Both the position numbers and the translations under genes were made by a program. From a candidate division WS6 bacterium OLB21 (GTDB lineage Bacteria > Patescibacteriota > Dojkabacteria > B142 > OLB20), in contig JYPD01000025.1 of assembly GCA_001567305.1 (NCBI GenBank), positions 62,001-126,000 of the forward strand: a stretch of 64,000 nt of DNA. Reading direction: 5' to 3'. The notes beneath the pieces are model-generated. The model was given only the letters and a program-made list of their open reading frames with translations, ran no database searches and was not told the origin of the DNA. Shown here piece after piece: positions 1 through 64,000 of the stretch (positions within the stretch are counted from its first letter, which is position 1; every line of letters starts with the position of its first letter).

Positions 1-1
1 G

Positions 2-655
2 CGCATTGAAGAGGATTTACGAGCTGGATGGGATGGATTGCATACTTTCGAAAAAGTGGTCTGGTATGCACAAGCAGTTGACCCCGATCCAGTAAGCAAC
101 AGTTACAATGTCAGCCCGAGCGCAATAAATTTCGAAAGCGATTCAGGCACACAGAGAGCTGGCCTTCTTACAAAGGTTGACCATAACTGGTTTACTTATT
201 CTTTCGCACAGCCTTTCTCATCTATACCTCTCATCTTCTTTGATATTCAATCAGAGAACGGAGGAGACACCTCTATGCCAGATATACGCAATCTCAGCGA
301 AACCGGCTTTCAAATCAGAGTCGAAGAAGATGTTATCGCAGGTTGGGACGGGAGTCATACTTTCGAGAAGATTGGTTGGATTGCATTTGAAACACCAAAT
401 CGAGGAATCTTCGGTCATGTTGAAATCAACAGATTAATGAACACAACTGGATGGAACCCCTTAGATTTATCTGCAGGCTCGTTTTCTGTCACTCCGTATT
501 TTGTTGCAGATATTGTTTCCGAAAACGGAGGAGATACAGTACAGGTTGATGTACGAAACCTGACTTCAAATTCAATAGAGTTACGACTTGAAGAGGAACC
601 AAAGAGATACGATGGCGCACATACTTTTGAAAGAATCAATTGGTGGGCATGGTAA
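2..655 (+). CDS. Surface repeat protein, 3' part only
   Basis: The reading frame is open from the first bases of the window, so the gene begins upstream. The visible ~217 residues are the end of one repeat followed by two more of roughly 95-100 residues. Each repeat closes with an acidic strand (RIEED, RVEED, RLEEE), then a G/D-rich turn, HTFEK or HTFER, and an aromatic strand (VVWYAQ, IGWIAFE, INWWAW). Each also carries a SENGGDT motif followed by D(I/V)RNL. The protein ends right after the last repeat, with no C-terminal anchor. I do not recognise the family by name. The beta-rich pattern suggests an extracellular adhesive or glycan-binding protein, which is inference. The next gene starts 12 bases downstream and encodes a cell-wall amidase. 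Confidence 0.8.
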   Translation, partial: RIEEDLRAGWDGLHTFEKVVWYAQAVDPDPVSNSYNVSPSAINFESDSGTQRAGLLTKVDHNWFTYSFAQPFSSIPLIFFDIQSENGGDTSMPDIRNLSETGFQIRVEEDVIAGWDGSHTFEKIGWIAFETPNRGIFGHVEINRLMNTTGWNPLDLSAGSFSVTPYFVADIVSENGGDTVQVDVRNLTSNSIELRLEEEPKRYDGAHTFERINWWAW

Positions 656-667
656 TAATAAGTTTAA

Positions 668-2155
668 ATGTTGAGTTTCATAAACAGTAAAAGGTGGTTA
701 GTTCTTTTTGCGGCAGTATTCCCCCTGTTGATCGTTGCATATCATATCTACGGAAATCAATATTCACCAGCGAACGACAAGGTTATTGAGCCAGAAAATG
801 AAAGCGTAGTTCTATCAACTTCCTTTGTCGAGAAGCCGCTTCCTTCAGAAATAGAAAAGCAAGAGGAAAGATCAAACGATGATTCGATAAAATACGCAGC
901 TTCGCAAGTGCAACGCACCATAACTTTAAATCCAGTTATAACTGAGGCCGAGAACTCTTCCGCAAAGCAACAGACATATTTGGTAAAAGAATTACGACCA
1001 GCTTCCATTAATGACTATCGAATTGTGTTTAAACATAGTTTTGTTGCGATTGGTTTTGTTTGGAATGAAGGCTCTTTTGAGTACTCGTTTGATGGGAACA
1101 ATTATTTTGAACCAGAAAGTGTCGGAGATGATCGTCCAGAAACCTTTAATGAAAATGCTTCTGAACTTATTTTCCCTGGCAGGACAATATCTGCGATTTA
1201 CATAAAAACATCTTATGTATCTGGTCTCGAAATTAACCTGCTTACCCCTCAAGCAGTTGAAGCCGGTATAAGTGATTTAAATGCCAACTACAAAGGCGTG
1301 ACATTTACAAATCTGGGAATCAGATCCAGACAGCAATGGGGAGCAGATGAATCAAAGGCGCTCTGGTATCCATCTTATCGAAAAATCAATAAGATTATTA
1401 TTCATCATACGGCTGGTTCAAATTTTGTAAATGATTGGTCAGCTGTCGTTCGCTCTATATATGCATACCATGCAGTGTCACTAGACTGGGGAGATATTGG
1501 CTACAACTATCTTATTGATCCTAATGGAGTAATTTATGAAGGCAGACAGGGTGGAGAAGGTGTAACAGGCGGACATGCTTACGGAAGCAATAATGGGAGC
1601 ATTGGAATTGCCTTGTTGGGTAACTTCTCTGAACAATCTCCCACCAACGAAGCAATGGAGTCTCTAACATCTTTAATTGAAGAAAAATCAGCAATCCACG
1701 GACTCAATCCAGTTTGGGGTGTGAATGTTTTGGGACACCGAGATGTTAACAGCACTGCTTGTCCTGGGAATGTATTTTATTCGCAATTACCTTCAATCAG
1801 TAATTCTCTTGCCTTAAATATGGAGAATAATATGCAAGATATCATTACCCAGCGAATCGCATCTGAGAATGTTTTCAGTAGCTGGATTAGAGAGGATCAT
1901 GAAATCTATGGGGATCTACTGATAACATTTAATGTGATTAATGGCACTGATCCCCAGGTGATAAGATCAAAGGTTCCCCCTTTCAGCTCGATTCAGTCGA
2001 TAAATGTGAACGAAAACAGGGCGCATCTTAGGTTGCATCGTTACTATCAAGGTGAGTATCTCGATTTATATAGAGCAAAACTTCTTCATCTACTATTTAG
2101 TTTGAATCCAGAAGTGGTAGATATTGAAATTGTCGGGGACTACTTTTTGCTGTAA
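668..2155 (+). CDS. Membrane-anchored PGRP/amidase_2 N-acetylmuramoyl-L-alanine amidase
   Basis: This 495-residue protein should cut the amide bond between muramic acid and the stem peptide of peptidoglycan. Residues ~8-28 form a hydrophobic signal anchor. A low-complexity and beta-rich region follows to about 215. The PGRP/amidase_2 domain covers about 217-380, opening with the family's RxxWGA segment (RSRQQWGADE). The zinc ligands are visible: H246 (or H247) in IIIHHTAG, H357 in GHRDV and C365 in TACPG. GYNYLIDPNGVIYEGR is the usual core strand-turn-strand. The last ~110 residues have no recognised domain. The ATG lies 12 bases after the previous stop, with no clear Shine-Dalgarno sequence. 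The catalytic call is firm; whether it remodels the cell's own wall or attacks neighbours cannot be told. Confidence 0.92.
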   Translation: MLSFINSKRWLVLFAAVFPLLIVAYHIYGNQYSPANDKVIEPENESVVLSTSFVEKPLPSEIEKQEERSNDDSIKYAASQVQRTITLNPVITEAENSSAKQQTYLVKELRPASINDYRIVFKHSFVAIGFVWNEGSFEYSFDGNNYFEPESVGDDRPETFNENASELIFPGRTISAIYIKTSYVSGLEINLLTPQAVEAGISDLNANYKGVTFTNLGIRSRQQWGADESKALWYPSYRKINKIIIHHTAGSNFVNDWSAVVRSIYAYHAVSLDWGDIGYNYLIDPNGVIYEGRQGGEGVTGGHAYGSNNGSIGIALLGNFSEQSPTNEAMESLTSLIEEKSAIHGLNPVWGVNVLGHRDVNSTACPGNVFYSQLPSISNSLALNMENNMQDIITQRIASENVFSSWIREDHEIYGDLLITFNVINGTDPQVIRSKVPPFSSIQSINVNENRAHLRLHRYYQGEYLDLYRAKLLHLLFSLNPEVVDIEIVGDYFLL

Positions 2156-2179
2156 AACCAGATTAGTTGACTGGTGCAG

Positions 2180-3041
2180 TTATTTGTTCGGGACATTATA
2201 ATCCCAATAACGAACATTTTGGTTAAAAGCCCTTTCTTCAAATGTTCTGAAGTATTCTATTTGATACAAATCGTTTACTTTAATTTGTACAACAGTATCA
2301 ACAAGCTGGTTAAATTCATTTACTTTTTCACCCTCTGCCGTAAGTACACGAACTTTATTTGAGCCTCTTTGTTCATATGTAGAATTTATCTGTTGTTGGG
2401 CAGATAGGTTGTCGAGAGCATCAACTATTTGTAATTGACTCCTTGGGGTTACGGTTCTCGATTCCCAAACTGGGTTACTTTCTGCGTTGGCAAGGAAATA
2501 TGATCGGCCGGCTATGTTAATTGTTGTATCTTGGTTTGAGAAAGAGTGATTACTTTCGCAGTTCTGCGGATAGTGATAAGTGTAAAGTTCTTTGTCTGGT
2601 GAGATACTTTCGTTGTAATAGCCGTAACATGTCGATTTCTGATAATCGTTAAAGTCACCAACGGCTTTATAGTGCTGAACCTTTTTTTAATTCTTCGCGC
2701 AAGGTGTCAACAAATTCTCGAGTCTCGCACTCGTCAAAACATTTCTGCAACCTTGTTTTTGCTTCTCCGGGACTTTCGGTAATAACAGGGCTTGCCGTTG
2801 GAGAAGGTGTGACTGTATTTATTATTGGCAGAGGAGTTGATTCTCTTTGTGTCAGCAACGAAAAAACTCCGCAGAAAAGCAACAAGTTACCGATACAACT
2901 AAAGACCAAAAGCGATTTAAGATAAGAAGGGTTACTGAAAAAGTTCTTTAATGAGGCAGATTGTTGGGTTGAAGAACCTAATATTTCTTGTTTAACAACA
3001 GATTCGGCTGCTGGTATTTCTGATGAAAGCATAAATTGCAA
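2180..3041 (-). CDS. Anchored protein of unknown function, frameshifted
   Basis: I do not recognise the family. The first frame gives 124 residues: a polar N-terminus, one membrane helix (about 43-63) and a P/T/S-rich linker, then a KCFDECETREF segment. It stops just after an A7 run (T7 at 2682-2688 on the plus strand). Removing one base there opens the second frame without a stop to 2180, adding about 165 residues with recurrent Y, N and Q (for example CYGYYNESISPDKELY and ending YWDYNVPNK). The joined product is about 286 residues. The open second frame, in sense with the first, is the evidence that one gene was split by one extra base. It faces the amidase gene and probably acts outside the membrane. 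Confidence 0.7.
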
Positions 3042-3121
3042 AGATATAATTTAGTTTATCAAAAAATAATTATCACCTGCAAAGGTACATGTTTGTTTCT
3101 ATCTGAATTATAATAAATTTT

Positions 3122-4189
3122 ATGATGTTTTCAGCCGAATCACGAGACAAGACACTTGATACTCTTCGAGGTATTGCCGTGATCCTAATGCTCTTCGCTC
3201 ATAGCGTAGTTTTTTTTCAACTTTAATCACAACCCTTTTCTTAAAGGCCTAGCTCAATTCGGCGATACAGTTGTTTTTACAACTTTTCTCTTTGTTTCAG
3301 GAGCAGTTTCATACTTAGCTTATCTATCTGTTGCGAATTCTGAATGGAGGACTAAAAAAGAAAAAGCTGTTTCTTTAGATCTTTAAAGCTTTTGGCCATC
3401 TATTATTTGATTGCCTTCTTTGCAAATATTAAATCTTTTCTGCTCTTACCAATTACAAGTTGGCCGAAGAATATTCTTGAAATATTCACTTTTATCAATG
3501 TGCCGTCGTATAGCGAGTTTATTTTGCCGTTTGTTTTGTATGGACTTCTAATACTATTGTTTCGCCCACTATTAAAACGGGTTGTCCAAAGCCTTTTTTA
3601 CTCTTCACTGCTTGGGTTGGTGTTATTTTTTGTTGGAACTTACCTGCACCAGAATGTGGTATATCTGCCAGCTGGTTATTATAGTTCGTTCTTGTGGGGA
3701 TTCTCTGATTGGTTTAGATTTCCAATATTCCAGTATGCACCAATCTTACTTCTGGGAATGAATTGGGTGGCCTCGACCAGAAAGCTCGGGGGCGTTCTCA
3801 AAATCACGCGTACTTTGTTGATGCTATTATTTTGGCTCTTTCTGCTTGTTGGATTTAATTATGGTGCATACACACCAAACGCCGAAACGGCTGTGTTACT
3901 TCCTGGAATATATTTAGATAGATGGCCGCCTTCACTTCAGTTTTTGGTTGTAGGATTATTCTTCGTATTCTTTGTTTTACTTGTGGTACAATTGGTTAGA
4001 GCGATTGATCAGAAGGGGCTGGCGTTTGGGATTTTTGATTTCTTTGGTAAAAACGCTATCTCGTTTTATGTGGTACATATTCTTCTGCTTTATACATACA
4101 GGTATACTATAAATCAGAGGATAGATAACCCGCTTGTTTTTACTGGTGTATTTTTGCTTTTTTTTGATTTTGTGTTCTTTTATTTGTAG
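3122..4189 (+). CDS. Multi-pass membrane acyltransferase (DUF1624/acyltransferase-3-like), two frameshifts
   Basis: The N-terminus reads RDKTLDTLRGIAVILMLFAHS, the usual opening of DUF1624 and acyltransferase-3 membrane proteins, which move acyl groups onto sugars. The frame breaks at a T8 run (3210-3217; one base too many), continues as a hydrophobic stretch (GDTVVFTTFLFVSG), and breaks again between about 3353 and 3385 (one base short) before a long open frame to 4189. The joined protein has about 355 residues and roughly ten membrane helices. The stop at 4187-4189 follows a T8 run, so the C-terminus may also be affected. A TATAAT-like element lies just upstream of the start. It heads a co-directional set of envelope genes. 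The family assignment is moderate; the substrate is unknown. Confidence 0.72.
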
Positions 4190-4203
4190 TAGGTATTCGT
4201 TTT

Positions 4204-5986
4204 ATGCATAAAAAGTACAGTCTTGAAAAGCGAGCGGTAGGTAGGTTTGAACAATTGTTGAAAAGAAAATCGTTCGTTATCGTTATGTGCTTTGCTTTGT
4301 TCGTGGCTTTCGTTTTTGTTTTTTAATTTCATAGCATCTTTTACCCCTGTAAGATTTGATGCAAATCCGTTTCGAGATCCAGAGGTCGAAGGCATTTTCA
4401 TCAGAACAAGCGATCCTACTTGGTGGGATAGTTCCTTTAAGTTCCAAAGACGACTGAATATTTACAATTCTGCAATCGACAAAAGCGCAACAATAGGCTC
4501 TTGGGTTCGCTTTGATATAGACCATGCCGATCTTGTTAATTCTAAAAAAAGCAATGTAGACGGCACAGATCTTCGAATTGTGTTTTTTGCCGGAAGCGAT
4601 TACCGAATTCTGCCAATTGAATTAATTGATGCAAACACAAAAGAAGCAACAATAAGCTTTCCCTTAATTGCAGAGATACCGCCCCTTGCAGCAGATAGTT
4701 TCTACTTCCTTTACTATGGTTCTGACTTAGCCGAGAGTATTTTGACAAACTCAGCTTCAACAATTTACGACAGTGCAGAGGTACAGCTGGGAGACGAGCT
4801 AGAGGCAAAGATCCTAGTTGAAATGCAAAGGTCTTGGCTACTTAGGGGCAATGCAATTACAGATGAGCAGTCAAAAGCAACCTTTGCAGTAAAAACAGAA
4901 AATTTCAAACTAAATACAAACGATTTAATAATATCTATTAACGGCAGAGAGAATAAGGTGTTGTCATCCGAGAGAGTTGATGACAATAATTATTATTCTA
5001 TTGTCGATGCACAGCAACTTCTTCCGGGAAAATACTCAATCTCCGCCGAGGTACGAGGAACAGAATTTATAAGTACACCTAAAGAATTCTTTGTGTCGTA
5101 CCCTCTATATGTGACATGGACAATCGACTATGAAGGTTTCGATGTCAAGAATCAATACCTCGATTCGATGGTTGCTATATCAGAGCAGTATGGCATGCCA
5201 ATTACTCACCTGTTTAACCCAAGAGTATATATAGCATCAGAGATATCGAGCGAGAGAAGAAGACTCCTTTCTGATTGGTTAATAGACAGGTACGAAAACC
5301 ATAATGACGAAATTGGACTTCATCTGCATATGCATTACGATCTTGTTCGATCGATTGGGTTAACTCCGTTAACAGAACCTAGCTGGGGAGGAAGAGTGAA
5401 TGGGCACGATGTTCTAACAAGCGCCTATGATTATGATTCGTTCAGCAAGATGCTTGTTTGGAGTAAGGCAAGATTTGAAGAGTATGGTTTACCCGTACCT
5501 AAATCTTACAGAGGCGGTGGTTGGTTTATGGATATCGATAACCTAAAGGCATTGGCAGACAATGGATTCAACATTGACACATCTGGGCGAGAATTCTACA
5601 TCTGGGGACCAAATAAACAAGTTGGTCACTGGGATCTAGAAACAACAACCAAGCCTTATAAACCCTCAACTCAGAATCAAAACTCCGATGTCCCGCCACC
5701 TCAAATTGATATCTGGCAGTTTCCTAATAATGGATTAGACTCTACAAACAATTCTGATGCAGTTTTGATAAAAAGATTTACCGACAACTACGATGGCAGG
5801 CCATTAAAGGAACCACAAACTTTGACTTATCTTAGTCATCCGCACTGGTTTGATACTTATGATGCACCAAAGATGCATGCATTACTAAAGCATATTTCTC
5901 AGTACACTTTTGTAACGGATAGCGGGCCAATTGTGTATGTAACATTACAAGATGCATTAAAAGGTTGGAGTAACGATACACAATAA
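4204..5986 (+). CDS. DUF2341 plus polysaccharide-deacetylase-like protein, frameshifted near N-terminus
   Basis: The long open part gives 564 residues, but the natural start appears to be the ATG at 4204, preceded by AGGT. This adds a charged N-terminus and a membrane helix (VIVMCFALFVAFVFVF) once one base is removed from the T6 run at 4319-4324. After the anchor comes a DUF2341-like domain (WWDSSFKFQRRLNIYN ... FYFLYYG). The C-terminal half is a NodB-like deacetylase fold: TWTIDYEG supplies the first Asp and HLHMHYD resembles the metal-binding H-x3-H. It would act outside the cell on an acetylated glycan. The stop shares bases with the next ATG at 5986, so the two are translationally coupled. 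Activity on a specific polymer is unproven. Confidence 0.78.
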
Positions 5987-8106
5987 TGGCGCTGAGAATC
6001 TTCATCGACAACGGCTTAGAATATGAATACGCTTTTCTGCTGGCGGTAGTAGCTTTCTTGTTTGTGTTTTCTTACAGTATCGTTTCTATTGCAATAAGAT
6101 ATCGAAAAGGGAAGCTGTCCAAGAATCTTGTGCCAAGTTCACCTGAAGCTCCTGACATAAGCACAGAAGATGAGTATATAGAAGCCCAGGTAGCTGACAA
6201 TCGTCTAAAGAAAATTGCTAAGGCTGTTCTCTCAAAAATTCGAGTAGTAAGACATTTTATGTTACTTGCTAACACATTATTAATAATACTCGCTTTTGTT
6301 TTAGTTTTTGACCTTCTTCAAAATCCAGGGATAAGAGTCACATACCCTCAAGAAGCTCAAGCTTTAAAAAGCTACGAAGAACCTTTGATTATAACCTTTG
6401 ACCGACCAATTGATACGAAACAATTCCAGCCATATATTTTTCCAGAAATTCAGGGAGAATGGATAGCACAGCAGGAGTTTTCATGGCTGCCTTTCAAGAG
6501 AACGGTGGCTTTTTATCCTCAAGAATCAATATTTCCCGGAAAAGTATTCATTTATTATGCAGATATCACAGATATCCACAATATCCAAGAAAAATGGGAG
6601 TGGGCGATTAATTCCAGAAGCGTTGATACGCCAGAGATTGAATCGGTATCTCCAGAAAATGAAGCAACAGATGTGGCAGTCGATAGAGAGCTTCAATTCA
6701 AATTGACATCTCAGGGAGGAAGTTTTGTGGAGTGGAGAGTAGAGGTTGAACCAGAAGCAGAACACGAAATTTATTTCCCTGCCGACGATATAGTTCAGGT
6801 AAGATTTTTAAATAATCTCAGACAGAATACAAACTATCTAATCAAACTCTATAGGACTCCTGTACGCTACAACTTAATAAGTAAAGAAGTAGTGGAAAGG
6901 GGCGAAGAAATTTTAGTGAGCGAGACTTCTTTTGTAACGGTTAAAGAGCCGTTGCTCGAGTCAATTTCTCCAAGTGGCAACAATGTTTATGTAACAGATA
7001 GCATCAAAGTTGTTTTCGATCAAGTCATGGATCAAGAGACTGCACAGGCTTCTTTCTCAGTCTCGCCAGCTATACAGGGAGATTTTACTTGGGAGAATGA
7101 AAGAACCATGCTTTTCAAACCAGCTCAAAATTTAGCAAAGCAAACTGAATATACAGTAAAATTGGCACCCGGTATCAAAAGCTCAAAGGGGGGAATCACT
7201 GAGTCTGAAATAACACATCAATTTAAGACAATTGGAGAAGTTACAGCATCTATTGGGCCAAGCGGAAGTAGCGTCAAGATAGGAGTTAATATCTCAATTA
7301 ACTTTAATCAACCTGTTGACAAAAATGTTGCTCAATCTAAGTTCTCTATTAATCCCTCTGTTGCAGGCACTTTCTCTTGGAACGGAAATACAATGGTTTT
7401 TAATCCTAACGCAAATCTAGCGTACAGCACAAAATACGATATAAGCATTGGTTCTGGTGTAAAAAGTATTCATGGGATTGATTCCAAAAGATCCTATAAC
7501 CATAGCTTTACCACTGAACAATTGGTTTTCACACTAAATGTTCCAGTTTATTATCAGACACAACGTTTTGCCTGTAACCTGGTTGCGGCAAGAATGGCGC
7601 TTGCCTATAGGGGTGTTTCTGTATCAACTTCTGCAGCGCACTCACAAATTGCAAAAGACAACACCCCTTGGGATCCAGATGCCAACACTTGGGGAAATCC
7701 GCATGTTGGATATGTTGGGGATATCAACGGAGTCAGCGAGGGCTACGGAGTATACTGGGGACCATTATCTTCTTGGATGTCAGGATACAGGAGTAACTCT
7801 GTAAGGGTGGGAATGAGCAGAACAGCAATGCTAACCGAGGTTCAAAACGGTAATCCTGTAATAATTTGGGCACACAACGGTTACTCTGGGTCGGGTGCAA
7901 ACCGATCTTGGACAACACCCGGTGGAACTTCGATTTATGCGATTCGTGGGATGCACTCATATGTGGTAGTCGGGTGGCGAGGTCCGATTGATAATCCTTC
8001 TCACATCATATTAAACGACCCCAACAGGGGACGCTGGACAATTACAACTGGATACTTCGATTCTCTTTGGAGTTATTTTGGTCGAGCTGCAGTAGTTGTA
8101 TACTAA
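5986..8106 (+). CDS. Anchored protein with Ig-like domains and a C39-like cysteine peptidase domain
   Basis: This 706-residue protein has two membrane helices near the N-terminus (about 10-35 and 85-110). Several SbsA/Big_5-type Ig-like domains follow, shown by repeated phrases such as FDQVMDQETAQ and FNQPVDKNVAQ, each leading to a T-Y-x-(I/V)-K-L type strand. The last ~185 residues resemble peptidase C39-like domains: C530 in FACNLVAARMA, H657 in GMHSYVVVGW and D678 in LNDPN form a plausible triad. Such domains cut peptides or act as transglutaminase-like folds at the cell surface. It overlaps the deacetylase stop upstream and the GT39 start downstream, so the three form one operon. The substrate is unknown; no GG leader peptide was seen nearby. 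Confidence 0.8.
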   Translation: MALRIFIDNGLEYEYAFLLAVVAFLFVFSYSIVSIAIRYRKGKLSKNLVPSSPEAPDISTEDEYIEAQVADNRLKKIAKAVLSKIRVVRHFMLLANTLLIILAFVLVFDLLQNPGIRVTYPQEAQALKSYEEPLIITFDRPIDTKQFQPYIFPEIQGEWIAQQEFSWLPFKRTVAFYPQESIFPGKVFIYYADITDIHNIQEKWEWAINSRSVDTPEIESVSPENEATDVAVDRELQFKLTSQGGSFVEWRVEVEPEAEHEIYFPADDIVQVRFLNNLRQNTNYLIKLYRTPVRYNLISKEVVERGEEILVSETSFVTVKEPLLESISPSGNNVYVTDSIKVVFDQVMDQETAQASFSVSPAIQGDFTWENERTMLFKPAQNLAKQTEYTVKLAPGIKSSKGGITESEITHQFKTIGEVTASIGPSGSSVKIGVNISINFNQPVDKNVAQSKFSINPSVAGTFSWNGNTMVFNPNANLAYSTKYDISIGSGVKSIHGIDSKRSYNHSFTTEQLVFTLNVPVYYQTQRFACNLVAARMALAYRGVSVSTSAAHSQIAKDNTPWDPDANTWGNPHVGYVGDINGVSEGYGVYWGPLSSWMSGYRSNSVRVGMSRTAMLTEVQNGNPVIIWAHNGYSGSGANRSWTTPGGTSIYAIRGMHSYVVVGWRGPIDNPSHIILNDPNRGRWTITTGYFDSLWSYFGRAAVVVY

Positions 8107-9198
8107 TGAAATTTGTTACAGAGTATATACGCAAAGACTACCTCTTTATTGCAGTTGTCGTTTTATCCGCATTATTATTCTTCGTTAATCTAGGATCTCC
8201 CCAAATTGAAAGATGGGATGAACTTACAAATGTGCAAGTTGTCGAAGCAAGCTCGGGTCTGAATCTGAAACTAAATAACGAGCCATTCTTGGAAAAACCT
8301 CCAATATGGTATTTAACTACATCAATCTTCAGAGATGTAATAGGAGATAGTGCGACTGTCTATAGACTTGTAAGTGCAATTTCTGGATTTCTAAGCAGCA
8401 TACTGATCTTTCTGCTCGTTGAAAAGAATATTAATAAGAATGCAGGACTTTGGTCTGCTCTTGCCTTCCTGTCTTTTTCTCAGCTTTTTGTGGCTAATAT
8501 AGGGGATTATTTTTTCTAGTCATACACTGCGTTCTGCCGATCTAGATTCTTTGCAGTTGTTGCTTCTGCTTGTGGCTGTCTTTATCTGGCAAAGGAAAAT
8601 ATCAAATTATTTTGTGTCGGTGTTGCATCTTGTGGCCTATCTTACAAAGGGACCTCTGGCAATTTATATACTACTCGTTGTTGCAGTTCTAGATTACAGA
8701 AGGTCAGCTAGTTTAAATAGTCTTATAAAGATAATAATTCCTTTTGTTTTGGGGCTACTTATCTATTTCGCATTTATGATGTCATTATTCGGAGAGGTCT
8801 TTACAGAACAGTTTTTGATTTATCACCAAGGGATGAGAGTCTTACAGCCACTTGAAGGACATAGCGAACCGAATTACTTCTATTTGGAAATTCTTTTCGA
8901 TCCTTTAATTAATCCACAAATTACCATTTTGGTTCCAATACTATTACTCAGACGAAAGATCATGAGTAAGAATTTATTGTTGATATTATTTTCAGCATTT
9001 TACTTACTTGCACTTTCGGTAGCGGGAACAAAACTTGCTTGGTACATAATCCCTTTGTATTATCCTTTAGCGGCTCTTCTCGGACAAGCAGTATCGATTG
9101 ACGGGAAAAATATTTGGCAGACTTCTTTGAGTATGGTGTTAAAGGTTTTTGTTCTAGTTGGTATTTTTGGCAATCTTCTTTTTGTGTTGCGACTTTGA
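8106..9198 (+). CDS. GT39/ArnT-like membrane glycosyltransferase, frameshifted
   Basis: The protein is a GT-C fold, lipid-sugar-dependent transferase. The first ~138 residues show a membrane helix and the extracytoplasmic loop WDELTNVQVVEASS (the DE acid pair of GT39) followed by EPFLEKPPIWYL, the classic GT39 'KPPLxxw' segment. The frame stops at 8517 just after a T6 run (8510-8515). Dropping one T restores SSHTLRSADLD and joins the second half, with several more helices, to 9198. Length of about 363 residues is short for the family, which usually runs 450 or more. It overlaps the previous stop by one base. The end overlaps the convergent gene 9154-9726 by 45 bases. It could glycosylate the anchored proteins upstream; that is inference. 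Confidence 0.8.
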
Positions 9199-9726
9199 GC
9201 GCACAATTACAATTGAGGAAATAATAATGATAAATGATCCGCAAGCGATTAAGGCAACGGCGGGTAGGTAGTACTTGTTTTCTTTGAGATTAATAAAGAT
9301 GCTGTACCTTAATGGTTCGTTGTCAAAGATTGAGAGCCTCAGGTTTTCTGTGGTATTGTTTTCTCCTTCTAGCTGAGATGAAATTACTAATCGATAATCT
9401 CCAAAATCTGTAACTGTATCAGATAAGTCAATTGACCAGACTCCGTCTTTATTTGCAGTTGTTGAAAGAATTAGTTTGGGATCTTCGACAAAACTGATTG
9501 AGATTATTGCAAACGGGCTATCTACGCCCTTTACTACTAGCGACGAAGGAATGTCGTAGAATATTGGTAGCTCGTCTGTTTCAAACTTCTCGTTGTTGAC
9601 TACAATGGTGCTTTTGGCAAATACTGCCTGTGAAGATAGAAGAAAGAGCAAAACTATAATAATATGTACGAATATACTATGAGAAATGAATCCATAAATT
9701 TTTCGCAATTTATCCAAACCTGTCAT
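9154..9726 (-). CDS. Secreted Ig-like protein with C-terminal membrane helix, unknown function
   Basis: The chosen ATG at 9726 gives about 190 residues; an in-frame upstream start at 9771 is possible but would run deep into the divergent gene. The N-terminus has a signal sequence (helix about 17-37 ending SSQAVFA, a likely signal peptidase site). The middle looks like one beta-sandwich domain of the bacterial Ig type (DGVWSIDLSDTVTDFGDYRLVISSQ). A second hydrophobic helix near the C-terminus is followed by a basic tail (KSQHKKK), so the product is probably a type I membrane protein. Function is unknown. Its start codon shares bases 9725-9726 with the start codon of the divergent membrane protein gene. 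Confidence 0.7.
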   Translation of the reverse strand: MTGLDKLRKIYGFISHSIFVHIIIVLLFLLSSQAVFAKSTIVVNNEKFETDELPIFYDIPSSLVVKGVDSPFAIISISFVEDPKLILSTTANKDGVWSIDLSDTVTDFGDYRLVISSQLEGENNTTENLRLSIFDNEPLRYSIFINLKENKYYLPAVALIACGSFIIIISSIVIVRSKSQHKKKIAKNTN

Positions 9727-10354
9727 GAGAAAAAAACAAAGTAAATCTATTATACAAGGAGTAAAACACAATAAGGTAGTTTGGCTTCTTACCTTGTCTG
9801 ATATATCTACATGGGGTAGTTATTATATTATTAGCGTAATCGCAGGAATTTATCTTGCTAACAAACTGGGTCAAAATGCTGTGGAAATTATCGGCTACGG
9901 TACTACAATCTATTTTATTAGTCGTGCAGTATTTCAGATTCCTGTAGGGATAATCACAGATAAGTTAAAGAAAGATTCAGATGAGGTGCTTCTTCTTGCC
10001 TTAGGGAGTATTTTGATGGGTACTTCTTTCATCTTCTATCCTTTTATAACAACACCTGTTACATACTTCTTCCTGCAATTCCTTTTTGGACTAGGTACTG
10101 CTATGAATCTAAATACCTGGCGAAAACTATTTGCAACTAACATAAGTCAAAACCGAGAGGGCCGTGAGTACGGCATGTACGAAGTCTTAATGAGTCTAAG
10201 TATTGCCGGATTTAGTTCTTTGGCTGGAATTGTAGCTAATGAAGGAGGGGTATACTTTGATATGGTTATTGTTTCTGCGGGATTGTTTATGATGACTAGT
10301 TTTATTTGGGCTTTGCTCATTTTACGGATCAAATCCAGAAAATCTGCAAAATAA
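9725..10354 (+). CDS. Half-size MFS-like membrane protein
   Basis: This 209-residue protein has about six membrane helices and matches the N-terminal half of major facilitator transporters. The loop between helices 2 and 3 reads GIITDKLKKDS, a variant of the MFS motif A, and a charged loop (NREGREYGMYE) lies between helices 4 and 5 like the drug-transporter R/D-rich segment. Full MFS proteins have 12 helices and about 400 residues. Nothing downstream in any frame looks like the second half, and the protein ends in a normal basic tail. It may work as a homodimer, which is inference. It starts within the start codon of the divergent gene at 9726. Confidence 0.7.
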   Translation: MRKKQSKSIIQGVKHNKVVWLLTLSDISTWGSYYIISVIAGIYLANKLGQNAVEIIGYGTTIYFISRAVFQIPVGIITDKLKKDSDEVLLLALGSILMGTSFIFYPFITTPVTYFFLQFLFGLGTAMNLNTWRKLFATNISQNREGREYGMYEVLMSLSIAGFSSLAGIVANEGGVYFDMVIVSAGLFMMTSFIWALLILRIKSRKSAK

Positions 10355-10369
10355 CAGACATATTCTGTG

Positions 10370-11142
10370 ATGAAGGACAGACAAAAATCATTGATAATCT
10401 TAATGCTTCTAACTGGTGTAATCGGATTAGTCACAACAATTATTGGCTTAAGTCTTCAAAATAACTCGACTGCTCCACAAATCGTCTCGGCCACCTGCCT
10501 GAAGGTAAGATTAGATGCAGTAGAGACAATCCTGGACTATGTCTAGGTTTTAATGGCTCAAGCGGAATCGGCAGTAATATTAGCGGTCAGGAATGTTTGG
10601 GTGGTGAAAGTTGGGGGCCATGCCAGGAATTTGCGGCCTGTGCTCCCGATGTAGTTCAGAGTCAAACACAATGCTCTGGAAATTATCCGGAACTGGGTTT
10701 ACCGATAATCAGAATTAGTGAAGAAAGCAGCGAGAACGGATCGTTTGTCGGATGTGCTTATGAAAAAGATACTATCCAAAATTGTTTCTGCGCACAGAAT
10801 GTCCGGATTAATGCTACTTTTCAGTCCGGAGCTGTAAATTGTATTCCTGCCAGTGTTGATCTTTGTGGGCAAAGGGATTTTGTGCCAACATCAAAAGAAG
10901 CGAGCTCATCATCACCGACACCTTCTGTAACAGTAGTGTCAACCATTGCATCCACACCAACTGCAACTCCTACGAGTACTCCAACACCAACTTCTACACC
11001 CACAAGTTCACCGACAGCCATTGTCACAACACTACCGGATACTTCTTATAACATAAGTAATATCAGTTACTTTGCGTTATTATTATTGCTTCTATCGGTG
11101 TATCTCTTCCGTCAGTCTAGATTAAACAGGCTACAAAGTTGA
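10370..11142 (+). CDS. Cys-rich secreted protein with Thr/Pro stalk and LPDTS C-terminal anchor, frameshifted
   Basis: The ATG at 10370 opens a signal-anchor helix (LIILMLLTGVIGLVTTIIG). After about 45 residues the frame must slip by one base (one missing near 10505, probably a G) to reach KIRCSRDNPGLCLGF. The joined protein then has a Cys-rich domain with at least a dozen cysteines (for example GQECLGGESWGPCQEFAACAP), then a long T/P/S repeat stalk, then LPDTS, a membrane helix (YFALLLLLLSVYLF) and a basic tail. That tail layout is like sortase substrates, but the motif is LPDTS, not LPXTG, and no sortase gene is present in this window. It could simply be a stalked, disulfide-bonded, membrane-tethered surface protein. 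Its function is unknown. Confidence 0.7.
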
Positions 11143-11190
11143 CGAATCGGTTGCTTTCGCATAGTCTTAAGTATATGTTAATGAAATCCC

Positions 11191-11463
11191 TTGGATCTTA
11201 AAGAGAAATTGCTTGAGCTACTGAAAGAATGCGGAGAAGCACATAAAAAATACGAAGCAGAAGAACTTGGCGGAAAAACCGATCAGGATTGGCAGAGTTG
11301 GTATGCAACTTTTCTTCTAGAACGAAAGTTTGATGAACTTTTTGAAGAGGAAGTTACAGCCGAGAGTCTGAAGCAGTCTCTTGAGTCTGCTTCTAAAAAA
11401 CACAAAGAAATCAAAGATAAAAATTTCTTGGCAAGAATTCTTTGCCGATTATTTCTTATATGA
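11191..11463 (+). CDS. Small acidic helical protein, unknown
   Basis: This 90-residue protein begins with TTG at 11191; an in-frame TGA lies three codons upstream, so no earlier start fits. It is largely helical and charged, with a central GGKTDQDWQSWYATFLL segment that recurs in small uncharacterised bacterial proteins as far as I can recall. An ATG reading MLMKSLGS starts at 11175 in another frame, so a one-base indel could hide an ATG start. There is no signal peptide or membrane helix. No function is proposed. Confidence 0.5.
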   Translation: MDLKEKLLELLKECGEAHKKYEAEELGGKTDQDWQSWYATFLLERKFDELFEEEVTAESLKQSLESASKKHKEIKDKNFLARILCRLFLI

Positions 11464-11477
11464 TTTTACTTAATCAT

Positions 11478-12318
11478 ATGTCAAAAAAATATTTAGATCT
11501 TAATTCGGATGTGTTGTTTTCTTTCTTTAAGCTTTCAGACTGGAAGGAGCGAGCATTTATGGTCGGAGGGCTACATTTGCTTGGGGTGCTTATTTATATT
11601 CTGGCAATAATCCTCTTTTTTATACCTATTATTGGTTGGGCAATTGCCTTCATCATATTAATGCTTCTTCCGTTTCTTATAATGGTCGTTAATTTTTTGA
11701 TCGATGGCTATAAGCTTGAGCTGATAGAGGCAAGTAGAAAGGGACATTCACATAAAAAAATTCCTTTCAATAATAACTATATGCCAAGAATTAAGCAGGG
11801 ATTTTATGTGGGAATTGCAAACCTAGTATATAACTTGCCGATAATTATTGTTTATTTCTTCAGCATAGCTTTGCTTTTCTCTCCTGTGTTCTTGTTAATG
11901 TCATCGGCTGGGACGAGCAATGAGACACAAGAGGTTCTGGGCGTTTTTTGGAGTCTTTGGCTCAATGATAGTCTTTTATATTCTGATATTCGCCATTTAT
12001 ATCTATCAGCTTTTATATTCTATATTCATTTATCCGGTGATGTTTCTTCTGTATTCTCGCAAGAACTCCTTGCGTGAAGCTTTGGACATAAAAGCGGTTT
12101 TCTCATTCTTGAAGAATAATTTCCTGAATATTTGTCTTTATGCTTTGATTACAGTAGTTGTTTCGTTCGTGTTTGGTTTTCTACTAAGTATTTCTTTCTT
12201 CCTGATCTTTTTATGTATAGGATTTGTTGTTGCTCCAGTTGTCTTTGCGGTTGGGCTAACTTATCTTGTTCATCTTCAGGCGGAATTAACTGCACAACTC
12301 GATCTGCAGTCTAAATAG
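11478..12318 (+). CDS. DUF4013-like multi-pass membrane protein, frameshifted
   Basis: The protein starts MSKKYLDLNSD and has about six membrane helices, with the GYKLELIEASRKG segment typical of DUF4013 proteins after the first helical pair. The frame breaks in a T6 run (11944-11949); taking out one T restores VLGVFGVFGSMIVFYIL and joins the remainder to 12318, giving about 279 residues. The function of DUF4013 proteins is not established. The 3' end overlaps the convergent gene by eight bases. Confidence 0.72.
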
Positions 12319-14075
12319 AACAAGGACTCTTGGCATCGTAAATAAAGTAGTATCCGATTTCATTACTAAAGAGAAGATCGAAAGTGTTTCGAAAATACTC
12401 GTAGTCAATATTCCTTTCTAGGTATGTATCGGGAGCCGATGTCATAATGACATAATCAATCTTGTTTCTTTGCACGAATGAACACATTTCGTCTTGATCA
12501 AGTCCACCAGAAATGATTACTTGCATCTCGGCTAATCTGCGCAAGGTGTTGTATCCCAGTGACCAATTTATGTACTCAGGCCCAAAGTACAATCTGCGAC
12601 CTGTAGACATAACAGGATTAAAATCAGAAGTGATGTTTAAAAATACAGACTCAGGAGCAGTATTGTTTTTGATCCAGATTGCAGTATCGCTGGCAGGAAT
12701 GTCTTTCCAGGTATGTTTGTTGGCATTGACTATTGGCCAGAGATCGAAGAAGCCACCAGCAGTAAGAATTAGAATTAGCAAAACCCCGAAAACCATCGTT
12801 TTTCCTTTGAGAAGTTTAACGATAAATGCTGCTGCATAAACAGACCAGATAATAATTACCAGGTTAATAAATTTATGATTGGTAGCGGGATCTCTCGCAA
12901 AAACAAAAATGTTAGCGATAATAAATATTGCCCATGCCACAAGGAACGGTAGTCTATTGCTGGCAAAGATCGATTTTAGGAAATAGAAAACGGCTTCTTT
13001 TTTGTTTTTTATATTGCTTCTGAGACTTGGTTTAAGGATCAGAAATCCAAAGAAAGATATGATTGGCAGTAGTCCCAGGTTCATAAACCAATAAACAATC
13101 CAGCGCAAGAACTTATCTTCGATTGCAAATTCATGCCAAGTTGTTCCATAGTATATAAATCCTGGTAGAAACCTGATTCCCTCACTAGTTGATGTTGTCG
13201 AAGAGAACATAATCAGCAGAAGTGAAGGGAAAGAGAGCAGTATGCCTAAAAGTAGGGTAATTAGAGATTTTTTCCAAGATTGTTTGTGCAGATACTGTGA
13301 AAAGATTGTTATTGAAATGGCAACAAAAAGCATTGCCAAAACAGCAATATTTACCCAAGACAGTAGCGCTATTAAAACTAGAGCTACGAGTTTTTTTGAA
13401 CTTGAATGGGGAAGTGATATTAAGATCCAAGCTAAGGCAAAAATAACAAAGGCAAAAGCAAGGTGCCTTTGATGTATGTATACATTCAGTGACCAAAATG
13501 CACTGATGATATTATCATCATAAGGGCCAAAACTACCAAACACCTTGTTGCCCATGATTTCACCAATACTCTTTAATCCTAAGAATGAATCGCTTAAATA
13601 GTAATACCAGCTGAGAGAGCTGTTAAAAAGGATTAGAATGACTGCAATTAAGCCGGCAACAATTTTTCCGGAAAGTTTGGTTGCACCAAGGTATACCAAA
13701 GCTAACAGACCTGCAAATCCTACTATGCTTAGCGCGTTAATGGCTATATCAATTCTTACGCCAAGTAGTTCCAGAAGGGCAACTACGAAATAGAATCCAA
13801 AATGATAACGAAATTAATTCTCCGCTAAAGGTTGGTGATTCTAAAAGAATGTTGTTGCCTTGAGAGAAAGAGCGAATAAGGGGAATATGTCCTTGAAAGT
13901 CACTCCAAATATTTTGTGAGAGTATAATCGAGCCCTTATCATAACCAAGAGTTAAAAGCATTAAATAGGTTGCAGGTATAACGGAAGCAAAAAAACCTAT
14001 GATAAATAACTTTCTTCGTTTCCAGAAAGCTAGTATAGTTGCCTTACTTATGTTCATGTACAATTGTTTAGACAA
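12311..14075 (-). CDS. Large GT-C-like polytopic membrane protein, frameshifted
   Basis: The downstream frame gives 462 residues and the upstream frame (from 14075 or the ATG at 14057) about 95 more. They join if one base is removed from the short A4 run at 13799-13802, which restores FGFYFVVALLELLG. The joined protein has about 587 residues and at least ten membrane helices. A soluble C-terminal domain (from PASDTAIWIKNNT to the end) contains STGRRLYFGPEYINWSLGY, a phrase style seen after the membrane part of uncharacterised GT-C-type mannosyltransferase-like proteins. I infer a lipid-linked sugar transferase or a related envelope protein. No catalytic acid pair is identified with confidence. 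It diverges from the methyltransferase gene at 14091. Confidence 0.65.
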
Positions 14076-14090
14076 AGCTAATTATTGGAT

Positions 14091-14795
14091 ATGAGAATAT
14101 CACGAAACAACACACTTAAAATCCATTATATTCTTGATCAGTTGATACCGCCAATCCTCAGAGATTCGTATCTGTTCATGTATTTTCCCCTAAAAGTCCT
14201 TTTTGGAGAGAAGACTTCGGAATTCATGGAGTTCAAACAGAACGCAAAAAAAATGAGCAGGGACGATTACAAGCAAATATACGAAAGAGTAAGTGATGTC
14301 ATGATTGAAAGAGAGACCGATTTAAACGATGAATGTCTGCATAAAATACTTGAAGATTTGAAAGGTGAAAAAATACTTGATGTCGGGTGCGGCAGAGGAT
14401 ATTTAGCCGGCAAAATAAGTAGTAGATATATAGTATCGGGACTTGATATGATTATTCCTGCAGAGGTAAAAGAGAAGTATCCTCAGGTGAATTTTGTGGA
14501 GGGTTTTGTTGAAAAGATGCCTTTCCCCGATAATCATTTTGACACTGTCATTTGCACGCACACACTTGAGCATGTTCAAGATATTCAAGGCGCATTAACT
14601 GAACTCAGAAGAATATGTAAAGAAAGGTTGATAATTGTTGTTCCAAAGCAAAGACCTTATAAGTATACATTCGATCTTCATCTGCATTTTTTTCCATACG
14701 AACACTCTCTGGTAAATGTAGTTGGAAGCAATAAAGGCGGTAATTGCCTAACCCTTGGGGGCGATCTTTATTACTCCGAAGATTCTGAGTCTTGA
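14091..14795 (+). CDS. Class I SAM-dependent methyltransferase
   Basis: About 234 residues. The Rossmann motif I is KILDVGCGRGYLAGK, motif II's acidic residue is in VSGLDM, and motif IV region reads FDTVICTHTLEHV, as in Methyltransf_11 (UbiE-like) enzymes. The N-terminal ~85 residues are a helical extension. An in-frame TTG lies two codons before the ATG used. The last 25 bases overlap the convergent gene 14771-16437. Its position between large envelope genes suggests modification of a lipid, glycan or quinone-like compound; the substrate cannot be read from the sequence. Confidence 0.82.
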   Translation: MRISRNNTLKIHYILDQLIPPILRDSYLFMYFPLKVLFGEKTSEFMEFKQNAKKMSRDDYKQIYERVSDVMIERETDLNDECLHKILEDLKGEKILDVGCGRGYLAGKISSRYIVSGLDMIIPAEVKEKYPQVNFVEGFVEKMPFPDNHFDTVICTHTLEHVQDIQGALTELRRICKERLIIVVPKQRPYKYTFDLHLHFFPYEHSLVNVVGSNKGGNCLTLGGDLYYSEDSES

Positions 14796-16437
14796 TTGTT
14801 AATATTTGATCCAAGACCTTTTTCTATCTCGTCGAATGTTACTGTCCCTCCTTCTCTAATTCTGTTAACAAAACTCTTAAATAGCTGCGCTTTTTGTTGT
14901 TGTCCAGGTGTGATCTCGAATAGGCGTTGCATCTTTGCATGTGAGTATATGAAGTTGGGATTGATTTGTAATGACCGGTAGAATTCGTAAAAAGCTTTTT
15001 CGTATTCTTTGTTTAGGGCGTAGGCGTTGCCAAGATTGTGCCTTGTTTCGGCATAATCGTCTCTTAGTTCGATTGCTTTTTTAAAGTTGGCAATAGCAGA
15101 ATTATAATCACCTTTTTCTGACTGAATCATTGCCAGGTTGTTGAATATTCTTGCTGAGTTCTGGTTGTATTGAATCTCGTTATTAAAGAAGGTTAATGCT
15201 GAACCCCATTCTCCGGCTCGCACATATGTTCTGGCGGCAATAAGAATTAAAATTATGAGACAGACAACTTGAATACTTTTGTTGCGAATAGGCTTATCAA
15301 GTAAAATCGCCACAAGAATCGAAATACCGACAAAAGGAAGATAGAGCCAATGTTCCAAATAATATGCGTTCAAGGGGATTATCCCCGAGAATGGAATCAT
15401 AGATATTATTATCCAAGAGCAGGCGATAAAAATTGGATAGTTTTTTTTGTAAATCCAAGAATTGTTCCAGTAAGCAGAGATACAATAGTCGCCAGTCCGA
15501 ACAATCCTCTAAGTGAAAATATTGTAGAAAAGATTGTAAGGGGCTTTTCGTAATACAAATCTTTAGGGAAGACAAGAAGTAAAAAGTAGTCCCAGATTAC
15601 AGAAATAAATGTACTTACTCTAAGCCAGATATTTTGTGTGTAAGTCGTTTCAACTGTCGCTAAGCCAAAACCTTTGGTAAAGTTAAGAATAGTGGCCCTA
15701 GCTAACAAGTAAGCCCCACCTAGTATCACAGAGAATAATATTGTCAGCCATCTAATTTGAAACTCAGGATGAGTTTTATCTTTCCAGTCTTTAAATGTGT
15801 AAATGGCAAGTAGTAGTCCACCGACAACAAAACTTTCTTTTGTTAGGAAGGCAAGGAGGATAAGGAATAAGCCCAGAGCATATTGAAGATTTTTTTTGAT
15901 CGGACTGAGACTTTTCTCGCCAGACAAGATTAGTAAGGATGATAAAAGAAAGAAGAGTCCTAAAGGATCAGCTAGTCCGCTAATATATGCAACAGCTTGA
16001 GTTTGAACTGGGTGCAAAAGAAAGAGAAGCGCTGCAACCAACGCTGCTAGAGAACTAATTTTTAGTCTTTTGATTAACAAGAATACGAAAAAGGCGTTGA
16101 AGCTATGTAAAACTACTGGCAATAGATGGAAGATAAATGAGTCCGTCCTAAATAATGAGTACAGAACCGAATAGGCAATCATCTGTATTGGGCGATAGAA
16201 GTTACCGCTGTCGATAAATGCTCCAGAAGTAATACTGTCAGAAAAGAATTTAGGAATATTTCCAAGGCTACGAATACTTTCATTGCGAAGAATAAGGATT
16301 TCGTCGTCGAAAATAAATTCACCATTAAGAACTGAGGAGTATGCGATTACCCCTATTATTATGAAGCTCAGCAGGATGTACTTTTTTGGAAGCCGATCAA
16401 TAAATGAGCGAGACTTGTTCTTTTTGTTTTTAGACAT
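14771..16437 (-). CDS. TMTC-like membrane glycosyltransferase with C-terminal TPR repeats, frameshifted
   Basis: The N-terminal 342 residues have many helices, with FIFDDEILI in the first loop (the DD acid pair of GT-C enzymes) and FYRPIQM, as in PMT/TMTC-type proteins. The frame breaks at an A8 run (T8 at 15441-15448 on the plus strand), here one base short; adding one gives TKKNYPIFIACSWI and joins the rest. The C-terminal part holds two to three TPR units (NNLAMIQSEKGDYNSAIANFKKAIEL and the next, each starting near N or E-TRHNLGNAYA). The total is about 555 residues. The family transfers mannose-type sugars to proteins from a lipid carrier; the specificity here is unknown. Its start lies 230 bases from the divergent PBP gene. 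Confidence 0.8.
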
Positions 16438-16667
16438 GTCTAAATGTTATTGCATCTAGTCTAGATAGGCAAGCCAACTGTTTACCGAAATTATAACGAA
16501 AAGACACTAATTTATCCCCAAAGAAGTTCATGATTTGTTATAGTAAATTTAAAGGGAATAAATAAACAACAACCCTTGCCAGTATCGTCAATATATAATT
16601 CTCACAGGTCAATCGAGACTACTTAAGCCTTATTTGGTGTCTCTTTTCGTATATAAAAATTTATTAA

Positions 16668-18798
16668 ATGTATACAAGTAGGATTCCCATAAAACGATTA
16701 AGAAAGAGTAAGAGATTTTATAAAAGACGAAGCATTAATCAACTTAGAGAAAATATCGTTTCCGGAGTGCGCATCTCAATGGTTTTTTTCTTAGGGTTTA
16801 TTGTGCTTGTATTCCTAGAGTTTTTGAACTATCTGCAAACAATCGCAGTAGATTTACCAACACCAGAAAAACCATTTGGAAAAAAATCTATCGCAAGTGA
16901 AATATACGACAGAAATGGCAAACTGCTTTATCGAGTTTTTGATGATGAAGATAGAGACCCTGTAAACTTAGAAGAGATACCTCCTCTAGTTGAATGGGCA
17001 TTTTTAGCTGCAGAAGATGCAAATTTTTTATAATCATCAGGGTGTTGATCTGGGAGCTATAGTAAGATGTGGAATTAGAATAATTGAAAGTAACAGCAAT
17101 GTTTGTGGAGGTAGCACCATAACACAGCAGTTAATTAAAAAGACGGCGCTTACTGATGAAATCAGTATCGAAAGGAAGCTTAAAGAAATTATCCTTGCCT
17201 TAAAAATCGAACAGGAAAGATCGAAAGAAGAGATTCTTGAAATGTATTTAACCATCGTTCCAGAAGGAAGCAATATCTACGGAATTACAAGAGCGGCCAA
17301 ATTCTATTTCGGGAAGGAGATAAGTGAATTATCTTTGGCAGAAATTTCTGTACTGGCAGCTATACCCCAAAACCCAAGTAGATTGTCGCCGACTAAATCC
17401 TTAACTCCAACTTCGTCTCGTGCATTGCTTGAAAACAGGAGGAACTATGTTCTGGATCAAATGCTCAAGCATATCGATCAAATTAATGAATCAGCCAAAG
17501 AGAATGAGACAGATGAGGATATTCTTACAATAGAAATGATCACAGAGGCTAGAGATGCAGAAATTGCTTATCGTGATCCAATTTTTCCGATTAACTCTCC
17601 GCATTTTGTATTTTATGTTCAAGAGCTTTTACAACAAAGACCTTACAACCAAGGCCAGCCGTTTGATTTGGCCGAAATTGAAACGGCTGGCCTCAGAATC
17701 TACACAACCCTAGATTTGGACTTTCAACGAGTCGCAGAAGAAGAGGTCCGAAGAGCTGTTGATGTATACGGAAAAAGATATGGCGCTGAAAATGCATCTA
17801 TGCTAGCGCTTAACCCCAATAATGGCGAGGTTTTAGCTTATGTCGGTTCTTATAATTACTTTGGCAAACCTTCTCCCGAAGGCTGTATCTCTGGACGAAA
17901 TTGTAAGTTCGAGCCTCAGGTCAATATTCCAAATACTCTGCAGGCATACGGATCGACTTTAAAACCGTATATATATTACAACGCCTTTATCAGAGGGATG
18001 ATCGATGCAGATTCACTCATGTCCGATGTTCCTATCCAGATAAATAATTATCGGCCAAAGAATTACGAAGGGAAATTTTACGGTCAGAAAAGTGCCAGAT
18101 GGATGCTAATTAATTCTAGAAACATTCCTGCAATATTGTTAACTCAACAGATGGGACCAGCCAATCTATTGAGAGAAATAAAAAACTGGGGATATACAAC
18201 ATTTCCTGATCCAAACGCATATGGTCCTGCCATAGCTGTTGGAGGAGGAGATATTAAGCTCATAGAGCATGCTCAAGGATATGCGGTTCTGGCAAGCGGT
18301 GGCATGTTTAATCAAGTCGAAGTGATCTCCAGAATAGAAGACAGCAGCGGAAGAATCATTTATGAGCACAAGGCAAATCCAACACGAGTTGCCGATGAAA
18401 GAGCGGTGTACTTAGTCAACGATATTCTTAATGGAAGAGAAGGTGGCGTAGGCTATTCTTTTGATGGAAGGGATATTGCAGGAAAAACAGGGACATCTGA
18501 AAGGCAGACGGAAACTTTATTCATTGCTTATACTCCAGAGATTGTTGCCTTAGGCTGGCTTGGCAATAATTCGAATGTCGGGATGAGATATGGAGCAACC
18601 GGCTTCACTTCTGTGCGTCCTTGGGTTTCAAGTTTTGTAGAAAGGCTTGGAGATAAGATACCTCCTACACCGTTTAGCATGCCTTCCGGCGTTTATTACA
18701 GTTCGGGACATTTGGCAATAAAAGGTATCGATGCCCCGGCAAGTATCGGTGTCCCAAGTCAATATAGGGTTTCAGAGATTCTAGGTGTGATTGACTGA
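16668..18798 (+). CDS. Class A penicillin-binding protein (transglycosylase-transpeptidase), frameshifted
   Basis: This enzyme polymerises lipid II and cross-links the peptides. The N-terminus is basic with one membrane helix. The GT51 domain carries AAEDANF-YNHQGVD (catalytic Glu), GGSTITQQLIKKTAL and RKLKEIILALKIE. A T6 run at 17024-17029 splits the gene inside the first of these; removing one T gives an exact family motif, so the break is certainly an indel. The transpeptidase domain has STLK (the active Ser-x-x-Lys), SRN and KTGTS in order. The joined length of about 709 residues is normal for PBP1A-type proteins. No strong ribosome binding site precedes the ATG. Confidence 0.93.
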
Positions 18799-18871
18799 TA
18801 AATCACTTCTCACATGCACCTTACTTGTTGTAAAATTGCCTTGTGTGAACTTATCTCTTAAAAACTTTCTC

Positions 18872-19810
18872 ATGGCAGAACTTAAAGTATTCGGACATAT
18901 CACCCCAGATACAGATTCAACTTGTGCACCAATTGTTTATGCTTGGTTTCTCAACGAATTCCTTGAGGTTCCTGCCAAAGCATATGTCACAGGTTCTTTA
19001 AACAAAGAAACTGCTTATGTATTAGATTATTTTGAAGTAGAGACTCCAGAAGTGATCAAAAGTCTTTCAGAAAACGACGAAGTAGTTATTGTTGATACAA
19101 ACAATCCAGAAGAACTGCCAGATGGAATTAAAAGCGCGCAAATTGCAGAAATAATCGATCATCATAAACTTGTTGGCGGACTTACTACAGAATCTCCAAT
19201 TTCTATTACCATGAAACCTCTCGGATGCTCGTCAACAATTGTCTGGCAGATGATCGATGAATACGAAGATGTCGTTATGCCAGCAAGCATGGCAGGATTG
19301 CTTCTTGCTGGAATAATCTCTGATACTCTTAAATTTACATCCCCAACAACAACACAAGATGATAAAGATGCGGCAGAAGTGTTAGCAGAAATCGCAGCTG
19401 TATCTGTAGATGAACTTGCAGAAAAAATGTTTGCAGCAAAGTCTGATTTGTCGGGCATGAGCGCAAGCGACATTGTAACAATGGACAGTAAAGTATTTGA
19501 GATGTCAGGTAAAAAGCTTAGAGTTTCAGTATTAGAGACAACAAACACAGAAATAGCCAAATCCATGAAGGACGAATTACTTTCAGCAATGGTGAGTAAG
19601 ATCGAGGAAGAAAAATCAGATCATATGTTCTTCTTTATAGTAGACATTATTGCAGGCAATGCAGATCTGCTTGTTAGTGATACTCAGGCAAAAAGCTTAG
19701 CAGAAAAAGCATTCTCTAAAGAATTTGTTGATGATTACATGCACTTACCCGGTGTTGTCTCTCGTAAAAAACAAATGATCCCTGCACTTGAGGGGGCAAT
19801 TGCCAGTTAA
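18872..19810 (+). CDS. ppaC: Manganese-dependent (family II) inorganic pyrophosphatase
   Basis: It hydrolyses pyrophosphate in the cytoplasm, pulling biosynthetic reactions forward. The ATG at 18872 starts the family's conserved beta strand (MAELKVFGHITPDTDS) and gives 312 residues; an open frame extends upstream to 18791 but that part is not family-like. DHH-superfamily metal ligands are visible: H9, D13 and D15, then VDTNN, and DHH at about residue 93. The C-terminal DHHA2 domain ends with SRKKQMIP, which binds substrate. It follows the PBP gene by 73 bases. Confidence 0.95.
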   Translation: MAELKVFGHITPDTDSTCAPIVYAWFLNEFLEVPAKAYVTGSLNKETAYVLDYFEVETPEVIKSLSENDEVVIVDTNNPEELPDGIKSAQIAEIIDHHKLVGGLTTESPISITMKPLGCSSTIVWQMIDEYEDVVMPASMAGLLLAGIISDTLKFTSPTTTQDDKDAAEVLAEIAAVSVDELAEKMFAAKSDLSGMSASDIVTMDSKVFEMSGKKLRVSVLETTNTEIAKSMKDELLSAMVSKIEEEKSDHMFFFIVDIIAGNADLLVSDTQAKSLAEKAFSKEFVDDYMHLPGVVSRKKQMIPALEGAIAS

Positions 19811-19821
19811 GATAAGAAGCC

Positions 19822-20418
19822 TTAAGAAAAGGTGTAAGGAGTGAACCTAAATAATACTATCCTTTGTCTCCCATTTTCGTGGTAATGTAGCCTTTGTGTG
19901 TAATTTATTGGAATCTCTTCACAAATGGTTGTATTAAGCCCCGCTATTCTTTCGAATACTCTAGAGATTACAGGTTGTCTTGTGATTTGATGTGTCATTA
20001 AAACCTGTGAACTGGGATCTGAATAGTCAAGTAACTCAGTAATTCTTGAAGCAATGTATTCCAAACGAATTGTGTCGAAAGGGGGGTCGATTATTATTTC
20101 TGGAGATTTTCTTTTCAGTATCTCTAAAACCCCTGGCTTAATTCTCTGAGCTCCAGTAGGACGATTTATATCATAAATACTTATATATGGATCCAAATCT
20201 CCACATGCATCTGACAATCGTGGGTCTCTGTCTAATAGAATCGTTTTTGAACCTGGATAAGTGCTATGGATTCCCATAAATACACTAGGTGTTCCAAGGC
20301 ATACACTATTCTTAGGTTGTCTAACAAGACTAATAATCTCAGAAAGTGTTTCCTCTGTGTAAAAGAATTGACCTATCCTGTTGTTGGGCTTAAGGTTATG
20401 ATTGAATGGAAACTCCAC
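19822..20418 (-). CDS. Putative N6-adenine-type methyltransferase-like protein
   Basis: With the GTG at 20418 as start, the protein has about 198 residues; longer readings would run into the tRNA gene at 20452. SVCLGTPSVF resembles a motif I region, KTILLDRDPRL the following acidic strand, and PEIIIDPPFD a DPPF motif as in N6-adenine and related methyltransferases. No classic GxGxG loop is present, so the assignment is moderate. The 3' end faces ppaC with 11 bases between the stops. Possible substrates are nucleic acid or protein; I cannot choose. Confidence 0.55.
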   Translation of the reverse strand: MEFPFNHNLKPNNRIGQFFYTEETLSEIISLVRQPKNSVCLGTPSVFMGIHSTYPGSKTILLDRDPRLSDACGDLDPYISIYDINRPTGAQRIKPGVLEILKRKSPEIIIDPPFDTIRLEYIASRITELLDYSDPSSQVLMTHQITRQPVISRVFERIAGLNTTICEEIPINYTQRLHYHENGRQRIVLFRFTPYTFS

Positions 20419-20443
20419 TTTGAAACAGATAACAACGAGGCAG

Positions 20444-20450
20444 AAAAAAA
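20444..20450 (-). terminator. Poly-T run directly after tRNA-Asn
   Basis: Seven T residues on the minus strand follow the tRNA 3' end after a single C. Together with the stable acceptor stem they could stop transcription. No separate hairpin is present. Confidence 0.4.
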
Positions 20451-20451
20451 G

Positions 20452-20523
20452 CTCCGCGAGCTGGGCTCGAACCAGCAACCAATCGGTTAACAGCCGATTG
20501 CTCTACCATTGAGCTATCGCGGA
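20452..20523 (-). tRNA. tRNA-Asn (anticodon GTT)
   Basis: The minus strand folds as a cloverleaf: acceptor TCCGCGA pairs with TCGCGGA, the D arm contains AGCTCAATGGTAGAGC, the anticodon arm is CGGCTGTTAACCG with GTT in the loop, and the T arm contains GGTTCGAGCC. The discriminator base is G. CCA is not encoded, so it must be added after transcription. It lies 67 bases downstream of the bcp start-distal end (bcp stop at 20591). Confidence 0.95.
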
Positions 20524-20590
20524 ACAATCCCGATGAGTATTTCTATCAGGTATATGGATTGTAACAAAGAGTTGTGCAATTTTCCAACAA

Positions 20591-21061
20591 TCAAGTTGCC
20601 GTCTCTTGCTTAAGTGCAGTAAGTATCTCTAATCCATGATCTTTTGGATCTGCATCTGGCCAAACCTTAATAATTGTCCCTTCTGGAGAAATTAAAAATG
20701 TTGACCTCTTTGTGCCAAGGTATTTTTTGCCAAACATTGATTTTTCTACAAGTGTACCAAAAGCCTTCATCAATTCGGTGTCTGTATCTGACCAAAGCTC
20801 AAAGTTAAGATTATGTTTTTCGCGAAAATTTTTATGCGATTTTATTCCATCTTTGCTTACACCAATTATTTGTGCTCCAGCTTTTGTGATCTCTTCTTTG
20901 TAGTCTCGTAAACTGCAGGCCTGCACTGTACATCCGGGCGTATTATCTTTGGGGTAAAAGTATAGTACGGTGTATGTTCCAAGGAGGTCTCGAAGTTTTC
21001 TTGGTTGCGACTCGGTATCTAGTTGAATATCTAATGGGGCCTTGTCTCCGGCTTGCAGCAT
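20591..21061 (-). CDS. bcp: Thioredoxin-dependent peroxiredoxin (Bcp/PrxQ)
   Basis: The 156-residue protein reduces hydroperoxides using a reactive cysteine. It keeps YFYPKDNTPGCTVQAC: C44 is the peroxidatic cysteine within the TPGC motif and C49 is the resolving cysteine five residues on, as in the atypical two-cysteine PrxQ group. GVSKD and KRSTFLI are the following family motifs. The length is normal. It is 16 bases downstream of the small membrane protein gene on the same strand and may be transcribed with it, mltG and ruvX. Confidence 0.94.
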   Translation of the reverse strand: MLQAGDKAPLDIQLDTESQPRKLRDLLGTYTVLYFYPKDNTPGCTVQACSLRDYKEEITKAGAQIIGVSKDGIKSHKNFREKHNLNFELWSDTDTELMKAFGTLVEKSMFGKKYLGTKRSTFLISPEGTIIKVWPDADPKDHGLEILTALKQETAT

Positions 21062-21077
21062 TTTAATTAGCTAATAA

Positions 21078-21452
21078 TTAATGTCGAATCATTGTGTCCA
21101 CAAATATTACAACAAATAGAAGCATGCTTATCCCAACGAAAATCCCTCCGATAAGAATAGGGATGCTGTCTGGCGAGTTTAACGAAGTATCGAATTGTAT
21201 GTTTACAATTGGTATGTTAATTATGCTTTCGTCATCTGTTGAGATGCCGGCAACTCTACCTGCTTGATTAGCGTCTTCGCTTTCTGTTGCAATTGTTGTG
21301 CCGACCTGCTGTGTTTCTTTGTCGTGATTCGTAATAATTAGAACTGGTAGCAGAAAGATTGCACAGAATAGAAAAACTATAGAGGCTAATTGAGCTATTG
21401 TCAGTTCAATATCGATATAAAGTTGCTTTGCAATGTTTACTCTTTTCTTCAT
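21078..21452 (-). CDS. Small membrane protein with two helices, unknown
   Basis: The 124-residue protein has helices at about 19-40 and 98-120, separated by a polar loop rich in D, E, S and T. The loop is probably extracellular. I do not recognise a family. Its ATG directly follows the reconstructed mltG stop (TAA ATG), so translation is probably coupled to mltG. Confidence 0.65.
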   Translation of the reverse strand: MKKRVNIAKQLYIDIELTIAQLASIVFLFCAIFLLPVLIITNHDKETQQVGTTIATESEDANQAGRVAGISTDDESIINIPIVNIQFDTSLNSPDSIPILIGGIFVGISMLLFVVIFVDTMIRH

Positions 21453-22509
21453 TTATAAGTATTTTCTAATATTTGCATTGTGCTCTGCAAGTGTCTTTGC
21501 TAAATGCATCTTGCCACTTAGATCATGAATATAAAACCAGTAGTCGTTTTTTTTCTGGGTAAATTGAGCCAAGAATGGCATCTTTTCCGGGATTACTAAT
21601 CGGAGTTGGTGGCAATCCTGTATATTTGTATGTATTGTACCTGCTTTCTGAACTCTTTAATCGAAATGCGTCAGCTTTCCAATCCTTTGCAATGTATAAA
21701 AGTGTAGCATCTATTTGCAGCAGTCTGACTCCTTCAACTCCATCTTCGTTTCTTCTGCGGATAATATCTGCAATAATAGGCGATTCCGAAGCAGAAAATG
21801 CTTCTCTTTCAACCATAGAGGCGATATTCAAGATTTCATACAAACCATATTTCGAGTTTTTTATAGTGACAAAATCATCTGCGGATAAAGCCTGTCTAAG
21901 TGTTGTAATTTGTCTTTCAATTACCTCTTGAGTGGTTGTAGATTTTGTGAAGAAATATGTTTCAGGGTAAAGGAATCCTTCAAGTGAGACTCCATTAGGT
22001 TTGTGTTCATCTAAAAATGTGGCAACTGTGCTTGTGAAATTTATTTTGTCTGGGTTTTCGGCAATCTTTACATAATCTGCCTCAGAGAAGTTTGTTGCCC
22101 CTGCATTTTCAAAGCTTATAGCAACTATTTTTGCAATCTCATCAAGTCGAAGACCTTCTGGAATTGTTACCTTAAATTCGTCTGCTCGCCTTGAAGACTG
22201 CAGTGCCGCAACAATTTCTGGTATAGTTTGCGATGGTGATAAGTCGAATAGCCCTGCTTGAATGCCGGACGAAAGGGAAGTGTTCAAACGCAGATAAATT
22301 AATAGAACAGTTTTATCGTTAATCAGGCCTTGTTGAAGTAACTTCTCTGCGATTACATCTGATGATTCTCCGGGCAGCACTTCGAATACGATTCGAGAGT
22401 CGCCGCCTACAGAGTTGTTGAGCTGTGTTTCATACCAACGATAAGCTACGAATACCACAAGTCCGAAAATTACTAAAAGCCAGACAATAATTTTTATGAG
22501 TTTAACCAT
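21453..22509 (-). CDS. mltG: Endolytic murein transglycosylase MltG, frameshifted at C-terminus
   Basis: MltG cuts nascent glycan strands at the membrane and so sets their length. An N-terminal membrane helix (about 5-24) is followed by the YceG-like domain with LEGFLYPETYF, SMVEREA (the catalytic glutamate) and YNTYKYTGLPPTPISNPG. The frame then meets an A8 run (T8 at 21547-21554 on the plus strand) and reads out as RLLVLYS. Removing one base restores EKNDYWFYI and a normal family ending through HLAKTLAEHNANI to a stop at 21453. The joined length is about 351 residues. It sits next to ruvX, a pairing common in bacteria. Confidence 0.94.
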
Positions 22510-22558
22510 GTTTGTAGTTTATGAAAGCATATAATTGTATGTATTCTAATTGTTTCGG

Positions 22559-22954
22559 TCAATTCTTGTCTGTACTGTCAAGGTACTCTTGTAGAATGAT
22601 TCTTGCGGCTTCGCTGTCAGAATTTTCTCTTTTTCTGCTTCTGGCTCCCAATTCAGCTTTTTTACTGGAATAGGATTCGTCCCAAAGAATTACTTTTAAA
22701 CCAGTTTCTTTGCTTAGTTCTTCGGCAAAACCTCTGGTGAGCGTTGTCTGTTCTGTATCTCCGTAGTAACCGACCGGCAGGCCCAGAACAATCACCTCGA
22801 TCTTGTATTTGGAAATTAATTCTTTAAGTGTTCGTAGAAGCTTGGATTTGTCTTTTGCCTTGATTGTTTCAAGAGCCTTTGCAACGATCCCATATTCGTC
22901 AGAAACTGCAATGCCAGTTTTGCTTAATCCGTAGTCAATAGATAGATAAGTCAT
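22559..22954 (-). CDS. ruvX: YqgF/RuvX, putative pre-16S rRNA nuclease
   Basis: This RNase H-like protein of 131 residues is thought to finish the 5' end of 16S rRNA. The ATG at 22954 gives YLSIDYGLSKTGIAVSD (first catalytic Asp), then VLGLPVGYYGD, WDESYSSKKAE (Glu) and NSDSEAARIILQEYL (last Asp). The strand order matches the family. A further 7 codons are open upstream but are not family-like. The gene is divergent from pnp. Confidence 0.93.
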   Translation of the reverse strand: MTYLSIDYGLSKTGIAVSDEYGIVAKALETIKAKDKSKLLRTLKELISKYKIEVIVLGLPVGYYGDTEQTTLTRGFAEELSKETGLKVILWDESYSSKKAELGARSRKRENSDSEAARIILQEYLDSTDKN

Positions 22955-22996
22955 AAGCAATTGTAGCAACTTCATCTGCTAATACCAAAAAAGTGT

Positions 22997-23002
22997 TATA
23001 AT
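22997..23002 (+). promoter_or_regulatory. Candidate -10 element upstream of pnp
   Basis: A perfect TATAAT lies about 130 bases before the pnp ATG, in the gap between divergent ruvX and pnp. The region 17 bases upstream has no good -35 hexamer, so the call is weak. If used, the pnp leader would be about 125 bases, in which PNPase autoregulation could act, as known in other bacteria. Confidence 0.3.
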
Positions 23003-23129
23003 CGGGATGTTTATTTTATCTTGTAAATAAGTAAATCAGCGTGAAGGAATTTAAAGAGAGTTTAATTAGATTTGAGCGCTCTTCCGAATTTCTCCACCAG
23101 TACTTGTTTACAGCAAGAAAGTTATTTAT

Positions 23130-25261
23130 ATGAGTACTAAGAATTCAGAGTACAAAAAAAATGCTACCTTTTAACGGTGGCGAGTTAGTTTTATCTACTG
23201 GCAGACTTGCTCCTAGAGCAGAATCATCTGTATTGCTACAGATTGGCGGCACTGTTGTGCTTACAATAGTTTCGATCAGCAAAGAAGATACAGATCTTGA
23301 TTACTTCCCGCTAACAATAGAATATCTCGAAAGATTCTATGCCGGAGGCATTATTTCTGGTTCAAGATTTCAAAAAACGCGAAGGAAGACCATCAGACGA
23401 TGCAACACTCGTTGCCAGACAAGTAGACCATTCAATTAGATCCTTATTCCCAAAAAGTTTTAAGAAGGATGTAAATGTAATTATTAATGTCATGACCTAT
23501 GATCAGGAGCATGACCCAGAGACCCTTGCCGTAACATCGGCGTCCATGGCTTTAATGATTTCCTCTATCCCTTTCAACGGACCAAGCGCCAGCGTAAAGG
23601 TTGGTATTAAAGACGGATCATTCATTCTTAATCCAACTTCATCCGCGCAAGAAGGGCTTGATTCAGAATTCATTGTTTCTGTTCGTGAAGATAGAGTTCT
23701 AAATATTGAAGGTTATGGAAACGAAGTCCCAGAAGAAATGATGGGCGAATTGCTCGATTTCGCGGTTAAGTCCTGCCAACCTTTGTTGGATTTTCAAAAG
23801 CAGATTGCCAAAGAAATCGGTAAAGAGAAATTAGAAGTGCTAGATCTTCCGGTTCCTGAAGAATTAATTGTTGATGCTAAAGAGCTTTTCAGCGAAGACA
23901 TAACCAAGGGACTTTACGATCAAGAAAAAAGAAATGTTATCTTTGCAGAAGTCGCAGCTGCACTTCAAAAGAAGCATAACCCAGATAACTTAACAGATGG
24001 AATTACTAAAGGACAGGCATTAGAAGCCGTCGAATATGTCGCAAGAAAACTAATGCGAGAAGGTGTATTAACTTCAGAAAAGCGAACTAGCGGTAGAAAG
24101 ATAGACGAAATCAGAGAATTAGATATTGAGGTCGGAGTTCTTCCAAGGGTACATGGTTCGGCTTTGTTCCAAAGAGGACAGACTCAGTGTCTATCTGTTG
24201 TTACCTTAGGTAATATGCGCCTTGCTCAGTTGTCAGAAAGTTTTGAAGGTGAGCACGAAAAAACATTTATACATCACTATAATGGCCCAAGATACTCTCT
24301 TGGCGAAGCGGGAAGATTCAATTACTATCCCGGAAGGAGAGAAGTAGGCCATGGACACATTACAGAAAACGCACTTAAAGCAGTGCTTCCCTCTAGTGAA
24401 GACTTTGCTTATACAATCAGAGTTGTATCCGAAATCCTTGCCCAAAGAGGGTCAAGCTCTATGGCGGCGGCATGCGGAACGACCCTTGCACTTATGGATG
24501 CGGGAGTCCCAATTCGAAAACCAGTTGCAGGTATTTCGGTTGGTCTTGTTACCGATGATACAGATTTAAGCAAGTTTAAGTTGCTCACAGATATTGAAGA
24601 TGTCGAAGACTTTTATGGGGACATGGACTTCAAAGTTACAGGAACAGATTTAGGTGTAACTGCGATTCAGTTGGACAACAAACTTATGGGTGTTCCAGTC
24701 GCAATTCTTAAAGAAGCTTTTATACGAGCAAAAGAAGCAAGAACTTATCTTCTGTCCGAAATGACAAAGATAATATCAGCTCCTAGAGGTTCACTTAGTG
24801 AATTCGCTCCTAAGGTACAGTCGGTAAGAATTAACCCTGCAAAGATTGGCGAACTTATCGGTCCCGGTGGAAAAGTCATTAAAGGTATCCTTGAAGCTGT
24901 TGGAGAAGATATTGATATCAATATCCAAGACGATGGAAGAGTCGACATAAGTTCTGTTAAACAAGAACTTATCGACATGGCTAAAGAAAAGGTGCTGTCA
25001 CTTATGGAAGAGCCAGAAGTTGGAAAAATCTACACCGGTGTTGTTGACAAAATTATGGAATACGGAGCTTTTGTTGATGTAAACAGCAATATTTCGGGGT
25101 TATTGCATATTTCAGAGATGTCCGATCAGTTTGTAAAGGATCCAAGACAAGTTGTTAAAGAAGGAGATCGTGTCACAGTTAAACTTCTCAAGATGGAAAA
25201 CGGCAGGATTAACTTCACAATGAAAGGTCTAAACAAGCAGAATCCTGAGTCCGAAAGTTAA
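23130..25261 (+). CDS. pnp: Polyribonucleotide nucleotidyltransferase (PNPase), two frameshifts
   Basis: PNPase degrades RNA 3' to 5' by phosphorolysis. The likely start is the ATG at 23130 (MSTKNSEYKK). An A8 run at 23154-23161 with one extra base separates it from the main frame, and a second extra A in the A6 run at 23372-23377 breaks GSRFQ-KREGRPSDDA, a hallmark PNPase motif. After correction the protein has about 709 residues. It contains two RNase PH domains, with SMAAACGTTLALMDAGVP in the second, then a KH domain (IGELIGPGGKVIKGI) and an S1 domain (VGKIYTGVVDKIMEYGAFV). The KH and S1 domains bind RNA. It is followed 20 bases later by murJ. Confidence 0.95.
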
Positions 25262-25281
25262 GCATATATAAATAAGGGCAA

Positions 25282-27001
25282 ATGGTTCGCCGCACTTTTA
25301 GTTCACTTAAAAACCTGCTTCTTAAAGAGCAAAATGAAATCATTTCGGCCGTAGCAGTGCTGATGGTGCTTTCACTGGTGACCAAGTTGACTGGAATGGT
25401 CTTCCTAACCTTGGTTGCCAGACAATTCGGAGCCTCCCTGGAAACAGATAAGTTTTACTTGGCTTCGGTAATCCCAGAAATGATTACAAACATCATCTTG
25501 CTGGGTGCTGTCTCTGGTGCGATTATCCCAATATTCGTAAAACTGCGTGAAGACAAAGGAGAACAAATGTTCTTGCGAAGTTTTAGTTCCACCATGAACA
25601 CGGCAATGCTTTCCTTTGTGGTGCTTTCTGTTATCGCAGCTTTGTTTTCCAGAGAACTGGTTCCGTTTGCTATAAACTTATCGGGTGGTAGTCCCCTTAA
25701 TGATCCTCAAGTTATAAACGATGTTGTCTGGATGATGCGTATAATGCTCATCCCTCAAATTGTTCTCGGACTAAGTGCCTTTGTTTCAACAAGTCTAAAT
25801 ATCTATAGCAGATTCATTATTCCGCAACTTGCTCCGTTATTTTTTAATATTGGTAAGATCATCGGAGTCTTGCTAATTGTTCCGTTAATGGGTGGTAGCA
25901 TCTGGGGATTAATCTGGGGAACTCTGCTAGGATCGCTGCTACATTTATTGATTCAGCTACCTTTGCTTTGGCATCTGCGCTTAAAGTTTAACTTACTTCT
26001 GTTTGATTTCCGTGATAAATATTTCCGTCAGGCAGTAAGGTTAGGTGCTCCTAGGGTGGCAAGTCTAAGTGTGGAGCAGTTTGCAAGCGTTATTGATAGT
26101 ATCATTGCGATAGGTCTAGCAAAAGGATCTTTGACTGTTTACCAGCTTGGAGTCAGATTGATATCAATTCCACTTAATCTCTTTGGAACAACATATTCAA
26201 TTGCAGCATTCCCCACTTTGGCTAGGCTTCATGCCAATGGAAATCGTGAAGAATTTGGGATGCTCATTAATAAACTAATACAGCAAGTGTTTTTTTTAGC
26301 AATTCCGGTAACCGTTCTTCTGCTTGTATTAAGAATACCTATTGTGCGTTTAGTTTACGGTATTTTAGGAGGTAATTTTACTTGGGAGGACACACTACAG
26401 GTTGCTTGGGTTGTTATGTTCTTTTCTCTAGGTTTGGTTTTTGAAACTCTCCGCAGTGCTTTGTTCAGGGTTTACTATGCTATGCATAATTCGATAATCC
26501 CCTTGATATCTAGTGTGATAGTTGTAGTAACCGGCATAACTACCGGAATATTATTAACAAATTACTTCAGTCACTTTACTTCTTTCTCTTTGCAAAACAT
26601 AACCTGGGATATTAATTATTTCTTTACAAAATCTGATGGACCTGCTGGAGTTGGAGGTCTGGCATTAAGTTCAAGTATCGTGTTTACGCTCGAGTTCTTT
26701 TTCTTGGTTTTTGTTTTATATAAGAAGAAGGTAATTAAACTAAGACCAATTGTTAAATCTGCGGCAAAAAAAATTCTTGGCAGGTCTGATCATGTTTGTT
26801 ATCTCTTACGCAATGCTCAAACTCTGGGATGAAGTGTTAAATACTGCCAGGACTCTTCAACTAACTGTTCTGACTATCACAACAATAATCTCTTCTTTCA
26901 TGCTTTATCTTTGGACAAGTTTTGTACTCGGTGTGCCAGAGGTTGAGCTCTTCATGAACTATATAGGTAGACTTCTTCGAAAGCTCAAGAAAAGCATTTG
27001 A
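25282..27001 (+). CDS. murJ: Lipid II flippase MurJ, frameshifted near C-terminus
   Basis: MurJ flips lipid II across the membrane for wall synthesis. The protein has about 14 helices and the MVF/MurJ opening (SLVTKLTGMVFLTLVARQFG). Further family features include MMRIMLIPQIVLGLSAF and LGAPRVASLSVEQFASVID. An A8 run at 26766-26773 with one extra base cuts the last ~76 residues off; joined, the end reads KKFLAGLIMFVISYAML, another helix. The joined length is about 572 residues, slightly longer than typical. It is between pnp and a single-helix protein gene on the same strand. Confidence 0.92.
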
Positions 27002-27072
27002 GTCACAGGTGTGCGGTGTTATAAACTGTAATTGTTTAAGCAGGTTCTTATAACTGAAGAAAAGGAAAAATC

Positions 27073-27894
27073 ATGAATAAAAACAAAGAAATAAGCCCTC
27101 TTAAGCAAGTCGGGCCAGAAACAACACGAGAAAAGATTCCTGCATCAATTCAACAGTTCAATCAATATAACTATTATCAACAGCAAACTACTACAGATAA
27201 ACCTAAGTCTAGAAAATTCAATCTACTATCGCCATTTAAGCTTCTACTTATGCCTTTTAAGTTATTAGGGTTGATTCGAAAGGCTATTACCACAGGTTGT
27301 TTTTTTATTGTTTTAGGAATAATACTATTCGTTCTTTTCATAGTATTTAGACCAGTGTTTTTGTGGAATCCGTTTAAAGATTTTCTCAACGAAGGTTTGC
27401 AGCCATATCCAATGGAAATTGATATGCAAGGTTTTTATGAAGCAGCAAGTATTTCAGCCAGTTCAACCAGAAGGCTTGAAATCACAGAGGAAGAACTTGC
27501 TGCATTGTTCAAGCAACATCTTACAGATGAAACCGATTTAAGGACACAAATAAGTCCGGACAGAGTACGAGTAATGGTTAATGTTGAAGAGTCCGACCAC
27601 CCACTTTGGTTAGTTGCAGATATCAGCAAAAATGAAGCAGACACTTTTTCTCTAACCAATGCCGGATTTGTCCGCTTCGGGTTCCCCGGAGGAATCAATT
27701 CGGTAATTGGAGATAGAATTTTTTCTGTGCTGGATTTAAAAAAACAACAAGTCGCCGGAAATTCCAATACCAGATTTTTCAACTTTCTACTTGATCATGC
27801 TAGATTTACCAAGAATGTTGTCTTAAAAGATGTTGAACTTGAAGAAGGTCGAATTACTCTAAACTTCGAATCTAAGAAACCGGAGGGCTTTTGA
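27073..27894 (+). CDS. Single-helix membrane protein, unknown
   Basis: The 273-residue protein has a polar N-terminus with Q/N/Y runs (residues 28-40), a membrane helix at about 71-96, and an extracellular domain ending VELEEGRITLNFESKKP. That ending and the SISASSTRRLEITEEELAAL segment look like lipid-binding LmeA/DUF2993-type domains, but the match is weak. A good Shine-Dalgarno (AAGGAAA) precedes the ATG. Its TGA overlaps the holA ATG (ATGA). Confidence 0.7.
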   Translation: MNKNKEISPLKQVGPETTREKIPASIQQFNQYNYYQQQTTTDKPKSRKFNLLSPFKLLLMPFKLLGLIRKAITTGCFFIVLGIILFVLFIVFRPVFLWNPFKDFLNEGLQPYPMEIDMQGFYEAASISASSTRRLEITEEELAALFKQHLTDETDLRTQISPDRVRVMVNVEESDHPLWLVADISKNEADTFSLTNAGFVRFGFPGGINSVIGDRIFSVLDLKKQQVAGNSNTRFFNFLLDHARFTKNVVLKDVELEEGRITLNFESKKPEGF

Positions 27895-28807
27895 TGATCT
27901 ATCTACTGCACGGAGAGAATACATTTGCCAGTAGTCAGCAGATGAATGGACTATTAAATGGTGAATACTCGCTTATTGACGGTTCTGTCCTAGACAGCAT
28001 TGATCCAATATTTCAGCAGAGCGATTCAATTTCTATGTTCGCTGGGTTAACTCAGAAAAAACACTTGTAAAAAGGTTCTTTTCAAATCGTAAGAAAACCT
28101 TGCAAGAAAAATTGTTAACTGAACTCGAAACTAGAACCGAACTTCCCGAGATTATCTTCTGGGAATCCGGGAAGGTTGATGCCAGACTAAAGTTATACAA
28201 ATACATAAGCAAGCATGGCAAAGTTGTCGAATCTACAATCTTGAATGAATCAAATGTGATCAATTGGCTAGTTAAGTATGCGGATGAAAAGGATGTGAAT
28301 TTGAGTTCTAGTATTGCACGAACAATTGTAAATCATGTGGGAACAAACCAACATATATTAGCGGGTGAGGTAGATAAGCTTATTCTGCTTGCGAAATCTC
28401 ACGAAAGGAATTTTTTGGTAGAGGAAGATATCTCGATTCTAGCAGGTTCAACCCTAGAGGCAAGCAGGTGGGATCTACTCGAGGCTATAAATAGCGGAAA
28501 CAAGAAGCTATCGCTACAGCTTGTTAATCAGATTCTCCAGAACCCGAACGAATTCCAGCCACTAGTGGGACTCTTGGCTTGGCAATTCAGAACCTTATAT
28601 TTGGTTTCTAGAAAAGACCTGACAACAGTAGATCTGGCAGAATTAGGAATTAAGGGATATGTCCTTCAGAAAGCAAGGTCTTACCTGCATAAAACAAATT
28701 CGCAAAAGATACTTGTCTTGCATCATAAGTTGGCCAATCTAGATTTAGCTGTGAAAGAGGGTCGGATTGATGCTAGAATAGGTATCAATATGTTGCTTAC
28801 TATTTGA
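27894..28807 (+). CDS. holA: DNA polymerase III delta subunit (clamp loader), frameshifted
   Basis: HolA opens the sliding clamp during clamp loading. The N-terminus MIYLLHGENTF is the family start. The frame ends after SMFAGLTQKKHL at an A6 run (28056-28061) that is one base short. Adding one gives QKKTLVKRFFSNRKKTLQEKL, then EIIFWESGKVDARLKLYKYI and the family's domain III (LAGEVDKLILLA, then WDLLEAINSGNKKLSLQLV). The joined protein has about 304 residues, somewhat short of the usual 330-340. It overlaps both neighbouring genes by one base. Confidence 0.88.
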
Positions 28808-30017
28808 TGAGATCCTTTGCAAGAATACTATTAGTTATTGTGATAATTGCTTCCAATCTATTTCTTGGTGGTAATACTGTAGATTCTCAACAGGTGATTA
28901 GCAGATCAAGTTTTTCTTTAGAAGAGAATTCTATACCTACAGATGACTCTTTCTCACCTGCAAAATCAATCTATATTTCTCCGGTTAGCATAGAATCGGC
29001 CAGATTTATCAGTGATGAAAAGTGGTATGAAGGTATCTATTACTACCAACCTTTCGTCTCAATCAGGGTGATTTTCTTTATCATTATGTTGTTACGAGAA
29101 ATGGATTAATCTATCAGGGCAACTTAAAGGGAGAAGATCATCGTTTCTTGTTTGAAGACGAGAGTGAGAAGCCAATTGTTATTGCCTATCTTACTCCCGA
29201 AGGGGAATCAGACTTCTCGGTAGAAGCACTAGAAAGAATAAAAGATTTGGCCTCCACAATTGCCAATAGAAACTCTGTTGATCCTTCGTTAATTGAAGCT
29301 AGAGATGTGCAGTTCGTGGCAAAGCAAGGAGAGGCAATTAAATTGCGCAGTCGCAAATTAACTGGCAGATGGGAAAGATCCGTTACTGCAATTTCTGATT
29401 TTGTAAAAGATAACTACAATCCAGTCCCGAAACAGATTAGTTTCGCAGTCGATTCGGTATCACTACCTTCAGAAGCCGTTAATTATGGCGACAATGTTCT
29501 AATGAATATTACCATCAGAAACACAGGTCAAGATATTTATTATCAGGGTCAAGAAGCGGATCCAATTATTTCTAAGGTCTCGTCAGAACCAAGTAAATTC
29601 TTTCTAAACCAGATCTGGCTAAGCCAAACTCAAGCAGCAATTGGTTTAGATAATGCCATAATTAGACCTGGTGAAACCGGCACTTATCAAGTCAGAATAG
29701 GTGTGCCATTGTTCTTTGGAGAGATTGTTGAGACATTCGAGCTAGCTGATTCTTTGGGTAGAACATACCCAGATAGTAGGTTTGATCTTAAATTGCAAGT
29801 TAATCGACCCGACCGTGAAGTTGTCGAAATTACACAAACAGAAACAGGACAGTTAAATGTTAGAGAAAACCCTAACGGATCTGCACCAATTAGTGGAAGA
29901 GTCACTCCAGGACAGCGATTCTTTGTTATTGAAAGAACTACCAATGGCTGGATTAAACTTGACTTAGGAGATAATAAAACAGGGTGGGTGGTGGCTTCGT
30001 ATACTCGTGTTGTATAG
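28807..30017 (+). CDS. Degenerate PGRP-like domain plus SH3 protein, frameshifted
   Basis: A signal peptide (about 5-25) leads to a PGRP/amidase_2-like fold: FLYHYVVTRNGLIYQGN matches the GYHYLI-G-IYEGR core and KPIVIAYLTPEGES the next strand. The frame breaks near 29052-29054 (one T missing). I see no zinc-binding HH pair, no GHRD and no ACPG, so the enzyme site appears lost. A beta-sandwich region follows (FAVDSVSLPSEAVNYGDNVLMNITIRNTGQ). The last ~60 residues are a bacterial SH3 domain (LNVRENPNGSAPISGRV ... GWVVASY), which usually binds peptidoglycan. The joined protein has about 403 residues. I infer a wall-binding, non-catalytic protein. Confidence 0.78.
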
Positions 30018-30040
30018 TGGCGGCAGTAAACTGCCGCCAC
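30017..30040. terminator. Strong GC-rich hairpin between convergent genes
   Basis: GTGGCGGCAG, loop TAAA, CTGCCGCCAC: a perfect ten-pair stem. It begins at the stop codon of the SH3 protein gene and lies just before the stop of the convergent gene. There is no good T run on either side, so it may work as a bidirectional block or protect 3' ends. Confidence 0.6.
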
Positions 30041-30047
30041 AACATCG

Positions 30048-30692
30048 TTAACAACTACTACCAATACATATGTCTCCGTTATGATAGAGTTGCATAAGGT
30101 TTCTTTGCCATGATGTTCCGTTGTCGCCCATCGCCTGGAAATTGACTTTACCTTGATGAACATCTATACGGAAAGTTCTTGTTCCAGAGGCTGCCTGTTC
30201 GTCTTCTAACAGTATTGAGGGAATATCTCCTTCTTTAAGGTGAAGTCGTGCTTTGGGGATATCGTTTCCAGATGTACTTCCGACAAATTGACCGAGTCCT
30301 GTTGCTCTATTGGGGCCATAGAATAAAAAACCGTTTGTTTCTGACCTTAGGGGACCAGAATATAATTCTAAGTTTGCATAGTCGTTGCTGCCTCTAATCA
30401 ATGCTCTGGTAGTTTGTCTGTTTTGAGCATCGGCAGTAGTAAGTTCTAATGTGCTTGGTCCGCCAAGTAATTCTTGTGTAAGTCCGAAAGAGCCACCAAC
30501 ACCATTGGTAATATTCAATAGAGTTTCTGGGGTTGCTGTGCCAACGCCGACTTTGCCACCACTATAATGGATACCTGTCAGATTGGTTTGCCAACCAGTT
30601 GGTTCGTTAGCGAAAGCAGGATTGAAAACATACGCAAGTGCCAATATAACAGATGCAGACATGGCAAGTCGAAGCATTTTTGCTAGGTGCAT
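30048..30692 (-). CDS. Secreted tail-fibre-like beta-rich protein, unknown
   Basis: From the ATG at 30692 the protein has about 214 residues and a clear signal peptide ending VFNPAFA; an in-frame start at 30749 would add another hydrophobic stretch. The mature part contains GGKVGVGTATPETLLNI, the 'GIGTxxP' strand repeat common in phage tail fibres and trimeric adhesins. A second similar strand appears as ARLHLKEGDIPSILLEDE. There is no intramolecular chaperone domain and no membrane anchor. The last residues carry two Cys (CIGSSC). I infer a trimeric surface fibre; the target is unknown. Confidence 0.7.
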   Translation of the reverse strand: MHLAKMLRLAMSASVILALAYVFNPAFANEPTGWQTNLTGIHYSGGKVGVGTATPETLLNITNGVGGSFGLTQELLGGPSTLELTTADAQNRQTTRALIRGSNDYANLELYSGPLRSETNGFLFYGPNRATGLGQFVGSTSGNDIPKARLHLKEGDIPSILLEDEQAASGTRTFRIDVHQGKVNFQAMGDNGTSWQRNLMQLYHNGDICIGSSC

Positions 30693-30796
30693 ATTAAGAT
30701 AGATAATAAGTAATGTTGTAATTATCAAAGTTGGAAATAAAAATATCATTAATTTTTTTACTTTCTAGAAAGCTCCAAAGTTAATAAAAAGTTAGA

Positions 30797-30826
30797 TTGA
30801 CAGCGATAAACTACATCTGTTATTTT
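30797..30826 (+). promoter_or_regulatory. Candidate recA promoter
   Basis: TTGACA (30797-30802) and TATTTT (30821-30826) are separated by 18 bases, about 74 bases before the recA ATG. The -35 is perfect; the -10 is fair. I saw no LexA-type inverted repeat around it. Confidence 0.5.
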
Positions 30827-30899
30827 GAGTAAATACTTAGTTCATTTTCACTGCCGATCTACTCGAAATAGCATTATCTTAGCTATTAATATTTAGACT

Positions 30900-31925
30900 A
30901 TGGCCAAAGACAAAACAGAAAAAGCAGTTGTACAAGAGACCGACGGCAAGAAAAAGGCTCTGACAATGGCAGTCGAGCAAATTGAAAAACAGTTCGGCAA
31001 AGGCTCAATCATGCGCTTGGGCGAAAATGTAAAAAGAACAGATGTAGATGCAATCTCTACAGGTGCTCTATCCTTAGATATTGCATTAGGAGTGGGTGGT
31101 GTTCCCAAGGGCAGAATTATTGAGATATACGGACCAGAATCGTCCGGTAAAACAACGCTCGCCCTTCATATTATTGCCGAAGCCCAAGCTCAAGGCGGGG
31201 TTGCAGCTTTTATTGATGCCGAACATGCACTCGATCCGCTCTATGCTCAACATATCGGAATTAATCTTGACGACCTTCTGATTTCCCAGCCAGACTACGG
31301 AGAACAAGCTCTAGAGATACTCGAAACTCTGATCCGTTCTGGTGCAGTTGATGTCGTCGTTGTTGACTCTGTTGCTGCCCTGACTCCTAGAGCAGAAATA
31401 GAAGGTGATATGGGGGATTCCCATATGGGTCTTCAAGCAAGGCTTATGAGTCAGGCACTTAGAAAAATCACTGCTGTTGCTGCAAAAATGGGGACAACAA
31501 TAATCTTTATAAATCAGTTGCGTATGAAAATCGGTGTTATGTTCGGAAACCCCGAAACTACAACTGGTGGTAATGCCTTAAAATTCTATTCTTCTGTCAG
31601 AATGGAAATTCGAAAAAAAGAGAAGATTGGAACTCTAGAAAATGTTGAAGGGCATAAAGTGAAAGTTAAAGTTGTAAAAAATAAAGTGGCGCCACCATTT
31701 AAAGAGGCAACCTTTGATATTATATATCCAAACGGCATAGATAAACTGAGCTCTTTGCTCGATGCAGCACTTATGTTTAAGATTATCGAAAAAGCCGGAT
31801 CTTGGTTCAAGATGGGTAATAATCAGCTCGGACAAGGTGGAGAAGCCGTTAAAGAACTATTAAGAACAGATAAGAATCTGCGCAAAGAAGTATATGCAGC
31901 TGTTAAAAAGGCTGCCGCAGTTTAA
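30900..31925 (+). CDS. recA: Recombinase RecA
   Basis: RecA pairs homologous DNA strands and is the core of recombination repair. The 341-residue protein keeps the Walker [10 protein letters not shown] at 78-86, the MAW motif region [18 protein letters not shown], loop L1 ([18 protein letters not shown]) and [21 protein letters not shown] in loop L2. The C-terminal tail is short and not strongly acidic. The gene is intact, unlike many neighbours. It is followed 27 bases later by the wHTH-MNT gene. Confidence 0.99.
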
Positions 31926-31952
31926 GAAATTCTATTTAATTTTTAAATTCGA

Positions 31953-32552
31953 ATGGCAATCTCATCAGCTACAAAGAGTTTAAACTACTTGTTTATATCA
32001 AAGGTTAGAATTAAATGTGTTAAATATTTTCTGTTTAACCCAGATGTCCCCATTCATCTCCGTGGTGCCGTTCGAGACTTTAAAGAAGAGATAAATGCAG
32101 TAAGAAGAGAGCTCACCCGACTGGAAGAAATCAAGCTAATAAAAAGCGAAAGCAGAGGCAATCGTCGTTACTTTGTTCTCAACACAGAATACGAATTTCT
32201 TCCAGAGTTAAAGGGAATGTTCCATAAAACCTTTGGTCTTGGGGGAGCCCTCCGCAGTAATGCAGACAAGCTTGGAGAACTTCAATATGCCATACTCACA
32301 GATGCTTTTGTTAATGGAAACAAGCTCGGCTCACAAGATGTCGACCTTGTAATAATTGGCAATATTGATCTTCAAACACTTGCAGATATTATTTCCGATG
32401 CTGAAAAGAAACTTGGTAGAGAAATAAATTATACAGTTCTTAAAGGAAGTGAATTCATTCTTAGAAAAAAGAGAAGAGACGCCTTTGTTACAGAACTGCT
32501 CATGAGAGAAAAGATAGTAGTTTTTGGAAACCCGTCCGATTTGATTCATTAA
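31953..32552 (+). CDS. Winged-helix plus minimal nucleotidyltransferase (MNT) domain protein
   Basis: Of 199 residues, the first ~95 look like an ArsR-type winged helix (VRIKCVKYFLFNPDVPIHLRGAVRDF ... RRELTRLEEIKLIKSESRGNRRYFVLN). The remainder resembles an MNT-type nucleotidyltransferase, with LGSQDVDLVIIG keeping the D-x-D pair. The usual GSxxxG signature before it is replaced by LTDAFVNGN, so activity is uncertain. It lies directly after recA and nine bases before the HEPN-MNT gene, so the two are probably one unit. By analogy with HEPN/MNT pairs it could be an antitoxin or an autoregulator, which is inference. Confidence 0.7.
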   Translation: MAISSATKSLNYLFISKVRIKCVKYFLFNPDVPIHLRGAVRDFKEEINAVRRELTRLEEIKLIKSESRGNRRYFVLNTEYEFLPELKGMFHKTFGLGGALRSNADKLGELQYAILTDAFVNGNKLGSQDVDLVIIGNIDLQTLADIISDAEKKLGREINYTVLKGSEFILRKKRRDAFVTELLMREKIVVFGNPSDLIH

Positions 32553-32561
32553 TAGCAAGAA

Positions 32562-33392
32562 TTGCAGAATCCTTTACAACCGCTCAGACAAAAATCATCG
32601 AGAAGCCGTTTTCAGGTTTGGTTTAAACAGGCAAGATTTGATCTGCAGGCAGCTCATATGAGTTTCGACCACGGTTATTACGAGTGGGCAGTGTATCAGG
32701 CAGAACAATCTGTAGAGAAGGCGATAAAAGCTGTACTGGTTCATGCTGGATGGAAGCCACCAAGAGTTCATAAACTGCAAGTATTAATGGGACTTGCAAA
32801 CGAAGCTAACGACGAATTTAAAAATACCAAGTTCTCTTTTCGACATCTTGAATCGTTCACATTTATATCTAGGTATCCTTTTCTGCTTCCTAATCGCAAC
32901 GATACACCGCACGAAATAATTAAAAAAGCAGATGCAAAAAAGGCTCTAGGGCAAGCACAGGAGTTTGTCGATAAAATCGCTACCATCCTGAAGCACGATG
33001 TTGTCCTTCCGCAAAAGCCACTACATCCGATGAGTGAAATGTACCTTAAAGACAGAGTCTCAGAGAGAATTGATAAAATAAAAGAAGAGCTTGTCAGAGA
33101 ATTTAATCCAGAAGCGGTTATTCTTTTTGGTAGTTTTGCAAAAAACCTAGAACCAGCAGAGCCTTCTACTATTGATATCCTCGTTGTCGCAGATTGCGAA
33201 GAGAGCTTCGTCGATAGAATTGTTAGAGCAAGAAAAGCAACTAAGGGTGGGCTACCTGTTGTTGAACCTCTGGTCTATACCAAAGAAGAATTCGAAACAA
33301 TGCTCAGTGGTGCAGAAGACAGTTTCATAGAGTCAGCGTTGCAAGAAGGTAAAGTACTATACGAAAAAACACCTGGAGCAATTACTATTTGA
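32562..33392 (+). CDS. HEPN-MNT fusion protein
   Basis: The protein of 276 residues joins a HEPN domain (about 15-155) and an MNT nucleotidyltransferase domain (about 165-270). The HEPN part shows WFKQARFDLQAAHMSFDHGYY, AVYQAEQSVEKAIKAVL and PPRVHKLQVLM, where the family's final helix usually carries an R-x4-6-H RNase motif; here RVHKL is a variant. The MNT part has ILFGSFAKN but STIDILVV in place of SDxDL, so the first catalytic acid is Thr. The start is TTG: an in-frame TAG lies two codons upstream and the next ATG is too far in. It sits nine bases after the wHTH-MNT stop. HEPN domains are often RNases paired with MNT antitoxins that AMPylate them; a fusion of both is unusual. Confidence 0.75.
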   Translation: MQNPLQPLRQKSSRSRFQVWFKQARFDLQAAHMSFDHGYYEWAVYQAEQSVEKAIKAVLVHAGWKPPRVHKLQVLMGLANEANDEFKNTKFSFRHLESFTFISRYPFLLPNRNDTPHEIIKKADAKKALGQAQEFVDKIATILKHDVVLPQKPLHPMSEMYLKDRVSERIDKIKEELVREFNPEAVILFGSFAKNLEPAEPSTIDILVVADCEESFVDRIVRARKATKGGLPVVEPLVYTKEEFETMLSGAEDSFIESALQEGKVLYEKTPGAITI

Positions 33393-34062
33393 TATCCACT
33401 GAGGCAAGAATCTTGGCAATAACATCTCCAAAGCTTAAAGAGGGATTGTCTCCATCTACGGTTGAGTTGGTAAATAAAAAGCCAATTTCAGTTTCTTTGG
33501 CTTTAACAACATATAATTCGGCCCCTTTAAAAGTATCTTCATTCTTGTAAAGATTAGTACTCAGTTTATCAACATTGATTTCTGCTGCAAGCTTCCAATC
33601 CTTGGAGTTTACCGTGGCTTGTTCTTTTGATTCTGCGTTAAAAAGTGTGAATGTATAGTATGTTTTGTCAGTTCCATCGTTAAAATTGTAGCTCACATAC
33701 GAATTGCTTAATCTATTTGACTCTGGTATTTCTTGTGAATTCTTTACGAAGCCTGCAGGAAGACGAAAACTTAATCCTGTTTGCTCAAAGCTGACAATCA
33801 ATTGGTTCCCGGCCTGTTTATTTATGGTTTCTGCCTCTTCGTAGTCTTTTATTGGCGTAAGATCACCAGTAAGTATGTAGTTATTGACTTGATGCAACTG
33901 GTTACCTAGGCTTGCCTGAGCTAATGTAAGATCTTGCACCTGTTTTTGAAGTTGATAGTTTGACCATGCAAGACCGATTAAAACAAACAGAAGTATGACA
34001 GTCAAAGGAAATAAAACTCCCGGATAGGTTTTTGGAGCAGGCATTGCTATGGTGTCAGACAT
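33385..34062 (-). CDS. Single-helix anchored protein, unknown
   Basis: The 225-residue protein has a membrane helix at about 15-35, a short coiled coil (LQKQVQDLTLAQASLGNQL) and an outer domain with FRLPAGFVKNSQEIPE and YVSYNF. That layout resembles PsbP-like or DUF4367-type lipocalin-like domains, but I cannot assign it. The gene is the last of an rny-fni operon, four bases after fni. It overlaps the convergent HEPN-MNT gene by eight bases. Confidence 0.65.
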   Translation of the reverse strand: MSDTIAMPAPKTYPGVLFPLTVILLFVLIGLAWSNYQLQKQVQDLTLAQASLGNQLHQVNNYILTGDLTPIKDYEEAETINKQAGNQLIVSFEQTGLSFRLPAGFVKNSQEIPESNRLSNSYVSYNFNDGTDKTYYTFTLFNAESKEQATVNSKDWKLAAEINVDKLSTNLYKNEDTFKGAELYVVKAKETEIGFLFTNSTVDGDNPSLSFGDVIAKILASVDIK

Positions 34063-34066
34063 TCTA

Positions 34067-35080
34067 CTATTTTTCTGACAATTTAACTTTCTGAAGTTCT
34101 GATATTTTAGAGCTTCCTACAGAAAACATAGCAATTCTAAATTCATTCTGCAACTTTTCTAATACAGATACACAGGCTTCGGTGCTTTCTAAAGCAGGAG
34201 CGAGCAGGGGCTTTGCTGCCGTTGCTAGTTTGGCTCCAAGCGCGACTGCCTTGGCTATATGAATACCATTTCGTATTCCGCCACCGGCAATAAGATTCAA
34301 ACCTTTTATACTCCTATTAATCATTAGTGCTTCTGCGGTAGGTATCCCTTCTGCCTTGAAAAGATCTCCAAGGTCGTCTGTTCTTCTGTATCCTTCAACC
34401 CAAGACCATGAAGTTCCGCCCGTTCCAGAAACATCAATCCATTTAACACCTATCTCGGCAAGTCTTCGAGCTGTTTCATGATCGATTCCTGTTCCGACCT
34501 CTTTTATAACGATTGGTTTATGGACTTTAGGAATGATTTTTTCAAGCTTTGGAATTAGTTCCTTGAAATTCGTATCTCCTTCTGGTTGAACAGCTTCCTG
34601 AAGCGGATTAACATGAAGAAATATTCCATCAGCATTGACCGAGTCAATGATTCTGTTGATCTCATCTGCTCCATATCCGTAGTTAATCTGCACCAGCCCC
34701 ATGTTGGCCAATAAAGGTACGCTGGGGCAGTATTTTTTGACATCAAAACTTTTGACTGATTCTGGTTTTCTAAGAATAACTCTCATGGAACCAAGGCCAA
34801 GAGCAACGCCCACCTCTTCTGCCGCTTCTGCAAGACGGCTATTGATTGAGTAACCTTTTTCTGGACCTCCCGTCATCGAAGAAATTATGAAGGGGAAAGA
34901 TAGTTTGGCTCCAAGAAATGAAGCCGTTGTATCAATATCCTGCATATCGATTTCAGGTAAAGCCTTAAAAGGCAATCTATATTTATCAAACGATGACGGC
35001 AAAGGCTCAACATTTTTTTTGAGTACAATGTTGATATGGTCTAGTTTTCGCTCATTTATGTTGTCGTCAAATTCTGCCAT
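34067..35080 (-). CDS. fni: Type 2 isopentenyl-diphosphate delta-isomerase
   Basis: This FMN-dependent enzyme interconverts IPP and DMAPP, which feed undecaprenyl-phosphate synthesis for wall and glycan carriers. The 337 residues follow the family: RKLDHINIVL at the start, SSMTGGPEKGYSIN, LGLGSMRV, HVNPLQEAVQPEGDTNF (the family's NxLQE and E for metal), KEVGTGI, VSGTGGTSW, and AGGGIRNGIHIAKAVALGA. It is intact and lies two bases after rny. The operon with rny may only reflect compact packing. Confidence 0.97.
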   Translation of the reverse strand: MAEFDDNINERKLDHINIVLKKNVEPLPSSFDKYRLPFKALPEIDMQDIDTTASFLGAKLSFPFIISSMTGGPEKGYSINSRLAEAAEEVGVALGLGSMRVILRKPESVKSFDVKKYCPSVPLLANMGLVQINYGYGADEINRIIDSVNADGIFLHVNPLQEAVQPEGDTNFKELIPKLEKIIPKVHKPIVIKEVGTGIDHETARRLAEIGVKWIDVSGTGGTSWSWVEGYRRTDDLGDLFKAEGIPTAEALMINRSIKGLNLIAGGGIRNGIHIAKAVALGAKLATAAKPLLAPALESTEACVSVLEKLQNEFRIAMFSVGSSKISELQKVKLSEK

Positions 35081-35082
35081 GG

Positions 35083-36632
35083 CTATTTTGCCTCCTCTGT
35101 AACTCTATATTCTCTGATCCCTGTAACTTTAACCGATCCGGGATAGCTTTGTGTCTCTTCTATTTCTTTGGCAATCTTATGGCTAAGAAGAGTTACATCC
35201 TCGTCGCTAGCGACATCTGGTTTAAAGATTACGCGAACTTCTCGACCGGCGTGTATAGCGTAGGCCTCTTTAACCGATTCGTATTGCTTGGCAATGTCTT
35301 CGAGAGCTTTAACTCTTTTTACATAGTCTTCGTAGTTATCTCTTCTGGCGCCGGGTCTTGCTCCAGATATTGCATCTGCTATTTGAACAAGAATAGCTTC
35401 GGTTGTTTTTGGTTCGATGTCACCGTGGTGTGATTCTACTGCGTTAGCGAGCACCTCGTCTTTTAGATACTTTCTTACAATATCGCCCGAGATATGATGA
35501 TGAGGCTTGCCTTCGATCTCATGGGTAAGCACTTTGCCTATATCGTGAAGCAGGCAAGCTTTTTTAGTTAGTTCGACATTGGCTCCGACCTCAGAGGCAA
35601 GTTGTGCACCAAGGTTGACCATTTCCATGCTGTGCTTAACCAGGTTTTGTCCATAACTGTATCGGTATTTAAATCTACCTAGCAGTTTGATAACTTCTTG
35701 AGGAAGATCGCTGAAGCCTGCATCGTAGGCCATTTTTTTCTCCGGTTCGTTTAATTTCTTTGGCAAGTTCGTTCTTAATGTTTTTGATAGTGTCTTCGAT
35801 GCTACCAGGATGAACTCTGCGTCCTTGAGAAGTTTTTGTAAGGCTAAAGCAGCAACCTCTCTTCTGATTGGATCAAAACAAGATAGAGTGACTTGATTTG
35901 GAGCTTCGTCAACAATGATATCGACTCCTGTAAGTCTTTCGAAGGTTCTAATGTTGCGACCTTCTTTACCTATGATTTTTCCTTTAACTTCTTCGCTTTC
36001 AATATCGATAGTGGTTGCTGTACTTTCAGAAACATAATCGGTTGCACTTTTTTTGCATGACATCGATTAATATTTCGCGGGTCATATCTTCGGACTTGGA
36101 ATTGATTTGAAATTCTGCCTCTTTAATTTTTTTGGCGATCCAAGAGGTGAGCTCTTCTTCGGTTTCTTTTATGAGAGCTTCTTTTGCTTCTTCTCGACTA
36201 AGTCCGGCAATTTTTTTGAGTTCAACGGCTAACTGATCTCGTACTTTGCGAACATCTTTTTTGGCCTGTTCAAGAGCTCGTTCTCGTTTTTCGATTGCCC
36301 CGAATCTTTCATCCAGTTCTTTGGAGCGATTAAGAACTTGTTTTTCACGATCATCGAGTCGTTTTTCTTCTTTTTCAAGTTCTAGCCGAGCCTCTCGACT
36401 TTTTATTGATTGATGCCTGCTTTAATTGAGACACTTCTTTTTTCTGCTTCTAGCAGAATAACTTTTTGCTTTTTTCACTTGCTTTCGCAATTGCCTCGTC
36501 TTCGCTAAGGTCGACATATTTTTTATCTTTTAGCTGGGTTTCAAGAGCATTTTTTTGCTTTGATAACAAATATGTTCCGCCGACTCCTCCTGTGGCAACT
36601 ATGGAAAGTACGATTAATGCTATGACTTCCAT
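35083..36632 (-). CDS. rny: Ribonuclease Y, about six frameshifts
   Basis: RNase Y is a membrane-bound endonuclease that starts mRNA decay. The order is: N-terminal membrane helix (ALIVLSIVATGGVGGTYLL), a long coiled coil, KH domain (VKGKIIGKEGRNIRTFERLTG), and HD domain (LLHDIGK, AVESHHGD, GARRDNYEDYVKR). The correct reading needs changes at T5 36463-36467 (one short), T6 36438-36443, T5 36400-36404 and T7 36048-36054 (each one extra), then a pair at about 35819 (one short) and T7 35733-35739 (one extra). Between the last two the true reading is RRVHPGSIEDTIKNI, the family's HPxRIEE segment, while the raw frame gives nonsense. The joined protein has about 515 residues, normal for RNase Y. 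Confidence 0.93.
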
Positions 36633-36931
36633 GTTATTAACTAATAATAAACGAAAATAAAACTACAAATTTGGCAATGTATATTTATGCCGTCTTGGAT
36701 GTGAGGGGTGAGTTGCCACAAATAAGATTATTGCAGCAGATGCCTGTCTAACAATTGCTTTCTTAGACTAAGATTGTTCGAAGATTCCGTTAAAATAAAA
36801 GTATTTTTCAGCATTTGTTTTAAAAAAATTCAGGTCTATTAACCCTTTGTAAACATTCCAAAGACTACCCTGATGATACTTTGTATGACAGTGATAGTCA
36901 AGATGGTAGATTCACGCAGGATACGCGGGTA
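36633..36931. other. Gap upstream of rny without a gene
   Basis: About 300 bases lie between the amidase stop and the rny start. No reading frame of note is present on either strand. It holds a good promoter-like pair (36873-36901) on the minus strand that would give rny a leader of about 230 bases. Within that leader a weak CTTTG/CAAAG hairpin is followed about 20 bases later by a T7 run, which could be an attenuator. Confidence 0.5.
36873..36901 (-). promoter_or_regulatory. Candidate rny promoter
   Basis: On the minus strand TTGACT and TATCAT are separated by 17 bases. Transcription would start near 36866, about 230 bases before the rny ATG. It is the best sigma-70-like pair I found on this strand. 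Confidence 0.5.
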
Positions 36932-38157
36932 TTATTCAAAGAGGTCGCTAAATGCTCTAAACAGTCTGTCCAGAAAAGTACCTTTATAATTTGGATTAAC
37001 TCCGTCGTGTTGTTTAACTATTGTTTTGTCTGAATTTATTTTTTGATATTCGGTAATTTTTTGCTGCATTTCTGCAAGCGAGAGGTTCTTTTCGTTAATT
37101 GACTGTTGCATATTATCGAGTATTCTTTGTTGATCAGCAGTTTGATTTCGCAGTCTAATAAGCTCTGTCTGTTGATCGTTAAACTTCTTCTTCGTTTTTA
37201 GAATTTCTTGCCTGGCTTTAACTAAGTCTGCATGCTCTTGAGAGTCAATCATCTTCTTGATTAATTGATCTTCTGTTATTCCAATATTCAGAAAGTAATT
37301 CAAATCGTTCTGGTTAGGCTCTCTTCCTAGTATTTTAATGTAGTGCTTAGTAATCATGTCTTTTCGTTCATCTCTAGTCATCATCGGCTTCATCCCTCCG
37401 CCAGCAGGAGAGGATAGGGGTCGATTTGCGAACGGATCTGTGTTAGATATAGTTGATGGTGGTGTGTAAGTAGTAGTTGGTCTTGGGGCTGGAGTAACAG
37501 AGCCGTGGTCAGAGATGTTTGTAATTGGTGCAGGGGTAGGAGTTACACTTGCTGGAGAGGGTGGTGTTGGATGGTATTTGATCCAGCAGGCAATGAATCC
37601 TTGAACTCGATACCGAAATATTTAAGTATTCCTTTGGCAATTCCGCGTCCTACTTTTTCGATGTTTTCAGGTTTCTTGAGGAATTCTGCATCATCGTTAT
37701 TATCAATGAATCCGCATTCAATTAATGCTGCAACAGGAAGGGTTTCATGCAGGAAGGCAAGTGATCCGTATTCGTGATCGTATTCGCTATGTGCACCATT
37801 GTTTTTGAGTCCGGTTTCTTCGGCAGTCTTTTGTAAGATATCTTCAGCAAGCGCTTCTGATTTGTTTTGACCTTCATCTTCGTACCATCCTTCTAGGCCA
37901 CTGTCGCCGCCACTATTCAAATGCAGTTCGATACAAACATCATTATTTTCTTCAGCATAGCCGGATTTGTTAATCCATTCAATTCTTTGTGAGACATCAA
38001 GATCGGGGGGTACAGAAAGAGAAATTATGCCGTTAGCCCTTAAATGAGGCAGAGTGGCCTTAGCAATTTGTCTAATCACATCGACTTCTCTGAGACCATT
38101 AGCAATAGTGCCCGGATTCGAGCTAGAGTGACCTGTCGATATAATTACTCGTGGCAT
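36932..38157 (-). CDS. Amidase_3 N-acetylmuramoyl-L-alanine amidase with linker and coiled-coil tail, frameshifted
   Basis: The catalytic domain starts at the ATG at 38157: H10 in ISTGHSS, E24 in LREVD, H79 in IELHLNSGG and E147 in ALIECGFIDN are the zinc ligands and catalytic Glu of amidase_3. There is no signal peptide, which is odd for a wall enzyme. After residue ~200 the frame needs one added base near 37570; then a P/T/S linker leads to a DUF4214-like helical unit (HYIKILGREPNQNDLNYFLNIG) and a coiled coil with Q-rich heptads. The joined protein has about 408 residues. It is followed on the same strand by the rny leader and preceded by parB, so it could be linked to division. Confidence 0.82.
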
Positions 38158-38191
38158 GATCTTTGCTGATACAGGCACATTATAGCAGAAG

Positions 38192-39040
38192 CTAGTCTGT
38201 TAATTGTTTGTATATCTTTTTTAATTCGTCGTCGTTCTTGAATGGAATAACGATTTTTCCACCTCTCGCAGATCTTTGCAAGGATACTTTTTCGCCATAT
38301 GATTTTCGGAGGCGAGATTCAATTGTTTGGGTATATTCATCCAGAATTCTCTCGTTTCTTTTCTTTGGCTTTGTTTTATGACCTTGGTTCAGTCTGCGAA
38401 CGAGTTCCTCTACAGCTCTAACGCTGAGCTTGTCACGAACGGTAATCTTAGCAGCCTCGACCATTGTTTCTTTTGATACTAGACCTAAAATTGCTCGAGC
38501 ATGGCCTTCGCTGATTTTTTCGTCTATAAGTAGCTTTTTTACTTGTTCAGGAAGAGTTAATAAACGCATCTTGTTAGCAATCGCAGGACGACTGTATCCA
38601 ACTTTTACAGCGATGTCGCCTTGACCAAGCTTGAACATTTTTATCAACTGTTCAAAGGCGAGTGCTTCTTCGAGCGGATTAAGATCTTTTCTTTGAATGT
38701 TTTCAACTATCGCCAGTTCTAGCATTTGTTGTGGCGAAGCTTCTTTTACTACGACTGGAACAGTTGGCATTTTAGCGAGTTTTGCCGCTCTCCATCTTCT
38801 TTCTCCGGCAATCAATTCGTATTTGCCTTCGCTTTTTTTTGTAACAATAAGGGGTTCAATGACGCCGTGTTCTCGCAGTGAGTCTGCTAACTCTACAAGT
38901 GTTTCTGGTTTGATTTCTGTTCTTGGCTGATAGGGGTTTGGCAAGATTTGTTCAATAGGCAGATTAGCTATGTACGCCTGATTGATCTGAGACATAGTGT
39001 CTTCAGCGATTAAAGATGATAACCCTTTTCCTAATGCCAT
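38192..39040 (-). CDS. parB: Chromosome-partitioning protein ParB/Spo0J
   Basis: ParB is a CTP-dependent clamp that loads at parS and recruits SMC. The 282-residue protein keeps the N-terminal GKGLSSLI (ParA-contact region), PNPYQPR, the CTP box GERRWRA at 79-85, ENIQRKDLNPLEEA at 113-126, a helix-turn-helix (QGDIAVKVGYSRPAIANKMRLL) and a C-terminal dimer domain. It is intact. parA lies 2.5 kb away on the same strand and is separated from it by three genes. I did not find a clear parS 16-mer by eye. Confidence 0.96.
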   Translation of the reverse strand: MALGKGLSSLIAEDTMSQINQAYIANLPIEQILPNPYQPRTEIKPETLVELADSLREHGVIEPLIVTKKSEGKYELIAGERRWRAAKLAKMPTVPVVVKEASPQQMLELAIVENIQRKDLNPLEEALAFEQLIKMFKLGQGDIAVKVGYSRPAIANKMRLLTLPEQVKKLLIDEKISEGHARAILGLVSKETMVEAAKITVRDKLSVRAVEELVRRLNQGHKTKPKKRNERILDEYTQTIESRLRKSYGEKVSLQRSARGGKIVIPFKNDDELKKIYKQLTD

Positions 39041-39087
39041 TTTATTGATTTAAACTAAATTAACTATATCTAAGAAATGATCAACTC

Positions 39088-39669
39088 TCAAGACGGAATT
39101 TCTTGGCCGATTACAGAGAAATGATTATCTTGGTCAAGTCTCATCTCTAGGATCTTAAAGGTATCTTGTAAGGCAAGTTTAAGAGCTTCTTCGTTAAAAT
39201 GGAACTGCTTGAAGTATTCTTGTTTTGGTGCAAGCTTTGAAGGAACAACTAAAAACAATAATCCACCCGTTCTAAGTAAGCGATTTATTTGTGACAATGT
39301 CTCGATAAATTCGGTTGTCGATTGGTAGCTGAGTGAATCCACAGCAAAGACTCCATCAAAAGATGCATCTGAGAATGCTTTAATCTCTTGATGAATATCA
39401 GCAATACTTGCTCTCCCGGGAAGGTTCTTTTCTTGAAGCCATTTTTGAGCAGTATCAACTGCAGCTGGAGAAAAATCCAGCCCCTGAACATCGAAGCCGT
39501 TTTCGGCTAAAGGTATAAGGTGTCTACCGCTACCACAACCAAGATCAAGAACACTGACCACGCCGTGAGCTTTGAATACATTGACCACAGATGGAAAGAA
39601 TGGATGAGGTTCGAGGTGGAATCTGTTGTTTTTGGTATAAAAATCCTCCCAGTTTTTTTGTCCATTCAT
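39088..39669 (-). CDS. Class I SAM-dependent methyltransferase (TehB-like)
   Basis: The 193-residue enzyme has SVLDLGCGSGRHLIPLAENG (motif I), DVQGLDFSP (acidic strand) and FDGVFAVDSLSYQ (motif IV), as in small Methyltransf_25 and TehB-like proteins. The N-terminus WEDFYTKN is typical of that group. The substrate is unknown. It lies 47 bases upstream of parB on the same strand and is divergent from the gene at 39753. Confidence 0.85.
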   Translation of the reverse strand: MNGQKNWEDFYTKNNRFHLEPHPFFPSVVNVFKAHGVVSVLDLGCGSGRHLIPLAENGFDVQGLDFSPAAVDTAQKWLQEKNLPGRASIADIHQEIKAFSDASFDGVFAVDSLSYQSTTEFIETLSQINRLLRTGGLLFLVVPSKLAPKQEYFKQFHFNEEALKLALQDTFKILEMRLDQDNHFSVIGQEIPS

Positions 39670-39752
39670 TGGTATATAGGGAATAATAAGCTTTTTTTAT
39701 TCTACAATATACAGATCTTTATTCCCAGACGCTTAGGTATTATCATGTAGAC

Positions 39753-40913
39753 ATGCAAATAATAATTACTGTCTCAATCATTTTTGGAATTGTTTCTGTT
39801 CTGATGTTGCTTATGGCTCGTGTCTGGTACCATCGAAGAATCTATCCAGAATCATTACACAAAAAAAGGTTTTACATATCAAAATACCCCCGGCACAGGC
39901 ATTGAATCTTGCAAAAGTTAAGAACTTCTTCGACTTGTTGTATGAAGAATTAGATGAAAACTCTCTTGTAAGTGCAGAACTTATTGCAGGTGTTTACGGT
40001 ATGCATTTTTTTATTTAGCTGTGAAGACTCCTTTTCGACTCAACTAAAAAGGCTGCTTGAGAAGTCATTCTTGGGTGTAAAAGTCACAGAAGTAACAGAT
40101 TATGCTTCTGGTCTTGCGCATACGACAAAGATTATCAGTGCTGCTGAATATGCAAACATAGGAAACATCCTTCCAATCAGATTGTTTACAGACAAAACAA
40201 ATGATCCATTGCAGAAGCTGTTTGCCGTTTTGCAGAGTGTCGATTCTCCTGAAGAAGTATGGATGGAGTTCGTTTTCAGAAAGGCTGATCTATCAAAAGT
40301 AAATATCGAAGATATCTGGAAAGAACTTCCCCCCTTACAGCAAAGATTATTAGTAAACAAGCGCTCACAGAGATGCTTCCAGATAATTATCAGGGTGCTT
40401 GTAAAGACGCAGAATAGAAATAATGCACAGCTACTCTTTAATGAAATTAATTCTGTCTTTTCAAGATTCGGGTATCATCAGTTCGCAGAAATAAAAATGC
40501 AAATTGAAACTGAGGATGACATTTATCAACATATAAGAAAATTCCTGATTGGTAAAACAAGAGGTGAACGCTTAAATCAGATTGAAAAATATGAATTACG
40601 ATTTCTGCCGGAAAATCAAATAGGTTATTTCTCGTCGCAAGAGTTGGCTGCCTTATATCATTTCCCGGATATGGAATTAAAAAGTGTTGTTCCAGAGGAG
40701 AAGGAAGTCGAGGTGCCAAGAACTGAGATGAAACAAGAATCTGCAACAACGCAACAGCAAGTTCAAGTTGAAGCATTAGCTGGCGTTTCAACAGATCTGT
40801 CCGATATAAAGCCTGTTGAACCCACAACTAGAGAAGGCGATCCCTTGGCTCCTGCAGAATCATCTCCGAGCGCACTCAATCCAAATGATTACGACACCTT
40901 CGAGGACAGTTAA
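39753..40913 (+). CDS. Anchored protein like the N-terminal part of VirB4/FtsK-type secretion ATPases, two frameshifts
   Basis: An N-terminal membrane helix is followed by HRRIYPESLHKK. The A7 run at 39861-39867 and the T7 run at 40006-40012 each carry one extra base. After correction the text reads KVLHIKIPPAQAL ... LVSAELIAGVYGMHFLFSCEDSFSTQLK, close to the start of type IV secretion ATPase-like (DUF8128) proteins of CPR genomes. The protein then ends in an acidic, T/P-rich tail (residue ~386) with no Walker A or B motif, so the motor domain is absent. I infer a partner of a secretion or conjugation-like complex, or a domain fragment with its own role. Confidence 0.65.
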
Positions 40914-41521
40914 TTCTGAGGGAGATAGGTAAACGAAGAGAATACTTGATCGCATCCATTGACATTACTTTCGTCTGCAAGACATTGAATCTCGATCCAG
41001 ACTCCATTTAATTCAACTGTCTTAATGAAACAATTTTCTTTGTTTGCTGATTCGTCTGCACTGCATCCTAGATTATCGACTTCAGGATTGGCAAATCGAC
41101 CATATAAATACATATTGTCTTGTTTAATGCGTCCTAATTCTGGTGAGAAGTTATTGGACAAGTTTACAAAGCTACTATTATCTTCAAAATACTCAAAGTC
41201 GATAGCAGACAATGCTTCAATTTCTATTGAGAAATCACTTCCTTTAATAATACTTTTTTCATAAGAGGGGGTTTGTATTGTGATCGGACTGGATGTTGAG
41301 AAAATTAATTCGCCCTTAAGTTTTTGTGGTGTTGATTCTTCAGTGCCTCGAATGGCTATTGAGTAATGCTTGGTTTCTGTTGTTGTGTCATCTGTGGGTA
41401 AAGGTTTTATATCTGGATCTTGAGACGGACTACTACAGGAACTTAGCACAAATAAGCATAAGATCATCAAGATCAGATACTGTCGAAATAAGTTTTTATT
41501 GGTATTTTTGAGCGACCTCAT
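40910..41521 (-). CDS. Lipoprotein of unknown function
   Basis: The ATG at 41521 opens a signal sequence ending LFVLSSC, a lipobox, so the Cys would be lipidated by Lgt and exposed at the membrane. The mature part (about 175 residues) starts with a D/T-rich spacer and continues with a beta-rich domain including DNLGCSADESANKENC, a Cys-rich loop. I do not recognise the family. It overlaps the parA 3' end by 26 bases and the convergent stop at 40913 by four. Confidence 0.75.
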   Translation of the reverse strand: MRSLKNTNKNLFRQYLILMILCLFVLSSCSSPSQDPDIKPLPTDDTTTETKHYSIAIRGTEESTPQKLKGELIFSTSSPITIQTPSYEKSIIKGSDFSIEIEALSAIDFEYFEDNSSFVNLSNNFSPELGRIKQDNMYLYGRFANPEVDNLGCSADESANKENCFIKTVELNGVWIEIQCLADESNVNGCDQVFSSFTYLPQN

Positions 41522-42276
41522 TGGCCAAAGATTTATAAGCTTGTGCACCTTGTGATAATGGATCATAATCCGAGATTGCTTTTCCGTGAGAAGGAGCTTC
41601 TGATAATCTTACATTTCTGGGAATTATTGTTCTAAATACTTTGTCTCCGAAAAACTTTTGTACTTCTTCTGTAACCTGTTTTGCCAGATTTGTTCTTGAA
41701 TCGTACATGGTAAGAATAACGCCTCCTATCTCTAAGCGAGAGTTAAGTCTGTTCTTTACAATTTTGATCGTGTTAATGAGTTGACCAAGCCCTTCTAGAG
41801 CAAAGTATTCTGCTTGTACCGGTATGTAAGCCTGATCGCTTGCGGTTAGAGCGTTAATTGTAAGTATCCCAAGTGAAGGCGGACAGTCGATAAAGATAAA
41901 GTCAAAGCTGTCTTTTACTTTTGCCAAAGCACCCTTTAGAATAGATTCTCTGGATAGCGCTGATACGAGCTCAACTTCTGCCCCAGCCAATTCTATTCCC
42001 GCAGGTGCCAAGAATAGATTGTTATAAGGGGTCGCTAGAAAAATCTGGGATATGTCCATATCTCCGGTAAGAACATCGTAAACAGTGTTACTTATCTTTT
42101 TTTCTGCTCCATTTTGAACTGTCATCCCAAAACCTAAGCCTGATGTTAGGTTAGATTGTGGGTCAAGATCGACAAGGAGAACTTTTTTACCCTTTTCGGC
42201 CATGAACACACCTAGATTAATAGTTGTGGTCGTTTTTTCCGACTCCTCCTTTTTGGTTGATTATTGAGATTATCAT
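41496..42276 (-). CDS. parA: Chromosome-partitioning ATPase ParA/Soj, frameshifted in Walker A
   Basis: ParA is a deviant Walker ATPase that drives chromosome segregation with ParB. The obvious open part lacks its N-terminus. From the ATG at 42276 the sequence is MIISIINQKGGVGK, and an extra base in the A6 run (T6 at 42233-42238 on the plus strand) then breaks the Walker A. Without it the sequence reads [32 protein letters not shown]. Walker B is FDFIFIDCPPSLG. The joined length is about 259 residues. The start overlaps the stop of the signal peptidase gene (ATGA). Confidence 0.95.
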
Positions 42277-42935
42277 TGATTACTGTTTTGTTCTGTAAAC
42301 TCACCTTGTCTAATAATACCAAATTTGTTTACGGGCCAGTATCTGAAGAATACCCGTCCTTTTAGATTAGATCTTGAAACAAATCCAACCTCGATAAATC
42401 TTGAATCTTTTGAGTTCTCTCGATTGTCTCCCATAAGAAAGTAATGACCGGAAGGAACAACAAGTTCTTCACCTTCGCTAAGAAATGCCTGTGACCTGAA
42501 GGGGACACGGGTTCTAGTCGTTGTGGGAATATATCGTTCGTCGATCTTTTGTCCGTTTATGAAAACCTTGTCATCCTCAATTTTAATTCTGTCACCTGGA
42601 GTAGCGATTACTCTTTTAATAAGATCTGTGCCTTTGTTGTCGAATATAACGACATCCCCACGCTTGTAGTTGTAGTCAATGTTTAATGCCTTGGCAATAT
42701 CGCTGTCACCAAACCACTGAACAACCTTGTTTGTAAGAAGTAATTCAGTATTTTTAAAATTAGGTTCCATTGATTGACCTTCAACCTGATTGGGGATTGC
42801 AATAAACATATAGACAACTACGCTTATTGCCAAGGCGATAATAACGGTTTGTAATATGTCTACAAAGAAAGCCCTGGCTTTATTAGCGGGCTTGTATTCT
42901 ATCGGAGTTGCTATTGGTCCTGTTGTTAGTGCCAT
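42273..42935 (-). CDS. lepB: Signal peptidase I, first copy
   Basis: It removes signal peptides from exported proteins. The 220-residue protein has one N-terminal membrane helix (about 25-48), the nucleophile S55 in EGQSMEPNF and the general base K107 in DLIKRVIA, then GDRIKIEDDKVFING and GDNRENSKDSR. It is the second of two adjacent copies and overlaps parA by four bases. Amino-acid identity with the other copy is visible but partial. Confidence 0.95.
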   Translation of the reverse strand: MALTTGPIATPIEYKPANKARAFFVDILQTVIIALAISVVVYMFIAIPNQVEGQSMEPNFKNTELLLTNKVVQWFGDSDIAKALNIDYNYKRGDVVIFDNKGTDLIKRVIATPGDRIKIEDDKVFINGQKIDERYIPTTTRTRVPFRSQAFLSEGEELVVPSGHYFLMGDNRENSKDSRFIEVGFVSRSNLKGRVFFRYWPVNKFGIIRQGEFTEQNSNQ

Positions 42936-42971
42936 CTTGCTTGCTTAGTATAACTTTAAAACCAAGTGGGA

Positions 42972-43619
42972 TCAATCAAGATTAGTTGTGCCTCTTCCAA
43001 TGATTCCGAAAGCGTTGAGTGGCCAGTATCTAAGAAATACCCTTCCAGAAAGATTTTCTGCAGGGACAAAGCCGACATCTGAAAACCTTGAATCTTTGCT
43101 GTTCGGTCTATTGTCTCCAAGTATGAAAAAGTGATCATCTGGAACCACAACTGTTTCTCCTTCGCGAAAAGTCGCTTGTGATCCGAAAGGCATAAAAGTC
43201 GGTTTATCTAGTGGATCTATGTAATCTTCGTCTAGCAGTGTGTCGTTTACATAAACTCTGCCGTTTTCGACCTTAACAAAATCTCCAGATTTAGCAATTA
43301 TCCTTTTAATAAGAAGAATATCTTCGAAGGGAAATACAACGACATCGCCTCTATCATAGTCGTAATTTAAGCTTGCCCCGATTGGAGTATTTCTAAACAG
43401 GTTTATAGTTTTATCTGTGAACAGTTGTTCTTTATCGCGGAAGTTTGGTTCCATAGATACTCCGTCAACCTGGTTTGGAAGGAGAATTACTAAATAGAGG
43501 AGTACGACAACAACAAGACCAATTGCCAAGAATTGAAGTAAATTGACAAATTTGCCACATTTACTGCTTTGTTTTGTTTCGTTGTAAAAAAACTCATTTG
43601 TTTTAATATCGGCAGCCAT
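42972..43619 (-). CDS. lepB: Signal peptidase I, second copy
   Basis: The 215-residue paralog has S55 in DGVSMEPNF and K105 in LLIKRIIA, and GDNRPNSKDSR near the end. The N-terminal ~20 residues differ from those of the other copy. It lies six bases after ileS and 36 bases before the other lepB. Two copies in a compact genome suggest different substrates, in line with the many anchored surface proteins here. Confidence 0.95.
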   Translation of the reverse strand: MAADIKTNEFFYNETKQSSKCGKFVNLLQFLAIGLVVVVLLYLVILLPNQVDGVSMEPNFRDKEQLFTDKTINLFRNTPIGASLNYDYDRGDVVVFPFEDILLIKRIIAKSGDFVKVENGRVYVNDTLLDEDYIDPLDKPTFMPFGSQATFREGETVVVPDDHFFILGDNRPNSKDSRFSDVGFVPAENLSGRVFLRYWPLNAFGIIGRGTTNLD

Positions 43620-43625
43620 TGTTGT

Positions 43626-46600
43626 TTATTCCTTATTAATTTTCACCATCAGTTTAATTCCATCGAGCACGATTTGTTTCCAATCTTCTGAAACCTCTTT
43701 TGATCTGGTAAGTGCTTTTGCACCTGTACCTTCTTTAAGGGTGTCTTCTAGCAGATTGAACACATTGGCAATATCTGCGTCTTCACAGTAATAATGGAGA
43801 TTGATCTTGTCACTCAATTGTAGACCAGTTTGTTTTCGCAAGTCTTGGACATGCCTGATTATTTCGCGAGCTATTCCTTCGCGTTTTAGCTCTGCGCTAA
43901 TGTTAAAATCGACTGCTATCTTAATGTTCGCCTGCTCGTCTTCGGCGAGAACCCAGCCTTCTGATGTAGTAATTTCTTTTTCCTCGTCCACGGTTTTAAT
44001 GTTTAGCTCTTCACTTATCAGATTCTTCATCCATTCCTCTATCTCGAAATTTCTTGAAGGTTCTGAGTCAGACTTAATCTCTATCTCTGACAGAGGCTGT
44101 CGAACTTTAACGCCATGTTTTACTCGAAGAGCTTGACCAAGAGCAACTATGCTTCTGACTTTTTCCATTTGCATAAGTATCAAGTCTGACTTCTCAAGAA
44201 AGTCCTTGTCTGTTTCGGGATAATCACACAAATGAACAGATTGCGGGATGTTCTGCAATCTTTTTGCACTTAGGTTTAAATAGATCGCCTCTGAAAGGAA
44301 TGGTGTGAATGGCGCTAGCAATTGAATGTACTCGTTAAGGACATAATACAAAACATCCATTGCCTGCTGATCTCCGGATGCAAAGCGATCTCGAGATCTT
44401 CTTATGTACCATTTTGACAAATCCTCAAGAAACATTGGGAGCTCTCTGAGGGCCGCAGGCAGATTATATTCATTCATGCGTATTCTTACCTCGCGGATGA
44501 TCATCTGTAACTTTGCTATTATCCATTGATCGAGTTTGTTGTCGATGTTGCTGAACGGTACTTTGTCCCATATCTCGTTTGGATTGTCTGTCAGAGCTTG
44601 GACAAGTTCTGCTGATGGTTGCCAATTATGCATATTTGCATAGGTAACGAAGAACGAGTAACTGTTCCATAATGGCAGTATAAAGTTCCTAACTTGTTCG
44701 CTAATATTTTTTTCGTCGATATTCATGTCGTCTCCAACCATTAATGGAGAGGCCATTAGATATAATCTCAGGGCTTCTGCTCCGTAGGTTTCGAGGACGC
44801 CTTTGGGGTCGGGATAGTTGCCGTAGCTTTTACTCATCTTTCTTCCGTCGTTTCCAAAGATGATTCCTGTCGTAACGACATTTTTAAAAGAGGGTTTTTT
44901 CATTAATGCTGTTGAAAGAACATGCATAACATAAAACCAAGCTCGGGTTTGTCCGATATATTCAACGATGTAATCTGCCGGATAGCTGGCTTCATACTTT
45001 TCTTTATTCTCGAAAGGGTAGTGAACTTGAGCGTTAGGCATAGAAGCACTGTCCATCCATACATCAAGTACTTCTGGGACGCGGGTAAGCTCTCCATGTT
45101 CTCCTTTTAACTTGATGCTGTCGATTTTGGGTCTATGGAGATCAAGCATCTCGTCTCCTGTAAAGAAGTAGGTTATAAATTCTCCTTTTTTGACCTGCAT
45201 CATAAGAACCTCGTTTAGGTTTCTTCCTTCAACAAAATGTCTGATTAGTGAAATCATTAACTCTGAAGTTGAAGCCAAGATGTACTTACCTTTATTGTTG
45301 TCCAGAAAGATCTCGAATTCTTTTCTGAGTTCGTACAAATGCTCTTTTAGGCTTTGTTGAATATCTGCCTCTGCAAGTGAGCTGACTTCTTCTACGCCTT
45401 TGCTTTGTAGCAGTTCTTGTAGAGTGTTCTGTATTTCGTTTGTTAGAGAAGGGGATCCAAGAAACTGTACTTCTTGAGGTTCGAGTTTATTTCGTTGTGC
45501 AAGTTCGGTCAAAGACTGCACGGCATTGCTGCCTGCAGAAGTTATTATCAGGTCAAACTTCTCGTTTTCAAGTCTAGTATTCGTTGTTGTAGTAATTTTA
45601 TCCTCATCCGCCAGATTAAGGAACAGAACCTTAGTTATCGGCTCGATAGATTTTTCACGAAGTTCATCTCTGGAACCGATAACTATTCTTTCTACAACAG
45701 TTCCAGCTTCTTCTCGTTGCCAGACAGGTAAAGGCGTACCCCAGAATCTGGTTCTTGAGATGCCCCAATCGGGAGCCATTTCTATTCCTTTCTTAAAGCG
45801 TCCGTGTTTTAGATGCGCAGGAACCCAATTAATCTTTTCGTTATTTGCCAAAAGCTCTGGCTTCATTTTCTGAATGTTTATGAACCACGAGTGTTGAGCT
45901 CTTTGGATAAGTGCTACTCCTGATCTTGGCGAAAATGGGAATCGATGAACAATCCTTTCGCTTTTGAATAGAATATTCTTATTCTTCAGGTCTCTTGTTA
46001 TGATGCTGTCTGCATCTTTTATGTACATGCCCGCGTAATCCACAACATAGCTGTTGTATTTACCTTCGTCATCGATTACATCAACGGCAATATCTATACC
46101 GTTGTCTTTACCCATTTCTGTGTCAATCTCTCCGAAACCTGGGGCTGAGTGAACAATTCCCGTTCCGTCTTCCATATGTACCATGCCTTCGTACGCATAG
46201 ACTTTATGGTCATTTTCTTTTGAAGGGATGAAATCGAATGGTGGTTGATAAGAAAGCCCAAGTAATGTTTCTCCTTTGAAGGTATCTAGCTTTTCGAAAT
46301 CCATTCTGTCAAGAACAGCTTCAATTCTTTTTTCTGCCAAAATCACTTCTTCGTGAACAACGGCTTTTTCATAGTCGTGAGCTTCTTGAACAAAAGCGTC
46401 GTTTATGGCTTGAACTTGAGAGATATCGAGTCCGGCAATTTTGGGTGGATAGATACCTTCGCTGTCTGTAACTTCTTTGCCAAACCAGCTAGGCGGAACA
46501 AACTGATTTGTAGCTTTCGCACTAGGAAATTCGACTTCAATAACAGTTAAGCCGGATAAGTTGTTTTGATATACATCAATCTCTGCTGTCAGCTTCTCGT

Positions 46601-47678
46601 CTAAAGGATAATAGTATCGAACTTTTACAACTTTGTTTTGCGCTTTTTTAATAAGCTCAACATATTTATCTTTACTGATTTCTTCTGTGTTCTCAAGAAG
46701 ACTACCTGTTGTATCTGATCCCCTTGCAAATGACTTTTTTGTAAGTTCATATTTGTTGTCGATTTTTCGAATTCGGACATCTTTATAAACTACACCATCA
46801 GTTTCGTCGTAGCTCTCGAGATATGCCTGCGTTATTTGTGACTGCTTAGCTTTTCTTATGTCTGCCGGAAGCTCATTGAGCAACCAGGCTCGTTCGATTT
46901 CGCTATCAAGTCTGGCTACTCTAACTAGACAATAGTTTTCTTGTGGATCTACGACTAGTGCCTTGTTGGCGGGTAATGTCCAGGGAGTGGTCGTCCAGGC
47001 AAGGATAGATTTGCCTTGCAAATTACCTTCTGAAGTTATTGGAAATTTGATTGTAACGGCTGGATCTTCAACATCTCCATAAGAATTATCCATAGCTATT
47101 TCGAAGTTCGAGATCGGCGTCCCAAGAATCGTGTCATACAACGATGTTCTAACTCCTTCGTATATGTAGCCGTTTTCGTATAGCTGTTTAAAGTTCCACA
47201 TTACGGATTCCATATAGTCCTGGTCCATTGTTTTATAGCTATTGTTGAAATCAACCCAGCGTCCAATTTTTTCAATGTAGAATCTCCATTCTGCAGAGGT
47301 TTCTCTGGTGTATGTGTAGCAGCGGTCGATAAATCTTTGTACTCCGTAGGCTTCGATGTCTTTTCTGGTCTTTAGTCCCAGTTCTTTTTCTACCTTTGAC
47401 TCTATTGGCAATCCATGACAATCCCAACCCCAGACTCTTTCAACTTTTTTGCCAAGCATTGTCTGGTATCTAGGAACAACATCTTTGGCAATGCTTCCAA
47501 GCAGGTGTCCGTAATGTGGAAGTCCGGTAATGAAAGGTGGTCCATCATAAAAAACATATCTTTCAGAATCGTCGCGATTGGAAATTGATTTTTCGAAGAT
47601 CGAATTTTCTTTCCAAAATTTATTTATCTTAGATTCAAGGTCTGGAAGGTTAAGTTTGGGATTTACCGGATCAAACAT
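43626..47678 (-). CDS. ileS: Isoleucyl-tRNA synthetase with CYTH and histidine-phosphatase-like insertions
   Basis: It charges tRNA-Ile. At 1350 residues it is some 300 longer than usual. The core is intact: HYGH at 55-58, WTTTPWTLPANKA (editing domain) from 228, DGTGIVHSAPGFGEID near 504, SRTRFWGTPLPVW near 641, and KMSKS at 947-951. Between the editing strand ending at ~255 and VILAEKRIEAVL (~445) sits a CYTH domain: EIERAWLL, ITQAYLE, VRIRKIDNKYELTKK, VKVRYYYPL, AEIDVYQ, VIEVEFPS, PPSWFGKEVT. Between GSRDELREKS (~677) and DLHRPKID (~853) sits a histidine-phosphatase-like fold (FDLIITSAGSNAVQSLTELA, then YILASTSELMISLI) without the RHG motif. I find no indels in the gene. Confidence 0.95.
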   Translation of the reverse strand: MFDPVNPKLNLPDLESKINKFWKENSIFEKSISNRDDSERYVFYDGPPFITGLPHYGHLLGSIAKDVVPRYQTMLGKKVERVWGWDCHGLPIESKVEKELGLKTRKDIEAYGVQRFIDRCYTYTRETSAEWRFYIEKIGRWVDFNNSYKTMDQDYMESVMWNFKQLYENGYIYEGVRTSLYDTILGTPISNFEIAMDNSYGDVEDPAVTIKFPITSEGNLQGKSILAWTTTPWTLPANKALVVDPQENYCLVRVARLDSEIERAWLLNELPADIRKAKQSQITQAYLESYDETDGVVYKDVRIRKIDNKYELTKKSFARGSDTTGSLLENTEEISKDKYVELIKKAQNKVVKVRYYYPLDEKLTAEIDVYQNNLSGLTVIEVEFPSAKATNQFVPPSWFGKEVTDSEGIYPPKIAGLDISQVQAINDAFVQEAHDYEKAVVHEEVILAEKRIEAVLDRMDFEKLDTFKGETLLGLSYQPPFDFIPSKENDHKVYAYEGMVHMEDGTGIVHSAPGFGEIDTEMGKDNGIDIAVDVIDDEGKYNSYVVDYAGMYIKDADSIITRDLKNKNILFKSERIVHRFPFSPRSGVALIQRAQHSWFINIQKMKPELLANNEKINWVPAHLKHGRFKKGIEMAPDWGISRTRFWGTPLPVWQREEAGTVVERIVIGSRDELREKSIEPITKVLFLNLADEDKITTTTNTRLENEKFDLIITSAGSNAVQSLTELAQRNKLEPQEVQFLGSPSLTNEIQNTLQELLQSKGVEEVSSLAEADIQQSLKEHLYELRKEFEIFLDNNKGKYILASTSELMISLIRHFVEGRNLNEVLMMQVKKGEFITYFFTGDEMLDLHRPKIDSIKLKGEHGELTRVPEVLDVWMDSASMPNAQVHYPFENKEKYEASYPADYIVEYIGQTRAWFYVMHVLSTALMKKPSFKNVVTTGIIFGNDGRKMSKSYGNYPDPKGVLETYGAEALRLYLMASPLMVGDDMNIDEKNISEQVRNFILPLWNSYSFFVTYANMHNWQPSAELVQALTDNPNEIWDKVPFSNIDNKLDQWIIAKLQMIIREVRIRMNEYNLPAALRELPMFLEDLSKWYIRRSRDRFASGDQQAMDVLYYVLNEYIQLLAPFTPFLSEAIYLNLSAKRLQNIPQSVHLCDYPETDKDFLEKSDLILMQMEKVRSIVALGQALRVKHGVKVRQPLSEIEIKSDSEPSRNFEIEEWMKNLISEELNIKTVDEEKEITTSEGWVLAEDEQANIKIAVDFNISAELKREGIAREIIRHVQDLRKQTGLQLSDKINLHYYCEDADIANVFNLLEDTLKEGTGAKALTRSKEVSEDWKQIVLDGIKLMVKINKE

Positions 47679-47720
47679 GAAATCATTGTTGATAAGTTAT
47701 TTTTTGAATGGCTCATTATA

Positions 47721-47916
47721 TCACTCCGCTGATTCTCCTGCAGTCCCACCTTCTTTGCTGGCTCTATAAAGTCTTTCTAGGATAGCCAGAAGGAGGAGTC
47801 CGAAATCGTCTGCTACTCCGAGTGGTATAAGAACATCGGGGATAAAATCTATCGGCCAGATAAAATAAAGCAACACTAAAATCAAAAGAATATTTCTTTT
47901 TTAAAAAGTTTTTCAT
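47721..47916 (-). CDS. DUF1232 (YkvA-like) small membrane protein, frameshifted
   Basis: This short gene appears only after one base is removed from the A6 run (T6 at 47897-47902 on the plus strand). It then reads MKNFLKRNILLILVLL, followed by YFIWPIDFIPDVLIPLG, VADDFGLLLLAILERLY and a polar tail: 64 residues. The PIDFIPDxxxxxGxxDD signature is diagnostic for DUF1232. The length (196 bases, 195 after correction) fits exactly. The biochemical role of the family is unknown. It is 42 bases upstream of ileS on the same strand. Confidence 0.8.
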
Positions 47917-48006
47917 AATGCACTATAATCGCTTACTGACAGTATGATAACATTTGCACAGATAGATATGATACTCTGAAGAGTAATTAATTGTTAATAA
48001 TAATCT

Positions 48007-48270
48007 ATGGCAAACGATGATAGCTCACTTGTAGATGATTTCAATCAATTGAAAGCAGAAGATCCTTCAGCTCAGACAGATGGATTCTATGCAGATGATG
48101 TTCAGGCCGCAGCTTTAGCAGACAATCAAATGGAAGCAGATCTTCTGGTTGAAGACGATGATGTTCCTGTTACTAGCGGAGAAATGGAAATTGGGGATCT
48201 TGATGTAGAAAGCGATGAAGTCAGCGAAGACGAAGAAGCCGTCCCCGGAAGCGATAATGTTATTGGATAA
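48007..48270 (+). CDS. Highly acidic small protein, unknown
   Basis: The 87-residue protein is about one third D and E and has very few basic residues. It has no cysteine, no membrane helix and no recognised domain, and is probably disordered. A TATAAT at 47924-47929 lies 78 bases before the ATG. It precedes the reductase gene by five bases and may be its partner, which is inference from position only. Confidence 0.6.
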   Translation: MANDDSSLVDDFNQLKAEDPSAQTDGFYADDVQAAALADNQMEADLLVEDDDVPVTSGEMEIGDLDVESDEVSEDEEAVPGSDNVIG

Positions 48271-48275
48271 AGACC

Positions 48276-48970
48276 ATGGCAGTAAAAAACTATCAAGCAA
48301 CAGTTTCCATAAAAGAAGAGGTAGCCAAGTCGACTTACCTTGTTAGGTTCTCTCTACCAGAAAACGAAACGATGGACTTTCTTCCCGGACAGTTCGTTAC
48401 AATTGCGGTTGCTCCGAACGCTCGTCGTAGTTACTCAATTGCTTCGTCGCCAAGTCATAATACATATGTCGAAACATACGCAGACACTTTTGCGGGCGGT
48501 CCTGGCTCTCAGTTTTTCGAGAATGTAAAAGTTGGCGATCAGGTATCTTTTCTTGCTCACTTGGCAAGTTCGTCTATAAGTCTGATAACAAACCAGTCTA
48601 CTTCTATGCTACGGGAACAGGACTTACGCCATTTCTATCCATGATAAGCTATGCACTCGAAACCGAAGGAACAAAGAGAGATATTTTTCTGAAACAGGGA
48701 TTTAGAAACGAAGAAAATGTCTTTGCCAAAAAAATCTTAAGCGATCTTTCCGCTCGTTTCTCGAATTTCCATTATGAGATATGCCTATCGCAACCAACCG
48801 ATGAATGGCAGGGTACTAAAGGAAGGATAACAACTACAATAGAAGCGATTACAGATACTGATATTGATGTATACATCTGTGGAGCAAAGCAAATGATTGC
48901 CGATGTTGAAACTGCCTTTAAAGAAAAGGGCGTTCCTCCACAACAAATATACTATGAGCAGTTCTATTAA
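48276..48970 (+). CDS. FAD/NAD(P)-binding ferredoxin-reductase-type oxidoreductase, frameshifted
   Basis: The N-terminal FAD domain has FLPGQFVTIAVAPNARRSYSIAS, the RxYS flavin motif. A G is missing at about 48563; with it the sequence reads LAHLGKFVYK, then FYATGTGLTPFLSM (NAD(P) binding) and VYICGAKQMIADVE and IYYEQFY at the end, as in ferredoxin-NADP reductase-like proteins. The joined length is about 231 residues, the usual size for a stand-alone reductase lacking a 2Fe-2S domain. The electron partner is unknown. Its stop lies within the start of lgt. Confidence 0.85.
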
Positions 48971-49800
48971 GGTTTCTTTGCTATTAACTTGTTTGCTGGC
49001 TTTCGTACTCGGCCTGCTCGTGTTTGTGCGTTCTTCTTTGGCAATACCTTCGGCCTTTACGATTGGTCCATTGACTGTTAGGTATTATGCACTAGCAATA
49101 ATGGCTGGAGTACTTCTTGCTTTGTATCTTTTTCATGAGGAGAAAAAAAAGTACAAGCAGTTCTCGTCTTTTCAAACAGAAGACGCTTTGCTGTGGGCGT
49201 TTTGTACCGGCAATAGTTCTAGCAAGGATCTGGCACTTCATTGCAGAATATCCCTCATACAGTTCTGATCCATTGCAAATATTCTTTGTTTGGCAGGGTG
49301 GCTTAACAATCATGGGCGCTGTGCTTGGAGGAATAGTCGGAGCAAGTTTATATGCTCGAAAAGTGAATGTGAAACCTCTCGAAATAATTGACTTGGCAAT
49401 TATATTTGTGCCACTCGCGCAACTGGTAGGAAGATTTGGAAATTTTTTTAATCAGGAGTTATATGGGCCTGTAACAAATCTCCCTTGGGGTATGTATGTT
49501 GATGAAACCAAGCAATTTCATCATCCCGCCTTTTTATATGAGCAGGTACTTAATCTGCTCCTTTTTCAGCTGCTTTATCAACTGTATCGGAAGAAAATGC
49601 CTCTGGGTAAAGGCATTTATCTAACTGTATATATTCTTGGTTATTCGGTGATTCGTTTTAGTCTAGATTTTTTCAGAATGGATAGAAAAATACTTTTTGA
49701 TTTGACAAGTCCGCAATTGATTGCAATACCTACTGCTATTATGGCAATGGTAATTTTATTCAGAATTTGGAATCAGAGTTATGTCTCAAAACAAGCTTAA
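48954..49800 (+). CDS. lgt: Prolipoprotein diacylglyceryl transferase Lgt, frameshifted
   Basis: Lgt attaches diacylglycerol to the lipobox cysteine of lipoproteins, the first step of their maturation. The protein has about seven helices. The signature GRFGNFFNQELYGPVT and HPAFLYEQ are clear. One extra T in T4 (49200-49203) breaks the frame; without it the sequence reads LLWAFVPAIVLARIWHF. The joined length is about 281 residues. The start overlaps the reductase stop and the end overlaps fmt by 20 bases. The lipoprotein at 40910-41521 is a likely client. Confidence 0.93.
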
Positions 49801-50758
49801 AATTCTTTTTTTTGGATCGGGTACATTTGCTGCGCCGATTCTGAGAAAGTTGTTAACGATTGATAATTATGACATTTGCGGTGTTGTAACGCAGCCCGAT
49901 AGGCCTTCCGGCAGAAGGAAAGAAATGACTGCGGTGCCAGTGAAAAAATTATTGGATGAAAATGGTTTTGCCTCTGAAAAGATATTCCAGCCAGACAAAA
50001 TTAAAGATGAGTATGTTCAAATTCTAAATAAGGCAAAGCCGGATTTGATTCTTGTTGCAGATTACGGACAAATTCTTCCGGAGTCGCTACTTGATTTTCC
50101 GCAATACAAAAGTATAAATATTCATGCATCACTCCTTCCTAAATGGAGAGGAGCGGTTCCGATTAATGCTGCCATTCTTGCCGGAGAAAGGACAACTGGA
50201 ATAACCTTTATGCGAATGACAGCCGGTCTTGATGAAGGACCAATGTTATCCAGAAGGGAAGTTCCGATCTCTGAGCAGGATAATAGAGCAACCCTAGAAC
50301 TGAGTCTTGCCCAGCAGGCAGGTGATATGCTCGCAGATGTAATTGACGGCTGGGTGAACGGCTTACTTGTTGAGCAACCACAAGACAACTCGTTGGCAAC
50401 ATATGCTCCTGCTTCCTTGATCTCTAAAGATAAGGCAAAGTTTTCAGTTGATGTGACCCCAGAAGAGCTTCAGAGATTAGTCAGAGGGATGTACCCATGG
50501 CCCGTTGCCTGGTGTAACATCTCTTTAGAAGGAAAGCAGAAGAGGTTAAAAGTTTACCGAGCAGATATTGATAAGGATTTGAATAATGCAGATTCTTCAG
50601 AAAAACCCGGAAACATATTTAAAAATTCAGGCAGATTGTTTCTGAGATTAAATGAAGGGAATATAGAGTTACTGGAATTGCAACTCGAAGGTTTAAAACG
50701 AATGCAGGCATCTTCATATCTATACCTGTCTTCTCTTGAAGAAACATATATACTTTAA
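49781..50758 (+). CDS. fmt: Methionyl-tRNA formyltransferase
   Basis: It formylates initiator Met-tRNA. The 325-residue protein contains the catalytic core INIHASLLPKWRGAVPI (N113 and H115) and the Asp in TAGLDEGPML, followed by a C-terminal OB-like domain from about 210. It is intact. It is the last of the reductase-lgt-fmt run and is followed three bases later by the JAMM gene. Confidence 0.95.
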   Translation: MSQNKLKILFFGSGTFAAPILRKLLTIDNYDICGVVTQPDRPSGRRKEMTAVPVKKLLDENGFASEKIFQPDKIKDEYVQILNKAKPDLILVADYGQILPESLLDFPQYKSINIHASLLPKWRGAVPINAAILAGERTTGITFMRMTAGLDEGPMLSRREVPISEQDNRATLELSLAQQAGDMLADVIDGWVNGLLVEQPQDNSLATYAPASLISKDKAKFSVDVTPEELQRLVRGMYPWPVAWCNISLEGKQKRLKVYRADIDKDLNNADSSEKPGNIFKNSGRLFLRLNEGNIELLELQLEGLKRMQASSYLYLSSLEETYIL

Positions 50759-50760
50759 GA

Positions 50761-51458
50761 ATGTACGAATACGAATTATTTCGATTTCTTGCTAAATGGC
50801 GAAAGGCGGGTAAATACCCACCGGCTTCAGCCTGGCCGGGTTATTTGCAATTCGGCAGTTCCATCTGGGCGACTATTAACAAACTTCACAGCTTTACGGC
50901 AACAGATATGCATGAGTACGAGGCAAGTTTTTTTGCAGAAGGAGAAAAAATCATTACGACAAAACCGATCCGTGGAAGTGAGGCAAGTGTAACAGCGAGC
51001 CATTCTTTCCAAGTAAAATATATTCCGGATAATGGCAGGGGTGTATATCAAAAACAGGTGATACTTGATGGGTCCGTGATAAATCGCGAGACAGTTCTAC
51101 CTAACAATGTTCCTCAAGAAATTGTTGCTGGATTTTGTTCAATGTACATACTCACCCTAAGCACTTCAATTCCAATAACGAAGAAACCTATGGATTTTTT
51201 TCTCCTGTTGATGTAGGTAGTCTTCTGAAATCAAAGGCCTACTTAATGGGTCTAGTTACAAGTGAGTTCTGGCTTTGTTGTAAAACGGATAGAGTTATTT
51301 CTGAAGTCGGAACCGTTGGTGAAGAAATGTTAATGCGTATCACAGAAGAGGCATACTCAGGCAACTCATTTTTAAATGATGTTATTCGCACCGAAATGAA
51401 GAACTGGGGACTAATATTCTATCGGGGTGAGTTTAACGGCAAACTAATCAGAATCTAA
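50761..51458 (+). CDS. JAMM/MPN-type putative metalloprotease, frameshifted
   Basis: The first frame encodes ~128 residues with no recognised domain. The T4 run at 51133-51136 is one base short; the joined text then reads FNVHTHPKHFNSNNEETYGFFSPVDVGSLL, which fits the JAMM pattern of H-x-H followed after ~20 residues by S-x2-D. An upstream Glu expected as fourth catalytic residue could be in the first frame. JAMM enzymes cut isopeptide or peptide bonds and include bacterial deubiquitinase-like and RadC families. The total length is about 232 residues. No ubiquitin-like partner is seen in the window. Confidence 0.65.
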
Positions 51459-51482
51459 TTCATTTTATTGTCTTGTATGAGC

Positions 51483-51488
51483 TATAAT
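51483..51488 (+). promoter_or_regulatory. Candidate -10 element before wzm
   Basis: A perfect TATAAT lies ten bases before the ATG at 51498, so transcription could start at or just before that codon and give a leaderless or near-leaderless message. No good -35 element is present at the normal distance. An upstream in-frame ATG at 51477 would be used only by transcripts from further upstream. Confidence 0.35.
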
Positions 51489-51497
51489 GCTTACGAC

Positions 51498-52276
51498 ATG
51501 AAATTACGCAAACAAAAAAACAGCATTGATCTTCTTAGAGAGCTTATCAAGACGAATCTTAAGCTTAGATACAACGATTCTCTGCTCGGTGTTCTTTGGG
51601 TAATGATGAAGCCACTACTCAATTTCTTGGTTCTGTTTTTTGTCTTTAGCGCATTTCGAGGTGGCGTTGATAAAGAAAATTATGCGGCAAGTCTACTGAT
51701 TGGATTAATTGTCTATACCTTTATTCAAGAGGGAATCACTTTTGGTATGAACTCTTTGCTTAGTATGCAGGGAATCATTTTAAAAGTTAACTTCCCAAGA
51801 AATCTGGCTGTGCTAAGTGCCGTGCTAGTTTCTATGATCAACTTCTTTATTAATTTGTTTATCATTTTGCTACTGACATTGTTTGTTAATTTTGTCCCAA
51901 ATCCGCTAGGCGTATTGTATTTCTTTCTGATAATGCTTGTTATTCTGGTAATCATCTATAGTGCTTCTTTGATTCTTAGCATATTAGTCATTCGCATTCG
52001 TGATCTTGAAAACATAGTGCCGATCTTTTTTTCAATTACTCTTTTGGGGATCTGCAATCTTTCTACGATATAAATAGCTTATCCGGCACTGTCGGAGAGA
52101 TAGTTAAACATAATCCAGTTGCCATTTTAATCGATGCCTCTAGGCAGGCTCTAATTAACGGTAGCTTTAATTATCTGCACGAGATGGCTTTTCTTGTAGT
52201 TGTAGCATTGGTAATGTTTGTAGTTTCTCGTTTGTTCTTCAATGTAGAAGTTAAAAAAATAGCAGAACATATATAA
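51498..52276 (+). CDS. wzm: Polysaccharide ABC exporter permease (Wzm/ABC-2), frameshifted
   Basis: The protein forms the channel of an ABC exporter for glycans. It has about six membrane helices and the family's opening LIKTNLKLRYNDSLLGVLWVMMKPLL. The frame breaks near 52043 (one base short, in TTTTGGGG). The remainder reads DLQSFYDINSLSG, then HNPVAILIDASRQALING, the standard NPxxxxIxxxR near the end of Wzm. The joined length is about 259 residues. The stop TAA is followed at once by the wzt ATG. Confidence 0.88.
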
Positions 52277-53572
52277 ATGGATAAACCAATAATCGAAGTA
52301 AAGAATTTAGACAAGAATTTTGTAATCCCCAGAGAGAAAAGGGACACATTAAAAAGTTATGTGATTAACCCGTTTAGAAAGATTCCAAAAGAAACATTTC
52401 GCGCTCTAAACGATGTTTCGTTTTCTATCAATGCCGGAGAATTTGTCGGGCTGATTGGCAGAAACGGTAGTGGCAAAAGTACTCTTTTGCAGCTTATTGC
52501 AGGAATATATGCACCTACCTCAGGTAGCGTCACGGTAAGAGGAAGTATTGTTCCTTTTCTACAATTAGGAGTTGGCTTTAACGATAATTTATCCGGAAGA
52601 GAGAATGTTTTTCTAAACGGTGCAATACTTGGAATGAGTAGAAAATACCTTGAGAAGAAATACGAAGAAATTGTAGATTTTGCAGAAATTGAAGATTTTA
52701 TGGATCTGCAACTGAAAAACTATTCCAGTGGCATGCGTGTTAGGTTGGCACTTGCGATTGCTGTTCAGGCAAAAGCAGACATCTATCTGTTAGACGAAGT
52801 ATTGTCAGTTGGCGATGAATCCTTCCGTCAAAAGAGCTTAAAGAAGATGCAGGAAATGCTGACCAACGGAGCAACCGTTATGTATGTCAGCCATGGGTTG
52901 GAGTCAATCGAGCAAATTTGTTCTAGGGTTATTTATCTTGAAGATGGCAAGCTGGCATACGATGGTAATGTTACAGAAGGGTTGTCGAGGTATAGGTTCT
53001 CATTGTTAAATAAAGCTACAAGCAATAATGAGTCTCGATTCGGAAGCGAAAAGAAATCCGAAGAGAAGCCATTAATGGCTGATGTCAAAACAGAAAAGAT
53101 CGAGATTGAAAGCATAATGATTGACGAGAGAGAAGATGGCTATGAAGTTGAAAGCAATAAAGACTTCTTGTTTAAAGTAAATGTCAAAATCCTTGAAGAT
53201 ATTGACGAAGACTTTTGGCTCGGAGCTATGTTTTCTAGTGTAGATATCCCAACTTCTGATGTTTACGGTTTCAGATATGACAACCTAGAAAAAAAGATAC
53301 AACCAAAGGCCGGAGATCGATATTCATTTGAAATTAAGTCACCTTTTCCTTTTAATCCTGGTAGCTATGTATGTAAGTTTAAAATTGGATCGCATGTTCA
53401 AGTTAAAAGGGCTGCTCATCTGAAAGACATTGATTATTATCGTAAGGTGCACACAGAAGAACAGGGATACCTTCTAGCCAAGAGATCTTTCATTATTAAC
53501 TGTTATGGTGAAGATCGTAGATACTATTCTTTAATCACATCTAAGAGTAGTATTTCCGTTGATAAAAAATAA
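52277..53572 (+). CDS. wzt: Polysaccharide ABC exporter ATPase (Wzt-like) with C-terminal extension
   Basis: The 431-residue protein has Walker A GRNGSGKST at 61-69, signature YSSGMRVRLA near 149-158, Walker B with LLDE at 171-174, and the D-loop and H-loop (YVSHG). After ~250 a linker leads to a Wzt-C-like beta-sandwich (IEIESIMIDEREDGYEVESNKDF ... GSYVCKFKIGS). In O-antigen exporters that domain binds the capped glycan end, so here it probably decides which glycan is exported. It pairs with the permease directly upstream. Confidence 0.94.
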   Translation: MDKPIIEVKNLDKNFVIPREKRDTLKSYVINPFRKIPKETFRALNDVSFSINAGEFVGLIGRNGSGKSTLLQLIAGIYAPTSGSVTVRGSIVPFLQLGVGFNDNLSGRENVFLNGAILGMSRKYLEKKYEEIVDFAEIEDFMDLQLKNYSSGMRVRLALAIAVQAKADIYLLDEVLSVGDESFRQKSLKKMQEMLTNGATVMYVSHGLESIEQICSRVIYLEDGKLAYDGNVTEGLSRYRFSLLNKATSNNESRFGSEKKSEEKPLMADVKTEKIEIESIMIDEREDGYEVESNKDFLFKVNVKILEDIDEDFWLGAMFSSVDIPTSDVYGFRYDNLEKKIQPKAGDRYSFEIKSPFPFNPGSYVCKFKIGSHVQVKRAAHLKDIDYYRKVHTEEQGYLLAKRSFIINCYGEDRRYYSLITSKSSISVDKK

Positions 53573-53696
53573 TGCTGGAAAACGAAGCCTATATGCATTA
53601 TAATAACGGCTCAGCACTTTCTGATTGAGAATCTGTTTACAAAAATCTGCCAACAAGGTTAAAATCCTTATTAATTCTATATGATATCTAGGTAAT

Positions 53697-54833
53697 ATGA
53701 ATCAGCCTCATGGTGGTGTTCTCATAAATCGCTTTGCAAATAAAGATAAACTTTCTTTTGATAATATAGCTCTGTCTATCGAGCTCGATGACGATCAGCT
53801 TAGTGAGGTTAAAAATATTGCAGTCGGAACATATAGTCCATTAAACGGCTACATGAATAAAGATGACTTTGAAAGTGTTCTTGAGAAAGCTAGGTTAACA
53901 AACGGAGTACCATGGAGTGTTCCTGTATTTCTGCCTGTTTCCAAGGTAGATTATCGATGCATAAAAGTTGGTGGTCAGGTATCCTTGCGTTACAAAGGCA
54001 AAGATATTGCGCTTATGGAGGTCTCTGATAAATTTACCTTCGATGCAGAAAAGTATGTAAAAAGTGTTTATGGCACAACAGACCCCAATCACCCTGGAGT
54101 GGCGATGATTAATTCGCTAAGTACTTATGTCATCGGAGGAGAAATCTGGGTGTATGAAGAACTTCCATCCAAGTATCTTGAATTTGATTTACCTCCACAA
54201 AAAACGAGAGAGCTATTCGCCGAAAAAGGCTGGAATACAGTCGTAGGTTTTCAGACTCGTAATGCAGCCCACCGTGCTCATGAATTCATTCAAAAGATGT
54301 GTCTTGAATTTGTTGATGGGTTATTCATTAATCCAATCATAGGCAAAAAGAAGAGCGGGGATTTTACAGACGAGGTCATCTTAGCTGTCTATAAAATGCT
54401 GGTAAGAGATTTTTATCCTGCCAACTCTACTGCTATCGGTGTTTATAGTTCGAGAATGCACTATGCTGGTCCCAAAGAGGCAATCTTTCATGCGATAGTT
54501 CGAAAAAACTTCGGTTGTACACATTTTATTGTGGGTAGAGACCATGCCGGCGTGGGCGACTATTACGACAAATTTGCAGCACACAGAATATTCGATGAGT
54601 TTGAAGATATCGGAATTGTACCTATGCGAGTAAGTAATGCCTTCTTTGATAAAAAATCCGATATGTATACGACTCAAAAGGCGTCACCATTCGGACCAGA
54701 ACATTGGATTTCTCCTAGTGGGACAGAAGTGCGCAGACTAATCAAAGAAAAAAATTATAAAGACTTGAAGTATATTCTTCGACCAGAAGTTTTGGAAGAA
54801 ATTCTTAAGTTCAAAGAGCCCTTCGTGTTATAG
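53697..54833 (+). CDS. sat: Sulfate adenylyltransferase (ATP sulfurylase)
   Basis: It makes adenosine phosphosulfate from ATP and sulfate. The 378-residue protein keeps the substrate loop QTRNAAHRAHE at 186-196 and GRDHAGVGDYY at 280-290, with YSSRMHYAGPKEA between. It is of the homo-oligomeric Sat type. An AGG sits at good spacing before the ATG. Followed 20 bases later by cysC and then a sulfotransferase, it most likely serves PAPS supply and not energy metabolism or reduction, since no APS reductase is seen. Confidence 0.96.
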   Translation: MNQPHGGVLINRFANKDKLSFDNIALSIELDDDQLSEVKNIAVGTYSPLNGYMNKDDFESVLEKARLTNGVPWSVPVFLPVSKVDYRCIKVGGQVSLRYKGKDIALMEVSDKFTFDAEKYVKSVYGTTDPNHPGVAMINSLSTYVIGGEIWVYEELPSKYLEFDLPPQKTRELFAEKGWNTVVGFQTRNAAHRAHEFIQKMCLEFVDGLFINPIIGKKKSGDFTDEVILAVYKMLVRDFYPANSTAIGVYSSRMHYAGPKEAIFHAIVRKNFGCTHFIVGRDHAGVGDYYDKFAAHRIFDEFEDIGIVPMRVSNAFFDKKSDMYTTQKASPFGPEHWISPSGTEVRRLIKEKNYKDLKYILRPEVLEEILKFKEPFVL

Positions 54834-54853
54834 TAGATTTTTAATGCTTTAAT

Positions 54854-55387
54854 ATGAAGATAAGCAAGCCTTTCTGTCTTTGGTTTACAGGACTTCCTTC
54901 ATCCGGAAAGACAACAACAGCATTAGCATTGAAAGATAAATTTACAGAGTCTGGAATAAATATCGTACATCTAGATGGAGATGTGGTTAGAAAGGGATTA
55001 AATTCTGACCTCGGTCTTTCTAAAGAAGATAGAGAAGAAAACAACAGAAGGGTTATTCATGTCTCCGAAATTGTTGTTGGTAGCGGCATTCCTGTAATAA
55101 GCTCTTTCATCTCTCCATATAAATCTACTCGAGATTTTGCCAAATTAACAATTCCAAATTATATTGAGGTGTTTGTAAATACACCTTTAAAAGAATGTGA
55201 GAGACGCGATGTAAAGGGCCTTTACGCAAAAGCTAGAGCAGGTGAAATAAAAGGGTTAACCGGATACGACGACCCCTACGAAGAGCCTCTTGCTGCAGAT
55301 ATTATTCTGGATACTGTTGACCACGATCTAGAAGAAAATATGATTCAAATAATTTCCTTTCTAAGACAGCAGAATTTCATTAATTAA
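54854..55387 (+). CDS. cysC: Adenylylsulfate kinase
   Basis: It phosphorylates APS to PAPS. The 177 residues include the P-loop GLPSSGKTT at 13-21, HLDGDVVRKGLNSDLG, and YAKARAGEIKGLTGYDDPYE, all typical of CysC. It is intact. It lies between sat and the sulfotransferase on the same strand. No PAP phosphatase is in the window. Confidence 0.97.
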   Translation: MKISKPFCLWFTGLPSSGKTTTALALKDKFTESGINIVHLDGDVVRKGLNSDLGLSKEDREENNRRVIHVSEIVVGSGIPVISSFISPYKSTRDFAKLTIPNYIEVFVNTPLKECERRDVKGLYAKARAGEIKGLTGYDDPYEEPLAADIILDTVDHDLEENMIQIISFLRQQNFIN

Positions 55388-55404
55388 TATCTTAACTATT
55401 GAAA

Positions 55405-56298
55405 ATGCAAAAACACATATACCACAAATATGTTTCAACGGATTACTTCAATATTGCTGTCAATATCTCTCTTCAAAACAATTACTTGTACGTAGAAACC
55501 CCAAAGGTCGCTTGTTCAAAGATTAAATCGATTATTGAATGTATAGAACTGGGCAGAAACGATGTTTATGAACATAAAAGTCGGGATTTGATCCATCACA
55601 GGTCACATGCGCCTCTTCTGTCACCAAGACAAGTCTTTGACCTTGAGAAATTAATAACTGAAAGGAAAATGTATAAGTTCTGTTTCGTTAGAAATCCATA
55701 TACAAGGATACTCTCTGCCTATTTGAACAAGATTGAAGCAAACGAACCTGAGAAATATCAAATACTTTATCAACTGGGTCACCCTGCTGACCTGAACATA
55801 AAACTGACATTTCATGAATTCGTAAGCGCCATATATGAGACACCGCTTGCACACCTAGATCCACATTGGAAGCATCAGTATTATTTAACTTATCAAGATG
55901 ATATTGATTATGATTATGTTGGAAAAATTGAGAATTTCCAAAAAGATTTCACTAACATCCTAAAAGTGATAAATAAGCGCAAGCTAGTATTTGACTTAGG
56001 TAGCAAGATCAATTCTACAGATACTGATAAGATGATGAAGAAGCTCTATACTCGAGAAATTCGAGACATGGTATATAATAAATATCGGATCGATTTTGAT
56101 TATTTTGAATATTCTCCAGAGCTAAGCGTTTTTCCCGGTGAGAAGCCAAAAACCTGCGAAATGTTTGTAGATAAAAAAGTTAACGAAGATTATATTGGAG
56201 AGAGATATGCAGCACTTAAGGAGGAGATGGAAACGATTAATAGTACAAGACCTTGGAAAATGTATAAGAAAGTTAGAAAGACAATATTAAAGCGATAA
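55405..56298 (+). CDS. Carbohydrate sulfotransferase (sulfotransfer_2-like)
   Basis: The protein would move sulfate from PAPS to a sugar. From the ATG at 55405 it has 297 residues. ETPKVACSKIKSII (31-44) is the 5'-phosphosulfate loop and FVRNPYTRILSAY (94-106) the 3'-phosphate site, both as in HNK-1-type sulfotransferases. There is no signal peptide or membrane helix, so it should act in the cytoplasm, where PAPS is made, before export. The C-terminal NSTRPWKMYKKVRK motif is common in glycan-modifying proteins. The target glycan is not known. Confidence 0.88.
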   Translation: MQKHIYHKYVSTDYFNIAVNISLQNNYLYVETPKVACSKIKSIIECIELGRNDVYEHKSRDLIHHRSHAPLLSPRQVFDLEKLITERKMYKFCFVRNPYTRILSAYLNKIEANEPEKYQILYQLGHPADLNIKLTFHEFVSAIYETPLAHLDPHWKHQYYLTYQDDIDYDYVGKIENFQKDFTNILKVINKRKLVFDLGSKINSTDTDKMMKKLYTREIRDMVYNKYRIDFDYFEYSPELSVFPGEKPKTCEMFVDKKVNEDYIGERYAALKEEMETINSTRPWKMYKKVRKTILKR

Positions 56299-56342
56299 GG
56301 GTTGTGTACAATAGCTGTCCAGCTACTTTATAAACTTAAGAT

Positions 56343-59300
56343 ATGGAAAAAACAAAAAAAGCAGCATGGCTGATTGATTATCCCATCAAGGGGTCTGGAG
56401 GACATAAAACATTCTTCTACTACATTAATCATCTGATAGAAATTGGTTACGAAGTCGATGTATATGTCTATGATTTTCTTGGAGTAAATGCTTCACCAGC
56501 AACTGACCCGTCTTCACTTGCTGCAGTTGTAGCCGACTATCTTATCCCTAGTCGGGCAAACTTTTATTATGGTTGGAAACCTAAAGGAGTCTACGATTTC
56601 ATGTTTGCAACTTGGTTCCCGAATGCACCTGTTGTAGCTGATTATCCCTACGCAAAGCACAAAATCTTTTTTGAGCAGGAGTACGAACCATTCTTCACCA
56701 TGATGGGTGATCAAACTATCAAAGCTCAAAATGCATATCATCTTGGGCTTACAGGTATAACTATGGGAGGATGGCTAGCAAAAGAGCTGACTGCAAAACA
56801 TAACATGGAGGCATATCCACTCTATCTGGGAGCCGACTTAGACTCGTATTACGATAAAGGTCGATTTAGAGATAATGCTGTGTGTTTTATCTATCAGTCT
56901 AATAAGCCACGCCGTTGTCCGCAACTTACGATAGAAACGATAGATGTTTTGCACGCAGTTGATCCAAGCATTCGCATCTATACTTTTGGTGGTGAAGATG
57001 TGCCACCTGTTGCCGGAGCTACGCATCAAGGGTTATTGCGCATCAAAGACTTGAATAAACTTTATAATCAATGCAAGGTAGGCGTTGCTTACAGCACCAC
57101 TAATCCTTCAAGAATTCCTTTTGAAATGATGGCTGCCGGATTACCTGTTGTTGAGCTTTATGCAGATAATAATCTCTACGATATACCTACAAAAGCTGCT
57201 TTGCTAGCAAAACCAGATCCATTTGCCGCAGCTACTGCTATCTTAAAACTACTCAAAGACGAAAAATTGTGGGCAGAAAAAGAGCCGAGGCGGCTTGGAA
57301 TTTATGCGAACTAAGTCCTTAGACAAATCTGTAAAAGACTTCGCGAAGATTCTTTCTGATATTACTATCAGCAAGCAGAATCCGAATACCAAGATTGAAA
57401 AGCTTTATCTTGATAAACAGATTGATGCAGATCCGAGGTTGGTAAAGAAATATAATTATGTTAAAGCTACTCATTCAGACTTTCTAAAAACAGGAGATAA
57501 GCTCTCCTTTAACGGAAGCCTTACCAGATTCGCAAAGTATCAGGTCAAAAGAGCAGTAAGCCCGGTGCGTAGTTTCAAATCATTTGTCCTAAATCTTATT
57601 CAAAGTACTGTTTCTGTATCTAAGAACCTGATTTCCAGAGTTAAGCTGGAGCTGTTTATTCTGGGAAATACGAAACTATTCTCAAGCGACATCTTTGATA
57701 CTTTAGTACGCAGAGAAGTACATCCAGATGAAATTAAGTTACGCTCAAGCTGGATGATGAAGCTAAAGTTTAACAATTATGCCAAGAGACTCTCAGTTTT
57801 AGAGCTCTTTGAACTCCGTAGATCAGTTGAATCAAAAATCGGGGCAGAGAATGTTGCTCAAGGAAAAGATCATGAATACGAACTTGAACAAGTATTTGAA
57901 CAAGTATTACGAATAATTACACCAGACAGATCAAAGTTGTTCTACCAAGATAATGCTCGTCAGCTTGCTGAATGGGAAATGCAACACGAAATGAAGGTAC
58001 TTTATCCAGATCGATTTGGGCAATCCGTATTTAAACGGATTAAGGCCGAAACAAAAATTCTTTTGTCAGATTTCTATATGACTAAAGAGGCGCTGAATAA
58101 GATTCTGCCGCTTAAAGATATTCGTAGTGAAATCAAGCAGATCGTAAGTTCGGCAGACACAAGATTAAATAAAATCAGCGGTAGAGCTTATGATCACCTC
58201 CATAGAAGATTTAAGGTTAACCCTTCAGAGCATAAACATCTCGGAGACAACAAATGGTCTGATTTCGAGAAACCAGCCAGTATCGGAATTAAATCAGCAT
58301 TGTTTATAAATCCAAAGGAGGAAGAAAAACGGGCAGCTCTCAATGAGGCATTTTCTCAAAGACTAAACAAAGAGGGCTTTCCATACAAAGAAGAAATGGA
58401 ATCTTTACTAAATGAGATCAAAGTCCCAGAAGGATATTCCAAAGAAGAGTCTGAGTTATTCAAGTTGGGTACAAAATATTCCCCGATTTACTTTTTCTAT
58501 GTTCTTCAGCTTTGGGAAACAGCTTATAAGCTTGGAATCGAAACAATCCACTACTTCACTCGTGAGGGCATATTCTTTAAAAAGATTCACGATCAGTTCG
58601 CCAAACAGTCATTCTTTCCTTTTAAAGAAATTAAGTCAGATTTAATAGAAGTCAGCAGAATGTCTACTTTTGCAGCCTCTGTAGGTTCTGTTGAATTTTA
58701 CGAACTTAAAAGAATTTGGAATCAGTACAAATATCAGTCAATTAATTCTTTTCTCGTTACACTTGGAATTGATCCAGCTCTATTTGCAGAAGATATTCAG
58801 AAGTTCAAGATTGATCCCGAAAAAGAGGTTGAAATTTGGAAGGTTGCCAAGTATCAGGACTTGTTTGCAGATAAAAATTTCGTCGAAAAAATTGCAAGGT
58901 ATGCTCAATAAGAAAAGAGAGCTTCTTGTTGGATACCTACAGCAGAAAGGGATAAGTCAGCAATCCAAGCAGGTACTGGTAAGCGATATAGGTTGGAGAG
59001 GCACTATACAAGATAACATTGCCAGAATATTCAATCAGGTGGACTTTTACGGAGTTTATCTAGGCTATATTCACCCACTAAATAATCAAGAATTTAATAC
59101 ATTCAAACATGCATACGGACCTTACTTTGTGAGTGATGCTCCGTACTTTATGCAAATGCTTCATGGTGGAGCAACTTTTGTTGAGATGCTTTCCACTTCC
59201 CCTGGCGGAAGCACAATAGGCTATGAACATGCGGATAAAAACAAAATTGTTGCCATAAAAGAAATCTCAAAAGTTGAAGACGAGTACATTCACAACAAAT

Positions 59301-59770
59301 ATGTTCGATTCTTCCAGGAAGGTGTAATTGCCTCGGTGGCAGCCCTTGCAAATTTTACAGACAAACATGCGCTACAGAGTTCCGAGGTGAGGCCTTATGT
59401 ACTAAGGCTTATGGACGATTTAATCAAAAAGCCGAATTACTTGTTTAGTAAGATATTCTTTAATCTTACCTACAGTGAAACATTTGGGGTGGGTGAGTAT
59501 TTCGACATGAAGAAGAGATCAACCCTGAAAAAACGAAATCTTGTTCTTGCCGTAATCTCCAAATCAAGAAGAGAAAATATCGAAGAAGCAGTAAATAAAT
59601 CGCAATGGAAACAGGGGTTCTGGAGATACCAAGATAGGCTTGGCATATTCAGCGTAGCCAGTAAGGTTTATTATGATTTGCAAAACGCCAGAAATGCTCT
59701 TGCTCCAAAAAGAAGGATATTGCAACTATTATCTAAAGTTGGGAAACTAAAAAAGAAAATACTTGGTTAA
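56343..59770 (+). CDS. Giant glycosyltransferase plus HAD-like (COG5610-type) fusion, frameshifted
   Basis: The first ~310 residues are a WsaF-like rhamnosyltransferase-type GT (KGSGGHKTFFYYINHL, then PSRIPFEMMAAGLPVVEL). Near 57270-57295 the frame slips; two single-base losses would give AEKRAEAAW-EFMRTKSLD, a natural reading. The same frame then runs into a HAD-like domain: LFSSDIFDTLVRR (motif I) and ILLSDFYMTKEAL (motif II), followed by GVxL-like LGDNKWSD. A third break at an A6 run (58886-58891, one extra) joins KRELLVGYLQQKG, SDIGWRGTIQDNI and the rest. The whole is about 1140 residues. No stop separates GT and HAD, so they are one polypeptide. The HAD part may act on a sugar or lipid phosphate. 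Confidence 0.78.
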
Positions 59771-59779
59771 ATTAATACC

Positions 59780-60757
59780 TTGAAAATATCAGTCGTCATC
59801 AACACCCTAAATAGACCTGAACAGGTTTCCTTGTGCCTAGAGTCACTTAGACTCCAGACTTATAAGGATTTCGAGGTGATAGTAGTAGATCAGTCACGCA
59901 ACAGGAGAACAAAAGAAGTCTGTAAGCCTTACAATCTTAAATACTACCGCATTAAAAAGCGCAATAACCTTTCAATATCCAGAAATTTTGGAATCAACAT
60001 GGCAGCAGGCGAGATCGTTGCCTTTATCGATGACGATGCACAGGCAAAAGAGGACTGGATCGAACGAATTTCAAATCATTTTTTGCAAGATGATAAACCT
60101 GGATTCATTGCAGGTAGAGTTATTGATGTCTCAGACAGTGAGAATCCCGTTACCCAGTTTCAAAACGGAATTGTTTCTGCCTTCGGCTACAGTGAAGATA
60201 TCCGCCCCACAGATGAAAAAAGATATCAAAGGGGGCATGCAGGGTGGTATGTTCGACCGATGGGTGCAAATATGGTTTTTCAAAAAAAATCTCTAGAAAA
60301 AATCGGCGGATTCGATGAATTCTATGAATATATTCACGACGAAACAGATGTCGCAGTTCGGGTTATTAAGTCAGGGGATTATGGTTTGTATGATGATTCA
60401 TTAATTGTTTATCACAACCCAGCTCTTGGTAGAAACCGTAAACGCAAAAGATTCAGTACAAATTGGTATGCACTTACAAAAAATAACATATATTTTGCTC
60501 TTAAAAATGGATCTGGAATTTTGCCATTAAGGGTTTTAAGGTCTTTCTGGAGAGTACTTGGAGCTCGCGGACCATTCATTGCTTTGTTCAAGCTATTTTT
60601 GCACCGAAAAATTTCAATATTTAGTTACATGTTTGGAAACATTCGAAGCGGTTTAGGGCTTCTTAAAGGGTTCTTCTGGGGAACGAGAAAAAAGAGGAAG
60701 CTTATGAAAGTTACTGAACCATCTGCATATTTATTGTTTGCAAAAAGACATGGATAA
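59780..60757 (+). CDS. Family 2 glycosyltransferase
   Basis: The 325-residue enzyme starts with TTG (MKISVVINTLNRPEQVSLCLESL) and has the GT-A nucleotide-sugar strand VVDQSR, FIDDDA as the DxD metal motif and GGFDEFYEYIHDETDVAVR, the catalytic ED region. C-terminal basic and hydrophobic segments could contact the membrane. The sugar is unknown. The stop lies inside the start of the next gene. Confidence 0.92.
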   Translation: MKISVVINTLNRPEQVSLCLESLRLQTYKDFEVIVVDQSRNRRTKEVCKPYNLKYYRIKKRNNLSISRNFGINMAAGEIVAFIDDDAQAKEDWIERISNHFLQDDKPGFIAGRVIDVSDSENPVTQFQNGIVSAFGYSEDIRPTDEKRYQRGHAGWYVRPMGANMVFQKKSLEKIGGFDEFYEYIHDETDVAVRVIKSGDYGLYDDSLIVYHNPALGRNRKRKRFSTNWYALTKNNIYFALKNGSGILPLRVLRSFWRVLGARGPFIALFKLFLHRKISIFSYMFGNIRSGLGLLKGFFWGTRKKRKLMKVTEPSAYLLFAKRHG

Positions 60758-61109
60758 ACAAAGTGAAAATGCCAAAATGTTTGTATCTAGAATGAGAGAA
60801 CTACTAAATGAAGAGGAACTGGGTGGCATGAGAAGAGAAGATGATCCAGATGTACTAATTCGCGAGTATGTATTGCCCGCTCTTGAATCAAGTAAGAATG
60901 TGCTTGCAGATTTGTACCATGACATTCATGGAGGTAGCGGACCGTTTGCTAAAATCAAACGCATAATAATAACCAAGGTTGCCAACATCTCCAGAAATAC
61001 TATGGAACGGAGTATGATATCCCAACAGAGATACAACGACATGGTTTATACTCTGCTTAAATATTTGTACGAAAAAAACAGTACATCTTCACCCAATAAG
61101 AAAAAATGA
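60750..61109 (+). CDS. Small helical protein of glycan clusters, unknown
   Basis: The protein of 119 residues is helical and charged, with IREYVLPALESSKNVL and QQRYNDMVYTLLKYL. The last phrase resembles the helical N-terminal part of methyltransferases and glycosyltransferases in O-antigen-type clusters. It has no catalytic motif and no membrane helix. It overlaps both neighbours, so it is translationally coupled to two glycosyltransferases and may be a partner of one of them. Confidence 0.6.
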   Translation: MDKQSENAKMFVSRMRELLNEEELGGMRREDDPDVLIREYVLPALESSKNVLADLYHDIHGGSGPFAKIKRIIITKVANISRNTMERSMISQQRYNDMVYTLLKYLYEKNSTSSPNKKK

Positions 61110-63283
61110 GAATCCAAATTATTGGTCCCTTTGTTTCCGAATATTCTTTGGCCAGGGTAAATAGGGCAATAGCAGAAAAACTAAGACACGATCATAAAAA
61201 TATAAAGCTTTCATTCTTCTCTCCAAAATATCTGTCAGGCAGTGCCGTAACCAAGTCCGATATAAAGAAGTATCCAATCCTGGAGACCCTTGTCGATGAT
61301 ATAGATCAAGAAGCAGATGTTCATCTTTATAGCGCTTTCCCAAAAAGCACTGCAGACAATTTAGGATTAGAGATGTTGTGTGGAAAAATTAATGCTGCCT
61401 TAATTGCATGGGAAGAAAGCGTTTTTCCAGAAAAATGGGTGCAAGAAATCAATATGCATCTTGATGCGGTTTTTGCAATTAGTAGCCATGTGGCAAGGAT
61501 TCTTGAAAGATGCGGGGTAAGAGTGCCAATCAGCATATTAAGCTTAGGCGTTAGCAAAGTTGAAGCCGATAATAATTATAAACTTGACTTACAGACAAGC
61601 TTCAATTTCTTGCATATTAGCTCAGGCCATATGCGTAAGGGCTTAGACTTATTGTTGCAGGCTTTCGTAGAAGAGTTCTCGCAATCTGATGAAGCTGGGC
61701 TAATTATCAAAGCACTTCCGAATCCGAATTTTAATGCCAAAAATTTCATTAAGAGTGCCAAAGGTGTCGAAGGTAGAGTTGTTCTAATTGAGGACAGTAA
61801 TTTGTCAGATGCTCAAATTGCCAGTCTATATGAATATTCTGATTGTGTGGTGCTTCCTGCTCGTGTTGAGGGGTTTAATCTGCCTGCAGCAGAGGCGATG
61901 CTCTATGAACGACCTTTAATTACAACTGCCTATAGTGGTCATTTAGATTTTTGCAATGAAACCAATTCAAGATTACTACCATACACAATTGTGCCTGCAA
62001 CAGGGTCCCACTTGGCACTACCGGGTTCAAAATGGGCTGAACCAGATATCTCGGCATTAAAAACCGAGATGAGAAATATTTATAAGAATCGAGAAGTTTT
62101 TAATCGTATGGTAGCTAAGGCTAGATCGGATATTAGCAATTTCACTTGGGATAATACTGCAAGTCGCTTGCTAGAACAACTTCGGCTTTACTTGGCTATC
62201 AAAAATGCCGGTTCAATAAAGCTAGACCTAGTAAGTCCTTTTTATTCTCAAGGTGGGGTTTCGGAGTATTCTGCTGATTTATATCGTTCTTTGCCGAAGA
62301 ATATTGAAGTCGAGATTCACGCTGATAAAACCAGTTCACCTACAAATACTTCTGAACCAGTAAAGCGAGATTGGTCTTCAGGGCGTGGCAAACAGCAAGA
62401 ACTCATGTCGGCCTTGACTGGAAGGGACATAGTTCATATTCAATACCATACAGATTTCTTTCCGGTGTCAATTCTAAGAGATTTGATCGCAGTTCCAAGC
62501 AAGTGCATATTGACTCTGCATATCTTAACCGCTGAAATGACTAACACCGAAACAATTGAAGCCTTTAAAAAGTGCTCAAAGATTTATGTTCATAACCAAA
62601 GGGATTTTAATACTCTAGAATCAAAAGGGCTAAAGAATATTCAGTTGTTCACGCATGGAATAATAGATTTTCCAGATCACTTAAGGTCAATGCTTAGATC
62701 CAGAATCGGGATCTCTGCAACAAAAGTCATTGCCACACATGGGCTTCTTCACGATAGAAAAGGGGTACTTGAGCTGATAGAGGCATTGGCGCTAATAAAA
62801 TCGCAGATTCCGGATATTTTACTGTTATGTTTGACAGCGGTCAGCAGTCAATCTCTAAGCTCGCAGAGTATTTTCAAGAAATGTTTGAATCTTATCAGAG
62901 AAAGGAATCTTGAAGAAAATGTCATTTTTATTCCAGACTATCTTGCTAGAGAAGAAGTATTATTTGGATTACAGATGGCAGATTTAATTGTTCTTCCGTA
63001 TGCAGAACTACCAGAAGGGTCGAGTGGCGCGATTCGTACATGCGCTGCTGCCAAGAGACCAATCCTCTGCACAGAGTCAACAATATTTACGGACTTTCCT
63101 GCTGCAGAGAGAATTTCTGATAATAATCCAAAAACAATTGCGGATGAAGTTATTGCGATGTTAAACGATGAGGGGCCCTTGCACTCGGCTGAAAGCAAGG
63201 TAAGACAATTCGTTGCTTCAAACCAATGGAGGAATCTTTCGTTGGAGTATTTTCGAGACTTAGCTCAAATAAGTGCATCCTGA
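61106..63283 (+). CDS. Double GT4 glycosyltransferase
   Basis: Of 725 residues, the first ~365 and the last ~355 each form a GT-B fold. In the first, HISSGHMRKGLDLLLQAF and ARVEGFNLPAAEAMLYERPLI are the GT4 donor-site features. In the second, GLLHDRKGVLELIEAL and PYAELPEGSSGAIRTCAAAKRPIL correspond; the usual EGFG is replaced by EGSS, which is common in the mannosyltransferase B type. Fusion of two GT4 units suggests two successive sugar additions. The gene is intact. Its end overlaps gtrA by 19 bases. Confidence 0.92.
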   Translation: MRIQIIGPFVSEYSLARVNRAIAEKLRHDHKNIKLSFFSPKYLSGSAVTKSDIKKYPILETLVDDIDQEADVHLYSAFPKSTADNLGLEMLCGKINAALIAWEESVFPEKWVQEINMHLDAVFAISSHVARILERCGVRVPISILSLGVSKVEADNNYKLDLQTSFNFLHISSGHMRKGLDLLLQAFVEEFSQSDEAGLIIKALPNPNFNAKNFIKSAKGVEGRVVLIEDSNLSDAQIASLYEYSDCVVLPARVEGFNLPAAEAMLYERPLITTAYSGHLDFCNETNSRLLPYTIVPATGSHLALPGSKWAEPDISALKTEMRNIYKNREVFNRMVAKARSDISNFTWDNTASRLLEQLRLYLAIKNAGSIKLDLVSPFYSQGGVSEYSADLYRSLPKNIEVEIHADKTSSPTNTSEPVKRDWSSGRGKQQELMSALTGRDIVHIQYHTDFFPVSILRDLIAVPSKCILTLHILTAEMTNTETIEAFKKCSKIYVHNQRDFNTLESKGLKNIQLFTHGIIDFPDHLRSMLRSRIGISATKVIATHGLLHDRKGVLELIEALALIKSQIPDILLLCLTAVSSQSLSSQSIFKKCLNLIRERNLEENVIFIPDYLAREEVLFGLQMADLIVLPYAELPEGSSGAIRTCAAAKRPILCTESTIFTDFPAAERISDNNPKTIADEVIAMLNDEGPLHSAESKVRQFVASNQWRNLSLEYFRDLAQISAS

Positions 63284-63717
63284 ATTGCTTCTGCATCTTG
63301 TTTTTCTGGAGTCTTAAACACCCAAAGTTTGTAAACCAAAAAGGTCCAAGATACCTGAAGCCCAGTGACGACGATTTTTGCCGGAACAGGATTAAGAAAC
63401 ACCACATATAGAAGAAATCCAAGGATTGCATTATTCGTTACATAGTTGAATGAAGCAATACTTACATATCTAAAGAGCTTCTGCTTCTTCTTTTTCCCAC
63501 CTGCCTTGAATGTCCAGTAATTTGAGGCAAGGAAGTTAAACACAAGTGATAGAAGCAAAGAGATTACATTTGCAGAAAGCGGGGCGACAGAGAATACAAA
63601 AATTAGTGTATTAAAGATTAGAAAATCCAGTCCAAACGAAGAAAAACCGACTATCAAATAGCGAACAAAGTTGATTCCCAAGGTTTTTCTTGCTCTGTTA
63701 ACGAGTCTGGTTATCAT
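63265..63717 (-). CDS. GtrA family membrane protein
   Basis: From the ATG at 63717 the protein has about 150 residues and four helices, with FVRYLIVGFSSFGLDFLIFN at the start, NFLASNYWTFKAGGKK in the middle and YKLWVFKTPE at the end, as in GtrA proteins. These move lipid-linked sugars across the membrane. The start overlaps the end of the next glycosyltransferase, so they are co-translated. Confidence 0.9.
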   Translation of the reverse strand: MITRLVNRARKTLGINFVRYLIVGFSSFGLDFLIFNTLIFVFSVAPLSANVISLLLSLVFNFLASNYWTFKAGGKKKKQKLFRYVSIASFNYVTNNAILGFLLYVVFLNPVPAKIVVTGLQVSWTFLVYKLWVFKTPEKQDAEAIQDALI

Positions 63718-64000
63718 AGTTTGCCGAATCAATTATTTTGGAAAGCTTGTCTGCGCTTTTTTCCCAGCTGTAGTTGTCAGATAGATAATCCGGCTGGATT
63801 TTGATTTTTTTTCCTTAACCAAAGAAACCAAACCCGTGCCAATGCTTTCTACACTTTGCTGATTGCAATAACGAACTTTGTCGCCTAAGGTTTCATGAAA
63901 GATTGGAATATCTGAAACGAGTAGGGGGAAGACCATGATAAAAGCGCTTCAATCGGAGGAATCCCGAAACCTTCGTAATGGCTAATGTATACAAACGCTT
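63698..64000 (-). CDS. GT4 glycosyltransferase, C-terminal part, two frameshifts
   Basis: The frame is open at the window edge and reads AFVYISHYEGFGIPPIEALLSW, the donor-site motif of GT4. A C5 run near 63931 is one short; adding one gives SSPLLVSDIPIFHETLGD. A second loss in an A8 run near 63810 is needed to reach DYLSDNYSWEKSADKLSKI and a stop at 63698. About 100 residues of the protein are visible. The start lies outside the window. Confidence 0.8.

Follow-up and report, generated by a model that had tools for sequence, protein, structure and literature searches.

The isoleucyl-tRNA synthetase (IleRS) encoded in the 64,000-nucleotide stretch of DNA analysed here (the window) carries a CYTH/TTM-fold domain nested in its CP1 editing domain. 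Sequence searches and a predicted structure together confirm the domain as complete. It appears to have been inserted once, in an ancestor within the order, and to have been kept by purifying selection, and on the reading that we favour, to which we give roughly even odds, it is an autonomous hydrolase tethered to a normal synthetase.

The nested domain and its host gene

The ileS gene is a single open frame of 1350 codons without a stop, and a search of its own genome finds one copy, the other matches being valyl- and leucyl-tRNA synthetases (ValRS, LeuRS). Pfam recognises tRNA-synt_1 (E 1e-123), Anticodon_1 and DUF5915, and the protein has the HIGH, KMSKS and CP1 editing motifs as well as the anticodon and DUF5915 domains of an isoleucyl-tRNA synthetase. 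Its synthetic and editing motifs (HYGH, KMSKS, WTTTPWT, GFGEID) are undamaged. The features, in the order in which the protein reads and with G numbers denoting other genomes, are:

43626-47678, minus strand: ileS, isoleucyl-tRNA synthetase, 1350 aa, with two inserted domains
47505-47516, minus strand: HIGH motif (HYGH), residues 55-58, from the sequence
46971-47003, minus strand: Thr-rich editing-site motif LAWTTTPWTLP, residues 226-236, intact
46908-46937, minus strand: host CP1 strand preceding the CYTH insert, residues 248-257 (NYCLVRVARL region), predicted as a strand in the 1-660 model, with the insert-free G003 and G006 aligning up to here
46404-46910, minus strand: CYTH/TTM-fold insert, residues ~257-425, from phmmer and AlphaFold/Foldseek
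46362-46424, minus strand: helical linker or plug-like helix after the tunnel, residues ~419-439, a helix in both models at low confidence
46335-46361, minus strand: host CP1 strand following the CYTH insert, residues 440-448 (VVHEEVILA), a strand in the model of residues 1-660 that aligns with insert-free relatives
46110-46166, minus strand: editing-site motif GTGIVHSAPGFGEIDTEMG, residues 505-523, Asp retained
45144-45638, minus strand: second insert, residues 681-845, at the Zn-ribbon site, homologous in position and sequence to intact histidine phosphatase (RHP) domains in G003, G002 and G005
44826-44840, minus strand: KMSKS motif, residues 947-951, from the sequence

Two strands of the CP1 domain flank the insert; in the insert-free IleS of G003 and G006 a short turn connects them. 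A phmmer search against solved structures returned two significant matches, 3typ (E 2.6e-11, 155 residues) and 2fbl (E 4e-11), both of the inorganic triphosphatase NE1496 of Nitrosomonas europaea, and the insert also matches the phage family phrog_6660 (E 2.4e-21). The initial annotation had proposed a whole CYTH domain in this region, and all the motifs that it quoted are present in order: SEIERAW (259-265), ITQAYL (282-287), VRIRK (301-305), ELTKK (311-315), VVKVRYY (350-356), AEIDVY (365-370), VIEVEF (379-384) and WFGKEVT (398-404). The location that it gave stands, with the bounds refined from residues ~256-418 to ~257-425 and a helical linker continuing to ~439. Profile libraries are a poor guide here: neither Pfam nor NCBIfam recognises CYTH in the insert, Pfam reports nothing in IleS residues 250-440, and PF01928 has no match above cut-off for any of the five CYTH inserts described below or anywhere in the window genome, so that an annotation pipeline would overlook the domain. 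Two other profile matches, PDDEXK_9 (Pfam, E 0.0096) and dPGM_arch (NCBIfam, E 1.3e-4, in one of the five members, a stray match), do not recur among the members and were set aside.

Because phage CYTH and IleRS rows misalign if mixed, the fold was predicted in two separate AlphaFold models. The model of residues 245-446 was built on an alignment of six rows, in which the companions were five free-standing phage CYTH sequences obtained from a scan of viral contigs; two other such scans, queried with free-standing CYTH proteins, gave no matches. At moderate confidence (mean pLDDT 65.9) it has eight strands and the CYTH order of helices, as expected for the eight-strand tunnel that had been put forward. 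Foldseek against the PDB places NE1496 at the top (E 4.7e-9, probability 1.00, TM 0.77 by target length), and ranks 1-14 (E 4.7e-9 to 1e-3, that is, every match below 0.001) are all TTM enzymes, including PH1819, AtTTM3 and HpAC1. The second model, which spans residues 1-660, predicts the editing domain with confidence and puts host strands 248-257 and 440-448 on either side of the insert; its CYTH part, lacking companion rows, is of low confidence, and nothing but the host strands was taken from it.

Distribution of CYTH and other hydrolase inserts

Among ten genomes of the window's order, CYTH occurs within the ileS frame (1193-1356 codons) in five: the window genome, G002, G004 and G005, which belong to one family, and G007 of a second family. 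The look for relatives proposed with the initial annotation thus yields four more genomes, and in all five the insertion site and junctions are identical and the frame is open. None of the five shows a second CYTH. The IleS of G003, a member of the window's own family, is without CYTH, from which it follows that IleRS can do without the domain; G008 encodes CYTH as a separate, free-standing protein of 182 aa and has none in its IleS. In 86 genomes of the class, searched by profile, and 380 of the phylum, searched by protein, no other synthetase containing CYTH was found; the remaining CYTH matches fall in frames of 101-513 codons, most of them proteins on their own and some fused to other domains. 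In the trees, the five inserts group as a clade (support 100/99), as do the IleS sequences of the order (98/98). Such a pattern agrees with one insertion, the domain being absent from, or lost by, G003 and others, and a single event is the likely origin of all five sequences. That the insert is an assembly chimaera or a misread alignment might be suspected from the source, a metagenome-assembled genome (MAG) of 32 contigs, but identical junctions across two families, together with an IleS-LepB-ParA-ParB neighbourhood common to the window, G007 and G002, refute this for practical purposes.

CYTH is not the only guest in these proteins. The initial annotation overlooked a second insert in the window IleS, as well as hydrolase inserts in the Ile-, Val- and LeuRS of the order. 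The second insert stands where relatives carry a zinc ribbon and is, on its motifs and homology, a decayed histidine phosphatase-like domain: its RHG reads NLA, the second His motif is lost, and taken alone it is not detectable as a histidine phosphatase. At the same IleS site the domain is intact in G003 (Pfam E 2.5e-16), intact by motif in G002 and G005, and decayed in G004; across the phylum, histidine phosphatase domains lie within synthetase-sized frames of many families. In the IleRS of the sister family f4 (G008, G009) a NUDIX domain occupies the exact slot of CYTH, preceded by an RBBP9-like serine hydrolase and followed by a histidine phosphatase, and in that of family f5 (G010, G017) NUDIX sits in the serine-hydrolase slot. 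ValRS holds HAD, serine hydrolase and histidine phosphatase domains in G007, serine hydrolase and histidine phosphatase domains in G002, and ASCH in G001 (by Pfam) and G004 (by similarity); that of G008 gives a weak inorganic pyrophosphatase match (E 4e-4, under the Pfam cut-off). LeuRS carries NUDIX in G007, and Ham1 plus a serine hydrolase in G008. These guests are mostly phosphate or nucleotide hydrolases, whose types differ between genera as they are gained or lost, and CYTH belongs to a swappable set of hydrolase guests carried by the editing synthetases of the lineage.

Tunnel residues, selection and candidate functions

Residue roles in the tunnel were taken from PMC4641920 and PMC8233210. 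Invariant in all five inserts are E260 and E262 (the ExE), Tyr286, Arg302, Arg304, Lys315, Glu329, Lys352, Arg354, Glu366, Asp368 and the strand-8 pair Glu381 and Glu383; the basic residues in this set are the two Arg of xRxR (R302, R304), the strand-4 Lys (K315) and the KxR pair (K352, R354). The exception is the Lys of ExExK, which is substituted in every insert (A, C, A, S, S) with both Glu retained. In the window it is A264, and with 13 other positions invariant the earlier observation that this Lys alone among the charged tunnel residues is lost is borne out. Invariance holds at 13 of the 14 tunnel positions checked, compared with 66 of the 169 positions as a whole (hypergeometric p 2e-5), and for charged residues the figures are 12 of 12 in the tunnel versus 11 of 39 elsewhere (p 9e-6). 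Identity to the window copy ranges between 49 and 60% among hosts for the CYTH insert and between 53 and 57% for the second half of the editing domain, indicating that CYTH, conserved about as well as its surroundings, is under selection; the decayed histidine phosphatase insert of the same IleS is 24-35% identical between hosts.

The N-terminal ExExK hallmark of CYTH/TTM proteins is absent as such, reading ExEx[ACS] in all five inserts. Because a CYTH cluster (7) described in PMC8233210 is likewise without the motif, we file the insert as a divergent TTM-fold homologue and not as a canonical ExExK enzyme. It has a strand-8 ExE with both Glu (E381/E383) and is without the HF motif and without W/YxRxR, a combination that in the scheme of PMC8233210 denotes a TTM-type triphosphatase, not a cyclase or a thiamine triphosphatase. 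Identity as a class IV adenylyl cyclase (CyaB) was rejected, the HF motif being absent and E383 being Glu, not Ala.

Judged from these sequence features, the insert most likely works as a tethered triphosphatase or, failing that, still binds triphosphates. On this reading a small TTM-type protein would have entered a hairpin of the IleRS CP1 editing domain whole and once, in an ancestor within the order, and purifying selection would since have preserved its fold and its binding of metal and triphosphate. On the synthetase surface it would act as an autonomous hydrolase on tripolyphosphate or another small triphosphate, and the host synthetase itself would function normally. The tether may bring local removal of PPPi-like compounds able to attack the aminoacyl-adenylate or, alternatively, mere co-expression. 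Retention of the metal ligands and the catalytic Arg favours catalysis over bare sensing. Loss of the ExExK Lys in all five inserts, along with the blindness of PF01928 to them, suggests that activity may be altered or lost, and the tunnel could be retained for binding rather than catalysis.

A regulatory sensor, in which binding of ATP, PPPi, an alarmone or polyphosphate as the triphosphate ligand of the tunnel shifts the editing domain and so tunes charging or proofreading, seems to us unlikely. It draws what probability it has from the position of the insert within the mobile CP1, between two of its strands, and from the conservation of flanking linker residues (VQKL; Q..H.YE) in addition to the tunnel. 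The retained catalytic metal ligands would, however, be unneeded for sensing alone, and with NUDIX in the same slot in sister genomes and nothing there in G003 and G006, no conserved allosteric need is visible. Polyphosphate, which the initial annotation had offered as a possible signal, is an improbable ligand: PPK1 and PPK2 have no matches in any of the ten genomes of the order, which weakens a polyphosphate role. Quite unlikely, too, is a guest that is inert or has a structural part at most: a small domain that settled in a tolerant loop and persists simply because it folds and is harmless. The second insert of the same protein, without catalytic motifs, would suit such a guest, as would the appearance and disappearance of inserts between genera and the lost Lys of ExExK, but invariance focused on the tunnel residues (p 9e-6) and conservation equal to that of the host domain would not.

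We give only a slim chance to a role with RNA, in which, close to the editing domain, the basic tunnel contacts a 5'-triphosphate or the acceptor end of the tRNA. Cet1 is an example of an RNA triphosphatase with the TTM fold. The membership of RNA triphosphatases in this fold (PMC4641920) and the binding of the tRNA 3' end by CP1 during editing speak for such contacts; against them, the nearest solved relative is a tripolyphosphatase, and RNase P RNA is detected in all ten genomes of the order, so that tRNA 5' ends should be monophosphate. The idea of leaderless tRNAs with a 5'-triphosphate was dropped on the latter ground.

The tethered triphosphatase may also be part of something broader. 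We suggest, tentatively, that the editing class Ia synthetases of the lineage (Ile-, Val- and LeuRS), and IleRS in a wider range of Patescibacteria, could serve as scaffolds for swappable house-cleaning hydrolases (CYTH, NUDIX, histidine phosphatase, HAD, Ham1) that clear phosphate or nucleotide compounds beside charging or add quality control, the window CYTH then being catalytically active.

Novelty and closest known systems

The initial annotation knew of no described synthetase with a CYTH domain, and our searches of an open library of 5.39 million papers turned up none. The same searches, with subscription papers and preprints outside their scope, found nothing relevant on CYTH, NUDIX, HAD or histidine-phosphatase domains nested in Ile-, Val- or LeuRS, or on synthetase inserts in Patescibacteria. 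As far as could be tested, then, the nested TTM domain and the swappable set of nested hydrolases are new; synthetases with added domains are already known. Class Ia synthetases often gain extra domains, whether attached or nested, that edit, bind tRNA or take on new roles. An architecture in which an essential single-copy synthetase houses a triphosphate-tunnel domain is unreported, and the recurrence of unrelated hydrolases in Ile-, Val- and LeuRS, at times in one slot, raises a testable question: do the guests contribute to the fidelity of charging or to pyrophosphate/triphosphate chemistry, or do reduced genomes simply use the synthetases to house small enzymes? The invisibility of the CYTH insert to Pfam-based annotation is a warning that long IleRS, ValRS and LeuRS of Patescibacteria merit a check for nested enzymes.

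The closest characterised relative is NE1496 (NeuTTM; PDB 2fbl, 3typ), which the insert resembles in sequence, predicted fold, tunnel charges, the strand-8 ExE and the WFGxEVT segment. NE1496 is a free-standing protein of ~150 aa, unlike the nested insert, and has the ExExK Lys and a C-terminal YKN-type segment, both of which are altered in the insert. Free-standing CYTH proteins of ~180 aa from the class (G008, G013, G046, G050, G428) are alike in length and tunnel residues, differing in that they are encoded by their own genes outside any synthetase, and are the likely source type of the insert; the Lys is missing from several (ELEKT, EIEKT) but retained in the protein of G428, which scores best, and its loss from the insert may predate or postdate the insertion. 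Similar in architecture is the NUDIX domain of the f4 IleRS (G008, G009), a small phosphohydrolase fold nested in IleRS at the same CP1 slot, although its fold is unrelated and the same protein has RBBP9-like and histidine phosphatase inserts too.

Second insert of the isoleucyl-tRNA synthetase

Besides the CYTH insert, IleS carries a histidine phosphatase-like domain, intact homologues of which occur at loci L106, L028 and L029 of the compared genomes.

45144-45638 (-), histidine phosphatase-like domain, second insert in IleS

Its catalytic motifs have been lost in the window and in G004, a genome of the same family, and are intact in three other members of that family (G002, G005 and G003, the last without CYTH in IleS). 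Elsewhere in Patescibacteria, at L112, L113 and L013, two intact histidine phosphatase domains occur within a single IleRS polypeptide.

Nested domains in related synthetases

The Ile-, Val- and LeuRS of the window's order and class contain nested NUDIX, HAD, Ham1, RBBP9-like serine hydrolase and ASCH domains, as well as a weak match to inorganic pyrophosphatase (set compiled from loci L103, L104, L105, L108, L109, L157, L158, L159, L161, L162 and L164). No IleS match was found in G001, a 95% complete member of the order in which ValRS and other synthetases are present; its IleS is either absent from the assembly or replaced.

Other genes of the window and CYTH fusions elsewhere

42273-43619, tandem pair of signal peptidase I genes, then ParA, immediately after ileS
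53697-56298, part of a surface-glycan cluster that also holds ABC export genes: sulfate adenylyltransferase, APS kinase, sulfotransferase-like protein

The ileS, signal peptidase I pair, ParA order is common to the window and G002, and partial in G007, from another family of the order. Judged by sequence, the sulfur-related genes of the glycan cluster suggest that the surface glycan may be sulfated. In other Patescibacteria, CYTH is fused to partners that, judged by sequence, resemble either a P-loop ATPase or a phosphohydrolase domain of the HD type (L034, L035, L045).
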